Shown piece after piece: positions 1 through 64,000 of a stretch of 64,000 nucleotides of DNA (position 1 is the first letter of the stretch; every line of letters starts with the position of its first letter). A program made the position numbers and the translations under genes. The stretch comes from Paracyclopina nana. Taxonomy: Eukaryota; Arthropoda; Copepoda; Cyclopoida; Cyclopettidae. Location: contig JAGUCH010000009.1 in assembly GCA_019096065.1 (NCBI GenBank), positions 1,684,001-1,748,000 on the forward strand. The letters are read 5' to 3'. The notes beneath the pieces were generated by a model. It did not search any database. It saw only the letters and a program-made list of their open reading frames with translations, and had not been told where the DNA came from.

Positions 1-154
1 TTGAACTGGCTTGGCAAATATGAGTATAATTAGGCTGCTTTTACGCAGAAATATGCAGCCAAAAAAGGATTTCGCGAAATCATAATATCGAAGATATGAG
101 CTAAGCATACCTGGATAGTCTGGAATGTTTTAGAAAGGCATCATCAGGCGAAAA

Positions 155-1633
155 ATGGACGATTCCACCTCAGATTGGGACAGTTTGCCTCCGGAAGAAA
201 ATAACGAGAATCATCATGCTACGCGGAAAAAAGGTAAAACATATAAAGCCATTTTTCCTCTTGATTACAGCTCAAAAAATTCCCTTTTGCAGAGGCCGCC
301 AACGAGGAGCAGATTCCGCCATTCAATTTCAAGTAAATATCGCATTTATATCTGTGCATGAGCGCAAAGAAAGTATGGAATTACATTACAGGGGAGAAGC
401 TGGCTCATTCTCCGGAATGAATAGATTGGTGGCTGCCGAAAAGATTCCTGGCCACAAATTGCCCAAAAAAGTGAATGCTTACGACGAACGAAATGACAAC
501 AATTTGTGTGCTTCGATTAAGCCCGCTAAGAGCCTGGAAAATAGCCTTGGAACGCCTACCTCAGTAGCCACCATCGTGGACAAATCACTTAATGATTCCA
601 AGCTGAGGCCTCCACTTTTGAGAAAGCCCAACAAAGAGGTGAAATTAGTAATAAAGAGGGGAAGAAGAATTCGTTGCCACTCACACGTCAATTCAGCTAG
701 TTGAAAAACGCAACAACGCTTTCTTCAAAGAAGGATTTGCCCTTGATCCAAGCTTGGGCATCTCCTTTGATCACAAAGATTTCCTGATGCTGCACCACAA
801 TAAAAATATTGGCCCACATAGCATATTAACAGCAGCTTTTTCTCCTTGCCACCAGGAGAGCGACTCAGCTGATTTGGCCACTTATACCAATCATGCATTT
901 GATGACGATGACAATTCCATCAGGGAAAAGCCCAGCCACAGCGAGCAGGACAATGATTACGAGGATGGAGCATACCCCAAAAGTGACGAAAAAATCGTGC
1001 TCTATCACTTTGATGAGCCAGCAGAAACGTAAGCATAAAAACCTCATTTCAAGCCAGGGAAAATTGCCTGCTTTTAATGCTCACGAGTTGTAGTCATGAA
1101 TGAGTTTTGTGCACTAGTATACATGCCCTATTTTATGAAATTGCAAATTAGCCAGCCGCATCCTATTTTTTATAATAGGTTTCTGCAAATAAACGAGGAG
1201 AGGCATGGGCTGAGGTCCGAGGCTGCCAGTGCTTTTCTGGTCGAAAAGTCAGATCTGATTTTGTCAGAAATCCTCGGATTTTTGAGGATTCCGTTCGTGC
1301 TGGCGATCCTCCTTTGCGCCCACATTTTCATGTAAGTTTCCATGTTGTATATAGCATATACTATATCATTGAGGCATCTCTCCCATTTTTTGCAGGTTTT
1401 TTATGAGGGCTTTCTTTAAGCCCGTGTCAGATTATTTATTGAAGCCTTGCCTGGTTGCATTTCACAATTGGACTTGTGTCCCACTGTGTGGCCTGTCGCA
1501 TCACGTGTGCATTTTGAGCACTCATGCAATGTCTCCCTGTTGCAGGCTAATTTCTGTCCTTTGTTGCTCAAACAGGCGAAATTCCACCTCTGGCTACAGC
1601 AAGTATCAGCAGCACGATGCCAGCCCAATTTGA
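155..1633 (+). CDS. Putative membrane protein of unknown family, about 368 aa, six exons
   Basis: I do not recognise this gene. A phase-consistent chain can be read: exons 155-233, 293-332, 374-638, 697-1028, 1179-1331 and 1396-1633, each bounded by GT and AG. The N-terminal two thirds are polar and low in predicted structure, with an acidic stretch (about residues 180-235). Exons 5 and 6 encode a hydrophobic segment (PFVLAILLCAHIFMFFM) followed by a Cys-rich tail, so a C-terminal membrane anchor is likely. A possible poly(A) signal (AATAAA) lies at 1669-1674, 36 bases after the stop. The gene converges on the bestrophin gene. Weak points are the intron at 333-373, only 41 bases long, and the start: translation could instead begin at the ATG at 375. 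Exons 4 to 6 are the safest part. Confidence 0.5.
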
Positions 1634-2006
1634 GATGAGTGCTCCAATTATTTGGTGTAATAATGCGCAATAAAAAAGAGGGCCAACTATGCAGATAATT
1701 TGGTGTAATGTCCTCCCACTTTATCTGGTCATTCAAATGGTTGACAAAGTTTGAGGTGACCGCACACAATAACAATCTTAACCCATTAATGAGAGCTAAG
1801 AGCATCATTATCTCATCGTGATGTGTTTCTCTTGAAAAACAACATCCTTTGGATCATGTCACTATTGCTACCAAGTTCCACCTACATCAGCCAATTTTTA
1901 CGAATTAGATCAATATTCAAAACCAAATTTCAAAATTCAGCCTAAATATCAATAAGCAGCAAAGGGCTGAGACGAAAATTGCACCTAATTATGAATCATC
2001 TGTATT

Positions 2007-5000
2007 CTAAACGTAAAATGTGCCCGCAGTTTCGAAAGCTGAGCTTGCATCGTTTTCCCTGGGCGGTTCGATTTCCTCGAAAACTTCCTCCTCTTCGTCC
2101 TCATTTGGAGCGGTGGTTGATGGTGGAAGTGTCACCTCAATAATGGGAGCATCTATGTGGAGTTTGTCCAACTCCATCCTCGCCAGCCTCTTTGGGAGCA
2201 GAGGACTCCTCTTGGGCAAGGCCGGACTTCGTGACACGATCGGTGTGAGCACTCTGTTCGTCACCAGGACTGGCTCGTAGTTGGCGGAAATTTCCTCCAC
2301 GGTGAATCTGGGCGAAAAAGGCCGCAAGGAGGCCTCACTGCCCAGTGGATAGTATGCACTCTCAGATGAGTTTCCAGAGAGGGTGGTAGTAAGAAGGGCT
2401 CTACGATTAAAAGTTAATTCATCAGCATACGTTTATATTCATAGCACTAAAAGAAAATAGTTTTGCCCTATGGAAAAGGAATTTTAATTTCAAATCTTTG
2501 CGCCATTTAAAGAGGGAAAAGGGCTTATTGAAGTGCCAGCAGAATATGTGAATCGTCAAGCTCAGGCCCTCATGTTATATTGGCATATAAAGTCTTTGGC
2601 CCAGTTCACCTGATAGACAAAATGCAATATTACTTTATGATTAAAAAAAGGATATTAAAGCATTTAATTGGCAGCAAAACTAGCACTTTTGAGCTTGCTC
2701 TTCTTCACATCGATGATTGTGCGAAATTAAAGTAAAAACTGCCGAACGCAGCCTTGCTCTAATCTCTGCTCTTCGCGTTTTCACCATGATCATCATCATA
2801 TGCTTTTTAATCCCTTTTCGGATGATTATTAATCAAGAAAATCCAGGCTTTGCTCTGGCATGTACCTGTCTGCTGTGGTTATGGCCCTATTGCCTCCATT
2901 TTGTAATAATGCCTCATTGGAGTTGGCATTGGTCGAGTCTGGTTGAATTCTTCCTGAGGAGGGATGCTCATCCGTCTCATCTGTCTCATTGACCATCTCG
3001 AAGAGGCTGACTGCAGTGGGGTAGCCTGAATTGAGCAGAGAGCCCACGTGCGTCGAGCTGGGGCTATTTTCCGTTATGGTCGCGAGCTGCGTCATATGGA
3101 TGAGCCGGTTACGTAACAGCTCCACATCGAGGCTATCTGCCGTCGAAGCACTGCAATTATTGGCTTGCATGATTTGCGTCGATGGGTGGTGGTTCACCGT
3201 GGACATGGAGCGTTTTGCGTCGCCGTAAATGTGCCTCAAGTCTGAGTCGATGTCCGAGTCTGATCTGATGGAATCTTCGGCCATCACCAGCTTTTTGCCG
3301 TCAAAGCTTGATTGCGAGGTCTTTCTTGATTTGCTCGATGCGACGGACATGAGCTTGGCATAGATCCCAGTCCCGCTGATTCGCCTTCGTATGGGTAGGT
3401 GGCCATTTTGATCGATCTTGCCGCCATTCATGGAGCTGAAATTTGACAGACTACTTTGAACAATTGAAAGCTTCTTCTCCTTCAAGAAGGCCCTGCTCAT
3501 CTGATTTATTTTTACTGCAGTTGCAAAAAATGGCACAAAGCTTCTTCTCATGTTTACTGTTGTTGCAGAAAATATGGCACAAAATAACAATTCAGCCTTT
3601 TCACCAGAATGTTATAGGAATGTTATTTTGCAGAACTTATAAAAAAATACAACAGGTTTAAAATTAAAATAGCCCTTTCAAGATAATAATAAATCAAGTA
3701 GTGGCTAAAAACTTGTAAAATAGCACAAAAATACTTTTTAATTTTTTAGTAATATTGCCAATAAATGACCTGGAGAACAGGGCCTAAATAGCTTTCCTGC
3801 GAAATTCAATTGAATATAACAGCAATTTTGACGTGGTTTTTTACGCTGTTTTAAATGAAAAAAGCAGCTGAGCAGAGCCCCAAAAAAGGCTTTTCAATTG
3901 ACCTCAATTAGAGAAGCTAGTTAAACAGGCAGAATTATATAATCCCACAAGTGGAATTGCGGATTTACCATAATATTATGCAACTTTTGTTAGCTAACTT
4001 GCCTATTTTTAGGTATATCTACTATATAATATGAATGCTGCTTGTTACCTGCGACCTACTACGGTTGATCTGGTTGATCTGACAGATCTCCTCATTTGCG
4101 ATTTTCGAATTTTGTTTTTCCACCAGCCAATGAGGTTGGTATCGACAGCTTCGTAGTCCGAGCTGGGCTCAATGTCAAGCCCAGCCGGTTTGGAGCCACT
4201 CAGCTTTTGGCTGCTGGTCGTCTTGAAAATTGGGTAATTTTTGGCATAATAAATCTCGTGCTCATCTTTGTTCTCCGCGCTGCCCTTCGGCTCATCTTTG
4301 CGATAATGAGCCGTTTCTTCGGTGTAGGGCAAGGCTGTGGGGATCACTTGGTTCCAATACACATCTTTCATCAGTTCTGGGTGGTTGTGGTGCATGTCAT
4401 CCACAATCATGTACGAGACCTTTAAAAAATTTGAACAATTCCATGGAGTGATCAGAGCAATTTTAAGTGCATGATTTGTTGGTAAAAGAGGAAAACGAGC
4501 TAAACAGCAAAAAAGATTTGGTACTTGAGTTGTAATTAAGGGCCTGTTCACCTACTCGGTAAAATGCGAGATTTCAGGCCAAATATCGCATAAAAATAGA
4601 CAGTTGACTTTTTCCAAAGTTTTTTGCCAAAATATCTACCAAAATATAAGAGCCAATGGCCGGTATTTTGCCCAAATGTCCAAGCCCAAGTGTACTTTTA
4701 TAAGCTAATTTGGGTGAAAAAAATGAAGACAAATTAAAAATTTGCCAAAATGTCAAAGCACAATTTGGAGCAGGTGACCAGGGCCTTGGACTTGAAATCC
4801 AACCTGGACGTGTCGATCGATGAGATAATTGAGCTCAAAATCATCATCATCTTCACCGAAAGGGTTGATCAGAGTTTCGGCCACTTTGAGCCACCCAACG
4901 TAGAATGCGAACTGAAGCGTGAGGAAGAATGGGTAGTACAAATCGAGGCCATGGTAGGTTTGCTTGGTGGTGCCTTCTTCTCCGTCCTCACTGCTCGTCA

Positions 5001-6900
5001 CATTCATGGTAAACACAGGTAGTTTGTACGTTGTGGTGTAATCTTTCGGGTCCAAAGGGTCCACCCATTGCCCGCCCATTATGGCAGCCAAAAAGTAGGA
5101 GTAGACCGCGAGAGACACAACCTGGAAAATGACTGCATATGTGTTATAGCTCGAGGAGACTTTTTATTGATTCCCACCTATATAATCATTGTTACACAGC
5201 AGCTAGTAGTAATAGCAATAGCCCCAAAAAAACTTTCTCTTCTCTCGGTAAAAGAAAATCCCCTTGAAACTCTCGATTTGGGTTTTTTATCAAGCACTCT
5301 TTCCATGCTTTCTGATGAAGCCTCGAGAGGATAATAGCTGATAATGTGAGATGATATGTAGTTGAGGAAAATGTCTATTTGTGAAATATTGAGGCTGAGT
5401 TCAGCTGAATATCATATGGCCAAATTATCAGTGCAAAAAAAAAAAACTACAAAATCGCGAAAAATGTTTTGAGCCAGGTGAACTGGGCCTCAATTTTACC
5501 TGGGTGTAAACGAGTGGAACGGATATGGTGTCATAGTGTTGCACACTGGTCAACCCGTGTCGAATTCTGGAAATTTCACCCAGGATGGTTTGCACACCAG
5601 GATCCGATTTGATGAGGTTTTCCTCTCTGGCTCTTCGAATGATATTGGTGGCCCATACCAAAGGCATCCACCACTTGGACACTGAGCACTTTTCGTTCAA
5701 AGATTCCATACTCTTGAGCTCATCTGACCTCATCAATCCAGCTTCTATCACGTGGTCAATTGTAGGGAAACGCTTCTTGACCCTACAACCGAAAAATGCC
5801 ACAATATAGCTTATAACAGATAATAATCATGAAAATATATGGGATTATCGACGTAGTTTATTATTAATTTATCCAATAGGTGGAATTGATGCTACTACCA
5901 TCGAAATGATTGATCACACATTTTATTTAGCCGGAATTCAGGGCCTGTTCACCTGCTTATTATAGCTGTTTTTTTGGCAACATATAGGAGAGAAATACTG
6001 AAAAACTGAGAATTTTAGTTTTGGTGTATGATGGCTTTGGGTACCAATAGATCGATTCCGAAGTCAAAATATGAAAGATGATTTCACAAATACCGCATAT
6101 TTGCAAATAGTATCAGCATAATATCCCGCGTTATTTGCTGATAACATTGCAGGTGAACAGGGCCTCAGCCGCAGAGTTTTAATTTATATCATGTGAAAAG
6201 CAAGACAAAGTTGCTTGACATAGCTGCTTAAACTGATTATCATCGAATTATAATGATGTAATGTCAATTGCTGGCATGTTTTGTATCTTATAGTGGATAT
6301 TGCAGAGTAGATGAACTGGGCTTAAATTTTCTGGGCATAACATGGAGTGAAGACTAAAGAAATTGCAAATATACCAGACCCAACTGGATGCAATTCCAGC
6401 TCGGGGGCCATAAAAAAAAGGAATTAAAAAAAAGCATCTATTAAATACCTGAAGCTGACTCTTCGCAGAGTGATTACGTAAGCAAGTAGGACATATCTCA
6501 TGATGTTCCTCCGCATGAGTCGACCTCGCTCGTCGTAGCCATGAATGAGGCCGACAATAAAAATGGCCAGCGAGTCTGGCCAAGGCAATAAGTTGTATTG
6601 ATCCCACCATCGTTTCACAATCAACGAAACGTAGAAGCCCAACACAAAGGTCATTGGGATGGAGCTCATTTGAATGGAGCAATAGGCCTTGAGACTCTCG
6701 AACAAATGTCTGTAGAATTCATAGCCAGTTTGGGTCAACACTATGCGGTAAAATATGTTGAGTGTGAAGTAGACAGCAATGAAGGCTATCAGCTCCTTGT
6801 ACACCAGCTTGTACACTGACCCCTTCCACTTGAGCAGGATGCTGGTGAACACTCCGAAATTGCTGGCATTGGCCACATCTGCGGTGTACGACACGGTCAT
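2007..6900 (-). CDS. Bestrophin, calcium-activated chloride channel, about 795 aa
   Basis: Bestrophins form pentameric chloride/bicarbonate channels in the plasma membrane, gated by cytosolic calcium. Six exons join in frame: 6900-6449, 5782-5500, 5121-4804, 4419-4049, 3435-2866 and 2400-2007. The N-terminus (MTVSYTADVANAS) is family-typical. The pore neck motif IPMTFVLGF lies at residues 81-89 with the three hydrophobic gate positions I81, F85 and F89. RWWDQYNLLPWPD follows. The calcium clasp (FGEDDDDFE) is at about residues 333-341. A hydrophilic insert of about 25 residues precedes the LDLYYPFF segment. Exons 4 to 6 give a long, Ser-rich, poorly conserved cytosolic tail, as usual in the family, so the last two exon limits rest on splice sites and phase alone. 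Introns 1 to 3 carry MITE copies. The family call is very secure; which arthropod paralogue it matches is not decided. Confidence 0.93.
2401..2865 (-). other. Bestrophin intron 5
   Basis: No coding signal was seen. Positions 2575-2615 hold an eroded inverted pair resembling the ends of the local GGGCCTGTTCACCTGC MITE family. Confidence 0.4.
3436..4048 (-). other. Bestrophin intron 4
   Basis: AT-rich sequence without a coding signal. A single MITE-end-like stretch (GAGAACAGGGCCTAA) lies near 3773-3788. Confidence 0.35.
4540..4785. mobile_element. MITE, Tourist/Harbinger-like, diverged copy in bestrophin intron 3
   Basis: The left end (GGGCCTGTTCACCTAC) and right end (GCAGGTGACCAGGGCC) are near-inverted copies of the ends seen at 5941 and 9637. 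The inside shares short AT-rich words with those copies but is diverged. Flanks (TAA and TTG) do not form a clear target duplication. It lies between bestrophin exons 3 and 4, 18 bases from the exon 3 donor site. Confidence 0.6.
5393..5489. mobile_element. Short MITE-like inverted repeat, about 97 bp, bestrophin intron 2
   Basis: Ends read GGCTGAGTTCAGCTGA and GCCAGGTGAACTGGGCC, imperfect inverted copies related to the GGGCCTGTTCACCTGC family. The palindrome extends into the flanks (TTGA and TCAA). It contains a run of A near 5435-5448. It ends 10 bases from the exon 2 donor site. Confidence 0.5.
5941..6164. mobile_element. MITE, Tourist/Harbinger-like, 224 bp, bestrophin intron 1
   Basis: Perfect 16-bp terminal inverted repeats (GGGCCTGTTCACCTGC and its complement) flank 192 bp of AT-rich sequence with no ORF. 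The element is bounded by TCA on both sides (5938-5940 and 6165-6167), a 3-bp target duplication. PIF/Harbinger elements make 3-bp duplications, usually TWA, and often start with GGG. A near-identical copy lies at 9637-9858. Confidence 0.85.
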
Positions 6901-8515
6901 TCTCTACAAAATTAGCCTGAAAGTAGAGTGTAAACATTGGCTTGGGCTGAGTACGTACAACGATTTTTAGCGTTAGGCTCCCAGAGGCTTCCTGAATATT
7001 TTTTCATTTTGTCATGCAAAAATTGAGCTAATGAAAGCCTTTTTATGGCTGGCCAGAACTTTTGGCTTTTCTTGCATGATGAAAGTCCTTATTAGCCAGG
7101 TTTGCTTTAATAACTTTTTGGTATGGACATTTTTAGGTGAAGTTTTGAGATTTCATGCAATTTTAGACTACAGCAAAACTTACTGATCTCTTAATAAACT
7201 CTCTTTTAGTATATATAGTATTTTAGAAAATATTCACTTTTGGGCACTCCTTGATTTGAAATTAAATTTGGATTTGCTAAAAACAGTGTACCTACCGAGC
7301 CAATTTGAGTTGGGACTGGGCACACATTTCCAGGAAAATATCTCTTTTTAGCAATGTTTGACCGAGGAAAATATTGCCAATGGTTTTTTATGGTATGCTA
7401 CTATTCCACTGCCAAAACTGGTTTGATTCTTTTGATTTGGTTGCCATGAAAAATTGCGCCAGATTTTTAACATTACATATCAAGTAACTAACTTTCGAAA
7501 AAATGCAATTCATTACCCAAATATACTGAATGGATGGTGTCACTTTCAACTGGGAAATCAATTTGTTAGCCCAGTGGAAAAAGCTATCTATCCAAGATTG
7601 CCACAGCATAAAAACGAGGCCTATTTTCGAGAGAGTATGTTTAATTGAACCACTGAACAGTACTTCCCAGTTTGGTATACAAGTTTGTATTGCATCTCTA
7701 TTTTTGGTGCACTACTGTACTTGGTCCATTTTTCATGCCTATTTGACCCACACGACATTTTCATGCATGGCAACTCTAAACACATTTTCTTCCATAATAT
7801 AGTAAAAAAATGCTAGCTAAAGTGCAAACATTTAGGGTCAGATTTCATTGTCAACCTGTTGGAATGTTTGTGTTATGATAGAATTTTTTTCCAGCAACAA
7901 TTTGCAGTCCCTGAAAAATTCAAATTCGATCCATATGCTGCTGTTCAAGGTTGACAAAGTGCTGATGAGGCGAATCATAAAAAAGCACCCCTACAATCAT
8001 CGTCATTGAGATGAAAAATTCCCATTAATACAGCTACTGCACAAAGAAAGAGAGATCAGCTGAAATAATGTGCATTGCCTTGAGGTTTCATAAGGAAATT
8101 TCCAACCCAAAGGCAAAAGGAGGAGCTGCAGCAGAAAAAGGATGGTCAAAAATAGATGATGGCCACTGCAAAAAGATTTTGCTCCTCAAATCTGCGTTGG
8201 GTTCAAATATGAATGACACCACAAAAGCAAGATCAAAATCTCAGAGCCAAAAAATACTATGCCAGGCTTATTATATATCAGCAATGACATCTTTTTTTTT
8301 GCCTAGGTACACACCAAAATTACATAAGGCCAAACCCAAAACGCAAATCCTTTCTTCTAAAACATTTAAAGTGCAAGAAAAGAGCTTTGTTGAGAGGCTG
8401 ACAAAATGTTAATTCACAGATGGCGCCACTTGTCTTGTCACAATCAAGTTCTGGAATAATCAGGAAGCCAAAGCTGGCATAGTACCATTAAATCAGAATT
8501 TACAGTGATACCACC

Positions 8516-8531
8516 ACACACACACACACAC
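8516..8531. repeat. (CA)n microsatellite
   Basis: A short uninterrupted CA dinucleotide run in the intergenic spacer. Confidence 0.9.
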
Positions 8532-8739
8532 AACTGATAATTGCGTTCTCTGGTAAAAAACGCGACCTATAGATATACAGACGACGACCAGGAAGTCCTG
8601 CCCAAAAAACCCCAATGATTTAAGCTTTGTACCCAATGGAAAAAAATTTACCTCTGGAAGAAGCAATCTTGAGGCACGACCCAAAACACTAATTATGGTA
8701 GAACTTTGAAGCTTTGATTCTTGGAACCGAAAAGAAGCT

Positions 8740-8781
8740 CGTATTATTATTATTATTGCTGCTGCTGCTGCTGCTGCTGCA
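8740..8781. repeat. Compound (TAT/ATT)n-(GCT)n microsatellite
   Basis: Five or more ATT units pass directly into about eight GCT units. It is in non-coding sequence, so the GCT run does not encode a homopolymer here. Confidence 0.9.
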
Positions 8782-9636
8782 CTTCACATGTGGAGCTTGC
8801 GCGAGCGTTCACATCAAACTGAGAGCTTCAACTGAGTTTTAAAAGTGGCCAAGCAAAGCTGTAAAACCCCGCAGGACATAGCCCAAACGGCGACGTTCCA
8901 TCGCGAACTGGGAGCTTCCAAAAACACGGTGCGGACAATTGGACCCAAAAAACACGACAATAAAACAAAAAGTTGACTTTAAAATGTAGGCAGGTCACAT
9001 TTATGAAATAAAGTGCGTTAGAGTGACGTGACCAAAACGAATGGGAGACATGCCCAAAAATTGGGCTTCGCCTCTGGAGTATGCATCAGATAAATTCTAT
9101 TTATGTCACCATTAGATCTATCATCAGTTTGAAAACACTGAGATTTTTTAACGGGGCAAAATGCAAGCTAAAAATTCGAATGGTATTTTTGAGGCAGTTT
9201 CACAAATGTTTTGGCAGCTATTGAAAAGGTAACACGAATTCGCACAGCAGGGGGAAATAATATACATCACAAAGTTTTGTTGCTTTGGTAAGTTTTTTGG
9301 CATCGTGCTAATAAAAGCAAAAGCTAAATATGTGACCGTACAAAAACCTTCATGATTGTCATCACGATTGATGATATTGGGTTTTACAGCATACGCCCAG
9401 GAGTTGAGGTAGTGTTACTTTATTGACTTGCATATTACGTAATTGTCGTGAACTCAAAGAAGCTATACAATCGAGAACAACAACAATTGCTAAGTGGAAG
9501 AGCATAAATATAGCCCACAAATCTCCGATGTGATCCCACTTAAAAACCAACTTCAGCCGGATAAAAATGCCCCCCTTAATTCTTTCATTTCATTAAGAGG
9601 ATATGTTCTGCATAGTAGTATACCAAACAGGTCTTA

Positions 9637-9858
9637 GGGCCTGTTCACCTGCTTATTATGGCCGTTATTTTGGCAAAATATTGGAGAGAAATACTGAGAA
9701 ACTGAGAATTTTTATATTGGTGTAGGATGGCTTTTGGTACCAATATACCGATTCCGAAGTCAAAATCTTAAAAATGATTTTACAAATACCACATATTTGC
9801 AAATTTCATCATAATATCGCGCGTTATTTTGCTGATAATAATGCAGGTGAACAGGGCC
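9637..9858. mobile_element. MITE, Tourist/Harbinger-like, 222 bp
   Basis: This copy is nearly the same as 5941-6164, with the same 16-bp terminal inverted repeats GGGCCTGTTCACCTGC. It is flanked by TTA on both sides (9634-9636 and 9859-9861), the classical PIF/Harbinger 3-bp duplication. There is no ORF, so it would have been moved by a transposase from elsewhere. Confidence 0.88.
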
Positions 9859-10687
9859 TTAATATAGAGTTAATCAGCTATAAAAATCCTTCTACGTAAG
9901 GGGAAGAAGAAAAGATTTGGAATTATTGGTAGGCAACTCGAAATCTCTCGGAGCTGCTGCAATGTAGAAGAAGTACGTCCATTTCGTGCAATGAAAAAAG
10001 GAACCTGTTTTCCTTTCATGCATTCAGGTAGTCCCACAGTTATCGTAGTCAACAGAGCCATATCTCTCTGTCAAATAGCATCAGATATCTGGTTTTGATA
10101 GGTTTGTGCCTTCTGGATCAGCTTGTGAAAATTTTAAGGCGGGACACTCTGTAAGTGCAACAATGTCGTAATTATGGGAGGAGTTTTGCGAGCAATCTGT
10201 TATTTAGAGGGTCAACCCAGAAGAAGGCCGATTCATTCGTATCTTCAAAAATAGAAATGTGACGTAATAATCATACACTCTGCTTTATGTGGGTCGATGC
10301 TCGCTCGAGTTCACATTTTAATAAGGCACGTAAAGCCACGGTTTTGTGGCTGCATAGCATTGGCCTGCTTTCAATTAGAAAGCCGTTCGGAACTCGGCTC
10401 AAAGCCGAAAAATGAGGAGAGCTCACAGTGGGAGAAGGCTCTCCATAAAAGTAGGCTCCCGCAAAAGCCGTGGCCTTCATTCTAGCTCCAGAAGCAAGGG
10501 AGACAAGGCCAGACAGCTAACCCTGATTTTCAAGGTATGTTTAATATTTAAAATTGCAACTATGTATTAACGGGCCTTTCTTTTGTCAATAGCTGATTCC
10601 CATATGAGGATTAACTCGAGGCTCCTTCGGGACTATGCAAAAACAGGCAGCTCGCACAACGACGATGATTTGACGCGAAAAGCAAAG

Positions 10688-11293
10688 ATGGGTACCTGGT
10701 CAAGGCGACCGGCTTTGCTCAAGCTCTTGGTCGTAGCCTGCATTTGCATGGCCTCCATTTTGATCACGTCCACCGAGGCCGCCTCAGTGAGACCCAGGCA
10801 CAACGAGGATCCTTCTGGGTAAGCACTCCATATGGCCAAGCGTCGCAGTACACATCATTGATTTGCCCCCTTTTTTTCAAAGCCTGCTCGACTCAAAAAT
10901 TGACTTGTTGAGGTACTTGTGGGAAGTCAGAAGGCTGCGCGAGCAAATCAACAGAGCAGTCGTTACCACTCCACCGTAAGTTGAAATTTTTTCCTCTAAG
11001 TGCTTAGGTTAATATCCTCGCATTGTCTGGGCACGAGGCAAAGCTTGCCGCTTAATTAGGGATGATGATCCTCTTTTTAATATGCTTACTGCTCTTATTA
11101 CACTTGAACTTGCAGCTCTCCCTACAAACGAGCAGGATCGAATTGCCTTTTTCATGCTGGCCTTGCGCACAATTGCGACTACAGGGATGTGATTGCGTCA
11201 GTCAACGAAATGAGCCACTGGGGATCAGAATTGGCACCAGGGAAAAGGCGGCGGCGAAGGAAGAGGTCCACCACGGATGATAACCACAAATAA
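10688..11293 (+). CDS. Amidated neuropeptide precursor, calcitonin/DH31-like, 133 aa
   Basis: Three exons join in phase: 10688-10818, 10883-10975 and 11116-11293. The precursor has a signal peptide (hydrophobic LLKLLVVACICMASILI, likely cut after about residue 31, STEA), a helical spacer (KIDLLRYLWEVRRLREQINR) and a KR cleavage site. A single mature peptide of about 36 residues follows. It begins AGSNCLFHAGLAHNC and ends GSELAP, then GKR and a run of basic residues. The Gly supplies a C-terminal amide, giving Pro-amide, and two Cys ten residues apart can form an N-terminal ring. Pro-amide ends are shared by calcitonin and DH31, and an N-terminal ring by calcitonin; that is why I favour the family, but it is an inference. 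The precursor assignment is secure. An upstream in-frame ATG at 10604 would add 28 residues before the signal. A 5' UTR intron (about 10534-10592) is likely. Confidence 0.85.
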
Positions 11294-13687
11294 GTCCTGG
11301 AAATTCTGAGAGAGATCAATGTAAACAGATTCAAAGTTGGATGTTCTTCGATGATGCCAGATATTTGTATCTACTCTGTACGTGGCACTATAAATACAGT
11401 ACTCCAACGCTTGTATTACACTACAAATGAAAGGCCCGCCAACAATTCACTTGAGAAAAACACTTATAACTTAGTAGGCACCCGCATATTCGAATTTTCT
11501 CCTCCCCCTTGATGTGCAATATATAACTATGAACATGGAGTATTTTGGGGAATGATCCAAACCATTACTATTATTATTATTATACATTTTTGTGATGATG
11601 TGCATAGGTATTCCGTTACTTTTTGCTACTTAATAGAACAACAATACATTGAAGCAAAGCTGTCTTTTTGTCTCCGGATAAAGTGTCGATCGTCTTTTCT
11701 TACATCATGATTGAGTACTTGTCTTGGAAGGCCGCATTTTTTGGCGGCAAGTGCGGCGAAAAGGGCGAAAGTTTCCCCTGCTGCTGGCTTTTTGCTGTTT
11801 TTTCATTCGTAGTATCTGAGAGGATCGCAGCATGCAGGAAAAGTCATAGTTTCTTTGTTGTTGTCATTTTTTATTGCAAAAAGGATCACAATTCAATCTT
11901 GCGGTTTAGAATTTAGATTGAATTCCGTATGGATGTGTTGTGGTACTATTGCCAAAAAAATAGGATCACAGAGGAGCAGCATTGGTTTTTTTTGTTGACA
12001 TCATACCAGAGTTTCCCGAACGTAGACCCATGATGAATGCCTTTGATGCGAATAAGGTGCTGACAAGGACAAAATTGTTCATATACCTCTTATGGCAATA
12101 TTGGAATTCAGACAAGAAGATTTCAGCCTGGCTAATCCTTTGATTTCCTATAATACGCGTGGCTATCAAAGGAAATTCCCCTACAGGGAATTTGGAAACT
12201 TGCTCAGCCACTTCCAATCATATCTTTTCATTACTTTACACTTTACTTCACTATCCCGTTCATGTGCAAAGTTGATTTTCGGAAAGTAAAAAATTGTCAT
12301 AAGGCAACGGAGTTTTGTTATCAAACCGCTTAAGAAGGGCTTCTCAACTAGTTGAACCAGGAATCGACCTAACAAATTTAGGGCAAAATTCAGAAAAACA
12401 TTGAATATTTTCAGCTGTATCGTATAAGTAGTGACTCTGCAATTTTTGAGACAGTTTATGTGAATTTGTGTTTTTTACATATTGATTCTGAAGTAACCAG
12501 TTTGGCACTGAAATTGAAATAAACTTTGAGTGTTTACTTTTCAATAGGCTTAAAATTGACCCGTTTTTTCCTAAGCATTGGCATCAGCAGAAGTTTACTT
12601 TAGTGTTTGTCGCATGACAATTTTTCTCCTTTTCGTCATTAATTCTATTATTATATGTATTAGCAATAGTTTATATTCTTAATCTGGAAAATATGCTGTT
12701 CCTGGCCTGTCACAGTAGTTTCTATTCCTGTACTGTCTCAGTAGATCCTATTCCTGCTCCGTCATGGAGTAGATTCTATTCCGATATTAACAAGGTTTTA
12801 TGATTGAATTACTTAAGCGTAAATCTTGGAATTACCTGTCAAATGACTGGGAGCAATTGAAACTCATGGTGGTGGAACCTGAGCTCCATTCATGATTTTA
12901 CGATTAGGGTGATTTTTTAAAGTCGTAGTTTTGCTCATCATTTTTGTGAAATTGAAAAGACGATGATGAATTTGATGCATTTTTCAATCAAACTCAGAAG
13001 GAGATTACGTTTTTTCATCTCTTGCAAATTTATATTGATTAAGGCAATGAAGGTTGGAAAATCCTTGATAAAAGAAGCTCTCTTCACTTGTGTTTCCAAA
13101 TAAGCATATTTCCTTTATCGACAAAAAGGGCAAATGACATATGTATCCTGATACATGTGTCATTCACAATAGTACTCAGGATTATCTCTGCTAATAAAGG
13201 ATTAAGGTTATTTTTTCACCACCAGCAATCTCAGAATAACGCATTCAAGTACTTTTGGTGAACTTGTGCTCTTATTTTGCTCGCACACCGCATAAAACTA
13301 GATTGAGTCTTTTTAAAAATAAAACAGCTATGCACTATTATTAGGTAAACTCGTTCCAAAAAGGCCAGCAATTCGAATGAAGCTCACACAGAAGAAAAGT
13401 ACTTTGGTGGTGTTCTCTTGGGACACAATTAGCAGGCAACTTAAACGGCAGCATAAAAATCATGTGATGCAATCAAAAATGCCATATAACAAGCATAGGC
13501 ACTTATTTGATGATGATGGAGGCACAATTGTTGCGCTTGAAGTAAAGCCTTTACAGTTTTCAGCAAAAGTTTACTAACTTGGGGAAACGTATGGCAAACT
13601 TTTGCGAGCGCTTGCCGAGCATAGAGAGAGCTTACTCAAATTGGCAAAAATCTAACATGCCAAATTGCAATTTAACCGAGGCTGCGT
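11294..13687. other. Intergenic spacer
   Basis: No supported gene. It contains a dispersed repeat (about 12256-12637) and several unrelated short ORFs. An (ATT)n run lies near 11568-11584. Confidence 0.55.
12256..12637. mobile_element. Dispersed repeat (MITE-like), about 380 bp, copy 1
   Basis: This stretch matches 49013-49395 in inverted orientation over its whole length, with scattered substitutions and small indels. Both copies have imperfect terminal inverted repeats: one end reads GGAAAGTAAAAAATTGTCAT and the other, complemented, GGAGAAAAATTGTCAT. No ORF is conserved. The class is not determined. Confidence 0.75.
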
Positions 13688-14041
13688 TCACACAAAAACT
13701 GATGAGGCGAAAAGGTATTTGAATTTCAAATTGCCATATGAACCAGTCATGAGCCTGAGACCTCCAGAGGGGTGCCTATCAATCACTATTCTTGTGTCGG
13801 ACATATGCTCGTCCGCATAGGCTCTGTGTTCTCGTCGCAGCTGGTAAATGTCCCTTTCGATGGGTAGAAGCAAACGAGTGGCAATCCACTGTCCACACAA
13901 GCAAGTCAAGCCAATCATCAGAGCACTGATGACGCCAAGAAAGGCATAGAGCAGGGCTTTTTCATAGTTCAAAGCTATCGTAATCCACACTGCAAATATT
14001 GGCCGCACGATCACGTCAACGATGAGCTCACCAGAAGGCAT
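13688..14041 (-). CDS. Hypothetical membrane protein, 117 aa
   Basis: I do not recognise this reading frame. It encodes one or two hydrophobic segments (ALLYAFLGVISALMIGLTCL about residues 29-48) followed by a charged region (RDIYQLRREHRAYADEH) and ends at the edge of a MITE-end-like sequence (near 13680). Amino-acid composition looks protein-like rather than random. A donor-like GTGAGC at about 14033 and an acceptor-like TTGCAG near 13989 inside the frame leave open that part is an intron, or that it is one exon of a larger gene. No homology is claimed. Confidence 0.35.
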   Translation of the reverse strand: MPSGELIVDVIVRPIFAVWITIALNYEKALLYAFLGVISALMIGLTCLCGQWIATRLLLPIERDIYQLRREHRAYADEHMSDTRIVIDRHPSGGLRLMTGSYGNLKFKYLFASSVFV

Positions 14042-14460
14042 AATACTTTATATGAGCGTTATGATTCCATCCTTATTATTTTTTCACCACACTTTTTTTT
14101 CTTGGCAACGCTTCAACAGCTCGAAGGCGAATTTGCTTTCGTTTCTTCTTTTACTGTATGTGCTTTTCAAGGTAACGAAATTGCTGAGGTTTTGTGACCT
14201 CCATGCGCTCAAGATCCGCTCAAAAGATAAAGTGATGTTCATCTGCACAATCACCTTTTTAAAAAGCCTTATACGTATATGGGCAAAAAGGCAAAATTTC
14301 TCAAGATTGAGTTGACTTTCAAAAACCATGATGAATTTATGCACTAGGTGCACAGGGCCTAATTTAAGTAATTGAAGGCAAGTATTTTAACAAATAATCC
14401 ATTTATTCCTCATGTTAATTGACAAGTATAAAATATATATCGCCATAATTCCTCTTATTA

Positions 14461-16966
14461 TCACAGGCTCTTTTTAGTCAGCGATCTCATTTGCTCTTGG
14501 CAAAGTTCGATTTTATCACTTATTTCTCGCGTATCCATGATCAACTTTGCCTTCTTCTCCACAAAAGCCTCAAACTCCTCTTGTTCACTTTGGTTAAAAT
14601 ACTTTTTCAGGAAGGTGCCAACGACAAGCGAGCGCTTGGTCGTGTTTTCCTCCAGCTGTTTCGCCTCAAATAGCTGACTTTGGAGCTTCTCCCTTTTGGA
14701 GGACAAATTTGCTATAGCATCCTGGTCATCTGTGGAACTCAACGCGTTCTCAATGCGAGCCAATCTTCCGGAAAGGCAGACAAGCAAGCTGGTGATTTTG
14801 TCCAAGTCTTCAATGTACAGCTTGAATTTGGATATTTCTCTTGGAGTTGCACGAGTCTCCACCAAACTCAAAATGCCTTGGCCAATCGAGTCATTTGCAC
14901 GAACGGAGTCTTCAATGGAGATTTTCTGACAATTCAAGTCTATTAATTTCAGCTCAACCTGCTTTGCCAGGGATTCCTTAAATATCAAATCAAAATTAAA
15001 ACTGAACTATGAAAATTGTAGATGGTCTCACATTTTCAGAGGTCTTGTGGCTCCAAATCAGCAAATCTGGCGTTTGACTCGTTGATCCTGAATAAGGGTG
15101 AAAAAAATGATAAGGTCTTCGTATTTTTGAATTTTTTCGGTATTTGTACCTGAATCAGATTGGTAATACTTGGTGGGGTCCACGGAGAGCTCAGAGAGCT
15201 TTTCAGGCAGAAATGATCCCTTTTGCGAACGGCTCAAGTCCTTGCTGTTCAGCTTGAAATCATTGATCCACTGATTTGTCGAATTTTGATACGGTGGGGA
15301 TGGATCCGGATCCGGAGCCTTGGGCTTGAATTTCACGTTTCTTTCAATGTGCACTGCAGATTCCGGAGGCAATTTCCTGCTCTGTAAATGAGGCAGCTTT
15401 GGCGGTCTTGGAGGTGGTTCCATTGCCTCTCTGCTTACTGAGGTGACACGACAGAGCTTGGAATTCAATGAGTCATGATTTGTTGGCCTGCCACAGCTGC
15501 TGAAATAGTTGCAGAGTGGACAGTTGATTATTAAGTTGCTTTGTCAATAACCTGAGCTAGCATGCGCGTCTTATCTTTGAAATATTGCTCGAGCAGCTTT
15601 AAATCACGTTTCATGTACGCAGTACACCTTACCAGATTTCCAAGCCATGATTAACTGAGGTTGACAGTTTCAAGTTCGATTTTTGGGTTGACTTCTTCCT
15701 TTTATCAGCTAGAAAGCTAGTCGCGGTACATGAGTGGCCTAGACTAGTGAACAGATTGCCCAAAAACTTTACAACAACACGACTACTCTCTCAGTGCGTT
15801 CAACGCGTAGAAATACTAGCTTTAAATGTTAGCAAGTATATATAGTAGGCCTGCATATTATGTGTATACTATACATGCACGCATTCCAGACAAACCGGAA
15901 TGGGGAAAAGGCAATTTTAGCCCATAAGCAATGCTGTAATTCTAGTAAAACATTTTTTTCTGATGACGCAGCATGATTTTTGACAATTTGCATAAAGTAA
16001 TTAAAAATGTCAAGCATAGAGTGCAAATTAGTTGCACACATATTTTGGCCTGAATCCAAGTTTTTTTACACAACAGATGCTCATTTTCTGTGTAAGTAAG
16101 GATGTACTCACAGTGGGTGAATATTTGCGTAATTCGGTTCACAGTCAAATCTTGAGGTCACCACATTTCGGTGTGCGTAGGATTGTCTACTGACTATCTG
16201 ATGGTTGTACGCAGTCACCATTTTTTTGACTGGCGCAGCAGGCCTGCGTGAGTAAAACTGAGCTGCATAGTCTGCCAATTCTCGATTGCCACTTGGATGG
16301 TGGTCAAAGTTCTCCGGAATGTGTCGCAGCCTGATGTAGCTGCATCTGGATGAGGATCTGCTCGAAATATCGCAATGATTTTGCCACGTGTTGCTGCTTG
16401 ACAGGGTTGACGCACTCCTTCTTAGAGGCCTGAATTTAAAAATGAGAATGGTAAACAGGATCGGAAGAATTTTAAAAGTTCCGCGCAACCTTGACTTTCG
16501 GAACATTTCGCGTGCACTCACGCAACCTTAGCTGCATTTTTTACCTTCTCCTTTGCATCTGCGAGATGGGCAGTCCGATTTCGTGGAAGTTGCTCCATTT
16601 TTGGTAATTATTGTTTTCAGCAGGCTGACAGGGCATGGTAGTAGGGTTTGGTGCAGTCCTTTCAACATCGTCTTTTGTTTTGTATTCGATTTGGTAATAG
16701 GTTGCGTATCCTTTGTCACACTTGATGTTGAAACTTTTGCTCCGCTCCACAGCGACCTTGTGCTGCTGCCGATCACCATTATTGGGCCTGACTAATGAAG
16801 GCAGTGGTGGGCATTGCTCTTTTGTTTCGACTTTTAATTCACTTCTATTGTTGGAATGGTTCCAATATTTGAATTTTTTCAGGAAATTCTGAATATTGTC
16901 CTGCAACGAGTCCCTCCTCCTCGGTTTCCAGTCTTTGTCAATGGACCTAGAACAGAAAAAAAGCAT
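14461..16966 (-). CDS. shrm: Shroom, ROCK-binding cytoskeletal protein, about 553 aa
   Basis: Shroom binds Rho kinase through its C-terminal ASD2 coiled coil and recruits it to apical junctions to drive actomyosin contraction. Exons are 16966-16545, 16429-16112, 15499-15150, 15087-15032 and 14976-14461, all with GT-AG limits and matching phase. The last exon is a clear ASD2 domain. It holds the family signatures DDLDKITSLLVCLSGRLARIENAL (quoted in part: LVCLSGRLARIENAL) and FEAFVEKKAKLIMDTREISDKI. Exon 3 has a Pro-rich patch (EPPPRPPKLP). I see no PDZ or ASD1 domain, which fits short arthropod isoforms. The 5' end is uncertain: exon 1 can start with the ATG at 16966, or use an acceptor near 16949 with an upstream exon. 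Such an exon near 17000-17150 would overlap the poly(A) region of CLIC, which makes the downstream start more likely. Confidence 0.85.
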
Positions 16967-17126
16967 GATTTTGTATCTGGCTCTGTGTCGTTGTTTTCGG
17001 TGCTAAAGAACTCGTTTTTTCAATGGATGGCTGATGCTTGAAACCCACGTGTGTGTGTAGTACTAAAGCACTTTTTGGCACATGACACGAACAATGGTAC
17101 ACGCTACACAGTCGAGTCAACGAAGC

Positions 17127-17132
17127 TTTATT
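17127..17132 (-). terminator. CLIC poly(A) signal AATAAA
   Basis: An AATAAA hexamer on the minus strand, 34 bases past the CLIC stop codon. Confidence 0.65.
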
Positions 17133-17166
17133 TCTGCTGAATTTCAGTGACAATTCATAAGATTAA

Positions 17167-18059
17167 TTATTGGGCAGCCACCGAGGGAACTGTGGTCGTG
17201 TAGGTGGGCATTTCGAGCTCTTCCCTGCTCTTCATCTTTGAAAAGCCACTCAGCTGCTGCTGCATCTTATACATGTGAATGATGTCCTAAAATTAGGGAA
17301 ATCCTCATTTTCATTATAATACTACTACCATCATGTGAATTTCAGCATCACCTGGTCAGCAGGGCAGGATTGAGTGAAAGCATCCAATTGGTACATTTCC
17401 CTGATGTACTTCCACAAGTGAGTCATACTGTCAGGAATATCGAAATCGAGGAAAAACTTGCCAGCCACACGAATATGCTGCAATTTGGGCATGAGCTCGC
17501 AGTCGAAGCAGCAGAGAGTGTCCCCTGTCAAAAATCGAGTTCCCTTTGAGGCCAGCGTGTCGTTAAGCCGTTGCAGCAACGTAATCACGGATTTTTTCGA
17601 TGCCTCGTCACGTTTCACGAGCATAAGCTATGATGACGACGATGATGCAAATAATGTGTCTATCTTCAAATAAGCATTATTTGGTAATGATACCTTGAAT
17701 TTATTGTAGAGATTTTCCAGTCGTCTGGCCACTTCGACATCCGCCACGAAAAGGTTGTGCCCACCCGGAACGGATTTCATGATGTGCCTTTCGATTTTCT
17801 CGTTCTCCAGCACCGCTATGCCATTGTCGATCAGAATTGGAGGCTGGGCAGCCTCGAAATTGCTGCGGAAGTCCGGCGGCGGCCTCTTCATGTCCACAGT
17901 GGTGATTTTCAGCGAAATCGTCTTGAGCTCCGCGAGCAAGTACAAATCCATGAAATATTCCTGGCCAAAGATGCATGCCCCCTTTCGTCGCCCATCGATG
18001 GTGGAAGCCTTGATGATGAGCTCAATTTCAGGGATGGCTGAATTGTTGTTCTCGGCCAT
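17167..18059 (-). CDS. Clic: Chloride intracellular channel / EXC-4 type GST-fold protein, 253 aa
   Basis: CLIC proteins are GST-fold proteins that occur soluble or membrane-associated. In invertebrates they act in tubulogenesis and membrane trafficking. Three exons join in phase 0: 18059-17694, 17627-17352 and 17286-17167. Strong family signatures include GQEYFMDLYLLAELKTIS, PPDFRSNFEAAQPPILIDNG and LENEKIERHIMKSVPGGHN in the thioredoxin half, then TRFLTGDTLCCFDCELMP and LQHIRVAGKFF in the helical half. YQLDAFTQSCPADQ sits near the end. Length equals that of arthropod CLICs, and the C-terminal tail is Thr-rich as in flies. The vertebrate redox Cys position is not conserved in the FGQEYFMD segment, as in other invertebrates. 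A poly(A) signal on this strand lies at 17127-17132. Shroom follows on the same strand about 200 bases downstream. Confidence 0.95.
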
Positions 18060-19302
18060 GATTGCTTTTGCTGTTGTAGTGCGAAAACTCCCAAAGTTCC
18101 GGCCAGCAGCAACACTGATGAATACAATGCTGTGACTGCGCGAGTAGCAGTAATTCTATGTTTGTTCACGTAATCTGCCTTATCGAACAATTACACACAG
18201 TGTGGCCTAAGGATTGCCTCGTTTTTTAAGTGGGCTAGGATCCTCGAGGGCCCGTTGGATTTTCTTCGAAGAGAATGCTTCTTCGCATATTTGCACTATT
18301 TGCCCACTCATCAAAAAGTGTGACCATAAATACACACTACACAGCTTTTTCTCCTGCTGGACTCGAATTTCATGCAGGAGCACCAGCTAACGTTTTGAGG
18401 ATTTTAACACAACAATTAAAGGGTCCATCTCACGTTTCCGTTTAGAGTAATCAGTTTTTTATGCTCACTTTACACCGCAGTTGCTGCTATGCGTGCGATC
18501 AGCATATGCAATTAATCTGATGGAAAAATGAAATCTCACCAGCAGCAGCAGCAGCAGCAGGGATTTGCATTCATTGTAGGCAGAGTGGATGGCAAAACTG
18601 CTGTTTTGCTTATTTATGCAGAAACCGCACGTACGCTGAATATAATGCAATATGACGTGTGCCGTCTCTCTAATTTTCTCTCCCTTCCTCCAAGATTATC
18701 TGCATACAGACTGTCCCACTATTTTTGCAGCAACAATATTTCAGATGAACCGAGCCTACTGCGTATGAATATTTAGGCATGTAATTAATTATGCACTCGG
18801 CTAGATGTACGCGAGTCCATTTTACTGCAAAAATTGTGGGGCAGGCTGTATATATGCTACATGGCATACGGACTCTGCATGAATTTAGCATTTTTCACGA
18901 GTTTCCATAAAGCGGACTTTTATCTGTTTGCTTTGCTCAAACAAGATGAATTGCTGCAATTTGTATCGATATGCATTACAAAATAATTCGTTTGATTCAA
19001 GGACAAAAGTACCTAATATAGGGATGAAGAACATAATCTACTCTTTGAAAAAGCCTCGCCCACGCTCAAAGCCAGATATATTTTGCTAGCATGAAAATAA
19101 GTGGCAGTTTTGGCCCCTCAACGTCTCGGTTTTTTCTGCTCCTCCTCTCGCAGCAAATGGAACATTTGAATTGGGATGAGCTCAGCACATTTTTAATTGG
19201 CAAATACAGTACGCCACGCGAACAAAATATCTAGTTCTTTTTTTGATGAGCTGAACAATTAATTAGGGGCAAAATATGATCAGTCTTCAGCCAGAGCTCA
19301 AG
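18060..19302. other. Intergenic spacer with CAG microsatellite
   Basis: Divergent spacer between CLIC (-) and the small secreted peptide gene (+). A (CAG)n run of seven units lies at about 18540-18560. The short ORFs across it do not look coding. Confidence 0.6.
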
Positions 19303-19482
19303 ATGAGTGCCAATTTTTATTTGAGCCTGCTGCTCCAAGTCGTTGCTCTTCTTGCCGCCATTTTGGGCGGAATTTGCGAGGGGAAATACCCGAAAGGGTG
19401 CAAAAACTGCGAGGCTGTCCTTTTTGACTACTGCTGCTCAACTTCTTGGAATGGAATTTGCTGCGAATTCCCGAAGACATGA
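19303..19482 (+). CDS. Small secreted Cys-rich protein, 59 aa
   Basis: A single-exon frame encodes a signal peptide (FYLSLLLQVVALLAAILGG, likely cut near residue 24-27) and a mature domain of about 33 residues with six Cys in the order CxxC, CC, CC. The spacing is C-x2-C-x7-CC-x7-CC. Six closely spaced Cys after a signal peptide suggest a disulfide-stabilised secreted peptide, such as a knottin-like factor or hormone. I recognise no family. An in-frame ATG at 19276 would add nine residues. A GT donor just after the stop (about 19487) and an AG at about 19541 may mark a 3' UTR intron. Confidence 0.6.
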   Translation: MSANFYLSLLLQVVALLAAILGGICEGKYPKGCKNCEAVLFDYCCSTSWNGICCEFPKT

Positions 19483-20690
19483 TGAGGTAATATCATTTCC
19501 TGCCACTAATTCTTATCATGGGAAAACGTTTTTTTTCCAGGATCAAGGGTAAATCATCATCAGGCGAATTTCGCATCATTTGAATTTAAGACACGTTAAT
19601 TACTCATCACTCTTTTTTCCTTCGCGATATTATGCATACCATAACTATTTCATAATAAAACAGCAATTTCAAGAGGCTGCTCCACCAGATATTCATTTTA
19701 ACACATGTTGCTTCCAATGTAAACCGTGTAGTTATGCAGCTAATTAGGTACAGTCAGCTAGTGCAACAGGTTTTTGACAGCTTTCCTACATATAGTAGTT
19801 GTGATAAAGCAAATGGAATATTACATCGGCTAAGAAGGCAGGAAATACTCAAGCTGACCCTCGACTGCTGCCATAGAGGTGCAGAATGTGTTATAAGTCA
19901 CACGACCTTGGTACACTAACAATGCGCGAGTCCTTTTTAATGATGCCTGCTGTAGACTATAATAAAATGCTTCTCACACCTTGAGCAGCCCGAACTGCGC
20001 GAAACACTCTTAATTATTGGGCGTAAGCTACTAAAGTAGAACAAGAAGCTTAAAATGTGGAAATAGCACCATAAGGAAAAAACGAGCTTGATTTATCCGC
20101 ATGACATTTGGAAACGACGCACTGCATGAAATCGTGTGTTCCTACGTGCTTATGATAATAATAGCATTAATTTCTTACCATGTGGCTCTCGCTGGCTGCT
20201 GCTGATTTGGTCGGAGTTTGGACAGAAAAGATGCACTTCTTCGAGGCTTACTGTTAACAGCATGATTAGTGCAGCTCATGCTTTTAACTTGAACTGATTG
20301 CAAAAGTGGTCGAGAGTTGACTGGCGAAAGATTCAATGTGGCCCAAGTGTGTGTGTAAAGCAGCAACCAATGCCATCATGCGATGCGCATTCCTAACTTG
20401 CGCAACCCAAGCTGATGAGTTACGATGCAAAAGCGTGACGGGATCGCGCACACTTTCAGCCCCACAGGCCTTATGCTCAAGATAAGTCACTTGCCTGGTC
20501 ATGACACTCGAATAACGAGGCTGAAAACTCGCTTAATGGTCATTCACACAAAATATAGGCAAATTTAGACTTTTTTCAAATTCAGGTTTGAGCTAATTTC
20601 CTGACAATTTAAGCGCATGATTTCGAATTTAGGTGATTCTCTTGCTAGCTTGGTGCTTAATCACTGAAAAGGGCTATATTCTGATGTTCA
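19483..20690. other. Intergenic spacer
   Basis: No supported gene or repeat was seen between the small secreted peptide gene and the TTLL gene end. Confidence 0.55.
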
Positions 20691-22827
20691 TCACAAATGT
20701 GCACCTATGCTACATAGCTTTTTGAGCTTTTTGATGCCTCGCGAACGATTGGGGCCGCCATAGTGATGCTCCCAAGCATCCAGTAACTTGTCGTAGTAGG
20801 GAATGCCAGTGCAGAAATATTGGAAGTAGGTGTGCGAATTTTGCGAGGGGAACAGCCTTTTGAAGCGTTTGCACTGCGCGAGCTCCTCCTCGGCCTTGAT
20901 CAACGCGCGTACATCCGTGGGGGTGAGCTCCTCCAGGATGGGCTTCAAGTAAGTGTCTCTGGCAGTGACATTCTCCTTGAATTTTTTCTGCAACTGCTTC
21001 AAGTTGTCCTCCTCAATGTTGACTCGCGAGTAGATTTTGGCCTGGTAGCAGACAGGATGCTTCAAGGTATCTCCATCAGTCCCGTATTCTTTGCCTAGGT
21101 TGAACTTGTCGCAGATGAATTGCCTATGGTTGGGGGACGGCGCGACGCTTTTCGGTATGTGGAAACCGACAATTTTCAGCACTTCAGCCAGCATTGGCCG
21201 ATTGACAGCTTTGTCCAGGATGGCACTCTGCAGCTGAGGCCTACCGTTCACCTCCAGCATATGGACCTTGAGATCATTGTCAATCATCATGTCATAGCCT
21301 ATGTATATGCTAAGCTTGATTTAAAATGTAGTGGCATGGCATGTACTCATCGTACCTAGGAGCTTGTACGAGTTGTACGTTGATAAATCTGCAATCTCAC
21401 GGAAATCTTGTCGCATTTCTGGCAAAGCTACCAAGATCGACTTCACCACAACATCCTCGATTTGGCGGTGAATACTTTCCAACGATGACTCGTCGTAGCC
21501 TCGCTCCCTCAAGTGGTTCCACAAAACTTGGAGCCTCCACTTGAGCACAAAAAATGCTTGAAGAACCATATTTAGAATGTACAAATGATAGTATGCCTAC
21601 CTTGTGACCTGCACAGGATCCGGGCTCGTAGTTGTGGATGAACTTTTCGGTATTTCGCCTATTCACGTCATAGTTTGTGACATGAATGCACGCGTCAGAA
21701 ATGGACTCGGGGTCTTCAGTATACAACTCCGTGGCAATCCGGACGAGTCCATCGTTGTACATGTAAATCTTCAGTGGCTCTAAGCTTGTCAACAAGACAT
21801 AAATTCGAATGTCAAACTACAATTGAAATTCAGATTCATATGACCAAAAATACTATCATTGGCACTCAATATACCTTCAGGCCATAAATTAAAAGCGGAT
21901 TTCGAATGTATCGTTGAACACAGCACAATTTATCAGGGTCGATTGTTTGCTGCCCATTTATGACATGAATGCCATGACCGTTGTTCTGGTTTGGTGGCTT
22001 CACTATCCATAAATCGTTTTCCGGATCCTCACTGAAGAAAAGAATCAGATGAGCATGAGCACTTTTTGCTAAATATAATGTATACTATTCACTCACCTAG
22101 CCTTCATCGCTTTTTGTAGAGCTGCCATGTCTTCCGGAATGACATAGGTAAGTGGATGAAATCCAAATTCTGCGATGCCATACAATTTCTGCATCTTGGA
22201 GAAATGCTTGCCAAGCAGATCCTTCCGACTGATTTGTCGCATTTTGGGGAATTGGCTCAGCTTCACTCCGGGATGCAGATAAGTGAACTTTTTGGCATCA
22301 TCAGATCTCTGCTCGAATGGGTGGCCAATCACCAAAGATTGGCGCTTGCTCCTAACCTATAAAATTATTAATTTATTATTTCCAATTCAAATAGCTTTAA
22401 AGTGGCTCTTTTGGTCAATTAATGGCTCTTAACGTTGGTAAACGGGAAGCATAGCTGTAAATGTCAACAAAGCGTTTATTCACACTACCTGTTTACGTCC
22501 CAAGCCGCTAATTTGGGAATGGGTCATCTCAAGGCAGTTGTTGGTCACTTCCCAATCAGCCACAGATCCTTTTGCTTCACTCACTGCACACTCATCGATC
22601 CATCTGGACATTGCCAGAGTGAATCGCCAAAGTTGGTCTTGGTCCCAATTCTCTTCATCCCAATATTGAGGGCCAAGAGCTACCTCACCAGTGAAACCAC
22701 CATTCGGCACATAATTAATGTAGGGTGGCACCCCGATAAACATGCTCTTTCTGAGAGCTGGCTCAGTACAAACCACGTGCTCATCATTGTCTCCCCTTGT
22801 CTCACTGCTCATGACCACAACAATCAA
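20691..22827 (-). CDS. Tubulin polyglutamylase, TTLL4-like, about 587 aa
   Basis: TTLL enzymes are ATP-grasp ligases that add glutamate (or Tyr/Gly) to tubulin tails and, for TTLL4, also to other acidic proteins. Six exons join in phase: 22827-22489, 22356-22097, 22031-21875, 21816-21601, 21539-21356 and 21298-20691. Core motifs are in order: KMRQISRKDLLGKHFSKMQ, DLWIVKPPNQNNGHGIHVI (ATP-binding Lys near residue 211), VQRYIRNPLLI, FDIRIYVLLTS, LKIYMYNDGLVRIA, HVTNYDVN and YDMMIDNDLKVHMLEVNGRP (catalytic Glu/Asn at about residues 401-403). The glycine-rich loop matches TTLL4 better than TTL. The last 190 residues form a Lys-rich helical tail. A second possible start is the Met five codons downstream (22812). 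Catalytic residues look intact. Assignment to subfamily 4 rather than 5 is likely but not proved. Confidence 0.9.
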
Positions 22828-24210
22828 AGATCACGGACAAACAGGCGAGTTGCTTTTTTAGAGTTGAGCAGGAGCGCGAGCGCACCTTTCACTAAGGAAT
22901 TTTTCGCACTCAGACAGAGATGAATGATGCTAAGCAGAATAATTGCGTGTGCTTTCAAAGTTGAAAAAGCTCAAGAGCTTTTATTTTCTTCCAAGTCCTT
23001 CGGCATTTAGGGAAATTATCATGATTTTTAATTGAAGAAAAGCAGAAAAATATCAAGAAAGGCTGTGCTCTGGCCAGTGCTGTGACATGTGGGTCATTCT
23101 AAAAGGCGCACATTGCTGACATTTCGCAAATTTTAAGCTTGATTTCGATTTTCACCATGAAAAGTGGCATACAACAGAAATGAGCTGGTTTTACATGCGC
23201 CAAATTTCGAAAACACCAACTCTTACAAAGACACTGCGCACAAATGATTCTAGTAGAATTAAGAAATCAATTGAGCACCATCAATATTAATTCTTAATTA
23301 GGCTTATGCATATTAAGCTATTCATTCGTTGACTGATGAGAAATTAAATTATTATGAAATAATCAGCTGAGATTCTATGAAGGCAATTGTGTGCTCATTG
23401 AGCGTGTGCGCATTATGCGCCTTTTAGAGGTACTGTAGTAGAAAGCTACTTAGAAGATTGTCGAATGGCCCGATGTGACCCGAGGTCGTTGTCAAGAGCG
23501 ACTACTACAATGCGTACAGCGTTTTTATCACGTTCCCTGCTTGTATAGCTGCAACAAAGGTGTCCAGTCTTAGCTTACACCAAATTTTTGGGGAAAATCT
23601 TAATTGACGGCCAAGGACAGGTACAGACTCACAATAATGTTGCTATCCAAGCAGAAAGTTCCCAAAAATAATTTTTCCAATGATCTCTTATATTGAACAT
23701 CAGATATCCATAATGACTCAATTAAAATCATTAATCTAGGCTTTCAAAATTCTGAATGCTTTGAAGCATGTTTTCATTACGATTAGCCTCCATCAGAAAT
23801 AGGTAATGAATTGTTAGCTTGTTTCAATTGAGGTAGATATCTCAATTAATTCTCATCTAGTTTATACTGCAGAAGATTTTCAGCAAGGCTAATTACTTCA
23901 GCTAATCAAAAAATCCTTAATAAGAGCCTTTCTAAGCCAAGCAAAGCATATCGAGAGCAAAGGACAAATCAGAAACTGCCATACTAGAACTAGGGAAAAA
24001 GAAAGCAGTTGCGTAATCTACAATGGTTCTTAAGCAAGCTTTATAAATGTCGATTCGTGAATATTCTTTATTTTCTCTCTATGAAGTGAATATGGTTAGA
24101 GAACTACGCAATTAAAATGGAATGGAGCGAATAATTTTCATAATTTGCGCGCTAGGACATTAATGCGAAATTAAAGAAGAGTAGCACATAAATACTGTGA
24201 CGATGACAGG
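22828..24210. other. Intergenic spacer with possible MITE
   Basis: No gene seen. An inverted pair sharing CTAAAAGGCGCA lies at about 23100 and 23418, so a degraded element of roughly 340 bp is possible. Confidence 0.5.
23090..23442. mobile_element. Possible degraded MITE, about 340 bp
   Basis: The left arm (TCTAAAAGGCGCACATTGC) and the right arm (GCGCATTATGCGCCTTTTAG) are imperfect inverted copies about 320 bp apart. The inside is AT-rich and non-coding. Ends and target duplication are not clear. Confidence 0.4.
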
Positions 24211-25667
<1,457 letters not shown>

Positions 25668-28600
25668 ATGAAAACAAAAACATTGGGAAGTGTCAATGAA
25701 GAAGCCATGAGTTACAACAAGAAACGTAGGAGATCCCGGTCGCGATCTCCACCGAGGAAAAGTTATCGCAAATCTGACCACTCTCAAGATTTCACAAGGT
25801 TTAAGGCCAAGTTGAGCAAAATTTTCTTCAGAGATGAAGATTTGATACAAGCCGGCTCGAATGAGTACCGAGACTTTTGGACGTTTTTGGCCAAGTATCA
25901 AGCGTTCCAGAAGAGCAAGAAAGCCAATTCAAGCTCTTACAATCAGAGGCTGACCCAAAGTTTCCGGCTGTGCCCAAAAGATCCCAAAGATTTGCTCAAT
26001 CGGATCTCTTATCAAGATGCGGACGAGCGTGACATCCTCACCGAAGAGATGGTTTCGCAATTCCAATCAACCTTGGGGCTCTACGTGAATTTTCTGCAGA
26101 AGGAAAAGTTTTCCAAGCTCAAAAAGCTGAGACAGTCTCAAGCCGACCTTCCAATAGCTGAATTCCGATCAGAGATACTTGACACAGTGGCCAAAAATCA
26201 AGTTGTCGTCATCGCTGGCGACACGGGCTGTGGAAAGAGTACTCAAGTCCCTCAATATTTGTTGCAAGCCGGATATGCCAAAATTGCTTGCACTCAACCT
26301 CGGCGAATTGCCTGCATATCCCTGGCAAAACGGGTGGGCTACGAAACTTTGAACGATTATGGCTCGGAAATTGGCTATCAAATTCGGTTTGAGAAGCAAA
26401 AATCAGCTCACACACGTGTCTTGTTCCTAACTGAGGGCCTTCTGCTGAGACAAGTGTCCACGGATCCTAGTCTGATGGCTTATGATGTGGTAGTTCTGGA
26501 TGAAGTCCATGAAAGGCATTTACACGCTGACTTCCTGCTGGGAGTTGTCAAATGCTTGGTTCAGCTGAGGCAAGACTTGAAAGTGATTCTCATGTCTGCC
26601 ACCATCAACATCAAACTCTTCCAGGATTACTTCCAGGGCGAGGCACCAGTGATTCAAGTACCTGGGAGGCTGTATCCAATCCAGTTGAAATACATGCCCA
26701 TTCCAAGCATAGAGCAATCGGACAAGCTCAATCCAGCTCCTTACGTGCGAATCCTGCAACTGATTGACAAAAAGTACCCCAAAAATGAGAGAGGTGACGT
26801 GCTCATTTTCTTGAGTGGAATCAAGGAGATCACTCTCGTTGCTGATGCCTGCAAGGAGTACGCAGAGAAAAATGCCAACTGGATCGTGCTATGCTTGCAT
26901 TCAACCTTGTCATTGGAAGACCAAGACAAAGTCTTTGACTATGCTCCGGAAGGCGTGAGAAAGTGCATCATTTCAACAAACATTGCTGAAACGTCCATCA
27001 CCATTGATGGAGTCCGATTTGTCGTCGACTCTGGAAAAGTCAAGGAAATGCAGTACGATCCTGTGTGCAAGATGCAAAGGCTTAAAGAGTTCTGGATAAG
27101 CAGGGCCAGTGCTGAGCAGAGGAAAGGTCGATCCGGAAGAACTGGACCTGGAGTGTGCTTCAGGCTCTTTTCGGAAGCTGATTACAAGGCCCTAGTTCCG
27201 TTTGCAACTCCGGAAATTCAGAGAGTGCCACTTGACTCAACCGTGCTGCAAATGGTCAGCATGGGATTGCCAGATGTGCGAAAATTCCCATTCATCGAAC
27301 CGCCCCCTAGTGAAAGTCTCGAGGAGGCCATTTTAGTGCTCAAAGCCCAAAATGCTCTGAATGACGATGAGAGTTTGACTGTCACTGGACAGATGTTGGC
27401 CAACTTGCCTGTGGATGTATCCATCGGCAAAATGCTGATCATGGGCACTCTGTTCCATCAAGTGGATGCTGTCTTGTCCCTGGCAGCTGCATTGTCAGTG
27501 CAAAGTCCGTTCACCAACAATGCCTTTAAGGACCAGGATTGCATAGCTGCCCGAAGAAATCTAGACTCTGATCATGGAGATCCGATTACTCTACTGAATG
27601 CATTCAGGTAAGTGTCTTTTTTTAAATTCTGTTCCAGAATTCGAATTTTCCATTTTTACCTATTTTAAAATAGCTCCAATTTGTTGGCTTGTAAACTTTA
27701 AATTGGGGCTCCATTTGACTGCTCCATTTTTCAAGTTCTGTGTTGTACAAGTAGTTAGCTGATGCATTTTAATTTTTTTGAAGCTACCTACTCGTTTCAT
27801 CTCGTTAAAATTGAATTGTATAGTTTGATGGAAATTCAGCACACCCATCAGGTTGGGCTTGGTAAGTCCAAGAGAGAGCACTATCGCAAGTGACTCCATT
27901 TTGAAGTGGACTTGCTTCTAGATATCCAAAATGTTCAAAACGAAAACATTTGACCCAAGACTATCTATAGTGCAAGGTGACCACTTTTGAAGCAGTTTTT
28001 TTTTCATTATAAATGGGCATTGTCTCTGGTTGTGCAATTGGCAACAGTCCCATAATAATTAAAAATGGCAGATCTTTTTCATCAATTTTTGTTGCATGGA
28101 TTTTGTCCTCTTCAAAAAAATGGTCTCAGTTATTCAGTGCTCTCTCTTGGCCTTTTGAAGCCCTTCTCGATGGGTGTGAGCGATCTCCTCTTATATTCTG
28201 TGTTCCATTTGCCATGGAAACATCATCAAGCTTTTTATGCGACTAGTTATCATTGACAATTGGCGCAGCATGCATATGTATTGGAATATATTCTTGAGCT
28301 GCACTCTTGTGGCCACTTTAGTGTCAACAACAATATTTGTTTTCATTGTCATCTACTACTTGAAAGGAAAGGCTGTCGGTATGCAAACTTTCATCGACAA
28401 ATGCTTGGTTGATGCTCTGTATGGGTTCCTATTATATGCTTGGACTGTAGAAGTAACTTTGGCATTTGGACTGGTAAATCCAATGTTCAATGAATTGGGT
28501 TGTCGCATTTACATCGCGTTGCATACCTTTACAAACTTGTATTGGGAGCTCTTTGCTATTCTGTTCTTTGCTGTCAAATACTTGACTATCTTTCATAATC

Positions 28601-31600
28601 TTGATCAAATTGTGGTGATAGACGAAGCCAAAATCTTGACAATTGCGAGAGTTGTCAATTTGGCCATTACCATTCTCATGACAGCCTTTGATGTTATGCT
28701 GAGGGACGATTTGGCCACATCTTTGTTTTATGGCATCTTAACTGAAGGAGTTGTCCACTTTGGCCACTCAATTTTTGAACTCTATGGAATGTTTCTGACA
28801 ATTGTTTCAAACTTGACAGTTTTAGTTGGGGTCCTACTGTACTTGCGAATTGAGGTGGATAACCAGCAAGAAAATGCTGTAAGGTATAATAATGCTAGTG
28901 AGTCAGTCAAAGTACTCAGGATTCGAGTAATTTGCACCATAATTGTGACTTTGGCCCTTCTACTGTTTGTGGTGGCTCCAAGTTTTTCGGCTCAAGAAGT
29001 TATGGATTACTGGCTGTTCACAATAATGATTACTATTTTGTTTGGCATTTCACCCCCAATTTTTGCATTGAGCCATGAAAAAATTAGGAAGAATATTTCA
29101 TCCAAGATCTTTTTTTGTGCTTCTTCTGGTGACTCAAACTTTCTTCAAACATGAAAATATGAGCATAAAAAACAATATTAGAAATGTCTAGCAGTATTAA
29201 AATATGTGTCTTGTCGTATTATATGATTGCATGTTCATGAGGCTTGAAAAATAAAGAGTTGTTTATAATGATGGAGCATAGGGAACAAAATGACAAAGAA
29301 AGCTCTCTTTTTGAGCTTGTAGCAGTACAATTGAATCAAGGAACTAAGTCTACAAGCCCATTTTAACCAAAAATCCGCAGATCTTTTTCTCTTGAGAACG
29401 ATTTTTCCTGGAATTCTTTCTTTGATGCAGTATAATTATTGCTAACTAAGAAAGCATAAGCATTACATTAATAGAAACATTTTGCCCTCGGAGAAGATAA
29501 TTGCTAATTAAAGATAATTAAAGTTATGATAATGTAAGATAATTTGAGGCAGAAGATAAATTTCGACCTTTCTAGCTGATGGTTTTGACGTAAGGATGCG
29601 TCATAACTTGTTTCGAAAAATCCCTTTTCCCCATTTAACTTAAGCCTTTTCGTTGAGATTTAGCAGTAATTTTGTAGCATATCTTGTAGGTGAGCCTCAG
29701 GCCTGATGCAAAAAGGCGAAAATTCTGCATACCAAATGCTACTAATTTTCATAATACTGATCATTTGTTTGGTGGGGAGCGCTTTCACTTAAACTCTATG
29801 GCAACTTAACATTATGCACACATTTCTCATCTTGTCTAGTCTGCAGCCATCATTAGAAAAGAATGCACGTGTTTTGGAATTATTTCCTTAGCGGAGTCTT
29901 TGCTATCACATGTCACAGTAGGGTCACTCCTAATAAAAAAGTCGCATCTTTGAAAAGTACGTGAAAATGCGCCATAACTTTAAGAATGCCAAAAATTGGC
30001 ATTTTCTTGATAAATCCCCTTCTAAATCATATGAAAGTCATTCTAAAGCCAGAAAAATGTAAATTAATTAGGTTTTTAGGCAGCCAATTGCCTAAATTGA
30101 TCAAAAACATACCAATTTTAATAAAAATAGCCACAAGTTTGGTTTGCAAAAACCCTGTCGAATCTCACAAGAATGTGGATATATGAACACAACATAGGTA
30201 CAAAATTATTCCATGGTGTCCTACTGAAGTTTTTTGGAAAGCATCTTGAGGACTGCTGAGGTCCAAGGGATCTAGACTCATATAGTTTTTTCTGATTTTC
30301 GTGCAGCCTTTTGAGACAGATTTTCATAGACAAAATCTGAGTTTGATAAAATAAAATCTCCAAAGGTAACATTTTAGTTGCCCAAAAACATCATGGAAGT
30401 CAATTTTGAAGTGTTAGCATCAATCTAGAGCCGAATTAGTGATAGCCTTTTTCGCTTAAGTTTCAATGAAAACGATGCGACTTTTTTGTTAGGAGTGACC
30501 CTTCTGTGCATGTGCGTCAACCACAGCCTTTGCATGTATTGTCATCAGCTACTTGAAAAGAAAGGCTCTTGGCATGCAAACTTTTGTTGACAAATGTTTG
30601 ATTGAAGCTCTCTATGGGTTCCTCTACTTTGCTTGGACTTGAGGATTGAAATGGATAAAAGGCAACACAATGCTCACATTATTGAGCGCATAGCTGCAAA
30701 TAATGAATCAATCAAAATCCATTTGATTCGTGCCATTTGCACCATAGTTGTGGCTTTCAATCTTCTTGTCTTCGCAGTGGCTCCTCATTCGTCATTTCAG
30801 GAGGAGATGGATTTTTTCCTGGTCACTTGCATGGTTTTGATTTGCTTTGGCATTTCCCCTCCATTTTTTGCCCTTAGTCATAAAAAAATTAGGTTGAAAA
30901 TTGCTGAGAAAATCAATTTTTGGACTTCTGACGATGCCATATTTGCACTTTCAACATGAAAAATAGAGATGAAAGCACTAATGTGTTGTCTCTAAGCCAA
31001 ACAAAGGGTTTGGATGATTTTTCTGACATATTTTGAACTATGTGGTCTAATCTTGAAATGTTTTTTCATCTTTGTAGAGAATGGATGGAGATAAAAGCAA
31101 CAAATCGCGAAAACAGCAGAAAGTGGTGCAAAAAGCGTGGCCTTGAGGAGCAAAGGTTTTACGAGATGACCAAGTTGAGGCAGCAATTCAAGGACCTCCT
31201 GGAGGATGCCAACCTGCTCAAAAAGGACCTGAAAAACATGTCCTCATCCCAACGTGCCAAAAGGCATGGCGAATTGAAAACTTTACGAGACATGAAGAAG
31301 GAGTTTCAAAAGAGTGAGGGTGGTGAAAAGAAGAAAAAGTTCCTCAAGATGAGAGCTTTCGATCATCAAGGTGAGGATGAAGATGATGATGGCAAGATTG
31401 ACTTGAAAGACATCGAGTTCCGGATGAGAAACGATGCTGGCAACGTGCTTCAAAATGCAAAGACCATCACGTACAAAGATCTCAATATCCTGAAGGTGAT
31501 TCTGGCCTCCGGATTGTATCCTCAGTTGGCAATGCCGGATGAGTTCAACTCCGCCAAGTCCGGAATGGACATGCTTTTTCACACCAGAGTCAAGCCATTC

Positions 31601-32485
31601 AATGTGCTGCATCCCAATTGCATTTTTGCTGCCTATCCGGAGCAAGTCAACCTGGACAGCCTGGACATTATAAATGTGCCTGGGTTTCCTGCCAAGTATC
31701 CTGTGAGCACCAAGCACCAACTGCTCGTCTACTTGTCATTGCTGGAGACCAACAAGCCATACCTGATCAATACGACAAGGATGCCAGCTCTTCATACTCT
31801 ATTGCTCCTGTCCAAAAACATTGACACCAACAGAAGCTTTTCAGCTCTTGTATTCGACTCCTGGATCGAAATCAAATTTCCCCAGCCTCAGCAAGGCCAA
31901 GAGTTGCTTGTGAAGGCCACACGACTGCGATCCCTTTGGCAATCCTTGCTTACGTATAAGCTAACTGATGAGGATTTCGAGGGAATGGCCCAAATGGAGT
32001 CCAAGCTTGGCAAAGGACTGATGAGCTTTTTGCACACTGAGGTTGCTTACTCGATAAAACGACTCTTGCCCGGAGACTTGAAAATTGCCTTTGTTGGCCC
32101 CGGCTGTGGGCAAGAGTTGACAATCGATGAGAATCCCTTCGAAGCAAATTACCCCATCAAAGAGAATGAGTTGAAAGGAGGCTTTTGCATGGCCGAATAT
32201 TTGACCTACAACAGTCTGGTCAGCTCTGCAGAGGAAGCTGGCCAAGCCTGCATTCAGTTTGAGTGCGAAATTTGCGGAAAGGCGGAATATGCCTCGCATA
32301 TCCAAAGAGTCATCCATTTTTCCCAATGTTTCGACGCAAAAGAGCAGGCAGCTGAGGATAACGTTGAGGTGGAGACTCGAAAACGAGACCCGAATTGCGT
32401 TGAGTACTTGTGCAAAACGTGCGACAAAGCTCTCTTTTTGTCTCCCACTGAGATCTTGAGGCACAAAAACAGCCATAACTTGTGA
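25668..32485 (+). CDS. DHX34: DEAH-box RNA helicase DHX34, about 1115 aa
   Basis: DHX34 is a DEAH helicase that supports UPF1 phosphorylation in nonsense-mediated decay and binds RUVBL1/2. Two exons join in phase 2: 25668-27607 and 31078-32485. An Arg/Ser-rich N-terminus precedes the family-specific block FRDEDLIQAGSNEYRDFWTF. Helicase motifs follow: GDTGCGKST (about residue 183), DEVHERHLHADF (about 278), MSATIN (about 309) and QRKGRSGRTGPG (about 483). The HA2 region spans the splice site (TLLNAFREWMEIK). The second exon includes NSRKWCKKRGLEEQRFYEM, an OB-fold and two C-terminal CxxC elements (CEICGK, CKTCDK) with the typical ending EILRHKNSHNL. The DEAH motif reads DEVH. The start could instead be the Met at 25707. 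A poly(A) signal lies at 32537-32542. The intron holds two receptor-type sequences. Confidence 0.95.
28237..29154 (+). CDS. Seven-transmembrane receptor-like protein, 305 aa, single exon
   Basis: An uninterrupted frame with seven hydrophobic segments at about residues 17-42, 57-80, 95-118, 138-158, 178-205, 229-250 and 260-280. The last is followed by GISPPIFALSHEKIRKNI, which resembles the TM7/helix 8 junction of class A receptors (NPxxY-like position, here SPPIF). I cannot name a family. Short loops, lack of introns and a local paralogue suggest a lineage-specific, perhaps chemosensory, receptor; this is inference. The start could be the Met at residue 12 or 14. It has its own poly(A) signal (AATAAA, 29250-29255). 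It lies in the DHX34 intron on the same strand, so it must be made from its own promoter or its poly(A) site must be skipped by host transcripts. Confidence 0.75.
   Translation: MRLVIIDNWRSMHMYWNIFLSCTLVATLVSTTIFVFIVIYYLKGKAVGMQTFIDKCLVDALYGFLLYAWTVEVTLAFGLVNPMFNELGCRIYIALHTFTNLYWELFAILFFAVKYLTIFHNLDQIVVIDEAKILTIARVVNLAITILMTAFDVMLRDDLATSLFYGILTEGVVHFGHSIFELYGMFLTIVSNLTVLVGVLLYLRIEVDNQQENAVRYNNASESVKVLRIRVICTIIVTLALLLFVVAPSFSAQEVMDYWLFTIMITILFGISPPIFALSHEKIRKNISSKIFFCASSGDSNFLQT
29250..29255 (+). terminator. Poly(A) signal of nested 7TM gene
   Basis: AATAAA 96 bases after the stop of the nested receptor gene, inside the DHX34 intron. Confidence 0.6.
29863..30959 (+). pseudogene. Broken paralogue of the nested 7TM gene
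   Basis: Sequence similar to the 28237-29154 gene resumes in three parts. Part one (29863-29913, MHVFWNYFLSGVFAITC) matches the N-terminus. It is split by the transposon at 29914-30508. Part two (30514-30637) matches residues about 31-70 up to AWT. An internal deletion of about 397 bp in the parental frame then removes TM3 to TM5. Part three (30638-30959) matches the sequence from LRIEVD to the C-terminus, with FGISPPFFALSHKKIR preserved. The 397-bp loss shifts the frame and gives TGA at the junction. It is a disabled tandem duplicate. Confidence 0.88.
29914..30508. mobile_element. Non-autonomous DNA transposon, 595 bp, 35-bp TIRs
   Basis: Terminal inverted repeats of about 35 bp begin CACAGTAGGGTCACTCC on the left and, complemented, CACAGAAGGGTCACTCC on the right; they continue to GTCGCATC. 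The 5-bp sequence CATGT flanks both ends (29909-29913 and 30509-30513). Removing the element and one CATGT restores alignment to the intact receptor, so the limits are supported by an empty-site comparison. No transposase frame is present. A 5-bp duplication and CACAG ends recall Transib, but a CMC-type element is not excluded. Confidence 0.88.
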
Positions 32486-32751
32486 TAGAAAAATATTAGA
32501 ATTAAGCTGAGTTTCGTGTATGCATGGCTGGTTTGCAATAAAAGGGAGTGAGTATGGCATGTCTTGCTGAAATCAGGTTGGAGCTATGTATAATGTGGGG
32601 GAATCTTGAAATTGGAAAGCTCCTTTTTAGGCCAACACCGTTTATGGCTTTCTCTCCTTGAGAGAGGTCACCAAAGACCACAAAGCCGGCTTATTGACAA
32701 AACTAGTATATGCATGTACCATAGTGGTGTATAACTCAAGTCAAGCACATA

Positions 32752-33431
32752 ATGGATATCGCTACGAAGACACGTTGCTTTAGGCAATCGAAGAGATTTG
32801 AGCTATTTTCTGGCCAATGGGAGCAAAAACGGTTCGAAAGCCATCGGAAAAAGGTGGAAAATGCTGGTCCTCGAATTGACGTGCAAACCCCCAAAAGTGC
32901 CTCGTTTCAGCACGTAAAGGTGAGCTCCGTTGAAGGAAAATTCCAATCCGGAAAAGTGATTGAAATGTCGCAGGTGAAAGCCAAAAAGCTGCAAAAGGAC
33001 GAGGAAAGGAGGCACGAGGTGATGTCCAATAATTTGATTTTGCTGCAACACTTGACCGAAATCGCATCCTCCAAAAGGATCAACGATGGACGCGCCAAAA
33101 AAGTAAGGCCAGCATTGATTGAAGCCTATTTTTTTAACAGCAGAGGTCACGAGCACCGGAATCAATTACAGAAGTGTTCAAGGTTCACGATGATCAGTGT
33201 ATATTCTGCACTCTGACTGTCTGATTTCCTGCCCTTTTTTTGGTGTAGGAAAAATGGCCAAGTTTGTACGAGCAAATTCTCCTGTTTCGGCGACTTCAAC
33301 TGCAGCAAATGCTGGGTGCAGAAGAGGAGGATGAAGCTGCCACAGCTGCTGAGTTTGGTGGTGCGGAGAGTGAGAATAGAGAGGACCAGCTTCAACTGAC
33401 AGTGAAATCCGAGGACAAGCAGAAGCACTGA
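32752..33431 (+). CDS. CFAP97/Hemingway-domain protein, 177 aa
   Basis: CFAP97-domain proteins are small cilium- and sperm-flagellum-linked proteins. Two exons join in phase 0: 32752-33102 and 33249-33431. The first carries the domain pattern: RFESHRKKVENAGPRIDVQT, then SFQHVK, a Lys-rich helix and NNLILLQHLTEIASSKRIND. This matches the CFAP97D1 layout (H..K/R...A.P.ID...P, then K-rich helix, then N..L...I). Exon 2 (EKWPSLYEQILLFRRLQLQQ) is helical with an acidic tail. A poly(A) signal is at 33577-33582. It starts only 267 bases after the DHX34 stop on the same strand. The call rests on remembered pattern, not a search. Confidence 0.7.
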
Positions 33432-33848
33432 AACCTGTCTTTTTCTGAAAATCTAGCTTATTGTTGCTTTAAAAATCTAACTACGTCAAGTTGTTCAACT
33501 TTTTGTTGCTATCAACTTCTATATATACTATAATCAAGCTTGAATTGCTTATTTGTTAGTTTGTCCAGACAGTCGTAATAAACTTTTTCCAAGGGCAAAA
33601 AACCTCCTAATTTTAGATTCAGTTTGAACTATGAGCTAAAAAATCTTGAAGACGTCGATACCAAAATTGTAGTGCTTTTGTAGTAGTTCTCTCCAGGAAA
33701 AACTAGCTAGAGAGCCAATAATGATGGTAATCAGTATTGATGTTTCAATTGAGCATTTTTTCAAGCTCTCCCATTTTCTAAGGTGGAGTGGATTGAATCG
33801 GGGAAGCATTACTTGAAAAATGGCTAAGTATACACAATAACACTATGA

Positions 33849-35573
33849 ATGTTTTCAGTACCTGATTTATTCATTACTTTAATAATCAGCCTGAAGTTAG
33901 TCATTTCATTGGTTTCTCCTGTGGTTCTGATCACTTGCATCTGTCTAGTAATTGTTGGTATCCAACGCAAAAAAATGCAGCCATTAACATCAGGAAAAGT
34001 TGGTAGCTACTATGAAAAAGTGTTATCAATCGGACTCGAAGAAAAACTTGGTACTGACATTTATTGATTTTTCTTATTGGGTATACAAATAAAGCTACAC
34101 TTTCTGACTATGTTAGGCCCTTGCTATTACGAAGTGTATATAGGAGATGGGTTTTGTGATGATCATGCCAACAGTCCAGAATGCAATTTTGACGGGAACG
34201 ATTGCTGCCATGAGTTTTTACACAAATATTTTTGCATCAAGTGCATTTGTCATCTTGACGGTCTAACACATCCCTCCCCTTTAAGCCTAGGTTAAGCTAC
34301 ATTTAAAAAAAGCTCTTTAATTATTTTTCACGACAGCTATTATTCTCAGATGAAAAATGTGAAAACTGGAACATGGTGGGAAATGGCTATTGTGATGACT
34401 TGAACAACAATGAGAACTGCGACTTTGATGGCAATGATTGTTGCTTACCAACGATTCTTAAATCTTGCGTGGACTGCATTTGTCACCTGGATGGACTGAG
34501 ACATCCAATTGAGCAATTGCATGATTATGGGAGAGCAAGTAAGAGCAGCCAATTCTGGTGGATAATCAATGTATGCCATAAGCTTGACTTCCCTGACTTG
34601 GTCACTCAATTGGATTCGTTTGGAATAAAAAGTTATGGAAGATTCAATTTTTGCTCAATTTGTGCAAAATTGCTGTTCTACTGAATTCGCCAAAATCAAC
34701 TTTTTCCCCAAAATTATTTTTTCAGCACCAAATTTGAATCTTTAACTGTCATTTACATTAGTTTGAGCTCTCTTGATAGTCTAGAAATTGTTCAAATTAG
34801 AAGATGAAAATTGGTACCAAAAACGGAAATCTGCGATTTGACGCAATTTCTCGTGCGCGTAAAATCGGCTTTTTGATCCACCGTGGAATGCTACTACGAC
34901 GGTGGCGATTGCTGCCTCGCAAAAGTCAACAATGCACAGTGTGTATTGTGTGCTTGCAAAAAGTACCCGATGTTGAGCAACCCGAATGAAGGAAACAACC
35001 AGGATGGGGCTTGCCTGTCACCGCTTTTACTCTATATTGGAGATGGAGTCTGTAATGAAGCCAATAATTTACCCAGCTGTGATCATGATGGAGGTGATTG
35101 TTGCCTGAAGAAAATATTTAAAGACTGCACAGACTGCACTTGTCACTTGGACGGAGTGATGCACCTTGAGGCTTGCTACAATGGAATTTTTCAAGTGAAT
35201 ATTGGCGATGGGGTGTGTCAGGATTACATGAATATTGAAGAGTGCTCACAAGATGGCTACGATTGCTGTATTCCGCTCATAGTAATAGACGAATGCACAG
35301 ATTGCATTTGTCACCTGGATGGGACGAGGCATCAAGGCAGGTCATTGGTGCATGGTAATTCTATAGCTTTATTATTGTTATAATATTAAATTAGTTGATT
35401 AAGACTGCTTGTATCCATCACATTATCTTGGTGATGGGATATGTGATGATGTTGCCAACAATGAGAAATGTGATTTCGATGACGGAGATTGCTGCTTGGA
35501 ACTTATTCGTGTAGAGGCATGCACAGATTGCAAGTGTCACTTGGACGGAACCAAACATCCTTCCTCTATTTAA
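33849..35573 (+). CDS. Membrane-anchored multi-LNR (Lin12/Notch-like repeat) protein
   Basis: Readable exons are 33849-34050, 34117-34290, 34350-34538, a central block ending at 35354 and 35404-35573. The resolved junctions are phase 1. Exon 1 is hydrophobic (LFITLIISLKLVISLVSPVV and on) followed by QRKKM, a signal anchor or one end of a longer gene, because an AG sits just upstream (33857). Five good modules and one decayed one follow. Each has IGDGxCDD, an ECxxDGxDCC calcium-binding core and a tail CxDCxCHLDGxxHP. Canonical LNRs bind calcium and occur in Notch, PAPP-A and GNPTAB; here the Cys of the CDxxCN segment is missing and the DCC pair is added. The central exon's 5' limit is unresolved: the third repeat (34810-34990) carries a stop and frameshift. 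A poly(A) signal is at 35593-35598. Function unknown. Confidence 0.75.
34117..34290 (+). other. LNR module 1 exon
   Basis: A phase 1-1 exon encoding one module: IGDGFCDDHANSPECNFDGN, then DCC and CIKCICHLDGLTHP. A symmetrical exon can be duplicated or skipped without changing frame. Confidence 0.8.
34350..34538 (+). other. LNR module 2 exon
   Basis: A phase 1-1 exon with VGNGYCDDLNNNENCDFDGN, DCC and CVDCICHLDGLRHP. Confidence 0.8.
34810..34990 (+). pseudogene. Decayed LNR module 3
   Basis: The second half (ECYYDGGDCCLAKVNNAQC, then CACKK) is readable, but the first half is in a different frame and a TGA lies at 34874-34876. The CHLDG tail is replaced by CKKYP. It is either a broken exon or an exon split by an intron that I could not place. 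Confidence 0.55.
34991..35354 (+). other. LNR modules 4 and 5, fused exon
   Basis: Two modules with no intron between them: IGDGVCNEANNLPSCDHDGG with CTDCTCHLDGVMH, then IGDGVCQDYMNIEECSQDGY with CTDCICHLDGTRH. The donor at 35355 is phase 1. Confidence 0.75.
35404..35573 (+). other. LNR module 6 exon (last)
   Basis: GDGICDDVANNEKCDFDDGD, CC and CTDCKCHLDGTKHP, then SSI and a stop. Confidence 0.8.
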
Positions 35574-35598
35574 TGTTTTTATATAGTAGCACAATAAA

Positions 35599-37012
35599 CC
35601 AGACATTGGAAAAAAGGGCCAAAAGTAGCTTTCTTTGGCATTCGCCTGCCAAAAAGCAAAAAAGCAAAAAAAGCGATAAAACTCTTCTGGTAATTTGGCC
35701 CCCTCTATAGTGGCGCCATCCAAAGAGGTTGCGACAAAAGCCTGAACTAAATATCTTGACCCAAGCTATTTATATTGTTCAACAATTTTCAGATTTGCGT
35801 GCGAGGCAAGTAAAAAAATGCAGTGAGTTTAATTTACAGTATGAAACTCGAGATTATTTGGAGTTGAAGAGTTGCTGGGTTTCTTCCATGTCTTGCATCT
35901 GTGTAAAACTGCAAAAATGAGCTGCAATTGATTTGTCATGTCTTTTGAGGCCTCAAGTTTAATAATCACTTCGCTGTAGCATGCAAGTGCAATAAATCAA
36001 TGATGATTTTTAGCTAGTCATAAATCCCGATGACTTATTGTTTAATTTTAACAGTTTGTTTAAACTTTTTGCAAAGCCTCAGATTTTCTTGGATTGAGAC
36101 CACATTTTCGTGGAACTCAATGGGGCAAAGTCGAATTTTAATACAAAAATGACAAAAACTTGAAGAAACATCATAATCGAGTTTAAGGAATATTTTTGTC
36201 ACCAAGTGCGCGCGACCCGGCCGAAGATTGAGGTCACGAGAAAAGGCCAAAGTCGACGGCGATCAGCTAGTCGGACCTATTATTTCTCTTATAGTACTTT
36301 TGGGCAGGTTTTTTTGTGTGTGTAAAAAGAAGTTTCGCAAACTTGAAGTCTCGACATGAAATTTGAAGTGCCTGCTTTCAGAGCGAACATCTGGTACCAC
36401 AGCTGACGGAGTCTTCTCATCTTGCAATTAAGAAGGCTGGTGACAATTACGTCATCTGCTAGAATGGGCCGCGAGAAAAAGGCCAGCTTGAAAGTCGATG
36501 ATAATATGCTTCTTTTTTCAATGCAGATCTCCTTTCAACGCAGACTCAACTTAGGCCCACCTAACCTAGTCTTTAAAGTTAGCATCGCGCATAAGCAGCA
36601 AGTTCCATCTAAATTACTTTATCACTCTTTTTGACTATATTATTTATGGCACGCCTGAAAGTATATTTTTTATGCTAGCTTTGCAATCCAAGCATGAGCT
36701 CAAGGGACATCTACCCAAGATGCATTTCAAAGACTAAATTTTACCGGGGCCGGGGCCGGCGTCGTTGCAGTAATGATAATGTTTTAGATGAGTTAGAAAT
36801 AAACAAGTTCATTTGAACTGTAGTACATTTTTCTTTAAAATGGCCTTCGATCTTCACCGCTGCCCTCAGTGAGCATCTCGAAGCCATACGAGAAAGAAGT
36901 CACTTTTTTCATCATGATGGACTACAACGGACGCACTTTATTAAAAGTAATGCACTTCTTTCGTGGAAATTGCAAGCATCTCTTTAATCGTCATTTTTCC
37001 ATGATCCTTTAG
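35599..37012. other. Intergenic spacer
   Basis: No supported gene. There is a GC-rich patch (GGGGCCGGGGCCGGCG) near 36746 in an otherwise AT-rich region. Confidence 0.55.
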
Positions 37013-37300
37013 ATGTGGAAACCCAAGAAAGTTTTCGTGGTCATTCTTCTCGTACTTTTGCTGAACAAGAGAAGTGAGCAACGGTCGATTAATAGTTATG
37101 GCAAAAGCTTTGGATTCATGCAAAGGTTTCTCGAGACCAGCAATAGCAGCTACCGAAGAGTTCAACTCAACCCCCTCAAGTTTCTCCGATTCAGTACGGT
37201 TGAAGACATTGTCAACCCTAACCCAGCTGGCCAGAATCCGAGCAACTACACACCGAGTGCAAATCCCAATTTCTGGGTGAAAAACTATGGATCCTATTAG
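37013..37300 (+). CDS. Small secreted protein or peptide precursor, 95 aa
   Basis: The frame starts with an ATG directly after an acceptor-like CTTTTAG, so a 5' UTR exon is likely. Residues about 5-20 (KKVFVVILLVLLLNK) look like a signal peptide. The remainder is polar, rich in Ser, Asn, Pro and Tyr, with one Arg pair (YRRVQLNPLKFLRF) that could be a processing site. There is no amidation Gly next to basic residues, so it is not a classical amidated neuropeptide. I recognise no family. A chance ORF is possible; the signal peptide and acceptor context are the support. Confidence 0.45.
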   Translation: MWKPKKVFVVILLVLLLNKRSEQRSINSYGKSFGFMQRFLETSNSSYRRVQLNPLKFLRFSTVEDIVNPNPAGQNPSNYTPSANPNFWVKNYGSY

Positions 37301-38527
37301 TAATGATAACACGCTACCAAACCTTTATTACTACCCATACTAGACTGCTGTGCAACATTCAACTGTGATTCAAATTATAATTTTAGCTAGTAAACATTCA
37401 TGGGCATCATGTAAAATGCAAAGAACTACTACATACAAAACATTCTTGCCGTGTAAAAGTATCTAAATTGCTTCACATTGATATTATCGATAATAAACCA
37501 TATACGAGCGAATATACATATATCATTATCCGTATCAACAGCATAAAAATGGATATGCAAATCTAGTCCGATGAATAAGAAAGCTAACAGTACAAAAATA
37601 GAGTCTGCTTGGCGAAAAGCTTGGCTAAAAATTATTGCCTGATTTGTAAAAAGCCAACTTCAACCATTCTGGAGTCCAAAAATAAGACATTGCTAAAAGC
37701 ATCAATAATAGAGTCCGATTCATGTAACTGAGTGAATTGAGGGATTTTCTTCAATTCCAGCCGTCAACTCGAGATTATATATGTGCTAAACTAAAGCCTG
37801 ATGATTTCTTCAAGATTTTTTTCCGAAGAAAGTTCCGATACTTCAAGCTTTGAAAAAGTAGTCACGCAACCTCGCGGAGTAATCACTGCTTTGTTTGAAA
37901 ATAGCGCCTTTTCTCTGCATCGGGAAATAGTTCGAACTTAATACATCATTCAATTAAGTTAGATCATGAAATGAATCGATTTTCTAAAATCAAGTCCAAA
38001 TTAGGCTTTCTTTCAGTTTCAGTGGGTTATTTTGGCTTTTACGCCCGCTTTACCACCAGACTTTTTCATGGAGTTTGAATTTTCTCTCAGCCGCGGAGTA
38101 AACTAAGCGCTACTTTACCGACAGCGTCCATTAACAGAAGCCGAATTTTGCGTACGAAACTCTCGCGAAGGTAAGTCTTTTCGCCCTTACCGTTCTTTTT
38201 AGAGGCCGGTTGGCGATCAATTCTTCGATTTCCAAGTCATTCGTCAAAGCTCTTCACCTTCACCCCGTTGTTTTGACGCAAAAATTGACCAAAGCATTGA
38301 AAAATTTGAGAATTGCATTGTCAGTTTAAAAGCCGCGAATTCGCTCCAACATTCATCAATTGGCTTGTTGAAGCTCAAATTGCCTTGTAACTGGTTACCT
38401 TACATTCATGACGATCATTCTGGCTTGATTAGAGGTGGTTTTCCACTGAGATGTCAAAGATTGAGCCGGATTCGGTTTTGACGCCTTTGTTTACATTGCA
38501 GTGATTTGACGAGAAAAATAATCGAAA
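37301..38527. other. Spacer and presumed promoter/5' UTR of BTB gene
   Basis: No gene seen from 37301 to about 38030. From 38030 the sequence is less AT-rich, with CpGs, and may hold the BTB promoter and 5' UTR. A copy of TCACGCAACCT lies at 37862-37872. Confidence 0.45.
37862..37872 (+). promoter_or_regulatory. TCACGCAACCT motif upstream of BTB gene
   Basis: One of four exact copies of this 11-mer in the window (others at 16518, 51312 and, reversed, 53625). The complement AGGTTGCGTGA contains a bHLH-PAS/XRE-like core (TTGCGTG). A regulatory role is inferred only. Confidence 0.3.
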
Positions 38528-38970
38528 ATGGCACAAGGTGATCAACAGCAGTTTTGCCTCCGTTGGAATGACTTCCAGACCAACATGGTGTCGTCGTTCA
38601 AGCACTTGAGGGACGAAAAGTCATTCACCGACGTCACCCTCGCTTGCGATGGACAAACTTGCAAAGCGCACAAAATGGTCCTGTCCGCCTGCTCGCCATA
38701 CTTCAAGGTATGAAGGTGTTCTCTCCGTGATTCTTGCCTTTGGATTGAAATGGGTTTCATTTTCAGGCTCTGTTAGAGGAAAACCCAGCCAAGCACCCGA
38801 TCATTATTCTGAAGGATGTCCCATTCCAACACTTGACAGCCATCCTGGAGTTCATGTACGCTGGAGAGGTCAACGTAGCCCAAGATCAGCTGCCAGCATT
38901 TTTAAAGACCGCAGAAAGGCTCAAGGTCAAGGGCCTGGCAGAAGCTCCCCAAACCATCAAGCAGGAATAA
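38528..38970 (+). CDS. BTB-domain protein of the Lola/Bric-a-brac/Tramtrack type, 127 aa
   Basis: Exons 38528-38707 and 38767-38970 join in phase 0. The protein is almost only a BTB dimerisation domain of the arthropod transcription-factor type: [49 protein letters not shown], then [40 protein letters not shown] and [10 protein letters not shown]. It ends nine residues later (IKQE) without a DNA-binding domain. A BTB-only product could be a dominant partner of zinc-finger family members, or this could be the shared 5' part of a gene with alternative 3' exons. No zinc finger is seen before 39756. A poly(A) signal at 39240-39245 supports a short transcript. Confidence 0.93.
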
Positions 38971-39239
38971 TAACGTAAAATTCTCAACTTATCGACGACT
39001 ACCAATTTGTTTGAAAGACAACACAGTGAATGAATGCTAGATTTTGCGCTGCTGATATCCCAATTCATTATCTTTTTACCAATGAGAAGAAACCGAGAGG
39101 AAAGGTGGGTTTTTTGGATTTACGTTCTTTGGCACTTGCATTTTCGCCCCCAAACACCAAAAAAAGCCACACCCTTTGAAAAAAAAAGATTTTCTTTTGA
39201 CTACATTAGAGTAATTATCTCTCGTGTGCCCTTTGTATA

Positions 39240-39245
39240 AATAAA
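39240..39245 (+). terminator. BTB gene poly(A) signal
   Basis: AATAAA 270 bases after the stop. A (CT)n tract follows at about 39270-39288. Confidence 0.55.
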
Positions 39246-39269
39246 CACGAGAAATGGCCAACTTATTGC

Positions 39270-39288
39270 TCTCTCTCTCTCTCTCTCA
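39270..39288. repeat. (CT)n microsatellite
   Basis: About nine CT units between the BTB and TRIM-NHL genes. Confidence 0.9.
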
Positions 39289-39756
39289 CTTCAAACCAAA
39301 TCAGTTCATAAAATGCTCGGTGCGAAATAAAAGAAAATCGTTGTAGTTCAGCTAAAGCTTACGGTTGTAGTATTGACTCTTTTATTCGGAGATATCATCA
39401 TGAGATTGAGCTCTTTGACACCAAAGTATCTTGCATCTTTGAGGTTTTGATAATTAGGTGTGCTGACATGAAGAAAAATGAAGTTGTTCAACAAAATGGA
39501 TCAGCTTGAGAACTTGACCTAAGTCAAAGCCATACACTAGCGGGACTCTATGGAGCTAAATTTCGAGAAGGAATCTAAAAGATAGACGGAAACGGCATCA
39601 TCATCAAGAGTTGTTCTGGCTCAGCATTTTACAACGACAATTAGCTACATAAATATAGGAGGCCTTTGCAGCTACTTGGTGGCCCTTTAGCACCTATAAT
39701 TAGTGGGGAAAGTCTTGTTTTTTGCTGGAGGGGCAAATAGGGGGTGGTGGCAATAA

Positions 39757-42700
39757 TTATTGCAAATATTTGTACAATTTGAAGCAGTGGTTGCCGCTGT
39801 CAGCCACGGCAATATGGCCGTCATCAGTGAGAGCCAGGCCTTGAGGCCCATACAGAGGACACCCAAGGGTATTAACGAATGACAAAAACGAGCCCTGACT
39901 ATCGAAGATTTGTATGCGTGAGTTGCCCCAGTCTGCAACCATGATATTATCTTGAGCATCCACAGCCACTCCGGTTGGTGCGTTGAATTGGCCATTTCCC
40001 TCTCCATTGGAGCCGAAGCTGAATAGGAACTCTCCAGTGGCGTCAAAAACCTGAAAAAAATTAATGCACATTACTGCTAACTGCCACAGCTATAAATCGT
40101 CCTGAAAGAGCCTTAATCCTCTCGGCCTTAGGTTTCCAGCCAATATGTCACTGAAGGCCATTAAAGTACACTAAATGGCAGTGCCAAAAACTGGCACCAT
40201 TACAAATTACCTTGATGGAGTGGTTATGGAAATCGGAAATGATGATATGGTCCAGTGAGTTGATGGCTACGAAATGAGGTCCAGCCAATTTGTCCGGCTC
40301 GCTGCTGCCCCTCGAGCCGAATTTCTGTATGAGCTTTCCATTGGGTTGGAACACGAGGATGCACGAGGCCTTATTATCTACCACGACCAAATGTCCGGAA
40401 CGGTTAACTGCGATTCCTTTTGGGCCTGCAAGAAGAGTGGAGGGTATATATGAGGAAAAATGGCCTGGCAATTACTCTCCTAAAGGCTTGTGCATTAAGG
40501 CCACCGAAACTGCAAGAACTACAAAACTTGGGATTATTTCTTCTACATCATTCCGCACAAAAGTTCCAAGATCTCTTTGAAGCATATGTAACTTCGTCGT
40601 TAATTAAATCTATTGACAATAATGGCAAGTACTTTGAGCACTATCTAGGTGTCCAAGACGGGGAGTTGCTCAGCATCGTCTCGGATTATTTGAGCGTAAA
40701 AGTAGCAATTTAGCAATCTGGCTCAATTTTTCTATTTCCTAACGCTTTGCTCGGATCATGCATAGAGTACCTAGAAGTTTGCCAGCTCCAATTTTGTTGA
40801 CGAACTTGCCATTGGGTTCAAAGACTGTGACACATTTGTTGTCATAGTCTGCTACAGCCAAGTTTCCGTTATGCATCAAGGCCACTCCGGTTGGCCTTTG
40901 TAGTTGGCCAGGTCCTCGACCACGGACTCCAAAGCGTAGCCTAACACAGCCTGTCACAGCATCAAAGCACTGCACGCATTGATTATTCGAGTCTGACACC
41001 ACAATGAGCCCTACGAAAAACGAAATCGAAGAATACACAGGAAATTATTAAGGCTCCGTTCAGCTGCATGGCTTTTCGGCAAAATATCAAAGTCATAAAT
41101 ATTTTTTGCCAAAAAGTATGAAAAGGTTGATAGAAACCATGGCTGAAATTTGCTATTCGCAGCCAAAATATCAAATGGGGCAGGTGCACATGTCCTAAGA
41201 GAAATGTAGTGTACCATCAGGTGACATGGCGACCCCTTGGGGATTGGTAAATTCGCCTCTATTGCGGCCTCGGTTGCCGACCTTTAAGACAAGGTCATCT
41301 TCTATGGGATTGTTTCTCGAGCAAGCGCTGCCTGCAAACGACCTGGAAATAAATTGCATTTATCATTATATCTTTTCTATTCACGTCGTCTGTCATGCTG
41401 CATGACAGCCCGCACTGTAAATGCTATTTATCACGACGAGAAAATCCAAAAAAATAAATACCTAGCTGAGGACGGCCTTTTTGCCGACCGATGACGCATT
41501 GTGGAGCTAGAAGGTCGCACCGCCGTGGATTTAGGCCTTTCAGCCATCTCACTAATGTAGGGTAAGCCAGAAATCTGAAGGGAGACGAATGCACTTTAAA
41601 AGCATTTCCCCAAACCTGCCTCAAAATAAGGCTGAATTATTAGGCCCAGTGTAGTACAGTAGAAATAAGGTATTCTTTGTGCACGAGGCAACGACGTCTA
41701 TTGACTATTGATTTGAGCCTACTTTTGTAATAAGGTGCTTTTTCTCATATGATACACATGGACCTTCTTTTGTAATGGCCACATTTTCGTAACAAGAGTC
41801 TCATTTCAAATTGTGAGAAAAGAAAGCCACGAAATGTGGTGCTATTTTTCTGGTGAGGCCAGCATTAAATAAAAAAGTGGGAAAAGCTCTTGTGGGAAAT
41901 TGTTTACCGTGAAGGGACTTCCATTGATGTGGTGACCAAACAATTTAATGGCTAGCTCGTACTGTCCGTCCACAGGAAGTCCATACTTGAGCTCATAAGT
42001 GCCATCCTCCATGTCAGTGAGCTCGGTCGTCAATTGAAACGGCTGGCCGCCACCTCGAATTTGCACTGGCACGAGCTCGCATAAAAAGCTTTCAACTGTC
42101 GGCCCCAAGGTCACATTTCCCTGCCAATCTCTGGCTGTAATTGTCACCACCGTCTGACGACCCACGTAACACTGCTTCGTGCCCTCCCCCAAAGCAGTGG
42201 TTTGCGTATGGAGAGCAGACGAGCTGAACAATTCGCCCCAAGCTGAGATGATCCTCTTCAGCATGGTTGCATCACCTGCAAATTCATAAAGTTATTTTTA
42301 GGTGTCCCAGACGGGAAATCTATTTACTGTCCGGTATTATTTAACCTAACTACATTTTATTCTAAGGTGATCTTGATGGCGCAACTGATAGCGCACTCTA
42401 CTACCAATCGCGAGGTCTAAGGTTCGAGTCCGCGCAATTTCATTATTTTTTTAGAGCTGAAATTCGGCCTTGCTAGCTCGCTCCGCTCTAATTAATACGC
42501 ACCTTTTTCAAAAACCAAGTAGGGATTCTCCGCTGGCGTGGTGACCACTTGCATTTGGCCATACTCCATCAATCTTTCGCCGACTTGCTTTTTGACGAGC
42601 AAAATCTCCGTCTCGGATCCGTGCGTGAGTGCTTTCTCCACGAATTCACAGCTGGTGTAAAGATCTCCGAGGCTCGATTCCAACTCGTCCTTTTGCCTCA

Positions 42701-43856
42701 TGAGCGTGGCTTGCTTCTGGCTCTCCGTTCGCCGCAACTGCCTGAGCAGCTCGTCACGACGATCGTTGACGAGCTTTGCAATTGCATCAAAGGCCTCGTT
42801 GATATCGGCCTCCAATTGGTGATTCAGTTCTGACAGCCTCTGGGACATTTTGCTCACATTCGAGATCCCCTCCTTCAACGTGGGTACCTGGAAAAATTAA
42901 TATTTCGTAGTTTATAGCAAACATAAGTACTTTTTTATATTACATGGGAGTGAGCCTCGTCCACGAGAGCTCGCAGCTCGACCTTCTCAATTTCAACAGC
43001 CTCTGCCATTCTTTTGGTGGAGTGGTCACGATGGCCGATGTCTGTGCACGTGGCACAAATGGCCGTTTCGCAGTCCTCGCAATAGAACCTGAGCGTCTGT
43101 CCAAAGTGGTTATGGCAAAGGAGGACGCGCGAATTATCAGGGTAATCTACGGCAGGGTATCCCGCAATGCTGCCGCAATTCGTTAGCTGCGGAGGAGATT
43201 CCGGTCTCGTATAGAGGTCAGAGGAAAAGGTTGTGAGGCCGTCCACTTTGGAGTCGGTGTCCTCCTCCGAGTCGTACGAGGACAGGGTGCAACTTTGGCA
43301 GCCCGTGTCGTTCGTCACGGAGGTGGCGATCGTTGTGTCGCAGCCTCGCACACTCGCGGCGTCCTCAGATAAAACCTCGATCAATTGGCTGATAAAATAA
43401 TTGGGCTGCAACGCCTTGATCTGCACGCAAAGAGAAAGCTAGTTAATAATCGGCCAAGATACTGCTACATTAATTTGGCCAAAAAGTATGTACGTGATTG
43501 CATGTATAAAATAACTTACTCCTTTTTGTGGTAGGATGGATTGTTGCCCGCAAAGCGGGCACGTTATTGTGAGACTTTCCGGCGGTAAATAGGTTCCCAG
43601 GCAGCAAAGACAGAAAGTATGGAGACAGGGCAAAACCTAGTAGCAAAAGAAATTACACGTTAGTTATGATACATCTAAGAGAGATGTATTTATGTATTCA
43701 GACCTTCGGCTCTTTGTAGCGCTGGAGGCAAATTTGACATGCAAGTATGTTCCTGTCGATATGCCTAATTACGTGGGCTTCACTGGAGCTACCAGTGCCT
43801 GAATCAGTGTCTTCGAATAATTTCTGCTGGAATCTCGTGGTGCCTCCATTGGCCAT
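39757..43856 (-). CDS. TRIM-NHL protein, TRIM2/TRIM3 type E3 ubiquitin ligase, about 829 aa
   Basis: TRIM2/3 proteins are RING ubiquitin ligases with RNA- or partner-binding NHL propellers. Ten exons join in phase: 43856-43704, 43636-43520, 43420-42944, 42887-42503, 42275-41908, 41574-41462, 41342-41215, 41010-40771, 40425-40211 and 40050-39757. Order: RING at about residues 40-82 ([34 protein letters not shown]), an acidic/Ser linker, B-box at about 192-223 ([20 protein letters not shown]), coiled coil, filamin-type Ig domain at about 377-500, a basic Ser-rich linker and a six-bladed NHL propeller at about 550-829. Signatures include [29 protein letters not shown] and [13 protein letters not shown]. 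The ending [12 protein letters not shown] matches TRIM2/3. The linker between RING and B-box is about 60 residues longer than in vertebrates from memory. All zinc ligands look present. Confidence 0.95.
41051..41196. mobile_element. Degraded MITE in TRIM-NHL intron
   Basis: An imperfect inverted pair (GGCTCCGTTCAGCTGC and GGGGCAGGTGCACATG) lies between exons 7 and 8 and recalls the Tourist-like family at 5941. GCAAAATATC words inside also recur in those copies. Confidence 0.45.
42370..42455 (+). repeat. tRNA-like sequence, probably a pseudo-tRNA or SINE head
   Basis: It has box A-like (TGGCGCAACTGATAGCGC) and box B-like (GGTTCGAGTCC) elements at the right distance for a pol III promoter, followed by a T run. 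The anticodon stem, T stem and acceptor stem do not pair well, so a working tRNA is unlikely. It lies in the fourth TRIM-NHL intron on the opposite strand. Confidence 0.5.
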
Positions 43857-46800
43857 ACCAAAGCTCCATCCAGCATATCGGTTGGAGACGTTGCCAGAGC
43901 CAGGAGAAAGCAGCCGAGGAGAGTGCTGAAAATTGAACGCTATTCAAACTGCATAATAAGAAAAACTGCCTGTGTTTTTGGCTCGACTCTGCATGATATG
44001 GAATATACATCTTTTCTTGTTAAGCTGGAAATCAAGTGTGCTCAGCCAAGCAGAAATAGCTTTGCAATGAGAAAATAATTCCTTATATCCCTTTGTCTGA
44101 AAAATGCTCTCTTATTAATGAATGATGCATGGAAATACAAGGGCATTTATCTAACTTTAGAGGCTGGGCCCAAGGCCTACTTCTACGTATTATGCTGCTA
44201 CACTTTCCAAAGTGAAAAAAGAAGGGAACCTCATGATATTCTATTTCTGCTGCGCAATCCACAGCTGAAATCCTCTGAGCCATAAGAGCACGACTGCATG
44301 ATGAAACGTACACCCATGCATGTTGGTGAGCTACGGTTACTACAAAAAGAGAAAGCCCATTATGGCTAATGGATGCCTTTTGTGCTTTTTCATTATTTGC
44401 CCTCTACCAAGCAATAATAATATTTCGAGCTCAGCTTGTAAAGATTCTCACTGTGGGCCCAACAAGAAAGCCCCATATCATTCAGCTGTGTCAAACATGT
44501 CACTAAGGCATGGCTGGACTTTACGGGTGGATGATTTACGAGATTTCACCTATATGCTGCTTTTAGTGCTTCTATTGCATCTGTTTTTATGTATTTTTAT
44601 CATCCCAGTCCTTGTGATCGAGGGCATTAAGCTGTGTTCTGTGTTTCTGTAGCAATCATGAAAGGAGATGTTGCATGGTCTAGCCTGTTCGATATTCAGA
44701 TCAAATATTGCTTTTTTAAAGCACTTCATCGAGTCTACTACATTTACTAAATCAATAGTACATTTTTGACAAATGATCTTGTGCTAAACTTTCCTTTTTT
44801 GCCTTTCATAATGCCCAATGAATGAAATTTCCAGAAGAAATGTAAAGTCCCACAGCAGCTTATAGCACACGAGCATTAAGGGCTGCAGATGCTTTCTCGA
44901 TAATGTAGTAGTCTTGCTGTATACGAGTACATTTTGGCACTATCTACCTTAGAAGACCCGTGCGTCCTTGCAGCCTTTTCAGTAAATGCAAATAATACAC
45001 TAGAATATGTGGTCAAGTCTATTAAAAGCCAGATGCCAAGGAAATTGATGATTGTTCCCATATCAACTCAAGATTAACCACACTTTACACACATTCTACA
45101 TATGTAGGAAGCCAATGAAGTTTACCTGATATTGAGTTTGCAAATAAAGTGCCAGCATCATCTTGACGGTCGTGAAATTGGCCAAAGTATTTGTAACTAA
45201 GTTCTTGGCGAAATTGGACGTCCAAAATATTGAGCCGAACGCATCTTAAGGTAGTCAGTCAACCACGAAATTGCGAGAATTCTTCATCATTAGATACTCC
45301 TACTGCTATAAAGGGCCCCTAAAAAAGTTTCCAGTCGATTGGGAGGGTCCCCATAGAGACAGAACTTTTTGATTGCCCCAATGTTAGTTTCCACGCAGAA
45401 AGCAGCTAGCATGCGTTTCCCAGAATTTTGATTCCTTTGCTCAGTAGTAGAATATTAGGCCATGGAGAAAAGCCTAATTTGGCCAGCAAGAAGCTAGAGA
45501 GGTGAAATTGGCAGAAAAATGTGATATGGCTTCTGCCCTGGCATAAAGCCAATACTTTCTTGGCACCAAAGTAAATCAATCGAAAATTGGATCGAAGCAT
45601 CAAAAGGGCCTCAACTTTTGCAGCAAAAAAAAACAGCAACAACACGCGGCCATATCCCTCTCAGTTCCTTCATCTGTGCAAAAAGCTTCTGAACAGCTCC
45701 TTCAGCGAAAATGTGCTATAAATAAAATAGTAGGACTTTTCTAGATTGATTCTCGATAGCTGAGACTTTTGGGCCTTTTTTGCGTAGACGAAAAATAAGA
45801 GAAGAAACACGCACTTCAATTTAAAAGAAAGCGCCTCTAGTTTGTGAAAGCCCCTTTTTCGACATAAGTTGTTCTTCTCGCACAAGTCTCTCGTTCGTGC
45901 ATACATATAGAGACAATGCAGTATAACTTTTTTCCCCTTTTTCTCGCGAAATTTTCCCACAAAATTCGCGTGTGTGTGGTTGATATATTCATGCTGTCAT
46001 TTTTATCCCCTTTTTGTGCGGCTCGTCATCGAACTTTTTTTCTTAGCAAACTGCTTTCACTTTTGCAACGTTATTGTTCTCTTCTACTTTTCTATCTTGT
46101 GAGGACTTCCATTTCTATTATTAAAAATTCTCAGTTGACCTTTAGTGGGATAAATGTCCCTAATGAAGCCTCTCAAAGTGTGAAAAGCTGGCAATTTCGT
46201 GTGTTGCTGTCTCCTGGTGGCTCACTCGTATATGTATTATGTTTTTGTGGCTGCACTTAAAAAAGTTGTTGCGCTCTGGCCGAAACGCGTTCAGGCACTG
46301 AGGCTGGCATGCATTCTCTGAGGCCCATCACAGAAAGAAGTGTGCTGCTGGTACATATGAAGAAGGAAGAAGAAGACCAAGTTGGTGCAGCAGAGCTTTC
46401 TGCAGACGCCGCGCTCCGAGGAGAGAAAACGTCGATGCTCACCAAGCTACTATACTTAGTAGCAGCACTAGTGTATTGTAGCACAGGGTGTCCCATTAAC
46501 GACGCACAAAATGAACCCGATAATTGGTGAAAAAGTGCGGTCAGACCGACTTGTAATGACCCATTTGGACACTGCACTCGAATTCTCATTTAGAAAGCCC
46601 TAGCTCCCGAAAACTGAAAAACTGATTTGAGAGAGCAGGCCAAACTTTCGTGGCTGGGCTTAATTTCTGTAATTTCATTAACGGCCAACCATCAAAAGCA
46701 GAATTTAAGGTCGTTGTAGCATAATTAACAAAGTTTCTTGGTGGTTGCCCCAAGCAGCTTCCCCTTCGAATTACAGCACAACTTAAGGCCTTAAATTAAC

Positions 46801-48779
46801 GACCACCAATTTTTGGCTTGGCACAGCGCTCATTGATATGCATCTGGCCTTTAGATTATTTTGCTTCAACCATGAGCAAGCAAAATATCTTAAATGCTAT
46901 AAGAGATCCCAAGTTTTTTCATGGATCCTTGGGGGGGCTCTAGAAAATGTTGATTGATGTGAAGGCTCTTTTGCTTTGTTAGACACTGAGCTTAAGCTTG
47001 TGAGGGACAAAAAGTAGTACATGAAGTGGTACGAGGCCTTAATTGCAAAAGCATTGCAGAGCACATGGGATTGCTTAAATGGGGAAATTACCAAGATGAA
47101 TGCTCTTGTGTGAATGAAGCTTTCTCTTTCTGCTGCAAAGTACTCCTCGTATTATATGCTATACAATAAATGTCGTTTAAGGCACTCTCATGAAAATGAT
47201 GAAATGTTTCTTTAATGTCCCTATACTCCACTCAAGATAAATGGACATCAGCACGATAGATCGCCTCGCCTTCAAAGGAAAACTAACGAAGTGTGACACG
47301 TGACTTTTAAGGCCTAGATGTAACGGTCATCTCGCTTCTTAGTGAAGCATTCATTTTTCTGATCAAGCCAAAATGGGCCTGGTTTTTGTTTTCTACAAGC
47401 ACAGCTCTCGCTCGCGCCCAACTTGGTATATTAGGAGCTGCTGCTGCAGCAAGAAAATGAATGCCCCAAGGGCCAAGCATGAAATGAGAAGCTGGAAATG
47501 GGCGGATCTTGGCAAACTCGCTTGACTTTTCAGGGCCTTTTCTTCCAAGCATCGACCTTGTTACGCTTCTTTATTGCCTTATATGCATAACATATAGCCT
47601 CAGTACAGCCTAACAAATCAACTTTAACTTAAGTCCAAAAGAAAGGATCTTTCGAAAAGATGCTGGCTATGCTATATCGGTGAATAGATGTAGCACCTCA
47701 AAAAGATTGATGCGTGCATGTTTCGAATACCAAGACGCGCGTGCATAAATCAATCATGCCATCAAAAGGCGCCAACGTACGTGTTGTATATATTGGTATA
47801 ACAAGAAAATAAGGGGTAATTCATCTATCATGCGCTCGCGCTGGATTTGTCAACATGCTGCTATTGCATGTCAAAAAATGCCTAGCTTATGTAAGCAGCC
47901 GTTGCATTAAAGTTTTCAAATTCATCATTTTCGTTCCAGTTGAATTCTGCAATTGATTTTGCTTGCAATTTTTCTTGTTCATAGCATCATGAAACAACTG
48001 AATTTATTTATATTTATATTGTGAGTTGGGAGCATTTTTGACAGCGCCAGCAAAATCATAACAATTTCATTTAAATTGTTAGTCATGACAATCTTTTTTG
48101 AATATAATAAAAATAGACTGAATTTTATCAATGTCAACTCTTCTTTACAAATTCATAAATTAATGAAATTAAGGAAAACACTTTAGAATTCAAATCAGAA
48201 CAAAACTGAATGCGAAGGCCCGCCCCCCACACTTAGCTATTTCTTTTGACGCTTGAAAATTACACCAGGATATCGACAATGCATTAAATTGTGTTCGAGG
48301 TAAACAAAGAAACAACGAAGAGAACCTGAAATCTCTTGGTTGCTAGCATGAGACTCTGACGAATACTGTTGATGCTTTGAAGCAAAATATGTTAACTTGC
48401 TGTTTGCAGCCTAATAAGAATCAAAATCAAATCAGGGGTCTAGTATCAAATCGCTTCGTAGGCCCGCCCCCAGCTTTCCATTAATGGTTGGCTTTGCCTT
48501 CTTTCGTTAGAACATGAAAATGAGGAAAATTGTGATGTCAGTGGTGGATCCCACAACATAGCCAGATAAGCTTAAGCAAAAGCAAGGTAACTTTGATTGC
48601 ATATTTCTCAGCAACTTCTCACCTGATTCGAACTAAAATTGGAGGGATTCATGAGAGCTACAAAATAATTGTTGTTGTCAAATTTAGTGCAAATCCGAGG
48701 CTTTTTCCCTTTGCTTAACCCTGCTTTGCTTTGCTTAAAACCAATCTTTTGATTGTGACCTCGGATTTGGACTGAATTA
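43857..48779. other. Intergenic spacer, gene-poor
   Basis: Nearly 5 kb without a supported gene. ORFs up to 110 codons (for example 44320-44652 and 46257-46589) show no domain or splice support. The TRIM-NHL promoter should be in the first part. Confidence 0.5.
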
Positions 48780-48953
48780 GGGGCGTTGTTCTCATATCGC
48801 ATTTTAGTTTAACCAAAACTGATACTGGTTAGACCAAACTGACTTTTGTCCGGACAAAAGTCAGCATTCTTGTTGCGTTTAGTTTAACCAGAATCAGCGT
48901 GGTTTAACTAAAATCAGTTTTGGTTAGACCAAACTGCGATATGAGAACGCCCT
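48780..48953. mobile_element. MITE, Harbinger-like, 174 bp
   Basis: Ends are inverted copies of GGGCGTTCTCATATCGCA, with a 2-base insertion in the left arm. TTA flanks both sides (48777-48779 and 48954-48956). The inside contains repeats of TTTAACCA/TGGTTAGACCAAACT words and a short palindrome (TTTTGTCCGGACAAAA). It has no ORF. It is a different family from the GGGCCTGTTCACCTGC elements. Confidence 0.85.
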
Positions 48954-49012
48954 TTATATCCCGTGCATGTGCCCCCAAATTCCTTACGATAATGCACGCC
49001 GAACGCCTTACC

Positions 49013-49395
49013 GAAAGGAGAAAAATTGTCTTATGACAAACACAAAAGTAAACTTCTGCTGATGCTTACACTTTGGAAAAAACGGGTCAATTTTAAGACT
49101 ATTGAAAAGTAAACACTCACAAAGCTTATTTCAATTTCAGTGCCAAAATGGTTTCTTCAGAATCAATATGTAAAAAACACAAATTCACATGAACCGACTC
49201 AAAAATTGCAGAGCTATTACATCTAAGATACAGCTGAAATAATCAAAGTTTTTTGAATTTTGCCCTAAATTTGTTAACTCGTTTCCTGGTTCAACTAGTT
49301 GAGAAGCCCTTCTTAAGTGGTTTGATACCAAAACTCCTTTGCCTTATGACAATTTTTTACTTTCCGAAAAACAACTTTGCACATGAACGGGATAT
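49013..49395. mobile_element. Dispersed repeat (MITE-like), about 380 bp, copy 2
   Basis: An inverted copy of 12256-12637, complete over the same length, some 36 kb away. Confidence 0.75.
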
Positions 49396-49608
49396 TAGGC
49401 AACTCTGATGAATCCTACCAATTTTGGTTCGAAAAGTTGCTGAGAAATTCGCAATCAAAGCTACTTTGCTTTTGCTTAAGCTTAGCTGCCTAATGTTGTG
49501 GGATCCACCTTTATCCACTTTTGGAGAGAAGCATGCAACTAGTTCAAGAGCATACAAAAATTCTTATTCTAATCCTCTCATCAGTGATAGAGCTTTCGTT
49601 GTAGGAAA

Positions 49609-50808
49609 ATGAACGCTATAGCATCAATATCATTGGTGGAAATGTCGACTTTTGGGTCTAGTCACACCTTAGGGGAGTTTCTGGTCGTTGTTGGTATTGT
49701 AGTTGTTAATGTAATTAGCACACTTTTCGTCAACAAAAAACTGTACAAATTCATGAAGCACAAAAAGGATAGAGGCATCAATTTGATGGTCAAGTCCTAT
49801 TTGGTAAAACTCTTTTTTAAAATTGCGTAGTTCCAATAATTTGCGTTGTTCTTATTTTTCAGGTCATTTCAGTGCCTCAAAATCTGGTTTTTTACTTCGG
49901 CCTTTTGCTCAACGCATTTGCCACTCCAATGACAAAGATAATTCCAGAAATTGGCTGCTACATCTTGAGCTTTCTGAGCATTTATTGTGCTGCAATCACT
50001 TTTTCCTCATCTTTTTTCATTGCTACATTTAGATTCTGCCTAATTGTCTGCTCTGAATTCTTGACGAAGAAGCAGATCACACTCAAAGTGAGCTTTAATT
50101 TATATAATCATAGAATATAAATGTAATATTTTTCTTATTAGAAGCTTGTTGGCTATTTGATCAGTCTTCAGCTGATCTTGCCAATATTCATCATTGCCCT
50201 CACACATTACCCACTCCACCCAGGAAATTCCAAGATTTTGATGGACTGGCTTGGACGATTTGAGCTCTACTATGAATTTGACTATTTCACTCCTGGTGGC
50301 CACAAAACTAGCTATTGCTCCCCAAGTTACCAATCTTACCTCTCAGTGATCCCATGTAGCTTAGGATTTATCCTTGAACTTGTGCTAAGCTCAAATTTGG
50401 TCGAGTTTTTTTTTAATTCTCAATGTTTGAATGCAATGAGAATCCAAACTGAGCATATGGCAAATAAGCTCTCTATTGGAGCATTGGAGCGACGCAAGAA
50501 GTACTCATTTTTTTATGGGCATTTTTTGTGTAGTAATTCAATTCAATTCTAGAGAGGATGGAATTGCGATGACGATTTCAATGTGGCAATGGGTCATCGA
50601 ACTGATTGGAATCACGCTCGTTTCAATTATTTGGGCCCTGTTTTTCGGGAAAAACTCATTCAACGATAAACTCTTTGGCTTAGCCATAGCCTTTTTGTAC
50701 TCATCAGTACTTCCCACCTTCTATTTGCTGGCAGACTCCAATTTCAGGATTTTGAAAGAGAAGCACGGCTACATCAAAGCCTATTTCCTGCATGTTTTTT
50801 GCTATTGA
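49609..50808 (+). CDS. Seven-transmembrane receptor-like protein, about 344 aa, four exons
   Basis: Exons 49609-49803, 49863-50087, 50142-50500 and 50553-50808 join in phase (0, 0, 2). Introns are 52 to 59 bases. About seven hydrophobic segments can be counted: residues 22-44, 64-85, 92-120, 143-165, 216-240, 272-292 and 298-320. A long second extracellular loop holds charged and aromatic residues (DWLGRFELYYEFDYFTPGGH) and one Cys. The C-terminal tail is short. I recognise no family and see no DRY or NPxxY motif; TM3 is followed by FRFCLIVCSEF. It is unrelated in sequence to the receptor at 28237. A lineage-specific chemoreceptor is a guess. Exon phase and small introns support a real gene. 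Confidence 0.65.
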
Positions 50809-53800
50809 TTAAGTGGCTATTTCATAGGACAACTCGCCAAAATAAATTGCAGGGAATAATAGAACCAATTTTGGTCGGAATTAGATATTTGCCTTGGTTG
50901 ATGATTGGACTTTATTGCTTACCTCTTTAAACGATTAAAGGCTCTGCTTCTATGAAACTATGAGCAAAATGCTTCGTCCACAGTGGCAAGGATCAGCTGA
51001 AACCGGCGGCAACAAGGGGCTTTCTATTATGCCATTGGATTGAAAGCTTTCGTCCAGAAAGGAAGATACTTTGCGTCATCATATTGCGCTAGAAGGGAAA
51101 GCAGGCCAATATATTCACACAGTTCAAAGGCCCGTGAAAATGTGTGTGAATTTTGTTCAAAGGCAACCTTATCTGGAGAGAAGTCGCACCTACTAGCATT
51201 TTTTTGCGTAATCTACAATTTCATGGCAATAAATAGTAGCCCTTTGATAAAGTGAGTGAGGCGATTAGCGTGCAAGTGTTTCCTTTAAGCTCGGAACATT
51301 TCAACGCGCAGTCACGCAACCTTTACTGCATGAACGAGCAAATTGAAAGCCTCCACTCTTTTTACGTAGCTTCTACTTCCACAGAGAATTATTATATCCC
51401 GCAGCGGTGTTTTAATCGAGCTGCGCGTAATTAAATGAAAACAGCTAAATATGTAGATTGCAGTGGAATATGTTGCACCATAGCATGGCAATTGCAATTC
51501 ATGGTTCAGCAGTTCTATTTGGTCTCTCTCTCGCAATGGAAATCGGCAAGACGAATGGACATCCGCTGCTGTCGATGATAGTAAAATGCACCACCATATC
51601 ATGTCTATGAAGAAAGATACTCTACACCTTGCCATGCCAATCCTCGACTAACGGAAGCAAATTTTCTTCTGCTCCAGATAATATGCTGAATATCTCGCGA
51701 GCTTCGCCTCTGATTGCGTAATGCGGTCAATTTTTGGCAACATCGTGGACGAAATGCGAAGGAAATATCCAGCGCATGGGTTGCACATCCCACATGCATA
51801 TTTTATCGAAATTTATTGATTGGCATGATTTAGCGCTCCCTTGGGACTGCATACATATAAGCAAGCTCATTTAGCAATCTCTCTCACTACTTGAGATGTG
51901 CAAGATTGTCGTGGTTGATTGATGACACCGTCACTGCGTTGTATACTACCACTCTGCAGCGAGCTTGCGTGCCTTGCATCATTGCGATTCGCTTTTTTTC
52001 CCTTCACCTCAAGAGCCCTGTGGTTCCTTGTAGAACTATGCTACACAAAAGCCGGCCGAGTAGACAAATGCACGGTCTTACTCCAATCCTGAGGAAAATT
52101 TCAAATAACTTTGCCATGTCCGCAAAAATGGAATATTTGTTGCTTTCTAATTTACTCAATATGCAATTCTGTTTTATGTGATTGGTTCGGTGTGAGATGC
52201 GAGCAGTCTGTAAAATATTGCGTAGTACAACGAAAAAAAAACCTTTACAAGTACACATATACTAAGGCGCGCGCGTGCATAAATTCATTTGTTTCCGGTT
52301 ATTCATAGCACAGCATTGCAATTGTGGCTGCGACCTCTGCTTTCTTTTGTCGCACCTGGTTGACACGCTCGCTTTTCTCAATATGTATGTACTCGAGCAC
52401 CAAAAAGATTAAATGAAATTATGTCCTTTATAAAGCCTCTTGCAAAAAGAAAAATTTTGTGGCTTTTTGCCAATATTTTCCGAAACGCGAGGGCCTGCTT
52501 TGCTAATAAATTGCGCTGCTCCGGGTGAACAAGGCAAGCTGTCAAGTCATAATTTTGCATCAAAGCACTTCGAACAAGCCAACTTGCATTGCAGGTGAAA
52601 TCTCTGGCTCCTCTTTTGATGTGTCAACTTTGGCAGTGACGAAAGTCACCGCAGCTCCGAATTAATTACGCGACATCCTCATGAAATTGAACGGGTTAAA
52701 TCCATCGTTTCTCCTCGCGTCAAGCCGTTAATCCGCAATTTGTTCTTCGATCGCAGAAGTAGTAAATTGCGCATCCTAAATTCGCGAGGTGTCTTAAAAG
52801 ATTCCCCGGGGTGGCTTTCGTATCGAAGGTAAAAAAGAGAAAGCAAGTGCGACCTCGCGGGTTTTCCTCAGCGATCCAAGCTCTCTTAGGATCCTTCAAA
52901 GCGCCATGAGAGCGAGCCTAGAACAAGCTTTTAGTCGACTTGTTGAGCACGACACGATCGTAACAGGAGCTGGAAGTAAAGAACTGAGTGCAATTTATAA
53001 CATGGAAAGCCAATTAGCTTCAAAGGATAGCAGCACGACCTCAAAAGCTGCTGATGGAGCAAATGAACGACGGTATGGAATTCAAATGCTAATTTCACAG
53101 TCGTTTCCTCCTCGCAGCTTTCAAAGCATATACATTTCCATAGATTCATCGTAAATCTCGTCGCAAATAAAAAGCCTGCTTCGTAACGTTTTGAGTCCAA
53201 CATCAAGTCTTAATTGTTGTGGCTTTCTAAATTCGAAAGCACTCATAGATGGTGGATACTTTAATTTGAACTCAATTGGGGAGGGAGCAAATTGGGACGA
53301 GTGGGGAAGAAGAAAAGTTTAAAGAGGTTGAAAATATGGGTAACGCTCAAGCGAAAAGTATCCATCGTTCATGCAGCCTTCAATGTGTTTGAACTAAGTT
53401 CATCATACGCTGAAGTACATCAAAGCCTCTCTGCTCCAAAATGAAAAGGGCAAGTTCCCTTTTATATATGGTGCGCAAAGCTGGATCAGACCCCTTTAGT
53501 ATAAAGCCACGAGTCAGCATTGTTGTGCATTTTGAGCTGATTGAAATATGTCCCTCCAATCCTTTTAGAGGATCAAGTATTCATCATTCTGACCTTTAGA
53601 ATTGATTCCGCGCGCTATGAATTTAGGTTGCGTGATTTCCGCTCGAAAACAAGTTCCGCCCAGTCATTCTCAGCCCGTTCCTAAAAGTAAACAAATAATG
53701 GCTAATTTGACGTTTTTTCAGGGCGGAAAAAGCCGTTGGTGCGTAGACTGAGTGCGTAACCTCGCGGCCTCAATTCGAGGCCGGCCACCCCCATCATCAC

Positions 53801-53858
53801 GACGGCCTTATTTTGCCAGGTTGTTGATCGAGCTCTGCATTTGTGTGCCTCTGCTGCC
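50809..53858. other. Intergenic spacer; promoter-proximal CpG-rich end
   Basis: No supported gene. Positions about 52630-53858 are richer in CpG than the rest and probably hold the promoter and 5' UTR of the next gene. TCACGCAACCT occurs at 51312-51322 and, reversed, at 53625-53635. Confidence 0.5.
53625..53635 (-). promoter_or_regulatory. TCACGCAACCT motif upstream of the 53859 gene
   Basis: An exact copy on the minus strand, 224 bases before the start codon, with GCGTAACCTCGCGG nearer the gene at about 53754. Confidence 0.3.
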
Positions 53859-54333
53859 ATGATCCCTGAGCCCAACTTGTGGGCAGACCTGCGCGAACGT
53901 GACCGCGGCCTCGACGAGGTCGAATACCCACCTCATCATCTCGAGGTCGCTGCGGGCAACACACGGACTTTAACCCTTCCTCGCAATAATGGCAGGGATC
54001 ATTTCCTCAAAGAGGAGCTCGAGCTCGAGCCCGGAAACAACTCAGCCGCAGTGACAGTGTCCTCGGCGGCCTCGATGAACAATGTGAGTGACGCAGAGGC
54101 CATGCGACAGCGCCAAAGATGGACTCGCAGATGGTACCTGCTTGTCATCGTGTTGCTCTACATTGGACTCTTGGCCAGCTTCAGCCTCAATGTGAGCCTC
54201 TTGCTGAGGAAGCCAAGCTCCTCCACTCAGTCGGCCTCTTCGAGGTCGACTCCATTAGAGGCCAGCAGCAAGACTGTGGCGGCCGCAGCAGGTCAGGATG
54301 GAAAGTTAACCATGCTTTCGGATTCACAGCTAG
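53859..54333 (+). CDS. First coding exon of a type II membrane protein (partial)
   Basis: The exon starts at the ATG at 53859 and ends at a good donor (CTAG/GTAAG at 54333, phase 1). It encodes 158 residues: an acidic, polar cytosolic part, a basic stretch (RQRQRWTRRW), one membrane segment (YLLVIVLLYIGLLASFSLNV, about residues 93-112) and a Ser/Thr/Ala-rich stalk. Basic residues before the membrane segment predict N-in, C-out topology. Such an N-terminus is used by membrane collagens, gliomedin/olfactomedin proteins and teneurin-like proteins; I cannot choose. No following exon was found in the remaining 9.7 kb, so the first intron probably runs beyond the window. Confidence 0.7.
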
Positions 54334-57300
54334 GTAAGATTGAGTTAAAACGATCAGCCAATTCCAAGCTTAAGCAAACTTCCGAGCAAAAACTCAAAGC
54401 TATAGAGATCCACGTTAAAATAATAGCAATAGCTGTGGGAAATGCATAGTGGCCCAAGGATCATGTGCAGTTCTAAGCTAGAAATTTCTGTGGTTTTTTT
54501 GAGTGAAATTGCAAAAATCGAGTCTAGACTTGGGAGCCGCATGGTCAATGCTTTATTTCGTGACTTTCAAGTCTTGGAAAAGTTGTAGTTGATTTTGGCA
54601 ACGACGACACGATTCTGAAAAACGTGAAATAATGCTGAAAAATATTAGTCCCGAAAAGGGGCCTTCTTCGCGGTCTTCTTTTGAGAAAGAGACTACAAGG
54701 CTCCTCCACAGAAGAAAGTATTTTTGTCGAGCGGAGCCAAGGGAAAACGTGGAATCCACCACCACACTGCTGCTACTCAGGAAATGTGAAAGCCGCTGGT
54801 TTCTTATTTTTCTTTTTCATTTCCCGATTGAATACAAAGTAGTTATAGAGAAGGATATTATTACTGATCACATATAATGCAGCAATAGCAAAAGCCATCA
54901 TTTTCCTAGCTTCTAATATAGCACTCCAAAAGCAGATATGGTCAAAATGAGAAATTTGATCCTAGCTCATTGATTGCAATTAAGGCTAATTATATGGCTA
55001 TTTAAGCATGCTAAAGATTCAAAACAAAAAAGCAGGATCTGGCCGCGCTTTCAAAATGTAAACAAATCCATCTAGCGGATTTTTTCCTGCCACATATGCT
55101 ATATAGCCATCAACAAAAGCTTGATTCACTCGTACTAAGACTGCATCATATCTTTGATATGTCTGCAAAAAAACCAAGAGTTGGTTTTTGCACTGACGAC
55201 ATTTTGACGTTGCTCATCTTCATCGAGCATGAAGAAGAAGATTGCTAAAGGAACTAGCGCAGAAATCGCATTATCTGAATATGAAGATGATCTTTGTCTT
55301 CTTCATCAATATGGAAAGCCATTTAGCTCTGGTACATATAATTGAGCCTTAAGATAAAGCTGTAGAGATCCCTTGCCATGACCTCCCTTGGGAGGTTGCT
55401 GGATCATCGGTGACAGCTTAACAAACACTCAACAATTTCCTCTCCACAACCAACTACAAAGAGCGTGGCTAAAAAGCCAATTTCTCGCTGTCGTTTTGCA
55501 ATTGTAGAATTATTGACTGCGACACGTACGAGTAGTGTAAATACATGATAGGCGTTTGGCAGACAAGTCATTTTTCACATATGAGACTTTTATGAGGCTC
55601 ACAGTTATTGATCTGCCTCTGTTGTTTGTAGTCTTATGCGCTGCAACACAATACGTTAATTGCTACCCTTTTCTTATCGCGGTCCAATTAAGGCTAGTGC
55701 AAAAAAACGTCCCTTGGGAGACGTTATTTTTTCGCGCGCGCAACTGATGCACAAAACAGTATATCTTTTATGGAGAGATTGATAAAAGCATCCCCTTGGG
55801 CTATATGCTATGTTCATGTGTAGTACGAGAAGCAATAATTGAATTGTGGCGACTTTGTCCTGAGGTTTGGTTGAACAACGAAAAAGCGGCCGAAGGCTAA
55901 AAATCCTCTTTTGAGTGTCTTTTGTCGAAGCCTTTTTCGCCACTTTGAAAGCCATATGTAGAGAAGAATGGAAGGCTCTCACGCACGCATGGAGAAAACC
56001 TTTTTGCAAAATCGTTACAAAAAACACCACATTTTGCTTCGATGATGATATGGCAAACTTTGCCATTAATTTGGCCTTTGAAGCCATGTGTAGCATCGAG
56101 GCCTTTTCATTGGCCACTTCCGCTGGTTCCATTCAAAGTCAGTGATTTTCTCTCTCTCGATCATTGCTTTTCTTATGTTTTCTCCTTGCCCACATAATCA
56201 TTGGAATGGATGCCAAGCAAAAAATCCAGGGGCATATAATGGAAGATTTCATTCAAGTGCAGCTGTGGTTTGCTTCACGTTGGATATTGCTAAGAGACCC
56301 TTTTTCTTTTCAACAAGCTTCTTATGACTTTTACGCCTCAACTTAGCTCCATTATTAGAAAGCATCTTGTAGGATTTTTTCTTTTAAAAATTGATCCCTT
56401 GAAATAGACCGAAATAGAGCTTGCTACTTATACCTTGTTTGGGCCGATTTTGAAAAGGCAAGTAGCCGAACGTAAGCCTCCATTTTGAATTTGGAAGGCC
56501 CTGAAGCAATACCTTGTTGGTTGGTGCCATAAGAGCCCTTTTTCCCACCAAACAACAAGTCGACTACTGCGGGCAAAATCCTTCGCGGATTCATTTTAAA
56601 GTAAACAAGCTGTTGGCGTGCGACAATTCAGTAATCTTTTCCTGCAAACACGAATTCCATTTAAGAGTGGAAAAGGCTGCTGACCCAAAAGTTGCCACCA
56701 GCAGAGAAATTTACTGCTTCAATGAAGATTAGAAAGCAATTTCGTCACCCATGCTTCGGTGGCCATGGTGGCCTCAGTTTTTCTTTACACTCTATAAATT
56801 AGCGCCTAATCCACTTAAAAGGGCTGCGCTGCGAGAGAGAAAACTGCGAGACACTTTTTGCCAAGCTGCTTTTCTTCACTTTGCAGCAAAAAGTCTTCAT
56901 TGAAAGGGAAGCTTAAATTGATAGGCTCGGATCGACCTTTCTCAGGCTAAAATCAGGTCTCTTTTTCCAAAGAAAATGGACGAGTCAATTTAAAATGTTC
57001 GTTTGGCAAAATCAAGCCAACTACATATTTTGGTCATTTTGGCTCCAATTTGCTCTTTTTGCAATATAATTGAAATCAGTATTGAGGCTTGAGAATAATT
57101 GTTTTGTAACGTAACGCGTCGGCAGATCCACAAGTGTGTGACTTTCTTGCTGCCACAACTTTTCTGTTCTTCTTACTAATGACATCAACAACGTGGCTAG
57201 AAGAGTGGTGCTACATTTGCCAAATTGTGTGTGAAGACGACCACTGCTGAAAGAAACTTCTGGTAATTTGGCCAACATGGTGGACTCTGAGAAAAGAATT

Positions 57301-60300
57301 AGAAACCTAGGCTGATATTACGTATTTGAGAGAATGTGACGTTCATCTATTTTGAAGGAAAGAAAAATCCTTATAATGAACTTTTTCTTTGATCAGTCTT
57401 CAGTACCTCAAAGTTCAAGCATTTTTACTTCTTTATCACATCGATATGTTACCGAAATAACACGAAACTGAACAATGGCTCAAAAAAAATAGAGCAACAT
57501 TTGGGAAAGAAGGCTGAATTTCGTACAATTTTGCCGAAACTAGAAACTAGTATCTTTATTAGCCTCAATTTTCCCCCCTCACCATAGCACGTATAGTTCA
57601 GTAGATCTGATGATGTGTGGCATCTAAAACAGTGGTGGTAGATCCCATATGTGTCAACCTCAGTGCTCGTTTTCTCCCTTCTTCCCAATTTTTCTTCTTC
57701 ATCACCACACATTCTCGGAGGTAACCAGTTTCTCCCTTCTTCATTTCAAAGATGATGTTTTCCTTTAATACCATCTCGATCTCGAGGTCCCAATAAAAAG
57801 TTGACACATATTGGTCAGAGCCGAAATTGCTCTGGTACAAAGTGGAAACCTGCGGTAACCGCCACAGATTCACGGTTACGCGTGCCTCATATTTACACGA
57901 AAGTCGAGCAAAAGTTTGCAATCTCAAATCATATTTGCATTCGTGATTTTGCAACCGAGCAGGCTCTGATCATTTATTCTGAATCAACTTCAAAAAAAGG
58001 GGAAAAGGGGAAAAGTCATGCAGCTGAGGAATAGAAAAAAGGCAGTTGTTGCTCTCACTTCTTTTTCGCATATCAATCATGAAAATCAAAGCTGAATTTG
58101 AAACTAGAAATGTGTGCATACCGCACATGAAAAGGCCTAGCAGTGGTGGCATGCCGAGGATTCAATATTCAATTTTGCCTCTGAAAGTTTTGCTGGCTCA
58201 GCATCTGGCCAATCACAAGGGCTTTCCTGATGAGCCGTCAAATCAGCGGTTTGAATTTTCGCGCCATTTCCCGAGTGCAAGCAGCGCCATCTCGTGGGCC
58301 ACTTATAAGTACCTCAAATGCTAACAAATGAGACTATCAGCTGTCATTTTGCGTGCAAACCAAAGTTGCATTTAACTTTCCCAAATTCATTGGTTATAAA
58401 GAAGATTTTTGAATAAGTATTGCTCCAAAAGGTCATGGTGCAAAATTGCGCAATATTCCAAGTTCGTTAAGGAGCTGTTTTTGGTGCTGGAATTAGGCAT
58501 TTCTTTGGGTTGATTGTTGGCGTATGCCAAAGCTCTGCTGATATGATGTGAGATAGAATGGAGCAGTCATTCTTTTACTTTCACTCAAACTTTGATGCGG
58601 GTCTTCCTCTTCTTGTGCTCAAGGTCGATGATGAGATCTTTTTTGTACGCTTCTGTCGCTCAAGAGAACACGTGAAAAAATAGAAAAATACAACCAACCG
58701 CATCGCAGCTAAGGCCAGCTTCTTCCATTTTTTTCTTGCTTTTGAACATTTTCTCGGTATACTATTTGTGCGGTGGTGAGCTGAGGAAAAGTACAAATTT
58801 CTTGCTCGTTGGCACTTTTTGCGCGCCAGATGAGTTGTCCAAGAAACGGCCAATAGCAGACTTGTGGAGCTCTACTCTAAATAGCTCAATTTGAGGAGCA
58901 GCAGCAGAGAAGGACAAAAAATAAGCTAATTCCATTTGCGAAATTGCTGAGCATAAACACAGCACCAAATGTGTGTGTGTATATATGTATTCAACCAGCT
59001 GCGGCAGACTCGCGCGCTTAATTGGACTTTCTGCCGCGCTCGAATATACACAATTGTGCACAAACGCTCAAAACTTGCACAATTTTCGCGTTTAATGAGA
59101 AAATAGCGAGAATAACTGAGATACCATAAAACACTGATACCATAAACGAGCATGCGCGCATTCTTAACGCGCGCGCGTTAATTGGTTTTCATAGGGCTTT
59201 CTAATTTTAAATGACACTAGTAATTTAGTTGATATGCTACTTTTATTCCTTGCATGATGCAATCATGCCAAGGCTCGTGTAAATATCACAGCCACGCAAA
59301 AAATAAAAAGGCATGCGGATTCTCAGAGCTGCTTTGAATAAAAGAGCAATCAAAACTTTGTAATGCCATGTTTCCATGTGTGCTGTGCACTTTATGCTAC
59401 AGTGGCATTAAAATGTATATATGGCTGGCCTACAAGGAACATTAGATAGGAAAAGTTTTCGTGGTTTGATATTTGAACGCCCCAACAACAAATAACCAAT
59501 AACTATTGACAGTTTAGCCTGCGCGCCCTCTACTGGCCGTTTTCGTCGTCAGATGGCAGTGTGCCAAGTCAATGAAATGAATAGTTTGCATGCTATAATA
59601 ATGCTTTTCAAAAGGTTCTCTTCCCATACATTATTGTAACAGCCACAGTCATGTTGGCCTAGCTGCAATATCCAAAGCACTATATACCATAGGAATGGTG
59701 TCACAGCATTCTATTTAAAATGCATATTTTCAATCCAGATAATACATGGCTTTCCTTTAAGGTCTTCAATTCGTTTTTTGAGTTGACACCCACTGCACTG
59801 TAGATTGCCATATGTTTTTTTGTGTGTATTCAATGTTATTTTTAAAGGGTGTGTAATTGTGGGAATTTGAAGCACATAGCACAATTCATGAAATGTCCAC
59901 CATCATAATTTAATAAATTGAACCTGATCCAGATCATTTCAGCTTGAATCAGCTGAATGTTGTATACGCAAGATTCCGCATAAAGTAAATACATTTCGAT
60001 GCACTTTTTCAAGCACCACAACCCTTGCTTTTTTTCTATCCATTTATTTGCATTTCTGAGGAGCAGAGACGTGGTAATAATATCTTGTCTAAGAAGTGAC
60101 ATTATCGAAGTATGCGACAACTTCTTTTCTTCGTGTATATTGGACTTTCTTTTGTTGGCATGCCATACAAAAGAAACTCTTCAAGAAGGACAGTTCATTG
60201 GGACTTCTTCTTCTGTGTCATCATGCCACTGAGGCCACTATTCTTCAGCTCCTCGCGACCAGGCCAAAAAGGATAAACAAATTGTGTATCAACAGCTCTG

Positions 60301-60347
60301 CTACTTTCCTCTATTATTATATGGGTGCCTTTTATAGCACTACTTTA

Positions 60348-60410
60348 GCCCGGTTCCAACAAGGAATATCATATTAAGGAGACGTTACTTGACTTTTTAG
60401 CATAATTAGA
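60348..60410. mobile_element. Partial left end of the GCCCGGTTCCAAC element
   Basis: Begins GCCCGGTTCCAACAAGGA and repeats, with changes, the first 62 bp or so of the adjacent element, including GACTTTTTAGCA. It stops where the next copy begins. Confidence 0.7.
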
Positions 60411-60678
60411 GCCCGGTTCCAACAAGGAAAATCGGCATAGTCAGGAGACGTAACTTGACTTTTTAGCAAAGTCAGGTCTCAGCTAGCTCGCGCGCTCAGC
60501 TCTACCTGACTTAACTGGTTTACCTTACGAAATAACTGACTGGTTTGCGTTGGCTATTGTGCTCAACATTCACAAAAAGCAGCTGCTTTGCTTTAAATGT
60601 TGAGCGTTTGCATAGCTATTTCTGGCAATATGAGAACGGCCTACTGTCCTATGCTGACATCCCGTGTTGGAACCGGGC
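60411..60678. mobile_element. MITE-like element, about 268 bp
   Basis: Starts GCCCGGTTCCAACAAGGA and ends with the inverted GTGTTGGAACCGGGC. Internal sequence is non-coding. It follows directly on a partial copy of its own left end. Confidence 0.75.
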
Positions 60679-60857
60679 TTGCATCTCTTATTCAAACTAG
60701 CCATTTGAACCGGCTAATTCAGTTGGTTTCCAACACACATCTTCTTCATCTTTTGTGTGGTGATCCCATAGGGACCGTGAGAATGTTTCCACATTGAGTC
60801 AGGAAGGGGGAGAGCCTTGACAAATATGCTCACTCCACGTTCGATTTTTCTGAGGCC

Positions 60858-60945
60858 ATATACAGCCTGAGTCGTCAAATACTTTACACGTTACAAAAAC
60901 TTTTGTATTGAAAGTGTAAAGTATTTGACGACTCAGGCTGTATAT
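60858..60945. repeat. Perfect 32-bp inverted repeat with 24-base loop
   Basis: Arms 60858-60889 and 60914-60945 are exact reverse complements (left arm begins ATATACAGCCTGAGTCGTCA). The loop contains a further TACAAAA/TTTTGTA pair. The whole can fold as one 88-base hairpin. Confidence 0.92.
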
Positions 60946-63900
60946 ACATGGCAGTATTCTGTTAATAATGACCTAATTCCTGCCAAGTAGGGCAACACCC
61001 ATTAGTTAAGGTGTGCGCTCGCCTTGATCATCATTCTTAACCTTTGTGTGTACTTTAGTTGCATGAATGCGAGTATTTTCATGAGCTCCCATGAGAAACC
61101 AGACTACTGAGTGCGTAAAGGCCTGCAGAAGGCTCTATTTTTCCCCCTAAGCTACAACAGTAGCTCAAGATCTATAAATAATTACTGCATTTATTCAGTT
61201 ATGTAGCTCACATCAACAAACTTTTTTGGTGTCTCCCACACTTTTGTATTTTTCCCTAGAAGCAGCAGCAGCTCCAAAGTGTAAAGACGTTTTTTCCACT
61301 TGGTCGATTTTCCAGCTCTCGCATTACCCCTAAAAACATGAGAAGCAAGCTCGCTGGTGTTCTCCGGCCAATATTGTGAGCTTCGTTGAGTTTCACTCCA
61401 TTACCTTTAGTAGCTGGATCTTGTTGATGGAGCAAGAAAATGCAGGACGCGACTACTTAAAAGTGAAAGCTCCTTCCGTTGCCACCGAAGCAGCATTTTC
61501 TGTGTATCTACTGGATCACTAGATTAAACTTGCATATGCTGTGGCTGAACACGCTCAGCCTTTTTAGTCGTCATTTTCTGTCTGGCTGCACATGATAGTA
61601 TACCCAAAGTGGCATACGGTGGACATTTTTGGGTGGTATACAGGTGACAGCTGAGGAGTGAGAAGAGTTGAAAACTTGGCTCATTATTCTACCTGCTGCT
61701 ATAGCATACCATAGCGCAGCCAGCAGCTAGAAAACTATTAGTCTTTACCGAGAAAAAGTTTCGAATGCTCTCAAGCCTAACCTGTTGCGAGGAGGAACTT
61801 GGCAAGTTTTAACGAGCAACAAAAGAAGGATCCTCAATGTAATGTAGGCATTTAACGATCTCGAATTTTTTGCCTTGCGAATTTCGGAAGTGACTGCTCC
61901 CTTTTTTTGCTGATGTCGTTTCAAGGACACAGTGTGGGACACCGGATCCTTCCTCGGTGAATTTTGAATTCATGGCTGATGTCGACTTCATGAACTCGGG
62001 CTGCGTTCACCTAAGCTTGCAGAATACTCTCTGCTTTCTTCTCTGAAGCGCGATAGGATGATAAGCAGTGTAGATGATCGGCTCAGTGATCCAAATTGCG
62101 TTGTGGCAACAAAGTGCCAATTTGACATAAATCATGTAGGAGGAGGAGGGCTACCCTTGTCAAAAGTTCAGCTTTTGCTACAGAACTTGCTCATTCGGAA
62201 AAGACCCTTACTTTTTTTACTTACTTGCGAGGAGTAAAAATGAGTTTTAGCTACTTTTACTCCTACCTCTCTATTCTCTTTGGGTAACTGTGTGGTTATC
62301 CTTGGGGACAACTGCTTTCTAGTTTCAGCCCTTCCGTAGAAGTGTTTTACGCAATAAAGAAAAATACATTTGAGTTGACTTGCATTTTTGGCGTGTGTGT
62401 GCGCGCCTTACGAAAGTAGAAGGTTGAGCCTGCATTAATTATTTAAAAAGAGGTTGGTACAATGCAACCATCTTCGAGGTTTAGCAGTAAAAGCCTTAAC
62501 GCTATAAAGGCAAGCCAAGTTAGTGTGGCGACAATCGTGACAAGTTGTTGTAATCATAATTAAGGACACACTATGCCATTCTATGGTATATTAAGGATTG
62601 TCTATAAGTATACAGCTGTAAAAAGCGACAGGGGCTAATATTAAAAATGCTAAATGGTTAGCTCAACTCTTTAGTGGAGTATTTCAGCTAGGAATACCTA
62701 AATCATGCTTTGGCAAAGCATGGCCGTAATTTCCAGAAAAGCAACTTGTTAATTCTCGAAAAATAGCTCGAAACGCCAAAAAATGTCGTTATTTGGCATA
62801 TTTTGACCGCATCTAGCAACGCTCTGTTAACCCATCTCTACCGTAGCGCCACCAGCTGAATAGCGGAAAATTTTCGAAATAAATTCTTTTTATAAATAGC
62901 AAAAGTTCTGTTTGCGCTTGAGGTGGATTTTAAAAGCTACCTTAATTGTTCGTCTAGCTTTTTGTTTGCTCTCAGTCTTAGCAGAAGCTATAGCTTGACA
63001 AACTGTTTTTTTAAGCAGAGCCTTTCTTCACTTACGTAGCTCGTGCAACTAAAGCTATATAGCTTCTGCGGCGCAGCTATGTCAGATAGACAGGCCAAAG
63101 TCAATTAGTTTTCCAACTGGGACCGAACTCTAACACTTTAGGGGAAATCTACGTGACCAGCAAGCGTCAAAATTGTGGGTTCGAACTGAAGATACACTAA
63201 TAGGATGGACAGACTTCGGGCTAACTTTGCCACTCTTTCTTCCAGTATCTCCTCGACCAGCGTTTTTTACCAAATCCACCGTAGTTGGAGTATCATATGA
63301 AGAGCCAACTTTTCTTCTACATAGAAGGATCAAAGAAACTCGATTTTCCCCAGCTAGCTTGCTTAAGCTTGAGCTGTTGCGGGCTAAATAATATGGTCTA
63401 AATCGAAGGCTAATTTCCCTTGATATGCAGATTTGTTTTACACAACAAGAGGTTTTTTTCCGCGAAAACTCGATAGCTAATTTTGTAGTGTATGGTGTAA
63501 ATATAGCCGTGGGGGAATGTCTAGTTAGGGAAAAATGTCGTGACACCATGATTCAAAAGTATTGGATGCATTTTGTGTGCCACGACGACTACTTTTACAA
63601 TATATATTGTACAGTAACGCATTCTTCCATTCAATCAATGCAGTGTGGTATATCATTGTACTCGGTATATATATGCTGCGCTGTAGTAGCTGCAAGAGGG
63701 AACTTTCTTGGCAAAAGTAATCAATTCTACCAATCTGGATGTGGAATTTGATTATTTTATGGAACTACGACTGTGGCAAATTACTTTGATAACGGATGCG
63801 TGTGTATCAGAACAGTAGTAGATCATTATATGTATTTTATACCTCTTACACAAATGTGATACCAGCATACTACACATTGAAAACCAATTAAACTTTAGCC

Positions 63901-64000
63901 CAGGCTACGAAAAAATCCGCCTCAAATGATTAATTTTATGCGAAGCTGCTGTGGATGAATTTGCTAATCTATCAATCATCCTTCACAAGCAGTCTTATGT

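Follow-up and report, generated by a model that had tools for sequence, protein, structure and literature searches.

The window, a 64,000-nucleotide stretch of the Paracyclopina nana genome (contig C9:1684001-1748000), carries a gene built from LNR-like modules, and the module is a general LNR-like unit that is expanded in this genome and forms a real, well-kept class. By a modest preference, we favor the reading that the window gene belongs to a large extracellular poly-LNR family, as a copy that has been shortened and probably damaged, and that the modules of this family act as calcium-dependent docking surfaces resembling the exosite of PAPP-A. In window coordinates, the gene comprises the following features (contigs are always named as such, to keep them apart from the cysteines C1 to C10):

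33820-33827, plus strand: exon 1, predicted coding micro-exon ATGGCTAA with the start codon; ends in phase 2
33890-34050, plus strand: exon 2 (predicted); together with exon 1 it encodes MANLKLVISLVSPVVLITCICLVIVGI, a predicted signal anchor or signal peptide, plus a linker, from hydropathy and paralogs; ends in phase 1
34117-34290, plus strand: exon 3 (phase 1-1, joins in frame), module 1; eight cysteines, CHLDGLTHP tail, Pfam Notch 24.3 bits
34350-34538, plus strand: exon 4 (phase 1-1), module 2; eight cysteines, CHLDGLRHP tail, Pfam Notch 16.8 bits
34801-35011, plus strand: remnant of the paralogs' module 5, from alignment with three paralogs; placement approximate given the divergence
35012-35164, plus strand: module matching the paralogs' module 6; eight cysteines, CHLDGVMH tail, from paralog alignment and invariant columns
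35174-35353, plus strand: module matching the paralogs' module 7; eight cysteines, CHLDGTRH tail, from paralog alignment and invariant columns
35404-35573, plus strand: last exon, module 8 and stop codon; eight cysteines, CHLDGTKHP tail, Pfam Notch 20.4 bits

The predicted gene start is most likely at 33820, because the micro-exon joins the hydrophobic exon in frame in all four genes compared (the window copy and three paralogs). In each of these genes ATGGCNAA, followed directly by GT, lies 63-71 nt 5' of the first full codon of the hydrophobic exon, the intron after the micro-exon is 54-62 nt long, and the joined product reads MAN-x-K-... in frame. The earlier note had the hydrophobic exon begin with the ATG at 33849, a start that finds no support, since the frame conserved in the other three genes begins at the micro-exon. 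The hydropathy of exon 2 peaks at a mean of 2.93 over a 19-residue window and a homologous exon is present in the three paralogs, which makes the proposed secreted or membrane-anchored poly-LNR protein plausible. Upstream of the LNR gene, positions 31037-32485 hold part of a DHX34-like gene (OB-fold, C2H2 domain); downstream of it are a BTB exon at 38522 (Pfam BTB) and NHL repeats at 39757-40089 on the minus strand.

In the cysteine numbering of the Notch LNR (C1-C6), the window modules keep C1, C3, C5, and C6 and lack C2 and C4, and they carry the extra cysteines C7-C10, arranged as DCC, then C, xxC, and xC. A complete module in this gene (n=5) thus has eight cysteines and a CxxCxCHLDGxxH tail. 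The pattern common to the five is [IVL]GxGxCxx...C..D..DCC...CxxCxCHLDGxxH, with 18 columns invariant in 5/5 (C1, G, G, C3, N, C5, D, D, C6, C7, C8, C9, C10, H, L, D, G, and H). The "five or six" modules counted at the outset correspond to these five, located at 34117-35573, while the sixth is the broken remnant. The CDxxCN cysteine, described earlier as missing, is indeed absent from all five complete modules, each of which has four of the six Notch cysteines belonging to the six-cysteine/three-disulfide LNR. Five pieces of the gene were scanned with Pfam, where the gathering cut-off of PF00066 (Notch) is 21.2 bits, and Notch was the only family over its cut-off. In this check against the family, the two pieces with module 1 scored above it (24.3 and 22.2 bits) and the other three pieces fell below 21.2, namely modules 2 and 8, with the scores given above, and the piece with modules 5-7 (17.7 bits). 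The tail was also considered as VWC2L_C (PF23331), a candidate rejected at 16.7 bits over 17 tail residues (cut-off 27). AlphaFold models of one module, with 5-row and 9-row alignments, reached mean pLDDT values of 41.6 and 43.3 and gave no usable fold.

Comparison with the paralogs reveals what has happened to the window copy. Three paralogs with eight modules are found at contig C4:1655-1661k, contig C7:1442-1449k, and contig C2:14954-14960k, and their modules are distributed over the exons in the order m1, m2, m3+m4, m5+m6+m7, and m8. Common to all four copies are the micro-exon, the hydrophobic exon, and a C-terminal HP-[ST]-[SF]-[IA]-stop. The window copy contains m1, m2, a broken m5, m6, m7, and m8, and its two-module exon (m3+m4) is lost. 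Aligned with the three paralogs, its m5 is frame-shifted, lacking 5 nt at one point and carrying 25 extra nt that include stops. In the 5' half of this remnant, C1 and GDGxC are gone and the reading is interrupted, and the 3' half is still legible as ECYYDGGDCC...CVLCAC. The modules do not form one continuous reading frame. From 34801 and from 34804, the acceptors tried at the position corresponding to that of the paralogs, reading stops after 12-13 residues of the three-module exon. Joining exon 4 (34538) to the last exon (35404) keeps the frame and yields modules 1, 2, and 8; an alternative site at 34926, in the three-module exon, also keeps it. Judged from its sequence, the window copy looks shortened and damaged, and this disruption makes its own protein product doubtful.

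A stronger version of this conclusion is that the window copy is a dead pseudogene and that the paralogs alone are functional, which we consider rather unlikely. The exon loss and the frame-breaking change, both relative to 3/3 paralogs, speak for it, as does the early stop from the acceptors tried. However, all eight cysteines are kept in each of the five modules, the predicted start, the other splice sites, and the stop are intact, and the frame survives skipping of the broken exon. Moreover, pN/pS is 0.22-0.30 between the window copy and the paralogs and 0.30-0.33 among the paralogs (196 codons), and the branch of the window copy is the shortest of the four (0.32), with no long branch, although recent death would leave the same marks and, because dS is saturated in 5/6 pairs, pN/pS shows constraint but not its timing. 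The selection test covers modules 1, 6, 7, and 8, with module 2 left out and the module 5 tail dropped (unequal length). Beside the contig C7 paralog there is a trypsin domain (L003:87-836, E 1.4e-30), which lies 3' of the stop of the LNR gene.

The module itself is best understood from the rest of the genome (91.95 Mb, 10 contigs). A search with the last module gave at least 150 matches (150 of 403 candidates scored) and one with PF00066 at least 105 (150 of 437 scored), the 105 all being marked as over the cut-off. Modules were then harvested from 59 loci and the window, a part of all match places, using a model of the core alone, which stops at C6 and is therefore blind to the tail. From 314 matches, 12 under 15 bits were dropped, leaving 302, and another 19 without a parsable C3..C6, leaving 283 modules in 46 clusters. 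C7, which makes the CC pair, is present in 240 of the 283, and the tail is found in 232 of the 240 modules with C7 as compared with 1 of the 43 without it. This supports the idea, put forward from the window alone, that the DCC and the cysteine tail are part of the module and not a linker. With redundancy removed at 80%, the tail is present/absent in 184/8 modules with C7 and in 1/38 without; at 60%, it is present in 88/94 and 0/27, respectively. Nor is the tail pattern a product of chance, as 200 composition-keeping shuffles of the tails gave a mean of 2.6 and a maximum of 8, as against 232/283. Collectively, these counts indicate that the family is far broader than the window finding and that the tail acts as one unit.

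Within the tail, the C7-C8 spacer is eight residues in 179 of 214 strict-pattern tails and the C8-C9 spacer is two. CHLD is a minor sub-signature (19/283 harvested modules), and the exact DNA pattern for CHLDGxxH occurs at 11 places in the genome, five of them within the window. D at +3 and H at +7 of the tail co-occur, with H in 54 of 76 tails with D vs 19 of 106 without (182 non-redundant tails; shared descent uncorrected). In the core, the residues at what we take to be the calcium-site positions of LNR modules are kept by sequence (N in 227/229, the first D in 228/229, and the last D in 215/229). All 26 diverse members match PF00066 at E up to 1, and none of the 26 was matched in an NCBIfam scan. 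The tail goes unannotated by the Pfam model, which has 36 positions; in one member of 52 residues, this leaves out residues 30-52.

Other arrangements were seen among the harvested loci. Six LNR-like modules at contig C2:15314302-15315144 (L058) have the extra cysteine after C5 (ECCFDGGDC), not after C6, and are without the CxxCxC tail; an upstream CxxC is present in 4/6, and they represent a second, different cysteine rearrangement. At contig C2:13602115-13611252 (L006-L008), an LNR module of identical sequence recurs at 13602115, 13604580, 13607045, and 13609512, in steps of 2465-2467 bases that mark a recent tandem duplication. At contig C2:793844-798087 (L028), GGAC replaces GGDC in nine of the 10 listed modules, which lie between Thr-rich linkers; calcium binding is probably lost in the GGAC modules, and six of the 10 end in CxCLDP. 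L055:2-676 is a fusion of modules with the tail and what is probably a C-type lectin domain (Lectin_C, 20.7 bits; cut-off 22.6). An LNR-trypsin fusion suspected at L029 from an IVGG string was discarded, as Pfam found no domain there.

The C4 that the window modules lack is rare in the whole set. In Notch LNRs, C2 and C4 are bonded to each other, so the loss of both looks like the loss of one disulfide. A Notch-type C4 is found in 10 of the 283 harvested modules, and two upstream cysteines are present in 8 of these 10 vs 33 of the 273 without C4, many of the 33 being cases where the cysteines belong to the tail of the preceding module. The single upstream cysteine that remains could be C1 or C2 by sequence and is taken as C1 because of the PAPP-A pattern. 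Three consecutive C4 carriers lie in a 1262-aa frame at contig C2:12954946-12955299, which has the canonical pattern and no tail and is probably the Notch of this genome; two more are in a Stealth-domain protein resembling GNPTAB (domains by Pfam) and one is an isolated module at contig C2:3451641. C4 and the full tail occur together, giving ten cysteines, at contig C2:3203456, 3204878, and 3205842 and at contig C5:6410489. These ten-cysteine modules may represent an intermediate stage or may have arisen by later gain. The tail is found in 0/6 modules of this genome with C4 but without C7.

Is such a tail known from elsewhere? The earlier note knew of no described LNR with one, a statement that has to be withdrawn: the C-terminal domain (CTD) of PAPP-A and PAPP-A2, i.e., LNR3 and the tail after it, shares all eight cysteines with the modules, in matching order, and the disulfides of PAPP-A have been published (PMC9780223). 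With a profile of the 26 diverse modules, 16 different PDB sequences were matched, ranked by E-value with GNPT-alpha/beta, not a pappalysin, first (6e-07), PAPP-A2 second (8.5e-07), and then a Drosophila chain, Notch chains, and PAPP-A. Among the five chain alignments listed, a missing C4 combined with DCC is seen only in the third LNR of PAPP-A and PAPP-A2. The PAPP-A chain reads GDCC-x15-C-x5-C-x-C-RDP and the PAPP-A2 chain GDCC-x15-C-x4-C-x-C-RDP, and the window modules have the PAPP-A-type order C1, C3, C5, C6-C7, C8, C9-x-C10. The core profile matches PAPP-A with E 3e-12; the hhalign alignment covers columns 6-34 of 51 and ends before the tail.

It could be argued that the likeness of the tails is convergence and that the module tail folds and pairs differently. 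We think this unlikely. The spacings do differ, as C7-C8 is 15 and C8-C9 is five or four residues in PAPP-A and PAPP-A2, compared with eight (in most tails) and two in this genome, so the link between the tails rests on the number and order of the cysteines and on CxC. The local profile alignment stops at the core. By a hand estimate, if three cysteines were placed at random in a 43-residue tail, CxC would stand at the end in ~7% of cases. Two observations argue against convergence: the four extra cysteines almost always appear as a set, and the PAPP-A-like CxCxDP ending is found in 10 of the 232 tails as well as in part of the modules from a bacterial MAG.

Returning to the favored reading, it is likely that the modules follow the PAPP-A CTD in how they fold, pair their cysteines, bind calcium, and dock to other proteins. 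Each repeat would consist of an LNR core, with its calcium-site residues kept and the C2-C4 disulfide most likely lost, and a four-cysteine tail. The published bonds of the PAPP-A domain (C1478-C1496, C1487-C1503, C1504-C1528, and C1520-C1526; PMC9780223, Table 1) correspond to C1-C5, C3-C6, C7-C10, and C8-C9 in module numbering. Because the eight cysteines match one for one, the expected module would have C1-C5 and C3-C6 in the core and C7-C10 and C8-C9 in the tail, and the tail would continue the LNR spiral, as is reported for the residues after LNR3 in PAPP-A (PMC9579167). Such a module might form a rigid, calcium-dependent protein-docking surface, as reported for the PAPP-A CTD with IGFBP-4 and STC2, the binding of both being weakened by calcium removal (PMC9579167). 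A chain of 5-8 such modules following a signal anchor could then dock in a multivalent manner, probably close to proteases outside the cell and to the proteins that these cleave. Two reports on PAPP-A itself speak against the exosite reading. In a predicted IGFBP4 complex, the CTD and LNR3 are too distant to interact (PMC9780223); formation of an LNR center is unfavored in the complex of the other study and the LNRs are not required for IGFBP5, though the C-terminal region with LNR3 is essential for efficient cleavage of IGFBP4 (PMC9489782).

The same reasoning can be extended, speculatively and with small probability, to the whole copepod LNR-like burst, which would be an expansion of PAPP-A-CTD-type exosites: multivalent, calcium-dependent chains that would trap proteins of the IGFBP kind as well as protease substrates or inhibitors and so tune extracellular proteolysis without a pappalysin, with HxDGxxHP adding a further, perhaps metal-assisted, contact. 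As a point against the favored docking reading, the two matches of this genome to the M43 (metzincin) domain are both on contig C7, apart from the window gene on contig C9, and no LNR match lies near either among the matches listed. Of four IGFBP-domain matches, three exceed the cut-off; one among the four is interrupted by a stop. A stanniocalcin search of the genome gave no match, and neither did its controls.

The modules may instead have no docking role and serve passively, as spacers or as rods that build an extracellular coat (cuticle, egg shell, or mucus). In some relatives (L046, L047, L054, and contig C2:793-798k), the modules form arrays and the linkers are rich in Thr and Ser, as would suit this role, but the strong conservation of the calcium-site residues and the tail argues against it, as do the yeast two-hybrid partners of two LNR proteins in Oithona nana (PMC8301441), and we regard it as quite improbable. 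A Notch-like mechanosensor, in which the LNRs shield a membrane-proximal cleavage site, would accord with modules behind a probable membrane anchor, but this anchor is N-terminal, no family other than Notch exceeded its Pfam cut-off in the scanned pieces, and the probable Notch modules of the genome (see above) are canonical and tailless, which makes the idea very hard to credit.

How does the docking module that we favor compare with known systems? Outside eukaryotes, 26 stretches of viral contigs matched the patterns and none was confirmed, phage records gave no match for module 1, and 23 stretches of bacterial and archaeal contigs matched, two of which were confirmed, in a Myxococcales MAG (L061) and a TMED161 MAG (L060). 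Both marine MAGs share the GDGxCDxxNNxxCxxDxGDCC core without C4 (MAG contamination is possible) but differ in having variable tail spacings and no CHLDGxxH. As to the restriction to one lineage that had been proposed as a check, these viral, bacterial, and archaeal contigs show the CC form of the core in the two MAGs and CHLDGxxH in neither. With a fixed pattern, the CxCxDP ending is counted in two of eight parsed L061 modules and 0/3 from L060; two more L061 endings of this type were recognized by eye (stretches at 939 and 2109). On its 41.8-kb contig, the Myxococcales MAG has a 1113-aa open frame with many DCC-type LNR cores, some ending in CxCQDP. PF00066 was found in two of 89 genomes of its relatives, one being the MAG itself, and the LNR form is therefore rare among them; the TMED161 MAG had no PF00066 match at E 0.001. 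A resemblance to the astacin-type LNRs of crustaceans is possible, and no claim is built on it here. The Notch LNR (PF00066) has the same core and calcium-site residues as the modules of this genome but differs in having three disulfides (PMC9579167).

Among copepods, the LNR expansion to which the earlier note alluded is on record for Oithona nana, where 178 LNR or LNR-like domains are reported in 75 genes, 156 of the 178 being LNR-like with loss of two cysteines, and 47 proteins are LNR-only (PMC8301441). These LNR-like domain proteins (LDPs) of O. nana are associated with trypsin, metallopeptidase, and lectin domains and some are predicted to be membranous; 27 of the genes are male-specific according to the abstract, the body of the paper giving 27 as differentially expressed and 18 as adult-male-specific. 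Two of the proteins showed yeast two-hybrid interactions with proteases, matrix proteins, or IGFBP7, the last bound by a trypsin-containing LNR protein (PMC8301441). The two copepods thus have in common a genome-wide burst, the loss of two cysteines, and LNR-only and protease- or lectin-associated proteins. The difference is that we saw no mention of a CC/CxC tail, PAPP-A CTD likeness, or CHLDG signature for O. nana; "pappalysin" is absent from the main text of PMC8301441 and "PAPP" appears there in one reference title only. In the literature, we found no report on LNR with astacin in copepods or on pappalysin with LNR in invertebrates.

The tail is thus not new, in that its PAPP-A template is solved and a similar burst has been published in a copepod. 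The PAPP-A/PAPP-A2 CTD (7Y5N, 8HGG, 8A7D, and 8SL1) shares with the modules an LNR core without the CN cysteine, the DCC, and three more cysteines ending in CxC. It differs in occurring only once, as the last part of a metalloprotease that is ~1550 residues long (PMC2770060/PMC10613257), whereas the window gene is an array of modules, and in a tail that ends in CRDP where the window modules end in CHLDGxxHP. The useful step is the link between this domain and the copepod burst, which for Oithona is described as LNR-like domains with two cysteines lost, with no structural template that we saw (PMC8301441). Read as a PAPP-A-CTD-like eight-cysteine unit, the module would have a solved structure as its template and an expected map of its disulfides, and a function could be put to the test, namely whether it docks proteases or IGFBP-like proteins in a calcium-dependent way.
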